This document shows positions 1 to 36,414 of a DNA stretch of 36,414 nucleotides, in pieces. The DNA lies in contig DWVT01000171.1 in NCBI GenBank assembly GCA_019120075.1, forward strand, positions 1 to 36,414. Direction: 5' to 3'. This DNA is from Candidatus Mediterraneibacter excrementigallinarum. Lineage in GTDB: Bacteria; Bacillota; Clostridia; Lachnospirales; Lachnospiraceae. The position numbers were made by a program, and so were the translations under genes. The stretch's first letter is position 1, and every line of letters begins with the position of its first letter. Under the pieces are notes generated by a model that saw only the letters and a program-made list of their open reading frames with translations, was not told where the DNA came from and did no database searches.

Positions 1-905
1 TGAGGTTCTAAACCGCCTTTTGGCATGGCTTCGATAAACTGTTTCGGAGTCATGCCATATTTTTTCTTAAATTCTCTGTAGAAATAGGAAAGATTTGAAA
101 AACCGGATGAGAGCGACGCATCCAGAACAGAGGTATCTCCCTGTCCCAGAAGTCCGGCAGCTTTTTCCAGTCTCAGTGTCTTTATATATTCCAGACAGGA
201 CATTCCCATATATTTCTTGAAAAAACGCATAAAATGATATTCACTGAAATAGCACAGTTTTGCGAGCTGTGGGATTGTCAGGTCCTCTGCGTAGTGTTCG
301 CCGATATATTCTACTACCATCCTCAGCTTGAACCAGTGCTCCTCCTGAAGATGGGGGACAGATGCTTCTTCTGTGCCATAGGGCAGAAGAAGAGCAAGTG
401 CTCTAAGAAGCAGTGACTTCATGACCAGTTCGTACCCCGGCGCCATATTCTCGTATGTCGGGTCCATTTCTCTGAATACCTGGAAAAGCCCGTCGTAAAC
501 AGGATGATCTTTCCCGATCAGCTCCGGGAGATGGAGTTCCTGTTTCAGAAGCGGCGTGAAATACCGGACTGTGCAGATGTCTGTGGTTCCGGCCCCTAAA
601 AAATTCATGTGAAAAACATAAGTCTCTGATTCAAAAATCTCGCCGGAGAAAATGGAGATGGAGTGGAGAGAAGCGGGAGGAACGAAGAGGATATCCCCTT
701 CCCGGGCTTCATAGGTTTCAAACTGAATCTGATAAGTACATCTCCCCTTTGTTACCATGGTAAGTTCTGCTTCCTCGTGCCAGTGCACTGCCACAGAGGG
801 GTACAGATCAGAAAGAGTGGTGAGATAGCGTTTGAGCGGGAAGAAATATCCCCCGTGATGTGTCTGTTCCTTCTGATCCAGAGAAGGAAATTTCTGTCCG
901 GACAT
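1..905 (-). CDS. AraC-family transcriptional regulator (C-terminal end outside window)
   Basis: Reading frame on the minus strand from ATG at 905, open at the window edge, 301 codons visible. An AAGGAGGG ribosome binding site lies at about 911-921. The N-terminal part (residues about 20-120) looks like the cupin sensor domain of AraC regulators: it has an HWHEEAEL metal/sugar-pocket-like motif and a GDILFVPPASLH turn. The C-terminal part (about 200-295) is a double helix-turn-helix, with TIPQLAKLCYFSEYHFMRFF, then GFSNLSYFYREFKKKYGMTP, the classic second AraC helix. The gene is divergent from the alpha-glucosidase at 1071 with 165 bp between them, so I infer that it controls that gene in response to a sugar. 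The effector is unknown. The visible part is close to full family length, so only a few C-terminal residues are likely missing. Confidence 0.9.
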   Translation of the reverse strand, partial: MSGQKFPSLDQKEQTHHGGYFFPLKRYLTTLSDLYPSVAVHWHEEAELTMVTKGRCTYQIQFETYEAREGDILFVPPASLHSISIFSGEIFESETYVFHMNFLGAGTTDICTVRYFTPLLKQELHLPELIGKDHPVYDGLFQVFREMDPTYENMAPGYELVMKSLLLRALALLLPYGTEEASVPHLQEEHWFKLRMVVEYIGEHYAEDLTIPQLAKLCYFSEYHFMRFFKKYMGMSCLEYIKTLRLEKAAGLLGQGDTSVLDASLSSGFSNLSYFYREFKKKYGMTPKQFIEAMPKGGLEP

Positions 906-939
906 TTTTATAAATCCCTCCTTTTTATCCTTTGATTGA

Positions 940-958
940 AAATAATTCGGAAATAATT
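940..958. promoter_or_regulatory. Direct repeat in the divergent regulator/glucosidase region, candidate AraC binding site
   Basis: AAATAATT occurs at 940-947 and again at 951-958, an 11-bp spacing that puts both copies on the same face of the helix. It lies between the divergent AraC gene and the glucosidase promoter. Binding by the AraC protein is an inference from position only. Confidence 0.3.
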
Positions 959-994
959 GAGCAGTTTTATGCAATAAAAATGAAACTATAGTAC

Positions 995-1023
995 AAGATT
1001 TCCGTATAAACCAATTTTATAAT
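995..1023 (+). promoter_or_regulatory. Promoter of the alpha-glucosidase gene
   Basis: A perfect TATAAT -10 box lies at 1018-1023. The expected -35 position, 17 bp upstream at 995-1000, is AAGATT, a poor match. A good -10 with a poor -35 is the usual pattern for a promoter that needs an activator, which fits the divergent AraC regulator. Confidence 0.55.
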
Positions 1024-1070
1024 AACAGCATCATACAAAAAAGACAACAGAGAAAAGGAGTGACAGGATA

Positions 1071-2762
1071 ATGAAAAGAAAATGGTGGCATGATAAAGTT
1101 GCTTATCAGATATATCCCAAAAGTTTTCTGGATACAAATGGAGACGGGATCGGAGACTTAAGAGGGATTATTTCTAAGCTGGATTATCTGAAAGAACTTG
1201 GGATTGATATTGTCTGGCTTTCCCCGATCTATAAATCCCCTTTTGTGGATCAGGGGTATGACATCTCGGATTATTACAAGATCGCAGAAGAGTTCGGGAC
1301 GATGGAGGAATTCGATGAACTCCTTGAAGAGGCAAAAAAGAGAGACATGTATATCGTGATGGATCTCGTGGTAAACCACTGCTCGGATCAGCATGAATGG
1401 TTTCAAAAGGCTCTTGCTGACCCGGAGGGCGAATATGCGGACTATTTCTATTTTATAAAGGGAAAAGACGGGAAGGCACCCAGCAACTATCGTTCCTATT
1501 TCGGAGGCAGTGCCTGGGAGCCGGTCCCCGGAACAGATAAGTACTATCTTCATATGTTTGCCAAGGAACAGCCGGATCTGAACTGGGAGAATCCGAAACT
1601 CCGCCAGGAAATCTATAAAATGATCAACTGGTGGCTGGACAAAGGACTTGCGGGATTCCGGATCGATGCGATCATCAATATAAAGAAAGATCTGAATTTT
1701 CCGTCATTTGAGCCTGACGGACCGGACGGTCTTGCGACCTGTGTCAAAATGGTGGAGGAAGTTCAGGGAGTAGGGGAACTCCTGGAAGACATGAAACATG
1801 CTACATTTGAGAAATATGATGCCTTTACCGTGGCGGAAGTCTTCAATATGAAAGATGATGAACTCAGAGAGTTTATCGGTGAAGACGGACATTTTTCGAC
1901 GATGTTTGATTTCAGCGCCCATGAACTCAGCTTCAGCGAGCATGGATGGTATGACAGCAGAGAGGTCGGCTTTGAAGAATGGAGAGATACTATTTTCGCC
2001 TCTCAGAAAGAAGTGGAGGATATCGGATTTAAGGCGAACATTATTGAAAACCATGATGAGCCGAGGGGAGCCAGCCGTTTTCTTCCGAAATATGCTCAGA
2101 ATGAAGCCGGAAAGAAGATGCTTGCCACAACGTCGATCCTTCTTCGGGGGATACCTTTTATCTATCAGGGGCAGGAGATCGGAATGACAAACTGCCGAAG
2201 AAATGACATTTCTGAATATGATGATATCAGTACACTTGATCAGTATAACGAAGCGTTGAGAGCAGGCTGTACAAAAGAAAAGGCACTGGAGTGCTGCTAT
2301 GAGAACAGCCGGGACAATGCAAGAACTCCCATGCAGTGGTCAGCAGAGAAAAATGCCGGTTTTTCAGATGAGACACCCTGGCTGGCACTTAATCCGAATT
2401 ATACGGAGATCAATGTGGAAGAGCAGGAACACAGAGCAGATTCTGTTCTGTCCTATTACAGAAAACTGGTTGCTCTGAGAAAAGACCCGGAATATAAAGA
2501 AACGTTTACATATGGAAGTTTTATCCCTGAGTATACAGATGAAGAAAAAATATTTGCTTTCCGCCGTGTATCGGAAACAGACGGGAAAGAACTTTTAGTG
2601 GCGGCGAATTATGGAGAGGAAGACAGAACACTGAAGCTTGACCGCGCTGACGCAAAGGTTCTTCTGACAAATATGGATATCTGTGAAGAAATGGAAAAAG
2701 AACTGCGGGAAAAACAGGAACTTACCATTCCCTCCTGCGGGGCGGCGGTGCTGCTCCTCTAG
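1071..2762 (+). CDS. GH13 alpha-glucosidase (oligo-1,6-glucosidase/maltase type)
   Basis: A 563-residue cytoplasmic glycoside hydrolase that releases glucose from the non-reducing end of short alpha-glucosides. There is no signal peptide. The GH13 motifs are in order: DLVVNH (98-103), GFRIDA with the nucleophile Asp199, TVAEVF with the acid/base Glu256, and ENHDE with Asp329 as the third acidic residue. QPDLNW near 168-173 is typical of the oligo-1,6-glucosidase subgroup. The length matches this family (about 555-570). The residue after the nucleophile is Ala200. As I recall, strict alpha-1,6 enzymes usually have Val there and alpha-1,4-active enzymes Ala or Thr, so maltose or malto-oligosaccharides are plausible substrates. 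A GGAG ribosome binding site precedes ATG 1071. No transporter is adjacent, so uptake of the substrate must be encoded elsewhere. Confidence 0.93.
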   Translation: MKRKWWHDKVAYQIYPKSFLDTNGDGIGDLRGIISKLDYLKELGIDIVWLSPIYKSPFVDQGYDISDYYKIAEEFGTMEEFDELLEEAKKRDMYIVMDLVVNHCSDQHEWFQKALADPEGEYADYFYFIKGKDGKAPSNYRSYFGGSAWEPVPGTDKYYLHMFAKEQPDLNWENPKLRQEIYKMINWWLDKGLAGFRIDAIINIKKDLNFPSFEPDGPDGLATCVKMVEEVQGVGELLEDMKHATFEKYDAFTVAEVFNMKDDELREFIGEDGHFSTMFDFSAHELSFSEHGWYDSREVGFEEWRDTIFASQKEVEDIGFKANIIENHDEPRGASRFLPKYAQNEAGKKMLATTSILLRGIPFIYQGQEIGMTNCRRNDISEYDDISTLDQYNEALRAGCTKEKALECCYENSRDNARTPMQWSAEKNAGFSDETPWLALNPNYTEINVEEQEHRADSVLSYYRKLVALRKDPEYKETFTYGSFIPEYTDEEKIFAFRRVSETDGKELLVAANYGEEDRTLKLDRADAKVLLTNMDICEEMEKELREKQELTIPSCGAAVLLL

Positions 2763-2770
2763 AAGAACTC

Positions 2771-2798
2771 TTGTACATTGATGAACGCGTGTTATAAT
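2771..2798 (+). promoter_or_regulatory. Extended -10 promoter for the small gene at 2849
   Basis: A perfect TATAAT at 2793-2798 is preceded by TG at 2790-2791, an extended -10. A weak TTGTAC lies at 2771-2776 with a 16-bp spacer. The gene downstream therefore has its own transcript and need not depend on the glucosidase promoter. Confidence 0.6.
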
Positions 2799-2848
2799 AT
2801 AAAAAGAAAAAGATATGTGTACCAATGGATGGTTTACGGAGGAGAGAA

Positions 2849-3256
2849 ATGCTTACATATGAGAAACTTCAGGATCTGATCCGGAAATACGACGTTCCTT
2901 ATAATCACAATATTGTCCCGGGACATACCAAGGCAAAAATTAAGTGGATCCTGCCTGCCGGTATTATAAATGCAACTGTATTTGAGCGTGCAGAATCGTT
3001 TTTTCTGTATTTTGCTGAAGACAGGATTGCTATCTTCCCTGTGACAGGGGACTGGGAGGGCGGAGAACCTCTGGAACTTACCTGGGATGAAATACAGGAA
3101 TTCAATGTGAATAAAGGATTTCTGGCGGAAAATGAAATGCATCTGAAGGCTGGAAAACTGGATCTGGAACTGAAGATTTCAAAAAGGGTTGTAAATAACC
3201 CCTGGGTAAAAGAAAACAATATATTTCTTGAGTCAGTAAACTATTACTGTAAATAA
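2849..3256 (+). CDS. Hypothetical protein, 135 residues
   Basis: I do not recognise this protein. The frame is open from 2825, but ATG 2849 sits at the right distance from GGAGGAGAG (about 2838-2846) and is the likely start. It is soluble, with no signal peptide and no membrane segment. Alternating hydrophobic and polar residues (ESFFLYFAEDRIAIFPV, then GGEPLELTWDEIQEFNV) suggest a beta-rich fold like the small PH-like or YcxB-like domains, but this is only a look-alike judgement. It has its own promoter upstream and a strong terminator immediately after, so it is probably monocistronic. Confidence 0.7.
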   Translation: MLTYEKLQDLIRKYDVPYNHNIVPGHTKAKIKWILPAGIINATVFERAESFFLYFAEDRIAIFPVTGDWEGGEPLELTWDEIQEFNVNKGFLAENEMHLKAGKLDLELKISKRVVNNPWVKENNIFLESVNYYCK

Positions 3257-3267
3257 GGAGACATCAT

Positions 3268-3312
3268 AAAAGCGGTGAGTATAGGGATCACATCCCTATG
3301 CTCACCGCTTTT
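3268..3312. terminator. Long perfect hairpin, probable bidirectional terminator
   Basis: The arms AAAAGCGGTGAG and CTCACCGCTTTT enclose a second paired block, ATAGGGAT with ATCCCTAT. The stem is almost uninterrupted and ends in T-runs on both strands. It ends the small gene at 2849-3256 and could also stop transcription coming from asnA. Confidence 0.85.
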
Positions 3313-3343
3313 CCTGTAGTTCAATTTAATTGATGCCAGGGTC

Positions 3344-3400
3344 AAAAAAGGTCTAAGCCCACATGAGCTTGCTCATAAGTGGGTGAAAGGCCTTAGGACC
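3344..3400 (-). terminator. Terminator of asnA
   Basis: Read on the minus strand, an interrupted hairpin made of three paired blocks (GGTCCTAAG with CTTAGACC, CCCAC with GTGGG, ATGAGC with GCTCAT) is followed directly by six T residues (A-run at 3344-3349 on the plus strand). It starts about 25 bp past the asnA stop codon. Together with 3268-3312 this gives two back-to-back hairpins between convergent genes. Confidence 0.7.
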
Positions 3401-3423
3401 CGCCCCTAAAAAATAAAATCATT

Positions 3424-4434
3424 TTAAAGAAGATGGATTCCTGCTTCTGCAGCGCGGGTCACGATATCTTCCGGCCACAGCGATGACTGAACTTCTCCGA
3501 TGTGTGCTTTTCTGAGATAGTACATACAGATGCGGGACTGTCCGATCCCGCCGCCTACCGTATACGGAAGTTCGCCGTTTAGAAGCGATTTCTGGAACGG
3601 AAGTTCCGCACGCTCCTCACAACCGGCTGACTTCAGTTGTCTGCGCAAAGAATCCTCGTCTACACGGATACCCATAGAAGAAAGTTCCAATCCCATATCG
3701 AGGACAGGATAATATACTATGATATCTCCGTTTAACTCCCAGTCATCATAATCCGGAGCACGCCCGTCGTGTTTCTCCCCGGATGCAAGTTCCTTTCCGA
3801 TCTGAGAGATAAAGACTGCGCCTTTGTCTTTCGCGATGCGGTTTTCCCGCTCTTTCGGGGTGCATTCCGGATACATGTCTTCCAGTTCCTGTGAAGTAAC
3901 AAAGTAAATATCGTCCGGAAGCAGCGGCTCGATATAATTATATCTTCTTGATATGTAGTCTTCTGTATCCTTCAGAGCGCTGTAAACTTTTCGTACAGTA
4001 TACTGAAGTGTTTCCATATTACGTTCTTCTTTGGAGATGATCTTCTCCCAGTCCCACTGATCCACATACAGAGAATGGATATTGTCTGTGTCCTCATCCC
4101 TGCGGATCGCACTCATATCTGTATACAGGCCTTCCCCGGAATGAAATCCATAGTTTTTCAACGCATAACGCTTCCATTTTGCAAGAGAATGCACTATTTC
4201 AGCAACTGCATCATCCTGTTCTTTGATTCCGAATGATACCGGACGTTCTACTCCGTTTAAGTTGTCGTTCATTCCTGTTTCAGGGCGGACAAACAGAGGA
4301 GCGGAAACACGGGTCAGGTGGAGTGACTTTGCCAGTGCACGCTCAAAGTGATCCTTGACTTCCTTGATGGCGACCTCTGTCTCGCGGATCGTGAGGGGAG
4401 AGGAGTAGCCTGCCGGAATTTTTAACTGTTCCAT
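3424..4434 (-). CDS. asnA: Aspartate--ammonia ligase (asparagine synthetase A)
   Basis: Makes asparagine from aspartate, ammonia and ATP, through an aspartyl-AMP intermediate, in the cytoplasm. The 336-residue length is exactly that of the AsnA family, which has a class II aminoacyl-tRNA synthetase-like fold. Recognisable blocks are [18 protein letters not shown] near the N-terminus, [26 protein letters not shown] residues near 120, and the C-terminal [14 protein letters not shown] that corresponds to class II motif 3. ATG 4434 follows an AAAGGAGT site. The leader between the promoter and the start codon is only about 40 nt, so there is no room for the T-box that controls asnA in some other Firmicutes. 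The gene is monocistronic, with its own promoter and terminator. Confidence 0.97.
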
Positions 4435-4478
4435 ATAAAAGACTCCTTTATATATACAATTTAGACATTTACTTATAT

Positions 4479-4507
4479 ATTCTAATGTCAGGCGGGAAAG
4501 AAGTCAA
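4479..4507 (-). promoter_or_regulatory. Promoter of asnA
   Basis: On the minus strand TTGACT (4507-4502) and TAGAAT (4484-4479) are separated by exactly 17 bp. This is a close match to the housekeeping consensus. Confidence 0.75.
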
Positions 4508-4641
4508 CTCTTAATAAACCCTGGAAATTCAGTGTAAGTGGCGGAAAACATACGAATAAGGCGGAGATGTGGAGAAAAATAAAGCTCACACATAAATTAA
4601 CAGAAAATTACAAAAAATAAAAATAAATTTCTAAAAATATA

Positions 4642-4670
4642 TTGACAAATTTAAAGTTAAGAGTTAATAT
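4642..4670 (+). promoter_or_regulatory. Promoter of the candidate structured RNA
   Basis: A perfect TTGACA at 4642-4647, a 17-bp spacer and TAATAT at 4665-4670. The direct repeat AGTTAAGAGTTAA lies in the spacer. No protein gene starts within 700 bp downstream, so the promoter points to a non-coding transcript. Confidence 0.65.
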
Positions 4671-4676
4671 ATAGTC

Positions 4677-5054
4677 AACAAATAAAACTGAATGAATAAT
4701 CGATTAAAAAAGAATATAAAATATATCCGAAAGGATAAAAAGTATATTCTTCTTTAAAAGAAAATTCAAAGAAGTTTTATTCATCCACTGGATATCGTGA
4801 TTGGAAATGGGTAATCAGATATAGAGAAATATCATAATGACGAGAAAGTTATGAGAGAAGCAAAATCTATATCAGAGGAAAGATTATCGAGGACCAAAGT
4901 CCAGAGGAAATCTAAGAACAGGAGGTACGGACCGCCGGGAACATAAGTTAAGTCTATCAGAAAAAAGATAGAAAGAGGTAAAAAGAATGATAGAAATATC
5001 AGGATGAAGATGGATGTTAGTCAGAAAGAATTGATTAGCATCCATCTTCTTTTT
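4677..5054 (+). ncRNA. Candidate structured non-coding RNA of about 380 nt
   Basis: This stretch has a consensus promoter at its start, a very strong terminator at its end and no credible open frame on either strand. Several helices can be drawn. AATAAAACT (4681-4689) pairs with AGTTTTATT (4773-4781). Between these, AAGAATATA/TATATTCTT (4710-4718 with 4743-4751) encloses TATCC-GAAA-GGATA, capped by a GNRA tetraloop. Further helices are TGATT/AATCA (4798-4802 with 4813-4817), TCATAA/TTATGA (4832-4837 with 4849-4854), GGAC-CAAA-GTCC (4891-4902) and CTATC/GATAG (4954-4958 with 4967-4971). The joining segments are purine-rich, as in large structured RNAs. I cannot assign it to RNase P, tmRNA, SRP or 6S RNA. 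Large Firmicute families such as raiA or ROOL would be the first to compare. Confidence 0.5.
5006..5054 (+). terminator. Terminator of the candidate structured RNA
   Basis: A 17-bp stem (5006-5022 with 5033-5049, two G-U pairs, otherwise perfect) with a 10-nt loop, followed by TTTTT at 5050-5054. Confidence 0.85.
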
Positions 5055-5059
5055 GCGCG

Positions 5060-5245
5060 ATAAACCAGGCAAGCGGCTGCCGTGCTTGCACGAGCAGGCA
5101 TTTGCCTGGCAACAGACAGCGGCGCTGAACGTCCAGTGGATGTTCGTTTAGCGCGGACCGAAGCGGAGCGTAGACCGGCTTTGCCGTGAGCTGCCCGGGG
5201 ATCGTGTTGATCGGATAGGGGAAAGGAATTTTCCCTATCCGATTG
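5060..5245. repeat. GC-rich intergenic element made of consecutive hairpins
   Basis: GC content rises sharply against the AT-rich sequence on both sides. Successive palindromes are CGTGC-TT-GCACG, CAGGCA-TT-TGCCTG, an imperfect GCGCTGAACGTCC/GGATGTTCGTTTAGCGC hairpin, and ATCGGATAGGG/CCCTATCCGAT (about 5215-5243). There are open frames on the minus strand (82 and 83 residues), but they have no ribosome binding site and look like translations of the repeat. The architecture suggests a mobile or repeated extragenic palindromic element. A shorter, weaker likeness (ACCGAGCGGAG then GACGGATAGGGAAAAGG) occurs at about 21147-21195. Confidence 0.45.
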
Positions 5246-5374
5246 CGCAGAGAGAAGACTGATTCGCATAAGGTATGGAGAATCATAAATTATAGGTATA
5301 TTACGGACACTTGTAATATAGAAGGAAAATTGATAAAATGATTCTAAATTATTTTAAGCGATAAGGTGGAGTAT

Positions 5375-6421
5375 ATGAATATGAATGGGATTTTAGAACA
5401 GATAGAAACATTTAATATCAATGATGCGATGTCGGTTTTGGATGAAGCGGGACATGTTCTCACACAGACTGAAACTGTCGTACTGGCGGTTTTGTGTGCG
5501 GTCGGGGTGCTGTTTGCTCTTCTTGGCCTGAAGATCGTCCGGTTCTGGTCGGGACTGCTGGGACTGCTGCTCGGCCTGTACGGGGGAATAATGGCGGCAT
5601 ATTATCTGGGGATAGATGAAATGTATGTCTGGATCCCGGGAGCTGTTCTGGGAATTGTCCTGGCCGTTCTGGGAGCATGGAAACATCGCTTTGGAGTATT
5701 TCTGACCGTATGGACTTCTGTGAGTTCAGTCTGCATGTATATCATACGTCCAACAGACTGGATGTGGGGAATCATATGTCTGGCTGCAGGACTTGTACTG
5801 GCACTTCTGTCTGTCAGGTTTGTTGAATTCCTGGCTATGCTGTCTACAGCGGTCTGCGGTGCGGTATTGGGAGGCACTGCGGCTTATTATCTGATTCCCT
5901 TTGAAGGGCAGTTTATACATATTATCATTTGTGTTGCTCTGGGAATCATCGGATTTCTCGTTCAGCTTTTGATTGAGTCAAGAAAGAGAAGAAAACAGAA
6001 TCTGAGGAAAGCAGCGGAGATACGGGAACATCAGTCTACGGCAAATGAGGTTGAGAAAGCCCGGGCTCTGGTGGACGAACTTGACAAAGAGACAGAGACG
6101 GAAGAAGAGGAGCTGGAGATCATTCAGTTCGGCGATGGCGATGATTCTGAAGATCCGGAAGAGGAATTTGATGAGCTGGATGATGAGTTGGATCTGGAAG
6201 AAGATGATGAATCAGAAGAAGATATAGATGATCTGGACGAAGAATCCGATTATCCGGATGACGACGAGGATGAGATAGACTACCTGGATGATGAGGAAGA
6301 AACAGACTATCTGGACGACGAGGAAGGGTACCTGGACGATGAGGAGACAGACTATCTGGATGACGAAGAAGAAATAGATTATCTGGATGATGAAGAGACA
6401 GAAGAAAAAGAAGAAAAATAG
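5375..6421 (+). CDS. Membrane protein with DUF4203/TMEM198-like domain and acidic repeat tail
   Basis: About 348 residues from ATG 5375, which sits 5 nt after AAGGTGG. The frame is open from a GTG at 5366, but that overlaps the ribosome binding site. Residues about 30-205 hold seven or so hydrophobic segments rich in Gly and Ala (LFALLGLKIVRFWSGLLGLL, GGTAAYYLIP), resembling the DUF4203/TM198-like membrane domain. A basic stretch (RKRRKQNLRKA) follows, then a tail of about 115 residues that is almost entirely Asp and Glu with Tyr and Leu. The tail includes five copies of YLDDEE. The function is unknown. By the positive-inside rule the tail, which follows the basic stretch, is probably cytoplasmic and could bind cations or a basic partner. 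The gene stands alone, with the structured RNA upstream. Confidence 0.85.
   Translation: MNMNGILEQIETFNINDAMSVLDEAGHVLTQTETVVLAVLCAVGVLFALLGLKIVRFWSGLLGLLLGLYGGIMAAYYLGIDEMYVWIPGAVLGIVLAVLGAWKHRFGVFLTVWTSVSSVCMYIIRPTDWMWGIICLAAGLVLALLSVRFVEFLAMLSTAVCGAVLGGTAAYYLIPFEGQFIHIIICVALGIIGFLVQLLIESRKRRKQNLRKAAEIREHQSTANEVEKARALVDELDKETETEEEELEIIQFGDGDDSEDPEEEFDELDDELDLEEDDESEEDIDDLDEESDYPDDDEDEIDYLDDEEETDYLDDEEGYLDDEETDYLDDEEEIDYLDDEETEEKEEK
6275..6405 (+). repeat. In-gene tandem repeat coding YLDDEE units
   Basis: Five near-identical units of the type TAYCTGGAYGAYGARGA, separated by one to three codons, encode YLDDEE copies in the tail of the membrane protein. Third-position differences between units show the repeat is not brand new. 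Unit number could vary between strains. Confidence 0.75.
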
Positions 6422-6448
6422 ATAATGGATAACGAGTCCGTTTTATGA

Positions 6449-6503
6449 CACACCTTCTCTGCTAAGCTGTCTACAGTAAAAATCTTAGCAGAGAAAGGTG
6501 TGT
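6449..6503 (+). terminator. Long hairpin between the acidic-tail gene and the small membrane ORF
   Basis: ACACACCTTCTCTGCTAAG pairs with CTTAGCAGAGAAAGGTGTGT (one bulged base), with a 17-nt loop, and TTTTATT follows. It should terminate the upstream transcript. The 3' arm contains AAAGGTG, the only ribosome binding site for ATG 6510, so it could also gate translation of the next gene. Confidence 0.65.
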
Positions 6504-6509
6504 TTTATT

Positions 6510-6692
6510 ATGTATATCAGAAAATCAGTTCTCAAGGCGGCTGTCCTGACAGTGGGAAGTATTATCCTGGCTGCATTGGCAGTACTCTACTGTTTTACGG
6601 AAACCAATATCCCTTCCGCAGTTTATCTCATCTCCTGGCTCGTATGTCTGTATGCCATGCTGACAGGAATGACTGAGATCGATCGCAGATAA
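6510..6692 (+). CDS. Small two-helix membrane protein, 60 residues
   Basis: ATG 6510 lies 9 nt after AAAGGTG. The frame is open from GTG 6498, but that codon is inside the hairpin arm. The protein is MYIRKSVLKA, then a hydrophobic segment (residues about 8-29, AAVLTVGSIILAALAVLYCF), a short polar loop ETNIPS, a second segment (AVYLISWLVCLYAMLTG) and a polar end TEIDRR. This is a clean two-pass small membrane protein. I do not recognise a family. It ends 14 bp from the convergent PBP gene. Confidence 0.55.
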   Translation: MYIRKSVLKAAVLTVGSIILAALAVLYCFTETNIPSAVYLISWLVCLYAMLTGMTEIDRR

Positions 6693-6706
6693 GGAAAAGT
6701 GATAAA

Positions 6707-8800
6707 CTATTTACCAAGATAATCCGCTGTGATGTTCCGGACTTTTTCTGTAACGTAGCTGCTTCCGCCTTTGCCTTTTACGTCTTCGACCATACCTACG
6801 ACGGCAATCGGAGTATCTGTACTATCGGCGGTTTCGCAGATGAACCACCCGCGTTCAATCCCGTCGGTGTCAGACTGGCTGTCTTTTATTTCAGCTGTGC
6901 CTGTCTTGCCCAGCAGGGTAACTCCGTTAATCCGTGCCGACGCTCCGGTCCCGGAAGGATTTTCGATAACCTGGATGAGATCGTTTCTGACTGTTTCAAC
7001 AGCATCTGCGGAAAAGACATTTTCCTTCCACATTTTTCCGGTATATCCGTCCTGACAGAGGAGCGTGGGCTGGATCATGCTGCCATCATTTACAAAGAGC
7101 GAATACATGGAAAGCATGTGTACAGGGTTGACGAGGAGCTGTCCCTGTCCATACCCCGTGTCAGCAAGCTGAATGTCGGAATCGATGTTGTCATCGTCAT
7201 CATAAGTCGATGAGGTGAGGCTCAGTTCAAACGGAATTTCTTCGTCGAAGCCCATGGCTTTAAACCGGTCGATCAGAGTGTCTGCGCCGATCTTCAGAGC
7301 AGCTTTGGCAAAATAGATGTTATCAGAGTAAACAAGTGCATTTTCGAGATTAACCTGATCGCCGTAGTCAGTGAGTGTGGTTACATGATAGTCTCCCCAG
7401 CTCGAATCCTCCTGCCAGCTCAGACCTTCATAACCAAAGTTTTCCTGAGGGTCGATCTTGCCGCTGTCTACTCCGATGACTGCGGTGAGTGCTTTGAATG
7501 TGGAACCGGGAACCCAGGATGCAGCGAAACGATTGGTGAGAGGCCTGTTCTCTGAATTATTCAGTTCCTCCCATCGGCGGTCAGACATTCCCATGATAAA
7601 TTCGTTTGGATCATATCCGGGAGCGCTGACAAGGGACAGAACTTCTCCTGTCTTCGGGTTCATTGCCACAGCCGTACCGTTGTCGGATGAAAACTGATCA
7701 TATGCGGTTTGCTGCAGCGAGGCATCAATGGTGACATGGATATCCTCACCGTTTTTGGCTTCCTGAGAAGCAAGAGTTTCGACCACATTACCGTCACTGT
7801 CAACAATATTGACAGAAGAGCCGTCAACCGCTCTCAGCGTATCTTCATAGGCAAGTTCCAGGCCGGATTTACCGATAACGCTGCCGGCGTGATATCCCTC
7901 CCCTGCTTTTTTCTCCAGATCTTCTGCGGTTACGGACTGAACGTATCCGGTCAGATGTCCTGCTGCCGCTCCAAGCGGATAGATGCGTTCAGCAGCATCG
8001 TTGATCAGGATTCCGGAGATTTCCAGGAGTTTCGATTCAGTGTCCGTATCATCTTTGGAAATCTGTTTCAGGGGGACAAAGGTGTCATCCTGAACATAGG
8101 ATGCGCCAAGAAAGCTGTTTATGTCATCTGTACTCATGTCAAGGAGTTCTGCAATTTTCTGGATGTCTTCCTCCTTGTTCTCGCTCATTTTTCCGGGGAC
8201 AAGGCCGACTTCGGAAACGGTTCCCTGGGTGGCAAGAGCAGTTCCGTTTCGGTCATAGATACTTCCGCGTTCGGCTGTCTCGGTCTCGACCCGTACTTTA
8301 TAATCATCCTGAAGGGACGGGAAGATCAGAGTGGAGTCCCAGCTGATCCGGTAAGCTCCGTCGCTGTCTTTTTCCAGAACTGCCTGGTTGTCAAAAGAGA
8401 CGGAACCGGCGCAGGTGTCCATCGATGTAGAATATGTAACTGTTTCTGTGTCTTTGGAAGAAGATTCCTCTGAAGGAAATGAAACTTTGATATTTGATGC
8501 TTCAATACCTTCGTAAATGTTCTGATTTCTTGAAATAAAATCCTCTTCACTTACAGAATCCTTTGAACTCTCAGTAAGAAGAGCGTACATTCCTTCGTAA
8601 TCTCCGTCATTCAGAAGAGAAAAATAGTTTCTGACAGTATCCTCGGGAATTGGACGGCTGCGGAGATAATGCCACACAAGGAACCCGATGCCGGAGCAGA
8701 GGATCAGGACCAGAAAAATGATCAGAGGGATCAGCCATCTGCGCCGCTTGGGAGGACGGCGTTTTTTCTTGTTTTTCAGATATTGCTTTCTTGTGCTCAT
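6707..8800 (-). CDS. Class B penicillin-binding protein with MecA_N domain
   Basis: A membrane-anchored D,D-transpeptidase that cross-links peptidoglycan outside the cell. The start is ATG 8800, 9-10 nt after GGAGG. The open frame runs further upstream to 8926, but there it crosses the promoter. The 697 residues comprise a basic cytoplasmic N-terminus (KKKRRPPKRRR), one membrane anchor (about 22-45), an NTF2-like MecA_N domain (about 52-165), a PBP dimerisation domain starting RGSIYDRNG (about 179-187), and a transpeptidase domain with the three active-site motifs S433-T-F-K436, S492-D-N494 and K632-T-G-T635. This is the layout of Bacillus PBP3, Staphylococcus PBP2a and Enterococcus PBP5, some of which bind beta-lactams weakly. 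The sequence does not tell whether this one does. Confidence 0.95.
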   Translation of the reverse strand: MSTRKQYLKNKKKRRPPKRRRWLIPLIIFLVLILCSGIGFLVWHYLRSRPIPEDTVRNYFSLLNDGDYEGMYALLTESSKDSVSEEDFISRNQNIYEGIEASNIKVSFPSEESSSKDTETVTYSTSMDTCAGSVSFDNQAVLEKDSDGAYRISWDSTLIFPSLQDDYKVRVETETAERGSIYDRNGTALATQGTVSEVGLVPGKMSENKEEDIQKIAELLDMSTDDINSFLGASYVQDDTFVPLKQISKDDTDTESKLLEISGILINDAAERIYPLGAAAGHLTGYVQSVTAEDLEKKAGEGYHAGSVIGKSGLELAYEDTLRAVDGSSVNIVDSDGNVVETLASQEAKNGEDIHVTIDASLQQTAYDQFSSDNGTAVAMNPKTGEVLSLVSAPGYDPNEFIMGMSDRRWEELNNSENRPLTNRFAASWVPGSTFKALTAVIGVDSGKIDPQENFGYEGLSWQEDSSWGDYHVTTLTDYGDQVNLENALVYSDNIYFAKAALKIGADTLIDRFKAMGFDEEIPFELSLTSSTYDDDDNIDSDIQLADTGYGQGQLLVNPVHMLSMYSLFVNDGSMIQPTLLCQDGYTGKMWKENVFSADAVETVRNDLIQVIENPSGTGASARINGVTLLGKTGTAEIKDSQSDTDGIERGWFICETADSTDTPIAVVGMVEDVKGKGGSSYVTEKVRNITADYLGK

Positions 8801-8828
8801 AGAAAAACCTCCAATGCATGTTTTCTTA

Positions 8829-8857
8829 ATATTACGATTGTAAGATAGAATTGTCAA
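8829..8857 (-). promoter_or_regulatory. Promoter of the PBP gene
   Basis: On the minus strand, a perfect TTGACA (8857-8852), a 17-bp spacer and TAATAT (8834-8829). It lies just upstream of ATG 8800 and excludes the longer open frame as the real start. Confidence 0.8.
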
Positions 8858-8890
8858 TATGAAAAGAAAGTGAAAAGTCGATGTCGTCGG

Positions 8891-8919
8891 TTGCCAGAGG
8901 TTGTCCAAAGGGTTATAAT
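8891..8919 (+). promoter_or_regulatory. Promoter of the PHP-domain gene
   Basis: TTGCCA at 8891-8896, a 17-bp spacer and a perfect TATAAT at 8914-8919. It is divergent from the PBP promoter. Confidence 0.8.
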
Positions 8920-8978
8920 ATAACAAAAGCAGTTTTCCCTGTAAATCAGAAGAGAGAACTGGAAAAGGGGGCTAGCGT

Positions 8979-9794
8979 ATGAAGATCGATATGCATTGCC
9001 ATGTGAAAGAGGGCTCCATTGACAGCAAGGTCGGCCTGGAGGAATATATTACGATACTGAAAAAACACGGATTTCAGGGGATGGTCATAACTGATCACGA
9101 CACATATAACGGATACCGTTATTGGAAAAATAATATTAAAGGAAAAAAGCATACAGATTTCGTGGTACTCAAAGGGATTGAGTATGATACGAGAGATGCG
9201 GGGCATATTCTTGTCATCATGCCGGAAGGCGTAAAGATACGGCTCCTGGAGATGCGGGGAATGCCGCTTGCTCTTCTGATCGATCTGGTGCACCGCAACG
9301 GAGGAGTGCTTGGACCGGCTCATCCATGCGGAGAGAAGTATATGAGCTTTACGAACGCGAGAAGGTATTATCTGTCTCCGGAGATCGTGAAACGTTTTGA
9401 TTTTGTGGAAGCATTTAACAGCTGTGAGTCGATAGAGTCAAATGAAGGGGCGGCAAAGCTGGCGAAGAAGTATGGGAAGATAACCACAGGCGGCAGCGAC
9501 TCCCATAAGCCTGACTGTGTGGGGCGTGGATATACAATCCTGCCGGAACCTGTGACGTGTGAGACAGAACTTATCTCTCTGATACACAAGAAAACTCCGC
9601 TGAAAGCAGGGGGAACCCTGTATGAGAAGACGACCAAAGAAAAGATCGGAAAAGTAAATAAACTGCTGGTCTACTCTTTCTGGGTATATAATAAGAGCGG
9701 GGAACTGATCAAGAGACGGGGAAGGAATAAGAAGATGGAAGAGGAACACCCATTTGATCCTATTGATCCCATTGAATTATACTACCATTCCTGA
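8979..9794 (+). CDS. PHP-domain metal-dependent phosphoesterase
   Basis: 271 residues, cytoplasmic. PHP metal ligands are in order: H6-C-H8 at the N-terminus, T38-D39-H40-D41, E68 (KGIEYD), H115 (GPAHPCGEKY) and D174-S-H176 (GGSDSH). This set marks the PHP superfamily, whose members hydrolyse phosphoesters such as histidinol phosphate or oligonucleotide and nucleoside phosphates, with two or three metal ions. It lacks any polymerase domain, and no histidine genes lie nearby, so the substrate is open. The C-terminal 60 residues are basic and charged. The ribosome binding site is GAAAAGGGGG, 7-8 nt before ATG 8979. The gene is monocistronic, with its own promoter and a strong terminator. Confidence 0.88.
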   Translation: MKIDMHCHVKEGSIDSKVGLEEYITILKKHGFQGMVITDHDTYNGYRYWKNNIKGKKHTDFVVLKGIEYDTRDAGHILVIMPEGVKIRLLEMRGMPLALLIDLVHRNGGVLGPAHPCGEKYMSFTNARRYYLSPEIVKRFDFVEAFNSCESIESNEGAAKLAKKYGKITTGGSDSHKPDCVGRGYTILPEPVTCETELISLIHKKTPLKAGGTLYEKTTKEKIGKVNKLLVYSFWVYNKSGELIKRRGRNKKMEEEHPFDPIDPIELYYHS

Positions 9795-9813
9795 ATGCAC
9801 CAGAGGAAGAAAG

Positions 9814-9867
9814 AAGAGGGCACCCGGATGAAACACTTTTCGTGTTTTCGTCCGGATGCCCTCTTTT
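9814..9867. terminator. Bidirectional terminator between PHP and symporter genes
   Basis: AAGAGGGCA and CCGGA blocks pair with TCCGG and TGCCCTCTTTT, capped by AAACAC/GTGTTTT. Both strands end in T-runs, serving the convergent genes on each side. Confidence 0.85.
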
Positions 9868-9883
9868 GATATTTGATATAAAT

Positions 9884-11248
9884 TTATTTTTTTGTACCGT
9901 ATTTCTTTGCGATACTGATCACTATCCCGCTCAGAGCCCAGAGTGCGAGTGCATTGGGGATGACCATCAGTCCGTTGAAGAAATCGGACAGTGACCAAAC
10001 AAAGTCAACCTTAAGAGTAGAGCCGACTATTACAAAGACGATGACAAAGAAGGAGTAGAATTTTGTCGCCTTTGTTCCGAAAAGATATTCTACATTTACC
10101 TGGCCGAAGAAATGCCACCCGAGGATCGTAGAAAATGCGAAGAAGAACAGACAGATTGCCACAAAGATGTCGCCAAATCCTCCGAAGCTTGTGGAGAATG
10201 CGAGCTGAGTCAGTGCTGTTCCTGTCTTTCCGCTGTCCAGTACTCCTGTAGTAAGGATGGAGAAAACAGTAAGGTTGAGTACGATAAAAGTGTCGATAAA
10301 TACGCTGATCATGGCAGCAAGTCCCTGCTGATGCGGATTTTCCACGTTAGCTCTTGCATGCGCGTGAGGTGTGGAACCCATACCTGCTTCGTTGGAGAAA
10401 AGTCCTCTTGCAACACCATAGCGGATCGCTTCTCTGACGGCAATTCCGGCTCCGGCGCCGAGTACTGCTTCAGGATTGAATGCTCCCACAAAGATCATGC
10501 GGAATGCATTGGGGAGAGCACCGATATGCATGATGATCAGGATAAGGCTTCCCACAATATAGATTCCGGCCATGAGAGGAACCAGTTTTTCAACTACAGA
10601 AGCAAGACGGCTTACCCCGCCGATAAAGATAAATGCAGTGATCGCCGCAAGGATCAGGCCGAAAACGAGCTGCGGGATTTCCAGTCCTCTGGAGCGAAAA
10701 ACTTCATAGAAAGCGCTGCCGATGGAATTTGACTGCACCATATTTCCGGTGAATCCAAGAGCAATGATGATGAGCACTGCGAAGATTCCAGCCAGGACTT
10801 TTCCGAACTTCCCGGTAAAAGCGGCCCGAATGTAGTAGACCGGTCCTCCGGTAACCACGCCGTCTTTTTTTGTTTTATATTTCTGTGCCAGTGTTGCCTC
10901 AGCATAAATCGTGGACATTCCGAAAAAAGCGCTCAGCCACATCCAGAAGATTGCTCCCGGTCCGCCGCCGATCAGTGCGGTCGCTGCGCCGGCGAGATTG
11001 CCGGTTCCGACCTGAGCTGCAATGGCGGTAGCCACGGACTGAAAAGAAGTCATTTCCCCGGCTTTCCCTTTTGCGCCTTTCAGAGAAAAACTGCCGAAGA
11101 CCTGATGCCAGCCTTCCCTGAATTTCCGCACCTGGATAAACTTAAGCCGGATCGTATAGTAGATTCCGGTACCACACAGGATGATAATAAGTATCACATT
11201 CCATAAAAAGTCGCTTGCCTGAGTTACAATCTGCGTTAAAGCATCCAT
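9884..11248 (-). CDS. AGCS (alanine or glycine:cation) symporter, probably a glycine transporter
   Basis: A sodium-coupled small amino acid uptake permease of the inner membrane, 454 residues from ATG 11248. The start follows AGGAGG by 9-10 nt; the frame extends to a TTG at 11266, but that overlaps the ribosome binding site. About ten hydrophobic segments are visible. Family blocks include FQSVATAIAAQVGTGNLAG near residues 70-90, ATALIGGGPGAIFWMW and NEAGMGSTPHAHARA, all hallmarks of AlsT/DagA-type AGCS proteins. The glycine riboswitch in the leader points to glycine as the physiological ligand, more directly than the family name does. It is monocistronic. Confidence 0.93.
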   Translation of the reverse strand: MDALTQIVTQASDFLWNVILIIILCGTGIYYTIRLKFIQVRKFREGWHQVFGSFSLKGAKGKAGEMTSFQSVATAIAAQVGTGNLAGAATALIGGGPGAIFWMWLSAFFGMSTIYAEATLAQKYKTKKDGVVTGGPVYYIRAAFTGKFGKVLAGIFAVLIIIALGFTGNMVQSNSIGSAFYEVFRSRGLEIPQLVFGLILAAITAFIFIGGVSRLASVVEKLVPLMAGIYIVGSLILIIMHIGALPNAFRMIFVGAFNPEAVLGAGAGIAVREAIRYGVARGLFSNEAGMGSTPHAHARANVENPHQQGLAAMISVFIDTFIVLNLTVFSILTTGVLDSGKTGTALTQLAFSTSFGGFGDIFVAICLFFFAFSTILGWHFFGQVNVEYLFGTKATKFYSFFVIVFVIVGSTLKVDFVWSLSDFFNGLMVIPNALALWALSGIVISIAKKYGTKK

Positions 11249-11322
11249 AAATAAAATCCTCCTCAATTTTCCCTTTTGTAACTTTTCAGCATCGCCCTTT
11301 TTCGCTCTCTACAATTATCATA

Positions 11323-11357
11323 GAAAAAGAAAAAGACCGGTACCATATGGCCCAGTC
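11323..11357 (-). terminator. Regulated terminator of the glycine riboswitch
   Basis: On the minus strand GACTGG pairs with CCGGTC, extended by CC/GG around an ATAT loop, followed by TTTTTCTTTTTC. It lies between the aptamer and the symporter start, in the place expected for a transcription-terminating expression platform. Confidence 0.7.
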
Positions 11358-11364
11358 TCTAAAA

Positions 11365-11475
11365 ACGAACATATTGCCCTGTCCTTTTGCCTGAGAGATC
11401 GGACAGAAAATGTCTGTCCTTACACCTTCGGCGCTCCTTTTTTCAGAGACTCTCCAGAGTTTCGCCCTTCATACC
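11365..11475 (-). ncRNA. Glycine riboswitch (gcvT motif), single aptamer
   Basis: Read on the minus strand, the conserved elements appear in order and spacing: GGAGAG (11455-11450), GCGCCGAAGG (11434-11425), a variable GGACAGA/TCTGTCC hairpin, and CTCTCAGGCAAAAGGACAG (11397-11379). These are the signature sequences of the glycine aptamer. I see only one full aptamer, although many glycine riboswitches are tandem. The terminator that follows suggests control of transcription. Glycine transporter riboswitches are often OFF switches, but I cannot establish the direction by eye. Confidence 0.92.
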
Positions 11476-11492
11476 AGATGACGAACGAATAT

Positions 11493-11521
11493 ATACTATC
11501 ATATCGTTTGCAGGTTTTCAA
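11493..11521 (-). promoter_or_regulatory. Promoter of the riboswitch-symporter transcript
   Basis: On the minus strand TTGAAA (11521-11516), a 17-bp spacer and TAGTAT (11498-11493). Transcription from here would begin about 10 nt before the aptamer. Confidence 0.5.
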
Positions 11522-11584
11522 GATAAATTATTGCAAAGTATTTGTATTGGAAATACAGCAGGCTGACTACTTCACTGAATGGCA

Positions 11585-11627
11585 GAAGAAAACGCCGAAT
11601 CCCTTGCTTTACAAGTGATTCAGCGTC
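11585..11627 (-). terminator. Terminator of the tRNA-Thr gene
   Basis: On the minus strand GACGCTGAATC and CTTG pair with CAAG and GATTCGGCGTT, followed by TTTTCTTC. It lies 12 nt past the 3' end of the tRNA. Confidence 0.75.
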
Positions 11628-11639
11628 TAACAATCAGAA

Positions 11640-11712
11640 AGCCGGAAATCAGACTTGAACTGACGACCCCTTCATTACGAGTGAAGTGCTCTACCGACTG
11701 AGCTATTCCGGC
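11640..11712 (-). tRNA. tRNA-Thr, anticodon CGT
   Basis: A complete cloverleaf on the minus strand: acceptor GCCGGAA/TTCCGGC, U8-A9, D-stem GCTC/GAGC with loop AGTCGGTA, anticodon stem CTTCA/TGAAG with loop CTCGTAA (anticodon CGT, reading ACG), variable region GGGTC, T-stem GTCAG/CTGAT with loop TTCAAGT, and discriminator U. CCA is not encoded. It is a single tRNA gene with its own terminator and is not flanked by integrase or other element genes. Confidence 0.96.
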
Positions 11713-11828
11713 ATATGACTCGTCTTTTCCGAACGAACCTTTGTTATTATATATCTTTTTAAAATAAATTTCAACTATTTTTTGAATTTTATTTCCCCGC
11801 TGTTTTTGGAAAACTGTCCGGGTGATAA

Positions 11829-11857
11829 TTGAAAAAACAGACAACTTTTTGTATACT
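11829..11857 (+). promoter_or_regulatory. Promoter of the thioesterase gene
   Basis: TTGAAA at 11829-11834, a 17-bp spacer and TATACT at 11852-11857, about 45 bp before the start codon. Confidence 0.7.
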
Positions 11858-11901
11858 GACTTAGATGAAATATAGTTTATCCGGGAAGTGAGGAAATGGG
11901 G

Positions 11902-12294
11902 ATGAAACCTTCAGAAGAAACAGTAAGACTTTTTGAGAATGACCGATTTGCGACAGAAAATGGGGCGGTCATAGAAGAAGTGGACGATCATTACGCCAGA
12001 TGTACTCTCAGGGTGGAAGAAAGACACAGAAACGCTATGGGAGCCGTTATGGGCGGAGTCTATTTTACACTGGCTGATTTTGCATTTGCGGTGGCAGCTA
12101 ACTGGCAGGAAATCGGTACGGTATCGCTGACGTCGGATATTGCTTATCTGGGAACGGCAAAGGGAGACAGGCTGACCGCCGAGGCAGTCTGTGTGAAAAA
12201 CGGAAGAACCACAAGTTACTACCGGATCGAGGTGAAAGATGAATTCGGAAAGCTTGCGGCAATCGTAAATACGACAGGATATAAAAAGGCATAA
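11902..12294 (+). CDS. PaaI-family hotdog thioesterase
   Basis: About 130 residues with a single hotdog domain. The family block HRNAMGAVMGGVYFTLADFAFA (residues about 42-63) holds the Gly-rich turn and the acidic residue (Asp59) that acts in acyl-CoA thioester hydrolysis in PaaI and YbgC relatives. SLTSDIAYLGTAKGDRLTAEA is the matching central strand. ATG 11902 lies 8 nt after GAGG; ATG 11896, two codons upstream, is too close to the ribosome binding site. The acyl-CoA substrate is unknown. It has its own promoter and stands between the tRNA and the TetR operon. Confidence 0.85.
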   Translation: MKPSEETVRLFENDRFATENGAVIEEVDDHYARCTLRVEERHRNAMGAVMGGVYFTLADFAFAVAANWQEIGTVSLTSDIAYLGTAKGDRLTAEAVCVKNGRTTSYYRIEVKDEFGKLAAIVNTTGYKKA

Positions 12295-12326
12295 TAAGGT
12301 AGAAAAATCTATTAATAGATGCAGTG

Positions 12327-12355
12327 TTGAATTTCTATAGAAAAAGTATTATAGT
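12327..12355 (+). promoter_or_regulatory. Promoter of the tetR-transporter operon
   Basis: TTGAAT at 12327-12332, a 17-bp spacer and TATAGT at 12350-12355. Confidence 0.65.
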
Positions 12356-12406
12356 AAAAAAGGCTGTTTGAGACAGGCAGCAGTTTGTGCTGTTAATATT
12401 ATGAGA

Positions 12407-12432
12407 AAGTGTCAAAAAACTTTTTGGCGCTT
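12407..12432 (+). promoter_or_regulatory. Inverted repeat in the tetR leader, candidate operator
   Basis: AAGTGTCAAAAA and TTTTTGGCGCTT form a 12-bp arm pair (two G-U pairs as RNA) around a 2-nt centre, between the promoter and the ribosome binding site of the TetR gene. It is the only marked dyad there and could be the autoregulatory operator. An RNA hairpin role is also possible. Confidence 0.35.
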
Positions 12433-12464
12433 GTATCATATTATGTTTCGGGAGGAAAAGAGAG

Positions 12465-13097
12465 ATGCAGAAAAAGACGGATCGCAGGGTCAGAAAGACA
12501 AAGAACCAGCTCCGTATGGGTCTGGCTCGCCTGATGAAAGAGAAAAGCATTGGGGAGATCACAGTACGGGAACTTGTGGACGAGGTAGACATCAACAGAT
12601 CGACCTTTTATCTGCATTATTCTGATATTCCAAGTCTCCTCAGAGAGATCGAGGACGGGATGATGGATGAGATGGAGAGAGCGATACAGAAACATCCCAT
12701 CGATATCAGAGAAAATACGACTCTGTACTTTATCCAGGATATTTTTCAGGTGCTCGCGGAAAACAGAGAGATCGGGTGCGCTCTGGTAGGTCCTCATGGA
12801 GATATCGGGTTTATCCGCCGGATTGAAGAACTTCTCGAGGAATACAGCAGAGATACTCTGGCAGAGATGTTTCCGGAGAAGCTGGAGGAGATGAAATATT
12901 TTTATTCGTTCTGCCTGAATGGATGTCTGGGGTTTGTCAAGACCTGGCTGGAGGACGGTGCGGATAAAAGTCCCGAATATGCGGCACGACTGACGTTTCA
13001 GATGGTTGTCAGCTCGATGAAGGCGTTTTATGAGACGGCGGAGGAGCCGGCTTCTGACGCGGAAGAGGCTGCAGCTAAAAAAGGAAGAGAGGATTAA
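12465..13097 (+). CDS. TetR/AcrR-family transcriptional regulator
   Basis: 210 residues. The N-terminal helix-turn-helix (about 1-55) reads TKNQLRMGLARLMKEKSIGEITVRELVDEVDINRSTFYLHY, where the last part is the TetR recognition helix with its conserved Tyr. The rest is a helical ligand-binding and dimerisation domain, including FFYSFCLNGCLGFVKTWLE-like residues seen in the DhaS-like branch. GGGAGG precedes ATG 12465. The stop codon is 4 bp before the start of the sodium symporter, so the two are co-transcribed. I infer that the regulator controls the transporter in response to its substrate or a related amine or amino acid. Confidence 0.9.
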   Translation: MQKKTDRRVRKTKNQLRMGLARLMKEKSIGEITVRELVDEVDINRSTFYLHYSDIPSLLREIEDGMMDEMERAIQKHPIDIRENTTLYFIQDIFQVLAENREIGCALVGPHGDIGFIRRIEELLEEYSRDTLAEMFPEKLEEMKYFYSFCLNGCLGFVKTWLEDGADKSPEYAARLTFQMVVSSMKAFYETAEEPASDAEEAAAKKGRED

Positions 13098-13101
13098 GCA
13101 A

Positions 13102-14472
13102 ATGAAAAGAGAAAGTTTTGGCTCCCGTCTGGGATTCATACTGATCTCAGCGGGGTGCGCGATCGGTTTGGGGAACGTATGGCGATTTCCTTACATTACG
13201 GGACAGTACGGCGGTGCGGCATTTGTGCTCATCTATCTGTGCTGTCTTGTGTTGCTGGGACTTCCGATCATGGTGATGGAATTCTCGATCGGACGAGGAT
13301 CGGGATGCAGTATTGCCAGGGCATTTGAAAGGCTGGAACCGCTGGGAACAAAATGGCACTGGTATAAATGGTTCGGCATTGCAGGAAATTATCTTCTGAT
13401 GATGTTCTATACAACAATAGGCGGATGGCTTCTGATCTATCTGTATAAGATGGCTGCAGGAAGCTTTGAGGGAATGGATGCGGCACAGATCCAGGGAGAA
13501 TTCGGAGAACTGATGGGACAGCCGGTCCTTATGACCGTGTGTATGGCTGTTGTTGTGCTTCTGTGTTTCGGGATCGTAAATCTCGGGCTGCAGAAAGGCG
13601 TCGAAGGGATCACAAAGATCATGATGGTACTCCTTTTTATTCTTCTGATCGTCCTTGCGATCCGTTCTATCCTGCTTCCGGGAGCCGGAGAAGGACTGAA
13701 ATTCTATCTTCTTCCGGATTTTGGCAAGATGAAAGAGGCGGGGATTCTGGAAGTGATATCCGCAGCAATGAACCAGTCCTTCTTTACACTGAGCCTTGGG
13801 ATCGGGGCTATGGCTATTTTTGGAAGCTATATAGATAAGAAGAGAAGACTTGCAGGCGAGGCGGTAGCGATTACCGTGCTTGATACCAGCGTTGCTTTGA
13901 TCTCCGGACTGATCATCTTCCCGGCAAGTTTTGCTTTCGGGGTGAATCCGGACAGTGGACCGAACCTGATCTTCATTACGCTGCCGAACATCTTTAACTC
14001 CATGGCAGGCGGAAGACTCTGGGGAGCTATCTTTTTCCTGTGTATGTTCTTTGCGTCAGCTTCCACGATCATTGCTGTGTTTGAGAATATTATCGCGTTT
14101 GCAATGGATCTTACCGGATGCTCAAGAAAGAAAGCAGTGGCGATCAATCTTGTGGCCATCCTGATACTTTCCATGCCGTGTGTACTTGGTTATAATGTGC
14201 TGAGCAGCTTCCAGCCCTTTGGAGAAGGATCTGCAATCCTTGACCTCGAGGATTTCATCGTGAGCAATAACCTGTTACCGCTGGGAAGTCTGCTCTATGT
14301 ACTTTTCTGTACTACCCGGTACGGATGGGGATGGGATAATTTCCTGAAAGAGGCTAATACAGGAGAAGGCCCCAAATTCCCCAAATGGGTAAGACTCTAC
14401 GCGACATATATCATCCCGCTGATTGTAATATTCCTGTTCATCCAGGGATACTGGAGTAAATTTGCAGGCTAG
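13102..14472 (+). CDS. SNF-family sodium-dependent transporter (NSS family)
   Basis: A sodium-coupled symporter for amino acids or amines in the cytoplasmic membrane, 456 residues. ATG 13102 is chosen because it follows GGAAGAGAGG inside the end of tetR; the open frame reaches back to 13030 in another frame of that gene. The N-terminus GFILISAGCAIGLGNVWRFPY is the unwound first helix of the NSS family (LeuT, TnaT), carrying sodium-site residues. GGAAFVLIYL and GLPIMVMEFSIGR follow. About eleven hydrophobic segments are visible, fitting the bacterial 11-helix branch. The substrate cannot be told from the sequence; tryptophan, tyrosine or branched-chain amino acids are known for relatives. Confidence 0.93.
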   Translation: MKRESFGSRLGFILISAGCAIGLGNVWRFPYITGQYGGAAFVLIYLCCLVLLGLPIMVMEFSIGRGSGCSIARAFERLEPLGTKWHWYKWFGIAGNYLLMMFYTTIGGWLLIYLYKMAAGSFEGMDAAQIQGEFGELMGQPVLMTVCMAVVVLLCFGIVNLGLQKGVEGITKIMMVLLFILLIVLAIRSILLPGAGEGLKFYLLPDFGKMKEAGILEVISAAMNQSFFTLSLGIGAMAIFGSYIDKKRRLAGEAVAITVLDTSVALISGLIIFPASFAFGVNPDSGPNLIFITLPNIFNSMAGGRLWGAIFFLCMFFASASTIIAVFENIIAFAMDLTGCSRKKAVAINLVAILILSMPCVLGYNVLSSFQPFGEGSAILDLEDFIVSNNLLPLGSLLYVLFCTTRYGWGWDNFLKEANTGEGPKFPKWVRLYATYIIPLIVIFLFIQGYWSKFAG

Positions 14473-14489
14473 GCTCAAGCCGTGCGTGC

Positions 14490-14550
14490 GTAAAAAGAGA
14501 AAACAGCAATCACCGTGCTGGCACGAGTGAGGGCTGTTTTCTCTTTTTAC
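14490..14550. terminator. Terminator of the tetR-transporter operon
   Basis: A perfect 18-bp stem (14490-14507 with 14533-14550) whose ends are AAAAAGAGAAAA and TTTTCTCTTTTT, giving T-runs on both strands. A smaller CACCGTGC/GCACGAGTG stem caps it. Confidence 0.85.
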
Positions 14551-14729
14551 ATAGGGCGTGGACCGTGAGCAAGATGGCACGGAGCGGAATCGAGCTGCAC
14601 GGCAGGAGCCGGACGGAACTGATGAGCTGTCTTTTTATTGTCTTTTGTAAAGGGACCTCATTATCAGCTTTAGCGGGGGATTTGGGCTGGAATGATATTA
14701 TATTGATAATATGGTAAATTGTCAGAAGG

Positions 14730-14782
14730 TTCAGAAAATGGTGAACGGAAGTGCCTGGCACTTTTGTCCACCATTTTCTGAA
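14730..14782. repeat. Palindromic REP-like element with GTGCCTGGCAC core
   Basis: Perfect 14-bp arms TTCAGAAAATGGTG and CACCATTTTCTGAA enclose a second perfect palindrome, GTGCCTGGCAC (14751-14761), with 7-nt joints on both sides. It sits just upstream of the MerR-type promoter. There is no T-run. It resembles the dispersed GTGCC-GGCAC palindromes known in Firmicutes. Confidence 0.6.
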
Positions 14783-14808
14783 TTTTCATACATTTTTGTG
14801 AGAAATGC

Positions 14809-14839
14809 TTGACTGTATACCGGTTATATACTTTAACAT
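14809..14839 (+). promoter_or_regulatory. MerR-type promoter with 19-bp spacer and internal near-palindrome
   Basis: TTGACT (14809-14814) and TAACAT (14834-14839) are separated by 19 bp, longer than the normal 17. The spacer carries GTATA (14815-14819) and TATAC (14827-14831) around a CCGGTTA centre. Long spacers with a dyad inside are the mark of promoters that MerR-family proteins activate by twisting DNA. The gene 62 bp downstream encodes a MerR domain, so autoregulation is the natural inference. The promoter also shows that the ATG at 14805 cannot be the translation start. Confidence 0.7.
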
Positions 14840-14900
14840 GGGCGTAAGCAGGAAACGGAAGTTTGGATTATGGAGTGGAATATTATGGGGAGGTGTGAGG

Positions 14901-16835
14901 TTGAATACAAAACAGGTAGAGGAACTGACCGGGATGTCCCGGCAGAATATCAGGTATTATGAGCGGCAGGGACTGCTTGAACCTGCGCGGGAGGACGGTA
15001 ATGCATACAGGGATTACTCCGGGGAGGATGTCCGCAGGCTGAAATTGATAAAAATGCTGCGGATGTTGGATATGCCTCTCAAAGAAATCGAGGATGTGAT
15101 AAACGGGACTGTTTCCATACAGGAAGCAGCGGGGCGGCAGCGTGAAGAACTTGAGCAGCGGCAACGCCAGCTTCAGGCCGCGATTTCAGTCTGCGGCAGT
15201 CTCCAGAAAGAAAAGGGAGGAAAAGTAGATGTGGACGGCTATCTGGACAAGATGGAAAAAATGTCCGGAGCCGGAGGCGGATTTGCCCGTTTTATGGACG
15301 ATTATAAACAGGTGGTCCTGGAAGAGCGGGAGGGGATGTTTTCCTTCTATGCAGACGGACCGGTCAACACATCCGCCATGTTTGAGCGGGAACTGAGGCG
15401 ATATGCGTCAGAACAGGGAGCGAGATTCCGCATGATCAAAAAAGGAAGATATCCCCAGTTCCTCATGGGGACAGATACCTATACGGCGGTGCGGGTGGTG
15501 GAGAAAAAGAGGGAAAATGAGGGCGGTCCGTCTGTAAAGATCATCTGTGAACGGAAAAATTCTGAAGAAAGCCGGGGGAAGATACCGGAACGGCGAAGGC
15601 GCGCCATGAAAGGCATCCATATCGTGGCAGTCAATATCCGCCGGCACAGACGAAAAAGCATCCTGAATCTGGTGCTCAGTCTTTTGAGTGTGACGGTGCT
15701 GGCTTTTTATCTTGGAAATATCGGAAGCACAAGGCGCATGATCGCGGAACTTCCGGAGGAGCTTACGATAACAGGCGAGATATGGAATATGTGCGGAGAA
15801 CTGAACCATGGGCTTTTTATCTCTCACCAGGTCCTGGAGGATCTGTATGCGTCGCCTCTGATCAGTGAGATCGCAGAGAGTGCGGAACTTATGGGGAAGA
15901 TGGAGAACAGTGTGAGTGTGGAAGAAGAGGAAGGTGTCCAGGACGATGTGACGCTCGTCGGAGTCAACCGGATGAAATGCATCGAGGGGATGACAAAAGA
16001 GGATATTGCCTGGGAGAGTGGGATGGACTGGGAAAAATTCCAGGAGAGCAGCGATGCCTGTCTGGTGAGTGAGTCTTTTGTCCGGGAATCGGGCATTACG
16101 GTGGGAGAAGACTTACGGTTCAATCTTGAGCGGTATTCCCAGGGACTTGCCGGCGTGACGCTGACCCGGGAAGAACTTACGCCGGAAGTATTTCATATTG
16201 CGGGGACATATAAAGAGATCCAGGGGAGAGACGGTGGCAACCCGGATGTGCTGCTTCCCCTTGATGTGGTGAAAAGCATCTATGAAAGAAATGATAAAGT
16301 GTATTTTGCCTCTGCCCTGTCTTTCAGAGTAGCGGATCCGATGCGCCTGGATGAAGTGAAGCAGGAGCTGGAAAACGCCGGGATGAAAGAGATCATTTAC
16401 GGATCCCCAAATTCTTATGTCGGCATCAGCGTGAAACTGACAGACTCGGTATTTATCCGTTCTATGGAGAGCGCGGACAGGAGTCGGGTGTTGCTGGAGA
16501 GCTTTCTTCCGTTTATCTTCCTCATCGTGGCAGCGGCGGGATATATCATCCCAAGCCTTCTCTTTCAGGACCGGAGGGAAGAATATGCGGTCATGAGGGC
16601 ACTGGGAACGGGGAGATATTTCGGGGGAAGCCTGTTCTTTGCAGAACATATCCTGCCGGCTCTTGTGGGTGCCCTGGCCGGAGCAGTTCTGGCGGCGGCA
16701 GCGGGAGCGGTGGATTTTGGAGGCATGCTGCTGGTGTGGGGAACATATATGGCGGTTTACATGCTGGGAGCTGCGGCCGCCATGTGGAAATTCGGAAGAT
16801 TCAGTATTGCGGCTGTGCTTGCGCACAGAGATTGA
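14901..16835 (+). CDS. MerR regulator fused to an FtsX/MacB-type ABC permease
   Basis: One uninterrupted frame of 644 residues. TTG 14901 is chosen because it is 7 nt after GGGGAGG, gives the usual MerR N-terminus (NTKQVEELTGMSRQNIRYYE), and lies downstream of the MerR-type promoter. Residues 1-70 are the MerR winged helix with the RYYERQGLLEPAR recognition region. Residues 72-106 are a Glu/Gln/Arg-rich dimerisation coiled coil. Residues about 110-225 are a soluble effector-like domain. A basic linker (ERRRRAM) leads to the permease: a membrane segment at about 254-274, an extracytoplasmic domain to about 528, then three membrane segments (530-555, about 573-605, 609-625). The FtsX signature EEYAVMRALGTGR is at about 561-573. 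It forms a tight operon with its ATPase and a second permease. An internal ATG at 15606 with GAAGG 6 nt upstream could also yield a free permease. Confidence 0.85.
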   Translation: MNTKQVEELTGMSRQNIRYYERQGLLEPAREDGNAYRDYSGEDVRRLKLIKMLRMLDMPLKEIEDVINGTVSIQEAAGRQREELEQRQRQLQAAISVCGSLQKEKGGKVDVDGYLDKMEKMSGAGGGFARFMDDYKQVVLEEREGMFSFYADGPVNTSAMFERELRRYASEQGARFRMIKKGRYPQFLMGTDTYTAVRVVEKKRENEGGPSVKIICERKNSEESRGKIPERRRRAMKGIHIVAVNIRRHRRKSILNLVLSLLSVTVLAFYLGNIGSTRRMIAELPEELTITGEIWNMCGELNHGLFISHQVLEDLYASPLISEIAESAELMGKMENSVSVEEEEGVQDDVTLVGVNRMKCIEGMTKEDIAWESGMDWEKFQESSDACLVSESFVRESGITVGEDLRFNLERYSQGLAGVTLTREELTPEVFHIAGTYKEIQGRDGGNPDVLLPLDVVKSIYERNDKVYFASALSFRVADPMRLDEVKQELENAGMKEIIYGSPNSYVGISVKLTDSVFIRSMESADRSRVLLESFLPFIFLIVAAAGYIIPSLLFQDRREEYAVMRALGTGRYFGGSLFFAEHILPALVGALAGAVLAAAAGAVDFGGMLLVWGTYMAVYMLGAAAAMWKFGRFSIAAVLAHRD

Positions 16836-16844
16836 GAGGGATAT

Positions 16845-17522
16845 ATGGAACGGATCAGAGTAGAATCAGTGAGTTATTCGTATCAGAACAAATATCAGAC
16901 CGTGGAGGCGGTGAAGGATGTTTCCTGCACTTTTGAGACGGGGACGCTGTACGCGGTCACCGGAGAGTCGGGGAGCGGAAAAAGCACCTTTCTTTCTCTG
17001 CTCGCAGGACTGGACTGTCCGAACAAAGGGAAAATCTTTGTGGATGGGGAAGACCTGAGCGTTATCGACCGGGATGCGTACCGCAGGAACAAGGTGGCGG
17101 TCATTTATCAGGCATTTCACCTTTTCCCCCTGCTCACTGCGCTGGAGAATGTGAGATATCCCTTGGAGATACAGGGAATGTCACGGAAAGAGGCGGGGGA
17201 ACAGGCGAAGGGATATTTAAGTGCTGTCGGGATCAGCGAAGAAAAGTTCGGAAAATATCCGCGGATGATGAGCGGGGGAGAACAGCAGAGGACAGCCATT
17301 GCCCGGGCGATGGCATCCGGAGGAAAGATCGTGCTCGCCGATGAGCCTACGGGGAATCTGGATACAGAGAACGAGGAGAATGTGGTGGAACTTCTCAGGT
17401 CTCTTGCCCATGATCGGGATTTTACAGTCATTCTGGTGACGCACAACCGGGCAATCGCAGAGCGCGCGGATGTACAGATGGTCATGAAGGACGGCAGGCT
17501 GACCGTCAAGCACGGACTGTGA
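16845..17522 (+). CDS. ABC transporter ATP-binding protein (MacB/LolD type)
   Basis: A 225-residue ATPase that powers the adjacent FtsX permeases. Walker A GESGSGKS (40-47), Q-loop Gln89 (VIYQAFHLFPLLTALENV), signature MSGGEQQR (142-149), Walker B IVLADEP with Asp166-Glu167, D-loop GNLD, and switch His200 (LVTHN) are all intact, so it should be active. This set with GEQQR and ADEPTGNLD is typical of the MacB/LolD/BceA branch, which drives mechanotransmission or extrusion rather than import. It starts 9 bp after the fusion gene, with GAGAGGG as the ribosome binding site. Confidence 0.95.
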   Translation: MERIRVESVSYSYQNKYQTVEAVKDVSCTFETGTLYAVTGESGSGKSTFLSLLAGLDCPNKGKIFVDGEDLSVIDRDAYRRNKVAVIYQAFHLFPLLTALENVRYPLEIQGMSRKEAGEQAKGYLSAVGISEEKFGKYPRMMSGGEQQRTAIARAMASGGKIVLADEPTGNLDTENEENVVELLRSLAHDRDFTVILVTHNRAIAERADVQMVMKDGRLTVKHGL

Positions 17523-17532
17523 GGTGGTGGGG

Positions 17533-19365
17533 ATGACATTTTATTACAGTATAAAACAGATGAGGAGAAGCCCGCTTAAAAGCATCCTCTTTTTCCTGCT
17601 CATCGCAGTGTGTGCCTTTTTCCTGGCACTGGGAGGCTCATTCTGGTATATGGGGAGCGATGAGCTCCAGGGGTTTGACGAGAAGTTTACGACAATTGGT
17701 ACTGTGGAGCAGAAATATGAAGGAACAGAGACGGGCTTGAGCTGGAATCCCGAGAAACAGGCATACGAATACTACAGTACAGGATATTTCGGAGAATGGA
17801 TCGATGACAATGTGCTGGCGGATCTTGACGGAGTTGATTATATCCTGGAGCCGAAACAGCGCCCGTATTACGGGGCATATATCGAGGACCTTTACGACGG
17901 GATCGGAAGCCCGAACTGGGGGACTGTGGTCGCGACTCCGGTGGAGACCGGAGCCATGTATCCGTCACTGCTCATGCGCGTCGTCCGCACGATCGACGGG
18001 ACGATGGAGAAGGGAGAGCTGTTTTACCTTTGTGACCATCAGAGCCGGACTCCGGATGTACTGAAGGCAGGGAAGGAGTATGTGATGCAGATTTATATGG
18101 CGACCTTCGCCCATGGTCCGGCGGTCAGCGATGGGGAAGAGGTGGAGGAATACTGGCTCGCCTATGGGATCCATTCCCACCAGTATACGATGGAAAAGGA
18201 ACAGGTCTATGATCCGGTGAATGAAGAGGAACGCTATTATGACGAGGTGACAGACGGTTTCTTTGAGACGGAACGGGGAAAACGGTGGCTCAAGATGGAG
18301 AATTATCAGGATCTCGCCATGCATACGATCCCAGTGCAGCCCACGGACGGAACCTGTCTTCTCATGCACTTTTATGACAACGAAGCACAGATCACGGAAG
18401 GGCGGGACATTACGGAAAAAGAGTATAAAGAAGGCGCAAAAGTATGCCTTGTTCCTGAGAACCTTGCCATGCGCCTTGGAAAGGAACCGGGGGATACTCT
18501 GACGCTTCCTCTTTACTATGCAGATTATTCCCGTTCGGTAGGGGAGGCGTCCATGCTGGGCGCAGGCGGCTGTCAGCTGAACAATATACTGAATGCAAAG
18601 GGAGAACTTTATGAAGTGTTCGATGAACAGGAATATAAGATTGTAGGGATCTACACGGCGGAGGATAAAGGCTCCGGCGCCTACAGCGCCGGAGAAAATG
18701 AAGTGGTGATACCATGGAATGCTGTGCCGGAGGATTCCTGGAAGGACAACATCGTGGGCTGGTATCCGATGAGCGGTGCGACCACATCCTTTCAGATCCC
18801 AAACGGGACCATCGAAGAGTTCCAGGAGAAATGGGATGCCCTGGGAATCGATGAGCTGGAGATCCGTTTTTATGATATGGGATATACCCAGCTTCAGGAA
18901 AATCTGGAGAACCGGAGACTCATGTCAGTGGTATTCCTTATAAGCGGATGTGTGATGGCGGTCATGATCCTGTTTTTCTTTTCAAGCCTGTTCATCACCG
19001 GGCAGCGGGAACGGATTGCAGTGGAGCGCCTTATGGGGCGGACAAAGCGGCAGTGCGCAGTCTCCATCCTGACCGGAATGATTCTTTTAAGTGCCGCAGG
19101 ATGTGCTGTCGGGAGCGCTGCCGGCTGGCTGGCATCAGGGAAGGCGGCGCAGCATGTCGGAGATACCGTTGAGTTTGACCGGGCGTACAGCGATAATGTG
19201 ATCGTGAATACAGAACCCGAGTCAGAGGCAAAACAGGCCGGGCCGGTCCTGCCCTGTATAACCGGGGGTATCCTGCTTGCGGCATCGGCGGCGGTTTCCG
19301 GGGGATATATGGGAAAGGTACTGAGAAAAGAACCACTCAGGATGCTGGGGGAGATCGAGGAGTAA
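17533..19365 (+). CDS. FtsX-family ABC permease, partner of the MerR-permease fusion
   Basis: 610 residues from ATG 17533, 5 nt after GAGGTGG. Two GTG codons just upstream (17524, 17527) overlap that site. The N-terminal membrane segment (about 15-37, ILFFLLIAVCAFFLALGG) is followed by a large acidic extracytoplasmic domain (about 40-455, rich in Tyr, Glu and Trp). Three more segments follow: VVFLISGCVMAVMILFFFSS, a Gly/Ala-rich helix after ERIAVERLMGRTKRQ (the FtsX-type coupling motif), and PCITGGILLAASAAVSGGY. It has no DNA-binding domain, so the two permeases are not equivalent. Its stop is followed by a strong terminator. The substrate is unknown; peptides, lipids or antimicrobial compounds are the usual cargo of such systems. 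Confidence 0.9.
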   Translation: MTFYYSIKQMRRSPLKSILFFLLIAVCAFFLALGGSFWYMGSDELQGFDEKFTTIGTVEQKYEGTETGLSWNPEKQAYEYYSTGYFGEWIDDNVLADLDGVDYILEPKQRPYYGAYIEDLYDGIGSPNWGTVVATPVETGAMYPSLLMRVVRTIDGTMEKGELFYLCDHQSRTPDVLKAGKEYVMQIYMATFAHGPAVSDGEEVEEYWLAYGIHSHQYTMEKEQVYDPVNEEERYYDEVTDGFFETERGKRWLKMENYQDLAMHTIPVQPTDGTCLLMHFYDNEAQITEGRDITEKEYKEGAKVCLVPENLAMRLGKEPGDTLTLPLYYADYSRSVGEASMLGAGGCQLNNILNAKGELYEVFDEQEYKIVGIYTAEDKGSGAYSAGENEVVIPWNAVPEDSWKDNIVGWYPMSGATTSFQIPNGTIEEFQEKWDALGIDELEIRFYDMGYTQLQENLENRRLMSVVFLISGCVMAVMILFFFSSLFITGQRERIAVERLMGRTKRQCAVSILTGMILLSAAGCAVGSAAGWLASGKAAQHVGDTVEFDRAYSDNVIVNTEPESEAKQAGPVLPCITGGILLAASAAVSGGYMGKVLRKEPLRMLGEIEE

Positions 19366-19406
19366 GAACGGTAACAGGGAAAAAGCGACATTTGAATAAA
19401 CGTGCA

Positions 19407-19449
19407 GTCAAAATACCGGCTTTCTGAAGTGAGAAGCCGGTATTTTGAC
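19407..19449. terminator. Bidirectional terminator
   Basis: Perfect 16-bp arms (19407-19422 with 19434-19449), with AAAATACCGGCTT on one side and AAGCCGGTATTTT on the other. It serves the MerR-ABC operon and the convergent permease gene. Confidence 0.8.
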
Positions 19450-19459
19450 GCGGATACAC

Positions 19460-20257
19460 TTAAAACCGCTTTTCATATATTTTCTCCACCGCTCCGATCA
19501 CCGCATACAACGCCATTGCCATGATGCACAGCAGCAGGATCGACATGATAAGCCAATCCATCTTGAACACCTGGCTGGAGTAGATGATGAGATACCCAAG
19601 TCCGTTCCTGGCTGCCAGGAATTCCCCGATCACCACGCCCACAAGACATAATCCGATGTTTACTTTCATATTGCTTATGATAGAAGGAATGGAACCGGGC
19701 AGGACGACCTTTGTCAGGGCGTGTCTGCGGTTTCCGTGGAGGGTGTAGATCAGCTTGATCTTTTCCTGATCCACTGTGGTGAAGCTGGTGTACAGGTTCA
19801 TGATGCTTCCGAAGAGAGCCACGGACATTCCGGCTACAATAATCGTGGTCGGCGTAGCGCCGAGCCAGACGATGAGCAGCGGAGCAAGGGCGGATTTTGG
19901 CAGGCTGTTCAGAACCACCATATAGGGCTCCAGTATCTCCGAGAGCCTGCGGCTGCACCACAGCAGGATTGCGGTGAGAATGCTGACAAGTGTGACAAGA
20001 AGAAAACTGGCAATTGTTTCATAGAGGGTTACCCATATATGAAGAAAGATGGAACGGTCCATTACCATTTCCCGGAAACACATGCAGATCTTGGACGGGC
20101 TGCTGAAGATGAAGGAATCAATAAGTCCTGTGTCTGCGCTGACTTCCCAAAGAAGCAGGAACAGGATCAGAATCGCCGCGCGGGCGATGCGGACGGTGAT
20201 GCGGCGCCGTTTCAGAGAACGCAGGAACAATGCCTGCCCGGTTGATATTTTATTCAT
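19460..20257 (-). CDS. ABC importer permease (SsuC/TauC/ThiX type)
   Basis: A 265-residue membrane permease of the BPD_transp_1 type with about six hydrophobic segments. The EAA-loop region, where the permease meets the ATPase, is around KVVLPGSIPSIISNMKVNIGLCLVGVVIGEF, which is typical for nitrate, sulfonate, taurine and thiamine-precursor importers. It overlaps the ATPase gene by 8 bp, so translation is coupled. No periplasmic-type binding protein is encoded on either side within the window, so the substrate cannot be inferred. Confidence 0.9.
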   Translation of the reverse strand: MNKISTGQALFLRSLKRRRITVRIARAAILILFLLLWEVSADTGLIDSFIFSSPSKICMCFREMVMDRSIFLHIWVTLYETIASFLLVTLVSILTAILLWCSRRLSEILEPYMVVLNSLPKSALAPLLIVWLGATPTTIIVAGMSVALFGSIMNLYTSFTTVDQEKIKLIYTLHGNRRHALTKVVLPGSIPSIISNMKVNIGLCLVGVVIGEFLAARNGLGYLIIYSSQVFKMDWLIMSILLLCIMAMALYAVIGAVEKIYEKRF

Positions 20258-21017
20258 GGATGTTCAGCTCCTTCCATATCTTATTGAAATAGTTTTTAAA
20301 CTCCGGAGCATTCCGTCTGGCCAGGGGAGTATCATTTTCCAGAGAAAATGACACAGGCAGGATATCAGACACTGTTGCCGGCCGGGCGCTCAGGATGATA
20401 ATGCGGTCTGCCAGGCTTACTGCCTCGGAGAGATCGTGGGTGACCAGAAGGGCGGTCTTTCCGGATTTTCGGATGATCTGCCCGATATCGTCGCTCACAT
20501 TCAGCCTGGTCTGATAATCCAGCGCGGAGAAAGGTTCATCCAGAAGAAGAAGTTCCGGATCCAGAAGGAGGGTGCGGATCAGGGCGGCGCGTTGCCGCAT
20601 CCCTCCGGAAAGTTCAGAGGGTTTTGAGCGGGCAAACTGAGCCAGGCCGTATTGTTCCAGCAGTTCCTCTGCTCTCTTTTTTGTTTTATCATCCAGAGTT
20701 CCGTTGATCTCTGCCCCCAGAATGATATTCCGGTAGACAGTGCGCCATTCAAACAGATAGTCATGCTGGAGCATATAGCCGATTCGGGATGAGTTTTCTG
20801 TCAGGGGTGCGCCATTCAACAGAATCTCGCCGGATTCCGCCCGCATCAGCCCGGCGATCAGGGAGAGCAGCGTGGATTTGCCGCATCCGGAAGGTCCGAC
20901 GACAGCTGTGAATTCGCCGGGCGACAGGGAAAATGTAATGCCGGACAATGCCTGAGTTTCACCCTCCGGTGTGTGATAGGAATAGGATATATTTTTTAAT
21001 TCCAGTATTGGTTTCAT
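20250..21017 (-). CDS. ABC importer ATP-binding protein (SsuB/TauB type)
   Basis: 255 residues. Walker A GPSGCGKS (41-48), Q-loop in GYMLQHDYLFEW, signature LSGGMRQR (137-144), Walker B LLLLDEP with Asp161-Glu162, and switch His in LVTHDLSEAV. LSGGMRQR with DEPFSALD is characteristic of the sulfonate/taurine/nitrate importer ATPases. It is first in a two-gene operon with the permease. GGAGTG precedes ATG 21017. A clear promoter is not visible; the 238 bp to queH are shared by divergent genes. Confidence 0.93.
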   Translation of the reverse strand: MKPILELKNISYSYHTPEGETQALSGITFSLSPGEFTAVVGPSGCGKSTLLSLIAGLMRAESGEILLNGAPLTENSSRIGYMLQHDYLFEWRTVYRNIILGAEINGTLDDKTKKRAEELLEQYGLAQFARSKPSELSGGMRQRAALIRTLLLDPELLLLDEPFSALDYQTRLNVSDDIGQIIRKSGKTALLVTHDLSEAVSLADRIIILSARPATVSDILPVSFSLENDTPLARRNAPEFKNYFNKIWKELNIHE

Positions 21018-21176
21018 GTGTTCACTCCTGTTCTGCGGTATATAGTTAATGTATGAAAAAATGCGGGAACTGTGCGGCGCAGGAATATGGAGGGAAAAGA
21101 GCAGGTCAGCAGATCAGAAAGCAGATGAGGCGGAATGTGTGCGGAAACCGAGCGGAGATGTCCGGAAAGTTCTGAC

Positions 21177-21204
21177 TTGACGGATAGGGAAAAGGGATTA
21201 AAAT
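21177..21204 (+). promoter_or_regulatory. Promoter of queH
   Basis: TTGACG at 21177-21182, a 16-bp spacer and TAAAAT at 21199-21204. Confidence 0.55.
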
Positions 21205-21255
21205 AGAGGATAACGCGGAGAAGAGTATTATGCGAGAGACAGGAGAGTCGTTTAT

Positions 21256-21900
21256 ATGAATGTACAGAAAGTAAACTATCAGAAAGAACTGGATAAGATC
21301 CTGGACCGTATCCGGAAAGAAGGAAAAGTGCCTTCGCTTCTGCTGCACAGCTGCTGTGCTCCGTGCAGCAGTTATGTGCTGGAATATCTGTCGGAATATT
21401 TTGAGATCACGGTTTTTTATTATAATCCGAATATTTATCCCGAGAGTGAATATGAGAAGCGGATCGAGGAGCAGCAGGAGCTGATCGGAGAGATGAAATT
21501 CCGGCATCCGGTTTCGTTTCTGGGCGGCCCTTATGATAAGGAAAGATTCTATGAGACGACGGCGGGAATGGAACATCTGAAGGAGGGCGGAGCAAGATGC
21601 ATGAAATGTTATGAGCTTCGTCTTTCTGAGGCGGCGCAGATGGCGGCGGAAGGCGGCTTTGATTATTTCACTACCACGCTCAGCATCAGCCCGCTGAAGA
21701 ATGCACAGAAGTTAAATGAGATCGGGATCCGTCTGGGAGAGCGTGTGGGAGTGCCCTATCTGGTGTCTGATTTTAAAAAGAAGAACGGATATAAAAGGTC
21801 GACGGAACTCTCGGCGGAGTACGGACTGTACCGCCAGGATTACTGCGGATGTGAGTTTTCCCTGGCGCAGCGGGAGAGGGAAAAGGAAGCCCGAAAATAG
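21256..21900 (+). CDS. queH: Epoxyqueuosine reductase QueH
   Basis: Catalyses the last step of queuosine synthesis in tRNA, reducing epoxyqueuosine to queuosine. It is unrelated to the cobalamin enzyme QueG. Its 214 residues match the former DUF208 family in size. All marker cysteines are present: CCAPC (Cys33, 34, 37), CMKC (Cys115, 118) and YCGC (Cys197, 199), which hold the iron-sulfur cluster and second metal site. FYYNPNIYPESEYEKR is another family block. GGAGAG precedes ATG 21256. No other queuosine gene is nearby, so the organism must make or salvage the precursor elsewhere. Confidence 0.95.
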   Translation: MNVQKVNYQKELDKILDRIRKEGKVPSLLLHSCCAPCSSYVLEYLSEYFEITVFYYNPNIYPESEYEKRIEEQQELIGEMKFRHPVSFLGGPYDKERFYETTAGMEHLKEGGARCMKCYELRLSEAAQMAAEGGFDYFTTTLSISPLKNAQKLNEIGIRLGERVGVPYLVSDFKKKNGYKRSTELSAEYGLYRQDYCGCEFSLAQREREKEARK

Positions 21901-21938
21901 GAGTTTTCTTCACCTGTTTGACATTTATGGTAGACATT

Positions 21939-21954
21939 TCACACTTTAGTGTGA
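21939..21954. promoter_or_regulatory. Perfect dyad upstream of argH, candidate operator
   Basis: TCACACT and AGTGTGA around a 2-bp centre, between a TTGACA at 21918-21923 and the argH start. A clean -10 at 17 bp is lacking; TAGACA (21931) with TAAACT (21955) and an 18-bp spacer is an alternative, and the dyad would lie in its spacer. It does not match the ArgR box as I know it, so the regulator is unknown. Confidence 0.35.
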
Positions 21955-22000
21955 TAAACTTAGGAGAAAATGCAACAGCGAAAGGAATGAGGAGACGAAA

Positions 22001-23380
22001 ATGGCACAGTTATGGGGCGGACGTTTCACAAAGGAAACGGACAAGCTGGTATATAATTTTAATGCTTCGATCTCTTTTGACAAACGGTTTTACCGACAGG
22101 ATATCAGGGGCAGCATTGCACATGTGGCCATGCTGGCAAAACGGGGCATCCTGACGGAGGAAGAGAAAGAAAAGATCACGGACGGACTGAACGGCATCCT
22201 GAGGGATGTGGAAAACGGGAGTCTTGAAATTACAGATGAATATGAAGACATCCACAGCTTCGTGGAGGCGAATCTGATCGACCGGATCGGAGATGCGGGA
22301 AAAAAACTTCACACCGGTCGGAGCAGAAACGATCAGGTGGCGCTTGACATGAAGCTGTATACCCGGGATGAGATCATTGAGCTGGACGGACTGCTCAAAG
22401 AGCTGCTGGAAGTCCTGCTGAAGCTGATGAAGGAGAACGTGGAGACCTATATGCCCGGCTTTACTCATCTGCAGAAGGCGCAGCCGATCACACTGGCTCA
22501 CCACATGGGGGCCTATTTTGAGATGTTCAAGCGTGACAGATCACGGATGAAGGATATTTATAAAAGGATGAACTACTGTCCGCTGGGGTCCGGCGCTCTG
22601 GCAGGGACAACCTATCCTCTGGACAGGGAATATACGGCAGAGCTTCTGGAGTTTGACGGTCCTACTCTGAATAGTATGGATTCTGTATCAGACAGGGATT
22701 ATCTGATCGAACTGCTGTCGGCCATGTCCACGGTGATGATGCATCTGAGCCGGTTCTCGGAGGAAGTCATCATCTGGAATACGAACGAATACAAGTTCGT
22801 AGAGATTGATGACGCCTACAGTACGGGGAGCAGCATCATGCCTCAGAAGAAAAATCCGGATATCGCGGAACTGGTAAGAGGAAAGACCGGAAGAGTCTAC
22901 GGCGCGCTTATGTCACTGCTGACTACGATGAAGGGGCTGCCTCTTGCTTACAACAAGGATATGCAGGAGGATAAGGAGTTCGTATTTGATGCCATTGACA
23001 CGACAAAGGGATGTCTGGCGCTGTTTACGGGAATGCTTAAGACCATGAAGTTCAATAAGGAACGGATGGAGGAGAGCGCGAAGCATGGATTCACCAATGC
23101 CACGGACGCGGCGGATTACCTGGTGAACCATGGAGTTCCTTTCCGGGATGCTCACGGTATTGTGGGCAGACTGGTGTTGTACTGTCTGGAGAAGAAGATC
23201 GCGCTGGACGATATGACGCTGGACGAATTCAAGGCAATCTCGCCGGTGTTTGAGGACGATATCTATGACGCGATCAGTATGAAAACCTGTGTGGAGACGA
23301 GAAACACCATCGGTGCCCCCGGAAAAGCGGCAATGGAACAGGTGATCGCTGCAGAGGAAGCATATCTTGCGGCAGAATGA
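22001..23380 (+). CDS. argH: Argininosuccinate lyase
   Basis: Splits argininosuccinate to arginine and fumarate, the last step of arginine synthesis; a cytoplasmic homotetramer of the fumarase/aspartase superfamily. Its 459 residues are the family length. LWGGRF at the N-terminus, [11 protein letters not shown] (104-114), [11 protein letters not shown] with His156, and the signature loop [11 protein letters not shown] (276-286) with the catalytic Ser are all present. ATG 22001 follows GAGGAGACGAAA. argG is not adjacent, which is unusual because argG-argH pairs are common. Confidence 0.98.
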
Positions 23381-23387
23381 TACAGCC

Positions 23388-23411
23388 GGATCTGCATGAT
23401 CAGTCAGATCC
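23388..23411 (+). terminator. Weak hairpin between argH and asd
   Basis: GGATCTG and CAGATCC form a 7-bp stem with a 10-nt loop, with no proper T-run after it. It may slow or process the transcript rather than terminate it, leaving asd partly co-transcribed with argH. Confidence 0.35.
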
Positions 23412-23453
23412 TTAATGACAGGTAGAAAAATACATTTGAAAAGGAGAAATAAA

Positions 23454-24539
23454 ATGGATCAGAAATTAAGAGTTGGAATTCTTGGTGCAACAGGAATGGT
23501 GGGACAGAGATTTATTTCACTGCTTGAGAATCATCCGTGGTTCGAGGTTGTGACAGTAGCTGCAAGCCCCCGTTCTGCAGGAAAGACATATGAGGAAGCG
23601 GTAGGCGGACGCTGGAAAATGGATACTCCTATGCCGGAGGATGTGAAAAAACTTGTAGTCCTCAATGTCAATGAAGTAGAGAAAGTTGCCTCCACTGTGG
23701 ATTTTGTGTTCAGCGCAGTGGATATGACAAAAGAGGAGATCAAGGCGATTGAGGAAGAGTATGCAAAGACAGAGACGCCGGTTGTCTCCAACAACAGCGC
23801 ACACCGCTGGACACCGGACGTGCCGATGGTCGTGCCGGAGATCAATTCAGATCATTTTAATGTGATCCCGGATCAGAAGAAACGTCTCGGAACAACACGC
23901 GGATTCATTGCAGTAAAACCGAACTGCTCCATTCAGAGCTATGCTCCCTGTCTTGCAGCATGGAAAGAATTCGGCCCGAAAGAACTGGTCGTTACAACAT
24001 ACCAGGCAATCTCCGGAGCAGGAAAGACTTTCAAAGACTGGCCGGAAATGGAAGGAAATATTATCCCCTACATCGGCGGCGAGGAAGAAAAGAGCGAGCA
24101 GGAGCCGCTGCGTGTGCTCGGTAAAGTGGAGAATGGACAGATCGTAAAGGCGGATCTTCCGAAGATCACATGCCAGTGCGTGCGTGTCCCGGTGCTGAAC
24201 GGACATACTGCCGCAGTATTTATCAATTTTGAGAAGAAACCGACGAAAGAGCAGCTTATCGAGAAGCTTGTAAACTTCAAAGGTTTCCCGCAGGAGGCAG
24301 GACTTCCCAGCGCGCCGAAGCAGTTCATCCAGTATCTGGAGGAGGACAACCGTCCCCAGGTGACAATGGATGTTGACTACGAGAAAGGAATGGGTGTTTC
24401 TATCGGCCGTCTGAGAGAGGACACCATGTTTGACTATAAGTTTATCGGACTTTCTCATAATACAGTCAGAGGAGCAGCCGGCGGAGCTGTGCTGTGCGCA
24501 GAGGCGCTGACGGCAAAAGGATATATCGCAAAGAAGTAG
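23454..24539 (+). CDS. asd: Aspartate-semialdehyde dehydrogenase
   Basis: Reduces aspartyl phosphate to aspartate semialdehyde, the branch point to lysine/diaminopimelate, threonine and methionine. 361 residues from ATG 23454, which follows AAAAGGAG; the open frame continues to 23415 without a better start. It has the NADP-binding GILGATGMVGQRF (8-20), catalytic Cys158 in KPNCSIQSY, and PVLNGHTAAV with the general base His. GGRWKMDTPMP and the length mark the archaeal/fungal-type branch rather than the common bacterial type, a pattern I associate with many Clostridia. thrC is 3.4 kb downstream. Confidence 0.96.
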   Translation: MDQKLRVGILGATGMVGQRFISLLENHPWFEVVTVAASPRSAGKTYEEAVGGRWKMDTPMPEDVKKLVVLNVNEVEKVASTVDFVFSAVDMTKEEIKAIEEEYAKTETPVVSNNSAHRWTPDVPMVVPEINSDHFNVIPDQKKRLGTTRGFIAVKPNCSIQSYAPCLAAWKEFGPKELVVTTYQAISGAGKTFKDWPEMEGNIIPYIGGEEEKSEQEPLRVLGKVENGQIVKADLPKITCQCVRVPVLNGHTAAVFINFEKKPTKEQLIEKLVNFKGFPQEAGLPSAPKQFIQYLEEDNRPQVTMDVDYEKGMGVSIGRLREDTMFDYKFIGLSHNTVRGAAGGAVLCAEALTAKGYIAKK

Positions 24540-24542
24540 GAA

Positions 24543-24579
24543 TATTCTGAAAATATTCTTCGAAGGTGCCGTGTACTTT
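24543..24579 (+). repeat. Single-arm copy of the GGTGCCGTGTAC repeat upstream of leuC
   Basis: ATTCTGAAAATATT is followed 6-7 nt later by GGTGCCGTGTAC. The same two blocks in the same order and spacing occur at 26459-26492 before the antiporter gene. Here the inverted arm is missing. Confidence 0.6.
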
Positions 24580-24627
24580 TGGAGAAAGTTGTCAGAAAAT
24601 ATAAACAATTAAAGGAGGCTGATTCCT

Positions 24628-25905
24628 ATGGGAATGACAATGACTCAGAAGATACTGGCTGCCCATGCGGGACTGGATTCTGTTGAGGCGGGTCAGCTGA
24701 TCGAGGCAAAGCTTGATGTGGTCATGGCAAATGACATTACCGGACCGATGGCGCTGCCTATTATCAAACAGATGTCGGATCATGTATTTGATAAGGACAA
24801 GGTCGTGTTCGTGCCTGATCATTTTACTCCGAACAAGGATATTAAATCCGCAGAGAACTCTAAAGCGATCCGCGAGTATGCGAAGGAACAGGGACTGACC
24901 TGGTATTTTGAGCAGGGAAAATCCGGTGTGGAGCATGCAATCCTTCCGGAGGCAGGAGTTGTCGTAGCGGGAGAGTGCATTATCGGCGCAGACTCCCATA
25001 CATGTACATACGGAGCGCTGGGAGCGTTTTCCACAGGAATGGGAACGACAGACGTGGCGACCGGTATGGCGACAGGAGAAATCTGGTTTAAAGTTCCCAG
25101 TGCGATCAAATTTGTTCTGACCGGAAAACCGGGAAAATACGTGAGCGGAAAAGATATCATCATCCATATCATCGGAAAGATCGGTGTGGACGGAGCTCTC
25201 TATAAATCCATGGAGTTTACCGGGGATGGAATTGCGAACCTGTCCATGGACGACCGCTTTACAATGGCGAATATGGCGATTGAAGCGGGCGCGAAGAACG
25301 GAATCTTCCCGGTGGATGAAAAAGCGGAAGCTTACATGAAAGAGCACTCAAAGAAACCGTATACGATCTATGAGGCAGATGAGGATGCTCAGTATGATGA
25401 AGTGATCAACATTGATCTCTCGGAAGTCCGGCCGACTGTGGCATTCCCGCATCTTCCGGGAAATGCAAAGACCATCGATGAAGTGGAAGCGATGGAACCG
25501 ATCAAGATCGATCAGGTTGTTATCGGATCCTGTACCAATGGCCGTATGGAGGATATGAGGAAGGCCGCTGCCATCCTGAAAGGACATACAGTACACCCGG
25601 ATGTGCGTGTTATGGTCATTCCGGCGACTCAGAAAATCTATAAGCAGTGCATTGAAGAAGGACTTCTGGAAATCTTCGTGGATGCCGGATGTGCAGTCAA
25701 TACGCCGAGCTGCGGACCGTGCATGGGCGGACACATGGGAGTTATGGCAGCAGGCGAGAAATGTGTATCCACCACGAACAGAAACTTTGTGGGACGTATG
25801 GGACATGTGGATTCTCTGATCTATCTTGCGTCGCCGGAAGTAGCGGCGGCAAGCGCCATTGCAGGATATATCGCAAATCCGGAGAAAGTAGGTGAGGCGA
25901 AATGA
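24628..25905 (+). CDS. leuC: 3-isopropylmalate dehydratase large subunit
   Basis: With LeuD, isomerises 2- to 3-isopropylmalate in leucine synthesis. 425 residues, the length of the short homoaconitase/archaeal-type LeuC. Cluster ligands Cys302 (IGSCTNGR), Cys362 and Cys365 (CGPCMGGH) bind the 4Fe-4S cluster. [14 protein letters not shown] (121-134) is the substrate-binding block. AAAGGAGG precedes ATG 24628. It overlaps leuD by 4 bp (ATGA), so the two subunits are made in step. leuA and leuB are absent here. No T-box or leader peptide is visible in the 88 bp upstream. Confidence 0.96.
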
Positions 25906-26393
25906 GAGCAAAGGGACATGTGTTTAAATATGGAGACAACGTAGATACAGACGTGATCATTCCCGCAAGATACCTGAACTCATTTGATGCGCAGGAGCTT
26001 GCAAGCCACGCCATGGCTGATATTGATCCTGATTTTGTCAAAAAGGTACAGCCTGGTGACATGATCGTTGCAAACAAGAACTTTGGATGCGGTTCTTCCA
26101 GAGAGCATGCGCCGCTCTGTCTTAAGACGGCAGGGGTAAGCTGCATCATCGCGGAGACATTTGCAAGGATTTTCTACCGCAATGCCATCAACATAGGACT
26201 TCCGATTATTGAGTGCCCGGAAGCTGCAAAGAATATTGAAGCCGGCGATGAAGTGGAAGTGGATTTTGACAGTGGAAAGATCTACAATCTGACGAAAGGC
26301 ACTGAATTTCAGGGACAGCCGTTCCCGGAATTCATGCAGAAACTGATCGCGGCAGGCGGGCTTGTTAATTACACGAACAGTAAGAAAAAATAA
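25902..26393 (+). CDS. leuD: 3-isopropylmalate dehydratase small subunit
   Basis: 163 residues, the swivelling domain that completes the LeuCD active site. Family blocks are [15 protein letters not shown] (near 11-25) and [14 protein letters not shown], the conserved substrate loop. Length fits the short LeuD type that partners the short LeuC. The start overlaps the leuC stop. A strong terminator follows at 26418. Confidence 0.96.
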
Positions 26394-26417
26394 AACAACG
26401 ATTGGAATTGTGAGACA

Positions 26418-26454
26418 AAGGATGCTGCAGGCAGAGTTTTGCAGCATCCTTTTT
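26418..26454 (+). terminator. Terminator of leuCD
   Basis: AAGGATGCTGC pairs with GCAGCATCCTT around a 12-nt loop, followed by a T-run. Confidence 0.88.
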
Positions 26455-26458
26455 GAAC

Positions 26459-26558
26459 ATTCTGAAAATATTGTTTGAATGGTGCCGTGTACCTCCGCAT
26501 CAGGTGCCGTGTACCTTGTCAAAGGTACACGGCACCTGATGCGAAGGTACACGGCACC
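26459..26558. repeat. 37-bp near-perfect inverted repeat built from GGTGCCGTGTACC units
   Basis: Arms 26481-26517 and 26522-26558 are complementary at 36 of 37 positions, with a 4-nt loop (GTCA). Each arm holds two copies of GGTGCCGTGTACCT separated by CGCATCA. The left flank, ATTCTGAAAATATT at 26460-26473, repeats the flank at 24543. It lies 23 bp before the antiporter start. There is no T-run, so it is not an ordinary terminator. A perfect-stem element this long suggests recent arrival or duplication. Confidence 0.8.
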
Positions 26559-26581
26559 CATGAAAAAGAGAGGATAAATCT

Positions 26582-27880
26582 ATGGAAAAAGAGAATGAGA
26601 AGGGAAGGGCAATCGCCCTTCTTCCGATCGGGATATTCCTGGTCATTTTTCTTGGAGCAGGAATCGTTTTTGGGGACTTTTATGCGATGCCTGCCATCGT
26701 TGCGTTTCTGATCGCGCTCTTCGTTGCGTTTTTCCAGAACCGGGAGCTGAAGTTTGATGATAAGATCAAAGTAATCGCCAGAGGTGTGGGGGAAGAAAAT
26801 ATCATCACAATGAGCCTGATCTTTCTGAGCGCCGGAGGATTCTCCGGCGCAGTAACGGCAGCAGGCGGTGTGGACAGCACGGTGAATCTGGGACTGTCGC
26901 TGATACCTGCGCATTTCGCAGTGGCGGGACTGTTCATTATCGGCTGTTTTATCTCGGTATCCATGGGAACTTCCATGGGAACCATTGCGGCTCTGGCTCC
27001 CATTGCGGCAGGGATCAGTGAGAAAACCGGATTCTCCATGGAAATCTGCATCGCGGCGGTAGTCTGCGGCGCCATGTTCGGGGATAATCTTTCCATGATA
27101 TCAGACACAACGATCGCGGCGGTAAAGACTCAGGGCTGCGAAATGCGGGACAAGTTCAAGGCGAATTTCCTGATCGTACTTCCGGCTGCGGTGATCACGA
27201 TCGTTTATTTCTGGTTTATCACGAGAAATGTAAATTACAGGATGAGTGAAAATCTGGAGTACAATCTGTGGGAAGTGGTTCCCTATCTGGTCGTGCTCAT
27301 CGGAGCCCTGCTCGGGATCAATGTATTCCTGGTGCTGGTGAGCGGGATCGTGATCTCTCTGATCGTGGGAGTGGCAGCGGGCAACATCCTTCTGTCCGAA
27401 ATGTTTACGGTAGTCGGAGACGGTGTGACTTCCATGTATGATATTACAGTTATTTCCATCATCGTTGCATGCATTGTGTCGCTGGTCAGGGAATATGGCG
27501 GGATCCAGTTTATTCTGAACGTGATTAAAAGCAGGATCAGAGGCAAGAAAGGAGCGGAAGCGGGGATTGCACTTCTTGCTCTGTTCGTGGATCTGTGTAC
27601 TGCGAACAATACTGTGGCGATCGTGATGGCAGGTCCCATTGCGAAGGAGATCAGTGATGATTACGGTGTGGATCCGAAGCGGTCGGCTTCTATGCTTGAC
27701 ATTTATACGTCAGTGGGGCAGGGGCTGATTCCCTACGGAGCACAGCTTCTGTCCGCTGCCACGCTGACTGCGCTGACTCCGTTCGAGATCATCCCGTATC
27801 TGGTATATCCTGTGCTCATGGCGGTCTGCGGATTTCTTTCAATTTTTCTGAGAAAAAGCAGCAAGGGAGCAGAAGCGTAG
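26582..27880 (+). CDS. NhaC-family sodium antiporter
   Basis: A cytoplasmic-membrane antiporter of 432 residues with about eleven hydrophobic segments. Blocks such as SVSMGTSMGTIAALAPIA (about 122-139), GAMFGDNLSMISDTTIAA (about 164-181) and the later DLCTANNTVAIVMAG repeat the NhaC fold, with Asp and Ser/Thr residues that bind sodium. Relatives exchange sodium for protons, malate/lactate, or amino acids such as tyrosine and methionine. Its position between leuCD and thrC makes amino acid exchange a reasonable but unproven idea. GAGAGG precedes ATG 26582. Confidence 0.85.
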   Translation: MEKENEKGRAIALLPIGIFLVIFLGAGIVFGDFYAMPAIVAFLIALFVAFFQNRELKFDDKIKVIARGVGEENIITMSLIFLSAGGFSGAVTAAGGVDSTVNLGLSLIPAHFAVAGLFIIGCFISVSMGTSMGTIAALAPIAAGISEKTGFSMEICIAAVVCGAMFGDNLSMISDTTIAAVKTQGCEMRDKFKANFLIVLPAAVITIVYFWFITRNVNYRMSENLEYNLWEVVPYLVVLIGALLGINVFLVLVSGIVISLIVGVAAGNILLSEMFTVVGDGVTSMYDITVISIIVACIVSLVREYGGIQFILNVIKSRIRGKKGAEAGIALLALFVDLCTANNTVAIVMAGPIAKEISDDYGVDPKRSASMLDIYTSVGQGLIPYGAQLLSAATLTALTPFEIIPYLVYPVLMAVCGFLSIFLRKSSKGAEA

Positions 27881-27888
27881 GGCTGAGG

Positions 27889-27918
27889 TTGCGCGAAGGT
27901 TATCAGTTATGCTATAAT
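27889..27918 (+). promoter_or_regulatory. Extended -10 promoter of thrC
   Basis: A perfect TATAAT at 27913-27918 with TG at 27910-27911 (extended -10). TTGCGC lies at 27889-27894 with an 18-bp spacer. The -35 overlaps the end of the antiporter gene region. Confidence 0.65.
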
Positions 27919-27958
27919 TCAGGACAGTAAACCGTTAAAAGAAAAAGAGGGTAGAAAA

Positions 27959-29446
27959 ATGAATCTGTTATACAAAAGTACAAGAAGCAAAGAAGGTACA
28001 GTGACTGCGTCAGAAGCAATCCTGAAGGGACTTGCGGACGACGGAGGACTGTTTGTTCCGGAATATATCCCGAAGCTGGATGTGACAATGGATGAGCTGA
28101 AGGATATGTCATATCAGGAGACAGCTTATGCGGTGATGAAACAGTTTCTGACGGACTTTACAGAGGAAGAACTGAAACATTGTATCAACAGTGCATATGA
28201 TTCCAAGTTTGATACCGAGGTTATCGCACCGCTCGTGAAAGTGGGAGATGTGTACCATCTGGAACTGTTCCACGGCGCTACCATCGCATTCAAGGATATG
28301 GCGCTGTCGATCCTTCCTCATCTTCTTACAACTGCAGCAAAGAAGAATAATGTGACCAAGGAGATCGTGATCCTTACAGCCACTTCCGGTGATACAGGAA
28401 AGGCGGCTCTCGCCGGATTTGCGGACGTTTCGGGCACAAAGATCATCGTGTTCTATCCCAAGGGAGGTGTCAGCCGGGTGCAGGAACTGCAGATGGTGAC
28501 CCAGAAAGGTGACAATACGGCAGTTGTTGCGATCCACGGGAATTTCGACAATGCGCAGAGCGGTGTGAAAGCTCTGTTTGAAGACAAGGAACTGGAGAAA
28601 GAACTTGCAGATGCAGGATATCAGTTTTCTTCTGCGAATTCCATCAACATTGGCCGGCTGGTGCCGCAGGTTGTCTACTACGTATACGCTTACGCGAAAC
28701 TGCTCCAGAATGAGGAAATCACAGCAGGCGAGGAGATCAACGTGACAGTTCCTACCGGAAACTTCGGAAATATCCTTGCCGCTTACTATGCAAAGCAGAT
28801 GGGGGTTCCGATCGCAAAACTGATCTGTGCTTCTAATGAAAATAAGGTGCTTTTTGATTTCTTCCGGACCGGTGTGTATGACAGAAACAGGGAGTTTATC
28901 CTGACTTCTTCCCCGTCCATGGATATCCTGATCTCCAGCAATCTGGAAAGACTGATCTATACAATTGCCGGACAGGATGCAGAGAGGAATGCAGATCTTA
29001 TGTCACAGCTCCGAGATAGAGGAAGTTATGAGATCACACCGGAGATGAAGGAGAGGCTTGCAGACTTTGAGGGAGGCTTTGCGACAGAGGAGGAGACAAA
29101 AGAGGCGATTCGCACGACATATGAGCGTACAGGATATGTTATGGATACTCACACTGCAGTTGCGTCCAGTGTATGCGCGAAATACAGAAAAGACAGCGGA
29201 GATCAGAAAAAATGCCTGATCGCTTCCACAGCGAGTCCGTATAAGTTTATCCACAGCGTGATGAGCGCGATTGATGAAAAATATGCTTCTGTTGATGAGT
29301 TTGAACTTATTGATGAGCTGAGCAGGATTTCCGGTACGGAGATACCCGGGGCAATTCAGGAGATACGGAACGCCCAGATCCGTCACAACAGAGAGTGTGA
29401 TGCAGACAAGATGAAAGAGACAGTAAAAGAAATCCTGAGTGTATAA
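27959..29446 (+). CDS. thrC: Threonine synthase
   Basis: A PLP enzyme converting O-phosphohomoserine to threonine. 495 residues, the longer type of threonine synthase that has an N-terminal helical domain (LLYKSTRSKEGTVTASEAI). The cofactor Lys is Lys112 in FHGATIAFKDMALSILP, and the phosphate loop is TSGDTGKAALAG near 142-153. GNFGNILAAYYAKQMG is the second PLP-contact block. AAAGAGGG precedes ATG 27959. It is the first gene of a likely three-gene unit with the small membrane protein and cdd. Confidence 0.96.
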   Translation: MNLLYKSTRSKEGTVTASEAILKGLADDGGLFVPEYIPKLDVTMDELKDMSYQETAYAVMKQFLTDFTEEELKHCINSAYDSKFDTEVIAPLVKVGDVYHLELFHGATIAFKDMALSILPHLLTTAAKKNNVTKEIVILTATSGDTGKAALAGFADVSGTKIIVFYPKGGVSRVQELQMVTQKGDNTAVVAIHGNFDNAQSGVKALFEDKELEKELADAGYQFSSANSINIGRLVPQVVYYVYAYAKLLQNEEITAGEEINVTVPTGNFGNILAAYYAKQMGVPIAKLICASNENKVLFDFFRTGVYDRNREFILTSSPSMDILISSNLERLIYTIAGQDAERNADLMSQLRDRGSYEITPEMKERLADFEGGFATEEETKEAIRTTYERTGYVMDTHTAVASSVCAKYRKDSGDQKKCLIASTASPYKFIHSVMSAIDEKYASVDEFELIDELSRISGTEIPGAIQEIRNAQIRHNRECDADKMKETVKEILSV

Positions 29447-29461
29447 AAGGAGCGGATAAAA

Positions 29462-29815
29462 ATGGACGATATGCAGAGCATGTGGGGAATCATAGGAGTT
29501 ATTGTATTCTTCTGCGGAATTTATGCCCTCTATGCATTTATCAGACTGAAGAGGCGGGGGGAGATCAATGCCACACTTCTCCTCGGAAAAGAGTACCTGT
29601 ATAAGAAGTGTAAGGATAAGGAGAGCTATACCAGAAAGGCAGGGCCGGCATTGCTTATTTTCGGGCTGGTTTCTGTCATATATGGAGTACTGGATATCAT
29701 ACACTGCTATGTCCATCCGATGACGATGGTGGATACTGCGGGGATGTTCATCTTTTTCGTTGTACTGGTCTGGTTTGCGGTATACACGTCAAAACTGAAA
29801 CGGATGTATTTCTGA
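29462..29815 (+). CDS. Hypothetical three-helix membrane protein, 117 residues
   Basis: I do not recognise a family. Three hydrophobic segments are clear: residues 8-27 (WGIIGVIVFFCGIYALYAFI), about 61-82 (PALLIFGLVSVIYGVLDIIHC) and about 91-108 (AGMFIFFVVLVWFAVY). A basic cytoplasmic loop (KEYLYKKCKDKESYTRK) lies between the first two. It starts 15 bp after thrC with AAAAGGAG and is followed 45 bp later by cdd, so it is probably co-transcribed with both. Confidence 0.8.
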   Translation: MDDMQSMWGIIGVIVFFCGIYALYAFIRLKRRGEINATLLLGKEYLYKKCKDKESYTRKAGPALLIFGLVSVIYGVLDIIHCYVHPMTMVDTAGMFIFFVVLVWFAVYTSKLKRMYF

Positions 29816-29860
29816 GCAGAATACTGACGGACAAAGCAGTCCGTGCGGAAAGGACAGACG

Positions 29861-30247
29861 ATGGAATATGGAAAACTGATTGAAAAAGCCATTGAGGCAA
29901 GGGAATTCTCCTACAGCCCTTATTCTCATTTCTGTGTGGGGGCGGCTCTGCTGTGCAGTGACGGCAGGGTCTATACCGGATGTAACATAGAGAACCGGGC
30001 ATACGGACCGACAAACTGTGCAGAAAGGACTGCTATTTTCAAAGCGGTGTCTGAAGGAGAAAGGGAATTTGAGGCGATCGCGATCGTTGGGGGAGAGGAA
30101 GAACTGGTATGGTGCTATCCCTGCGGTGTGTGCAGACAGGTTATGGCAGAGTTCTGTGACGGAGGCAGATTTAAGATTATCTGCGGAAAATCTCCGGATG
30201 AATACAGAGTCTATACACTCAACGAACTCCTTCCGGAAATGTTTTGA
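29861..30247 (+). CDS. cdd: Cytidine deaminase
   Basis: Deaminates cytidine and deoxycytidine to uridine and deoxyuridine in pyrimidine salvage. 128 residues from ATG 29861, which follows GAAAGGA. A GTG at 29843 gives a longer frame but overlaps that site. Zinc ligands are Cys53 in NCAERTA, with the catalytic Glu55, and Cys88 and Cys91 in PCGVCRQ. The all-cysteine zinc site and short length mark the small tetrameric type. SPYSHFCVGAAL is the substrate-binding block. A terminator follows. Confidence 0.96.
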   Translation: MEYGKLIEKAIEAREFSYSPYSHFCVGAALLCSDGRVYTGCNIENRAYGPTNCAERTAIFKAVSEGEREFEAIAIVGGEEELVWCYPCGVCRQVMAEFCDGGRFKIICGKSPDEYRVYTLNELLPEMF

Positions 30248-30274
30248 TAAAAATTTGATTAAAAAATAACAAAG

Positions 30275-30308
30275 AATGCAGGATTGAACTTAAAATCCTG
30301 CATTTTTT
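30275..30308 (+). terminator. Terminator of the thrC-cdd unit
   Basis: AATGCAGGATT pairs with AATCCTGCATT around a short loop, followed by a run of T. Confidence 0.88.
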
Positions 30309-30394
30309 ATTCCGATAAGCCACGTAAAATCGATGTAAATTAATCATAAATGAATTTGAAATTAAAAAAACTTTCAAAGCGCGAAAAATTATGG

Positions 30395-30423
30395 TTGCTT
30401 TTTAAATGTTTATCCTGTATAAT
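30395..30423 (+). promoter_or_regulatory. Promoter of pckA
   Basis: TTGCTT at 30395-30400, a 17-bp spacer and a perfect TATAAT at 30418-30423. The sequence upstream (30340-30394) is very AT-rich with A-tracts, as in UP elements of strong promoters. The leader is about 65 nt, with GAGAGAGG before the start. Confidence 0.75.
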
Positions 30424-30493
30424 ATGTGAAGGTTGGAAATTACGGTATGGATTTCCTAAAATACAATAAAGAAAGAGAGAGGTTGAACGTAAC

Positions 30494-32098
30494 ATGGCTA
30501 ATATTGATTTAACTCAGTATGGTATCACGGGAACTACAGAAATTGTCCACAATCCTTCTTATGAGATGCTTTTCGAGGAGGAGACAAATCCGAATCTTGA
30601 AGGATATGACAAAGGACAGGTAAGCGAACTTGGTGCTGTCAATGTTATGACAGGTATCTACACAGGACGTTCTCCGAAAGACAAATACATTGTTATGGAT
30701 GAGAACTCCAAAGACACAGTATGGTGGACATCTGACGAATATAAGAATGACAATCATCCGGCAACTCAGGAAGCATGGAATGCTGTAAAGGAGATTGCAA
30801 AGAATGAGCTCTCCAACAAGAGACTGTTTGTTGTAGACGCTTTCTGTGGCGCAAACAAAGACACCCGCATGGCGATCCGCTTCATCGTTGAGGTTGCTTG
30901 GCAGGCTCACTTCGTAACAAACATGTTCATCCGCCCGACAGCAGAGGAGCTGGAGAACTTTGTTCCGGATTTCGTCGTTTACAACGCTTCCAAAGCAAAA
31001 GTTGAGAATTACAAAGAGCTTGGTCTGAGATCAGAAACAGCGGTTATGTTCAATATCACAAGCCGCGAGCAGGTTATCGTGAACACATGGTACGGCGGAG
31101 AGATGAAGAAAGGTATGTTCTCTATGATGAACTACTATCTGCCGCTGAAGGGCATCGCTTCCATGCACTGCTCAGCAAACACAGACCTGAACGGCGAAAA
31201 TACAGCTATCTTCTTCGGTCTTTCCGGAACAGGTAAGACAACACTTTCCACAGATCCGAAGAGACTTCTGATCGGTGATGACGAGCACGGCTGGGATGAC
31301 AACGGAGTATTCAACTTCGAAGGCGGATGCTATGCTAAGGTTATCGATCTTGACAAAGATTCTGAGCCGGATATCTACAATGCGATCAAGAGAAACGCTC
31401 TTCTTGAGAACGTTACACTGGATGCAGAGGGACATATCGACTTCACAGATAAGAGCGTGACAGAGAATACACGTGTATCTTACCCGATCGACCATATCGA
31501 GAAGATCGTTCGTCCGATATCTGCAGCTCCGGCAGCGAAGAATGTAATCTTCCTGTCAGCTGATGCATTTGGAGTACTTCCGCCGGTATCCGTTCTGACA
31601 CCGGAGCAGACAGAGTACTACTTCCTGTCAGGATTTACAGCTAAACTTGCAGGAACAGAGCGCGGTATCACAGAGCCGACACCGACATTCTCCGCATGTT
31701 TCGGACAGGCATTCCTTGAACTGCACCCGACAAAATATGCAGAGGAACTCGTTAAGAGAATGAAAGCAAGCGGAGCGAAAGCTTACCTTGTAAATACAGG
31801 ATGGAACGGAACAGGAAAACGTATCTCCATCAAAGATACTCGTGGAATCATCGATGCAATCCTCAGCGGAGCAATCCTTGACGCACCGACAAAGACGATC
31901 CCGCACTTCAACTTTGAAGTTCCGACAGAGCTTCCGGGAGTTGATCCGGCAATCCTTGACCCGAGAGACACATATGCTGATGCTTCCGAGTGGGAAGAGA
32001 AAGCAAAAGATCTGGCTGCAAGATTCGTTAAGAACTTCAAGAAATACGAGAGCAACGAGCTTGGAAAAGCTCTTGTCGCAGCTGGTCCGCAGGAGTAA
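30494..32098 (+). CDS. pckA: Phosphoenolpyruvate carboxykinase (ATP)
   Basis: Interconverts oxaloacetate + ATP with PEP + CO2 + ADP. In gut anaerobes it often runs toward oxaloacetate during fermentation to succinate. 534 residues, the usual length. Arg59 in TGRSPKDK binds the substrate, [11 protein letters not shown] (242-252) is the P-loop, and GDDEHGW (261-267) carries the metal-binding Asp residues. Codon use is strongly biased (almost always AAC, GGA, CTT/CTG, GAG), in contrast with flanking genes, suggesting high expression. It has its own strong promoter and terminator. Confidence 0.98.
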
Positions 32099-32126
32099 TC
32101 TCCGGATTCGTGCAAATGATAAGATG

Positions 32127-32164
32127 AAAAAAACTGTGAGGCAATTTTGTCTCACAGTTTTTTT
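32127..32164. terminator. Bidirectional terminator between pckA and the ferredoxin gene
   Basis: AAAAAAACTGTGAG pairs with CTCACAGTTTTTTT around a 10-nt loop, giving T-runs for both convergent genes. Confidence 0.88.
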
Positions 32165-32180
32165 GCAGCGGCCAGATAGA

Positions 32181-32963
32181 TCAGAGAAAAATCTCGGCAG
32201 CTTTGTCACTCTGACAGACTTTTTTCAGTTTTCCTTCCGCGATACGGTACTTCAATGAATTTACGGAGCGGGCATTCTGCTTGCAGATCCTTACGCATTT
32301 CAGACAGCCAATGCATTTCTTGTGGTCGGTTGTCTTGGGATCTTTTATGGAGATTGCTCCGGCCGGACAGGATCTGGCGCATGCTTTACATTCGGTACAG
32401 GAATTAACATCGGCTTTCGGGAAGAGCATATTCTTGCTGTACTTTCTGTAAGGTCTGTTTCCGGGGACATGAATATCAATATTATTAAAATTATCTTCTT
32501 TTTTCAGACGGCGGTTCAGATTGACACCGTATTCTGCGATAACTTTCATATCCGCTTTATTAGGACGCCGCGCTCCGATTGTCTCCACAATGGAGTGCTC
32601 TGCGGGAAATGCAGCGGCTCCGATCACTTTGAATCCATTATTTTCCACCAGGTCTTTCAATTCAATGAGGGCGTCTTCATATTCTCTGCAGCCGTATGTG
32701 GCAATGAGGGCGGCAGGAGTATTTTTCCCAGTCACGTTCTGAAGATATTGAGCGAAGAGGGCCGGAACCCGTCCTCCGTATACCGGAATCCCGAAAAGAA
32801 CAAAATCATTTTCGGCAAATTTGAGAACAGGTTTCTTTTCTTTATAGACAGAAAAATCATGGGACACTGACTTCAGATCAATGTTGCGTGCGACTTCCAT
32901 GATAACTTTTCTGGTTCTTCCTGTAGGGCTGAAATAGACAAGCTTCAATTCATTCATTTTCAT
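32181..32963 (-). CDS. EFR1-type flavodoxin-ferredoxin fusion protein
   Basis: 260 residues. An N-terminal flavodoxin-like domain (about 5-160) starts with YFSPTGRTRK, the FMN phosphate loop, and has GIPVYGGRVPALFAQYL. It is followed by a C-terminal bacterial ferredoxin domain with two 4Fe-4S sites: Cys189, 192, 195, 199 and Cys217, 220, 223, 227. The protein should pass electrons between FMN and two clusters in the cytoplasm. The redox partner is unknown; relatives are common in Clostridia. ATG 32963 lies 9 nt after AAAGGAG. A perfect 12-bp dyad TATGATATCATA at 33038-33049 lies upstream and could be an operator. No clean promoter is visible. Confidence 0.9.
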   Translation of the reverse strand: MKMNELKLVYFSPTGRTRKVIMEVARNIDLKSVSHDFSVYKEKKPVLKFAENDFVLFGIPVYGGRVPALFAQYLQNVTGKNTPAALIATYGCREYEDALIELKDLVENNGFKVIGAAAFPAEHSIVETIGARRPNKADMKVIAEYGVNLNRRLKKEDNFNNIDIHVPGNRPYRKYSKNMLFPKADVNSCTECKACARSCPAGAISIKDPKTTDHKKCIGCLKCVRICKQNARSVNSLKYRIAEGKLKKVCQSDKAAEIFL

Positions 32964-33126
32964 AAGTCAAAACTCCTTTTGTGTATCTTCCATCTTTCTC
33001 TGAACCGGACTGACTATCCGATAGATGAGTTTATAACTATGATATCATAATGCAGCTTAAAATGCACGGGTTCTGAAAACGGATATAGAATAGTTTCTAC
33101 TGGAAATTATCTCTGAAAAGAAGCGG

Positions 33127-33155
33127 TTGTAAAATTCATGTAAATGGAGTATAAT
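33127..33155 (+). promoter_or_regulatory. Promoter of the small RNA at 33162
   Basis: TTGTAA at 33127-33132, a 17-bp spacer and a perfect TATAAT at 33150-33155, with no start codon for 280 bp downstream. Confidence 0.75.
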
Positions 33156-33161
33156 ACTCCT

Positions 33162-33395
33162 AGAATTGATAAGACAGTTGACCTGGAATGTGCGACAACC
33201 CTGTAATTTTGAACCTACATTACTTTAAAAGGGATTCTTATATTTCTGTAATATGTCAGGCCTCCGAGTTGCAGTGGAAGACAGAAAAGCAGATGCGGTT
33301 GCCCACCTAGCTGTGGCTAGGAGTCAAAATACAGGACCGGCATTTTGGGTAACTACTAAAGATAAAGGCGGTCGTCTTGTACGGCCGCTTTTTCA
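33162..33395 (+). ncRNA. Small structured RNA, possibly 6S RNA
   Basis: About 230 nt between a near-consensus promoter and an intrinsic terminator, with no open frame. The two ends pair over long range: CCTGTAATTTTGA (about 33200-33212) with TCAAAATACAGG (about 33323-33334), and outside these AGTT...AATG with the later CATT...AACT. Inside lie at least two more hairpins, including CCTAGC-TGTG-GCTAGG (about 33308-33323). A single-promoter housekeeping RNA of this size in a Firmicute fits 6S RNA, and blocks such as GTTGCCCACC and GGACCGGCATTTTGGGTAACTA seem familiar from clostridial 6S entries. The inner part, however, branches more than the usual rod. I hold the name loosely. Confidence 0.55.
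33368..33395 (+). terminator. Terminator of the small RNA
   Basis: GGCGGTCGT pairs with ACGGCCGCT (one G-U pair) around a 4-5 nt loop, followed by TTTTT. It lies 47 bp before the YihY gene, so that gene depends on readthrough or on another promoter. Confidence 0.8.
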
Positions 33396-33441
33396 TTATT
33401 GGACTGAGTTATTAAGAAACTAAGGTATGCAGGAGCAGATC

Positions 33442-34326
33442 ATGAAAAAGAGATCAAAGATCATAGAAAGTATACTTAAAATCATAGATGCAGTTACTGC
33501 GCATCATATGGGGGCATACGCGGCTCAGGCGGCTTATTTTTTTGTGCTGTCTCTGATTCCGATTTTTCTCCTTCTGCTCACCATGGTTCAGTTTACCCCT
33601 GTTACCATGAATGACGTACTTGAGGCTGTACTGCAGGTCTTTCCTTCTTCTGTGGCGCCTCTGATCCGGGCCATTGTGATCCAGGTATATGATGGATCCG
33701 GGGTGATTCCGGTGACCATTATCGTTGCTCTCTGGTCTGCGGGAAAAGGAGTATTGTCTGTAACATACGGGCTGAACTGTATTTATGATAATACGGAGAC
33801 GAGAAATTATGTTTATCTCAGGCTCAGAGCATCTCTTTATACAGTGATATTCCTTCTTGCCATTATGCTGTCGCTGGTTCTCTCCGTGTTCGGAAACAGT
33901 ATCAGCGTGATACTTTATGAACATGTTCCGTTCCTCAGCAGAGTCGTGGATTTTGTGATTCGGATACGCACAGTGGTCACTCTGATCGTTCTGACTGTTT
34001 TCTGGGATATTGTGTATAAGTTTCTTCCGAACCGGAGCAATATGGCAAAGACGACACTGCGCAAGCAGCTTCCGGGAGCTGTGTTTACCGCATGCGGCTG
34101 GCTTTTTATTTCCTTCATATTTTCCGTTTATTTGGATATCTTTACAGGATTTTCCGATATGTATGGAAGTCTTACGACCATCGTGCTCATCATGCTCTGG
34201 CTTTATGGATGTATGTATATCATTTTGCTCGGAGGGGAAGTGAATGCACTTCTGGAAGAATATCGGGGGGAGAAAAAAGTGGCTGGGGCGGAAAATTTGT
34301 CTGGCCGAACAGGCAGTCTTTATTGA
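33442..34326 (+). CDS. YihY/BrkB-family inner membrane protein
   Basis: 294 residues from ATG 33442, which follows GGAG by 6 nt; the frame is open from ATG 33427 but that codon has no ribosome binding site. It has about six hydrophobic segments, with family blocks AAYFFVLSLIPIFLLLL (near 30-46), ALWSAGKGVLSVTYGLNCIY (near 100-120) and a C-terminal LWLYGCMYIILLGGEVNALLEE (about 253-275), the most conserved part of the family. Once called ribonuclease BN in error, the family is now regarded as membrane proteins of uncertain function. The stop codon overlaps the -35 box of the pheS leader promoter. Confidence 0.93.
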   Translation: MKKRSKIIESILKIIDAVTAHHMGAYAAQAAYFFVLSLIPIFLLLLTMVQFTPVTMNDVLEAVLQVFPSSVAPLIRAIVIQVYDGSGVIPVTIIVALWSAGKGVLSVTYGLNCIYDNTETRNYVYLRLRASLYTVIFLLAIMLSLVLSVFGNSISVILYEHVPFLSRVVDFVIRIRTVVTLIVLTVFWDIVYKFLPNRSNMAKTTLRKQLPGAVFTACGWLFISFIFSVYLDIFTGFSDMYGSLTTIVLIMLWLYGCMYIILLGGEVNALLEEYRGEKKVAGAENLSGRTGSLY

Positions 34327-34351
34327 CAAAAAATCTATTCTATGCAATAAT
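34323..34351 (+). promoter_or_regulatory. Promoter of the pheS-pheT T-box transcript
   Basis: A perfect TTGACA at 34323-34328 that shares bases with the stop codon of the YihY gene, a 17-bp spacer and AATAAT at 34346-34351, preceded by TG (extended -10). Confidence 0.75.
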
Positions 34352-34357
34352 TACATG

Positions 34358-34637
34358 GATTTAGACTGTGAACATACGTGAGTAGAAAAGATACAGCGGT
34401 CCAGAGACGGAGTGTCACCGGCTGAAAGCATTCCGCGCGAACCTTTTTGAAGTTTCAGTATGGGAGTCTTCCGGCGAAAAGCATTTAGTTATATTCTTTT
34501 TGCGTTAAGCCGGATGTTCGTGTAGCAATAAATTTACACAAAAGGAGTGCAGAGCAGGAGAGAAATGCTCTGAAATAGGGTGGTACCGCGATCAACATCG
34601 TCCCTTGTTGAAATGACAGGAGACGATGTTTTTTTAT
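34358..34637 (+). ncRNA. T-box leader (phenylalanine) of pheS-pheT
   Basis: A leader that senses uncharged tRNA-Phe. The T-box AGGGTGGTACCGCGA is at about 34577-34591. Upstream are a Stem I with the GTGAGTAGA start and AGAGA motif (about 34378-34415), and TTC (34454-34456) in the specifier position (GTTTCAGTATGGGAG), matching the Phe codon UUC. Downstream, AACATCGTC (34594-34602) and GACGATGTT (34622-34630) with a T-run form the terminator. The T-box region can compete with it as antiterminator. When tRNA-Phe is uncharged, readthrough into pheS is expected. Confidence 0.94.
34594..34637 (+). terminator. Regulated terminator of the T-box leader
   Basis: AACATCGTC pairs with GACGATGTT, followed by TTTTTTA. 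Its 5' arm starts directly after the T-box sequence, as required for mutually exclusive folding. Confidence 0.88.
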
Positions 34638-34772
34638 TCTGTCAGAAACGTCTAACGGGTATGTCCCGTCAGGAACATATTGCGGAGATGACGCAGGATA
34701 AAAACGCTGAGACGGAAGACCACATGCCGGTTTTCAGCGTGTAACTGCCTTAAATGAGAAAGGAGAAGCGTA

Positions 34773-35810
34773 ATGAAAGATAAAATCAACGGCATTTTAT
34801 CAGAAGCAAAAAACAAGATTTCTGAAGCGGCGAGCGAAGGCGAACTGCAGAATGTGAAGAGCGCATATATCGGAAAGCAGGGGGCTTTGAGTCTTCTGAT
34901 GAAAGAGATCCCGACTCTGGATGTGTCTCTTCGTCCTGAGATGGGAAAACTTCTGAATCAGGCTAAGAACGAGGTCAAGGATCTGATCGATGAGAAGAGA
35001 GTGGAGCTGAAGCTGAAGGCTTCGGAAGTGTCTCCTGATTTTGACTGTTCTGTTCCGGGAATCATGCCCTCCGGAGGCGGGCTTCACCCGATCACGCAGA
35101 TGTGCTATGACCTGAACGATGCATTCCGTTCTATGGGATTTGAGATCTTCGAGGAAGATGAGATCACAAGTGAAATGTACGCTTTTGATAAACTGAATTT
35201 CCCGCCGAACCATCCGGCCCGCGAGAGCATGGATACCTACTGGCTGGAAGGACACGACAGCGGAAGCACGAACGAAAAACTCTGCCTGCGTCCGCATCTG
35301 ACCGGCGGAAGCGTCCGCTATATGCAGACACACAAACCCCCGTACCGTTTTGTATATCCGGGACGTGTATACAGGAACGAGACCACGGACGCTCATCATG
35401 AGAGGGCTTTCTTCCAGTATGAGGCTCTTATCGTGGACAAGGATATCACGTTTACATCAGGAAAAGTGATGATCAACAGTATCCTCAGCAAAGTGTTCGG
35501 AAGGGACGTGCCGGTGAGGATGCGCTCCGGGTTCTTCCCCTTCGTGGAGCCGGGATTTGAGATCGATATGCAGTGCCAGGTATGCGGCGGAAAAGGCTGC
35601 AGCGTCTGCAAGCACGTCGGCTGGATCGAGGTCATGCCGGGAGGATCTCCGCATCCGAATGTACTCAGAGCAGCAGGACTGGATCCGGATGAGTACACAG
35701 GATTCTATGTAAATATCGGTCTGGACAGACTTGTTATGATGCGTTACGGTGTGGATGATGTGAGACTGTTCCACAGCGCTGATTTAAGATTCCTGAAACA
35801 GTTTAGATAA
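34773..35810 (+). CDS. pheS: Phenylalanyl-tRNA synthetase alpha subunit
   Basis: The catalytic subunit of the alpha2-beta2 enzyme that charges tRNA-Phe. About 345 residues, the usual bacterial length. An N-terminal coiled coil (about 1-85) binds tRNA. The class II catalytic core has HPITQMCYDLNDAFRSMGFE, motif 2 YRNETTDAHHERAFFQYE and motif 3 GLDRLVMMRYGVDDVR. An extra CQVCGGKGCSVCKHVGW stretch (about 270-286) holds four Cys residues, spaced like a zinc site but part of a commonly seen PheS loop. AGAAAGGAG precedes ATG 34773. pheT follows 11 bp later. Confidence 0.98.
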   Translation: MKDKINGILSEAKNKISEAASEGELQNVKSAYIGKQGALSLLMKEIPTLDVSLRPEMGKLLNQAKNEVKDLIDEKRVELKLKASEVSPDFDCSVPGIMPSGGGLHPITQMCYDLNDAFRSMGFEIFEEDEITSEMYAFDKLNFPPNHPARESMDTYWLEGHDSGSTNEKLCLRPHLTGGSVRYMQTHKPPYRFVYPGRVYRNETTDAHHERAFFQYEALIVDKDITFTSGKVMINSILSKVFGRDVPVRMRSGFFPFVEPGFEIDMQCQVCGGKGCSVCKHVGWIEVMPGGSPHPNVLRAAGLDPDEYTGFYVNIGLDRLVMMRYGVDDVRLFHSADLRFLKQFR

Positions 35811-35821
35811 GGAGAGAAAAA

Positions 35822-36414
35822 ATGAAGTTATCATTATCATGGATCAAGGATTATGTGAATATTCCGGAGGATGCGGATCTGAAAAAACTGGCGTACGACC
35901 TGACCATGTCCACAGTGGAAGTGGAGGATGTAGAAGATCTTGCACGCCGTTTTGACAATATGCTTGTTGGAGTGATCGAGAAGATCGAGCCCCATCCAAA
36001 TGCAGACAGATTAAGAGTGTGTAAAGTAGATATCGGCGGCGGAGAGATCAAGGACATCGTCTGCGGCGGTATCAATCTGAAGGAAGGGATGCGCGTCGCT
36101 GTATCCTGCCCGGGCGCGGTTGTCCGCTGGCACGGAGAAGGCGAGCCGGTAGTGATCAAGAACTCCAAACTTCGGGGAGTTGAGTCATACGGTATGATCT
36201 GCGCTTCCGACGAGATCGGACTGGGAGAGCTGTTCCCGGCAGAGCAGGAGGCGGAGATCCTGGATCTGTCTGCCTTTGACGTGCCGGCAGGTACTTCTCT
36301 TGCCGATGCGCTGGATATGAATGATATCCTTCTCGAGATCGATAATAAATCAATGACGAACAGACCGGATCTCTGGGGACATTACGGGATCGCGCGTGAG
36401 ATCGCTGCACTTTA
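35822..36414 (+). CDS. pheT: Phenylalanyl-tRNA synthetase beta subunit (partial)
   Basis: The first 197 residues of the noncatalytic subunit, running off the window end. MKLSLSWIKDYVNIPED is the standard PheT start, after GGAGAG. Residues about 40-150 are the tRNA-binding OB-fold domain with VGVIEKIEPHPNADRLRVCKV. SMTNRPDLWGHYGIAREIAA is the conserved block that opens the B1/B5 region. It is co-transcribed with pheS under T-box control. The editing domain lies beyond the window. Confidence 0.97.
   Translation, partial: MKLSLSWIKDYVNIPEDADLKKLAYDLTMSTVEVEDVEDLARRFDNMLVGVIEKIEPHPNADRLRVCKVDIGGGEIKDIVCGGINLKEGMRVAVSCPGAVVRWHGEGEPVVIKNSKLRGVESYGMICASDEIGLGELFPAEQEAEILDLSAFDVPAGTSLADALDMNDILLEIDNKSMTNRPDLWGHYGIAREIAAL

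Follow-up and report, generated by a model that had tools for sequence, protein, structure and literature searches.

A MerR-type regulator joined in frame to an FtsX-type ABC permease in a subset of Lachnospiraceae

The window analyzed here, a stretch of 36,414 nucleotides from Candidatus Mediterraneibacter excrementigallinarum, encodes on its + strand a protein of 644 aa (14901..16835) in which a complete MerR regulator continues in frame into an FtsX-type ABC permease. This architecture, the central claim of the original prediction, was confirmed by the presence of one open frame, by Pfam, by profile and structural model comparisons and by the relatives of the protein. Among these relatives, some Lachnospiraceae and closely related bacteria have conserved the fusion. 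We consider it an evenly balanced proposition that the protein acts as a one-component regulator integrated in the membrane, in which a working ABC exporter subunit forms the membrane part and the state of the transporter is the signal. Bce-type systems rely on a kinase to read the transporter; for the wider question of how antimicrobial transporters signal their workload to the genome, a regulator covalently joined to its transporter offers a direct test, with one protein and one promoter.

Domain organization of the fused protein and its operon

By open reading frame analysis of the window, a single stop-free frame was found to extend from an ATG at 14805 to 16835. Translation likely starts within this frame at the TTG at 14901, which is preceded by GGGGAGGTGTGAGG (GGGGAGG upstream); the alternative ATG at 14805 sits 4 bases 5' of the -35 box of the promoter described below. 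All domains of the protein lie on the + strand. Residues 1-68 (14901..15104) constitute the MerR winged-helix DNA-binding domain, which was matched by PF13411 (MerR_1) at 69.5 bits versus a cut-off of 21.6 (E 2.6e-19) and which, in its predicted structure, superposed on GlnR, CadR, CueR and MtaN. A dimerization coil, a feature of the MerR family, is present in the model after this helix-turn-helix (HTH) domain (15105..15215, including Cys98) and is followed by a middle domain with an alpha/beta core (residues 106-225, 15216..15575). No recognized family and no confident fold match were detected for the middle domain, its low-confidence model being used for the comparison; it is a candidate ligand or coupling domain. 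A linker and elbow helix (residues 226-248, 15576..15644) form the bridge between the regulator and the FtsX/MacB-type permease (residues 249-644, 15645..16832), which is composed of TM1, an outside domain and TM2-4.

The AlphaFold2 model of the fusion (pLDDT 82.9, pTM 0.56) placed the HTH at residues 1-67, the coil helix at 73-103, the strands and helix of the alpha/beta core at about 146-218 and the elbow helix at 230-248. In the membrane part, TM1 was modelled at residues 250-287, the outside domain at about 288-515, and further helices at 516-557, 572-600 and 606-631. Four TM helices with an outside domain between TM1 and TM2 represent type VII (MacB/FtsX) exporter topology, and the fold matched LolE and MacB, so that the four-helix permease with a large outside domain predicted from the sequence was also seen in the model. 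The Pfam scores of the window permease were slightly under cut-off (MacB_PCD, 24.9 versus 27; FtsX, 21.9 versus 25.5); PF02687 was precomputed for most of the 120 homologues listed, and the permease fold agrees. When a profile of 70 fusions was compared to known structures, the first about 100 positions matched MerR structures and the later part matched LolE, LolF, MacB and FtsX.

Downstream of the fused gene, the + strand encodes a LolD/MacB-like ABC ATPase of 225 aa (16845..17522; Pfam ABC_tran, 112.9 bits), with LolD as its best model (201 bits, under its cut-off of 308), and a second, unfused FtsX permease of 613 aa (17524..19365; Pfam FtsX, 37.4 bits, above cut-off) that starts at either GTG 17524 or ATG 17533. 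The order of fused gene, ATPase and second permease, which had been noted in the window, was found in 26/29 loci with the fusion, among them L032, where only the 3' part of the fused gene is present, and L010 and L013, where the contig ends within the second permease. The sequence of L026 and L028 stops too early to show this order. The two divergent fusions in genomes G036 and G353 keep the same three-gene operon. In M. catenae (L033:6001-7317), the fusion is shortened to 438 aa and retains the HTH, TM1 and the operator, and the ATPase and second permease were absent from the 13.3 kb examined. Missing together from this locus are the ATPase, the second permease and the last part of the fused permease; what remains resembles a transporter fusion reduced to a single-pass regulator.

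Two observations concern neighboring permease genes. In Schaedlerella arabinosiphila (L018:8671-12415), the second permease occurs twice in tandem (49% and 47% to that of the window). In the window, a separate ABC permease and ATPase adjoin the operon on the - strand (19460-21017) and are nearest to SaoP/SaoA and taurine/sulfonate systems, below cut-offs. Elsewhere in the window, a class B penicillin-binding protein of 739 aa is encoded at 6707-8926 on the - strand (best match PBP4(5), 629 bits, under the 700-bit cut-off).

Conservation of the fusion and of an operator-like promoter

By protein search, at least 229 homologues of the fusion were found at E up to 1e-3. Among the 120 homologues listed, 118 covered both halves at 80% or more, the two exceptions being 422 and 438 aa in length; thus, the concern that relatives carry two separate genes, which had been raised with the original prediction, was not borne out. 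Search of a genome collection returned 41 loci, with the fusion in L006-L034 (29 loci), a short MerR protein in L035 and distant unfused permeases in L036-L046. The fusion was whole in 25 loci, cultured isolates included, and partial in L026, L028, L032 and L033. Loci from this search belonged to Mediterraneibacter, Lachnoclostridium, Faecalicatena, Schaedlerella, Claveliimonas, Hespellia, Dorea, Eubacterium and further Lachnospiraceae, the closest being that of Candidatus Mediterraneibacter norfolkensis (98%, L006). When genomes of the family were sampled, with up to 7 candidates scored per genome, a matching frame of more than 600 aa was detected in at least 9/397. In a class-wide sample, at least 4/391 genomes matched at E up to 1e-40 (up to 3 candidates scored each): G000 was the only one of these four with the full fusion, G421 had an unfused permease, and G430 and G027 had short MerR proteins, with G421 and G430 belonging to other families.

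The MerR halves of 18 fusions formed one clade versus 15 short siblings (100/99; 200/200 bootstrap trees). The HTH had the highest mean identity of seven regions compared (0.91; 78 pairs from 13 fusions), with the other regions at 0.62-0.79, including the middle domain at 0.65 and the permease helices at 0.73-0.79. Similarly, the dN/dS of the HTH was 0.01-0.11 across six pairs and was the lowest computable value in four of them, 6/42 ratios being non-computable. In the remaining two pairs, the lowest region was TM1, without amino-acid change (L014/L015), or the outside domain (window/L008; 0.10 versus 0.11 for the HTH). Taken together, the identity and low dN/dS of the HTH argue that the regulator half is no relic.

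Upstream of the fusion start, a MerR-type promoter/operator is located on the + strand at 14809..14839 (TTGACT-GTATACCGGTTATATACTT-TAACAT), with a GTATA-N7-TATAC dyad in the 19-bp spacer between TTGACT and TAACAT. Boxes at -35 and -10 separated by a 19-bp spacer that holds a dyad are the layout of MerR-activated promoters, and a 19-20 bp spacer with an internal dyad in the own promoter is a feature of the MerR family. Loci were scanned with the pattern TTGACTGTA-N16-TAnnnT at up to 250 bp from the fusion start. By this approach, the pattern was found in 31/31 fusion loci at 53-155 bp upstream of the start, a count that overstates independence because the loci are related and the pattern was written after the sites had been seen. 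The 31-locus count leaves aside L006 (a near copy with the same site), L032 (no 5' end) and the duplicates L048, L049 and L051-L053. Matches totalled 31 in the 761,812 bases scanned on both strands, and the pattern was present in 0/62,000 first-order random sequences. The dyad had at most one mismatch in 27/31 loci; the other four (L011, L021, L024 and L034) had two or three. L029, a divergent locus, showed a joint change of both arms, to GTATC/GATAC. In the window genome (3.49 Mb, 94% complete), the site occurred once with up to 3 mismatches, compared to 0 for the control, and a loose pattern gave one match, a count that proves nothing alone because the backward control gave two. In most of the short siblings, the sites are related but not the same (e.g., TTGACCTTATA or TTGACATTATA), and L063 has TTGACTGTATA. 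Since an operator-like promoter is conserved in front of the fused genes, it is very probable that the fused HTH targets its own transporter operon.

A hairpin of 19 pairs, one mismatch, 10 pairs and a loop of 3 lies just 5' of the operator, at 14725-14787 (DNA fold z-score -7.3; 0/200 shuffles equally stable). Its core recurs once elsewhere in the genome, with 3 mismatches, and its right arm is present upstream of L006 and absent from the 130 bases inspected for L007 and L008.

Proposed mechanism and alternative explanations

The fusion, its conservation, the operon and the co-conserved operator-like promoter are observed, and we infer DNA binding at the operator, the direction of regulation and the transporter state as the signal. 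The MerR half, like classical MerR proteins, would bind to the dyad that lies within the unusually long (19-bp) spacer of the promoter of its operon, and the fused permease, second permease and ATPase would form a MacB/LolCDE-type transporter, the presumed substrate of which is a peptide or amphiphile. Engagement of the substrate or ATP cycling would be relayed via the elbow helix and middle domain to the MerR dimer, and the altered dimer would untwist the promoter and raise expression of the whole operon. The outcome would be need-based autoregulation without a kinase. The transporter state is favored as the signal, with a confidence that is at best even. One reason is that the three genes of the transporter are kept together; another is that the regulator is attached via an elbow helix before TM1 that would be expected to move in the transport cycle. 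In its strictest form, in which the exporter would serve as its own transcription factor, cycling would be passed mechanically via the elbow helix to the attached MerR domain, as single-polypeptide flux sensing with two complexes per site; we put this form forward tentatively, as somewhat short of even. The number of complexes would hold if the transporter is a LolCDE-like heterodimer with one fused subunit, in which case a MerR dimer on the operator would tie two transporters together. That each heteromeric complex would have only one MerR half also weighs against the favored reading.

Signalling need not involve the transporter, however, because the middle domain is common to siblings with one or two predicted helices, and L033, with its MerR half and operator but without the whole transporter, counts against the transporter as sensor. 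In these siblings, the HTH and middle domain are likewise present but sit on a plain anchor, predicted to have one or two helices, so that the signal could instead come from a cytoplasmic ligand. Accordingly, an alternative that we regard as possible, if on balance doubtful, is that the middle domain senses a cytoplasmic ligand (or the coil Cys a thiol or redox cue), like BmrR or Mta, and that the permease is anchor and cargo without a part in the signal, in which case the fusion would set dose and place only. This alternative is consistent with the HTH, coil and middle domain shared with the short siblings, with the truncated L033 protein and with Cys98 of the dimer coil (window 15192-15194), which was invariant in 70/70 aligned fusions and had a counterpart at positions 97-100 in 33/35 other MerR proteins of the class that were examined; the residue is a possible thiol, metal or redox site. 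By contrast, the mean identity of the middle domain (0.65) is below that of the HTH (0.91) and permease helices (0.73-0.79), the domain is divergent in the group of L029, L031, L034, L058 and L062, and no ligand-binding fold was recognized in its low-confidence model.

As a further alternative, the gene could give two working proteins. Proteolysis of the linker could free the MerR half, or an internal start could make the permease in addition, and the region between residues 203 and 240 does vary in length among fusions (33-55 residues). An ATG at the boundary (15606, residue 236) is preceded by a weak purine stretch, GAAGGCG, in the window and likewise in L016. This hinge residue is, however, Met in just 4/70 aligned fusions, and a strong Shine-Dalgarno with a start codon near the hinge was found in 5/31 loci, at differing residues. 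No conserved internal start was found at the hinge, near 15550-15606, where the original prediction had considered a possible indel, and production of two proteins is considered unlikely.

It is highly improbable that DNA binding simply tethers the transporter near its own gene or represses the operon constitutively, without sensing: the single operator in the genome at up to 3 mismatches and the operon genes that almost abut would fit such a role, but simple repression does not need the 19-bp spacer promoter, which is a hallmark of MerR-type induction. An assembly artefact, a lost stop codon or a vestigial fusion, for which nothing was found in favor, is for practical purposes ruled out by the conservation of the fusion, HTH and operator, with assembly error dismissed because of the 25 whole loci and the 118/120 listed homologues that are likewise fused.

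Comparison to known systems and to relatives of each half

Both halves of the fusion have well-known counterparts. The HTH, wing and, for most, coil are the same as in MtaN, BmrR, CadR, CueR and GlnR, several of which have promoters with 19-20 bp spacers; these regulators are soluble and are not known to be attached to a permease. The transporter part has the same fold as LolCDE, MacB, S. pneumoniae 5xu1 and YtrEF, for none of which do we know of a DNA-binding domain. The BceB permease has ten helices, whereas the fused permease was modelled with four and the system here has two four-helix permeases. No BceS-type kinase or BceR partner was present among the 18 window ORFs scanned. BcrR has an HTH of another family than the MerR fusion and is a polypeptide distinct from its transporter.

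Like the fusion, BcrR of Enterococcus faecalis is a membrane-bound one-component regulator, in its case for a bacitracin ABC transporter (PMC10269533, PMC3968067). In BceAB-S, the transporter has been proposed to report its conformational cycling (flux sensing) and to raise its own expression, with the difference to the fusion that Bce modules signal via a separate histidine kinase and response regulator (PMC10314905). Membrane one-component regulators known as transmembrane transcription regulators (TTRs) are widespread, with 50,302 reported in 9,673 genomes (Demey et al. 2023, PMC10269533), and have a DNA-binding domain and transmembrane region in one polypeptide, as was found for the fusion by Pfam and the model and for its relatives by hydropathy. 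In the accessible part of the main text of that study, MerR appears only within the name of an author, ABC transporter only in the title of a reference and permease nowhere; MerR-type TTRs may stand in its supplementary tables (PMC10269533). Another gut bacterium, Eggerthella lenta, likewise has proteins that combine an HTH with a membrane domain of multiple passes, the 12-TM LuxR regulators of the DadR type, for which activation of the neighboring gene was shown by deletion and complementation (PMC9734109). The DadR-type proteins differ in that the LuxR HTH is C-terminal, the target is a catabolic enzyme and the membrane part is, in the accessible sections of the report, not called a transporter, a word that is absent from its text (PMC9734109). 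In the open-access literature (titles and abstract starts of the papers listed), no paper was found that describes a fusion of MerR to FtsX or of any other HTH to an ABC permease, and homologues of the fusion, where given database names, are called MerR family transcriptional regulator or hypothetical protein. Membrane-bound transcription factors are known, but among the open-access papers listed there was no example in which the permease of an ABC exporter contains one.

Judged by its sequence relatives, the MerR half belongs to a broader class of membrane-bound MerR proteins from Lachnospiraceae, which mostly carry promoters with 19-bp spacers. Class members of about 274-300 aa share the middle domain of the fusion and are predicted to have one or two helices, those of 213-260 aa have two or three, and those of 335-514 aa have an RDD domain (3/10 scanned; L077, L079 and L081), a Rce1-like domain (1/10; L084) or otherwise unassigned helices. 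Members with one or two helices are L002 and L054-L067 except L058 and L062. These helix counts are from a simple hydropathy scan, in which L075 scores zero helices. The membrane parts of the class (plain anchors, RDD, Rce1-like and FtsX) appear exchangeable, and the class provides a natural parts set for studying signalling across the membrane.

Unfused relatives of the first permease were detected in L107, L108, L109, L110 and L117 (about 25-33% identity, with best matches to the fusions), and none of the five was fused to MerR. In L110 (L110:1686-7963), the genes of the unfused ABC system immediately follow those of a response regulator and a histidine kinase (Pfam); no such pair was seen by eye near L108, L109 or L117, and the contig of L107 begins 345 bases upstream, too near to show one. 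The contrast to kinase-dependent systems drawn in the original prediction gains some support from L110. The neighbors of the L117 system include a CcpM-type radical SAM maturase, a TIGR04066 protein, an S8 protease and an MsbA-like exporter. In L117 and L122:942-3473, the unfused system is beside a maturase set for Cys-rich RiPPs, with CcpM and TIGR04066 above cut-off, and upstream of this set another ABC ATPase is encoded together with two membrane ORFs (L122:3577-6373).
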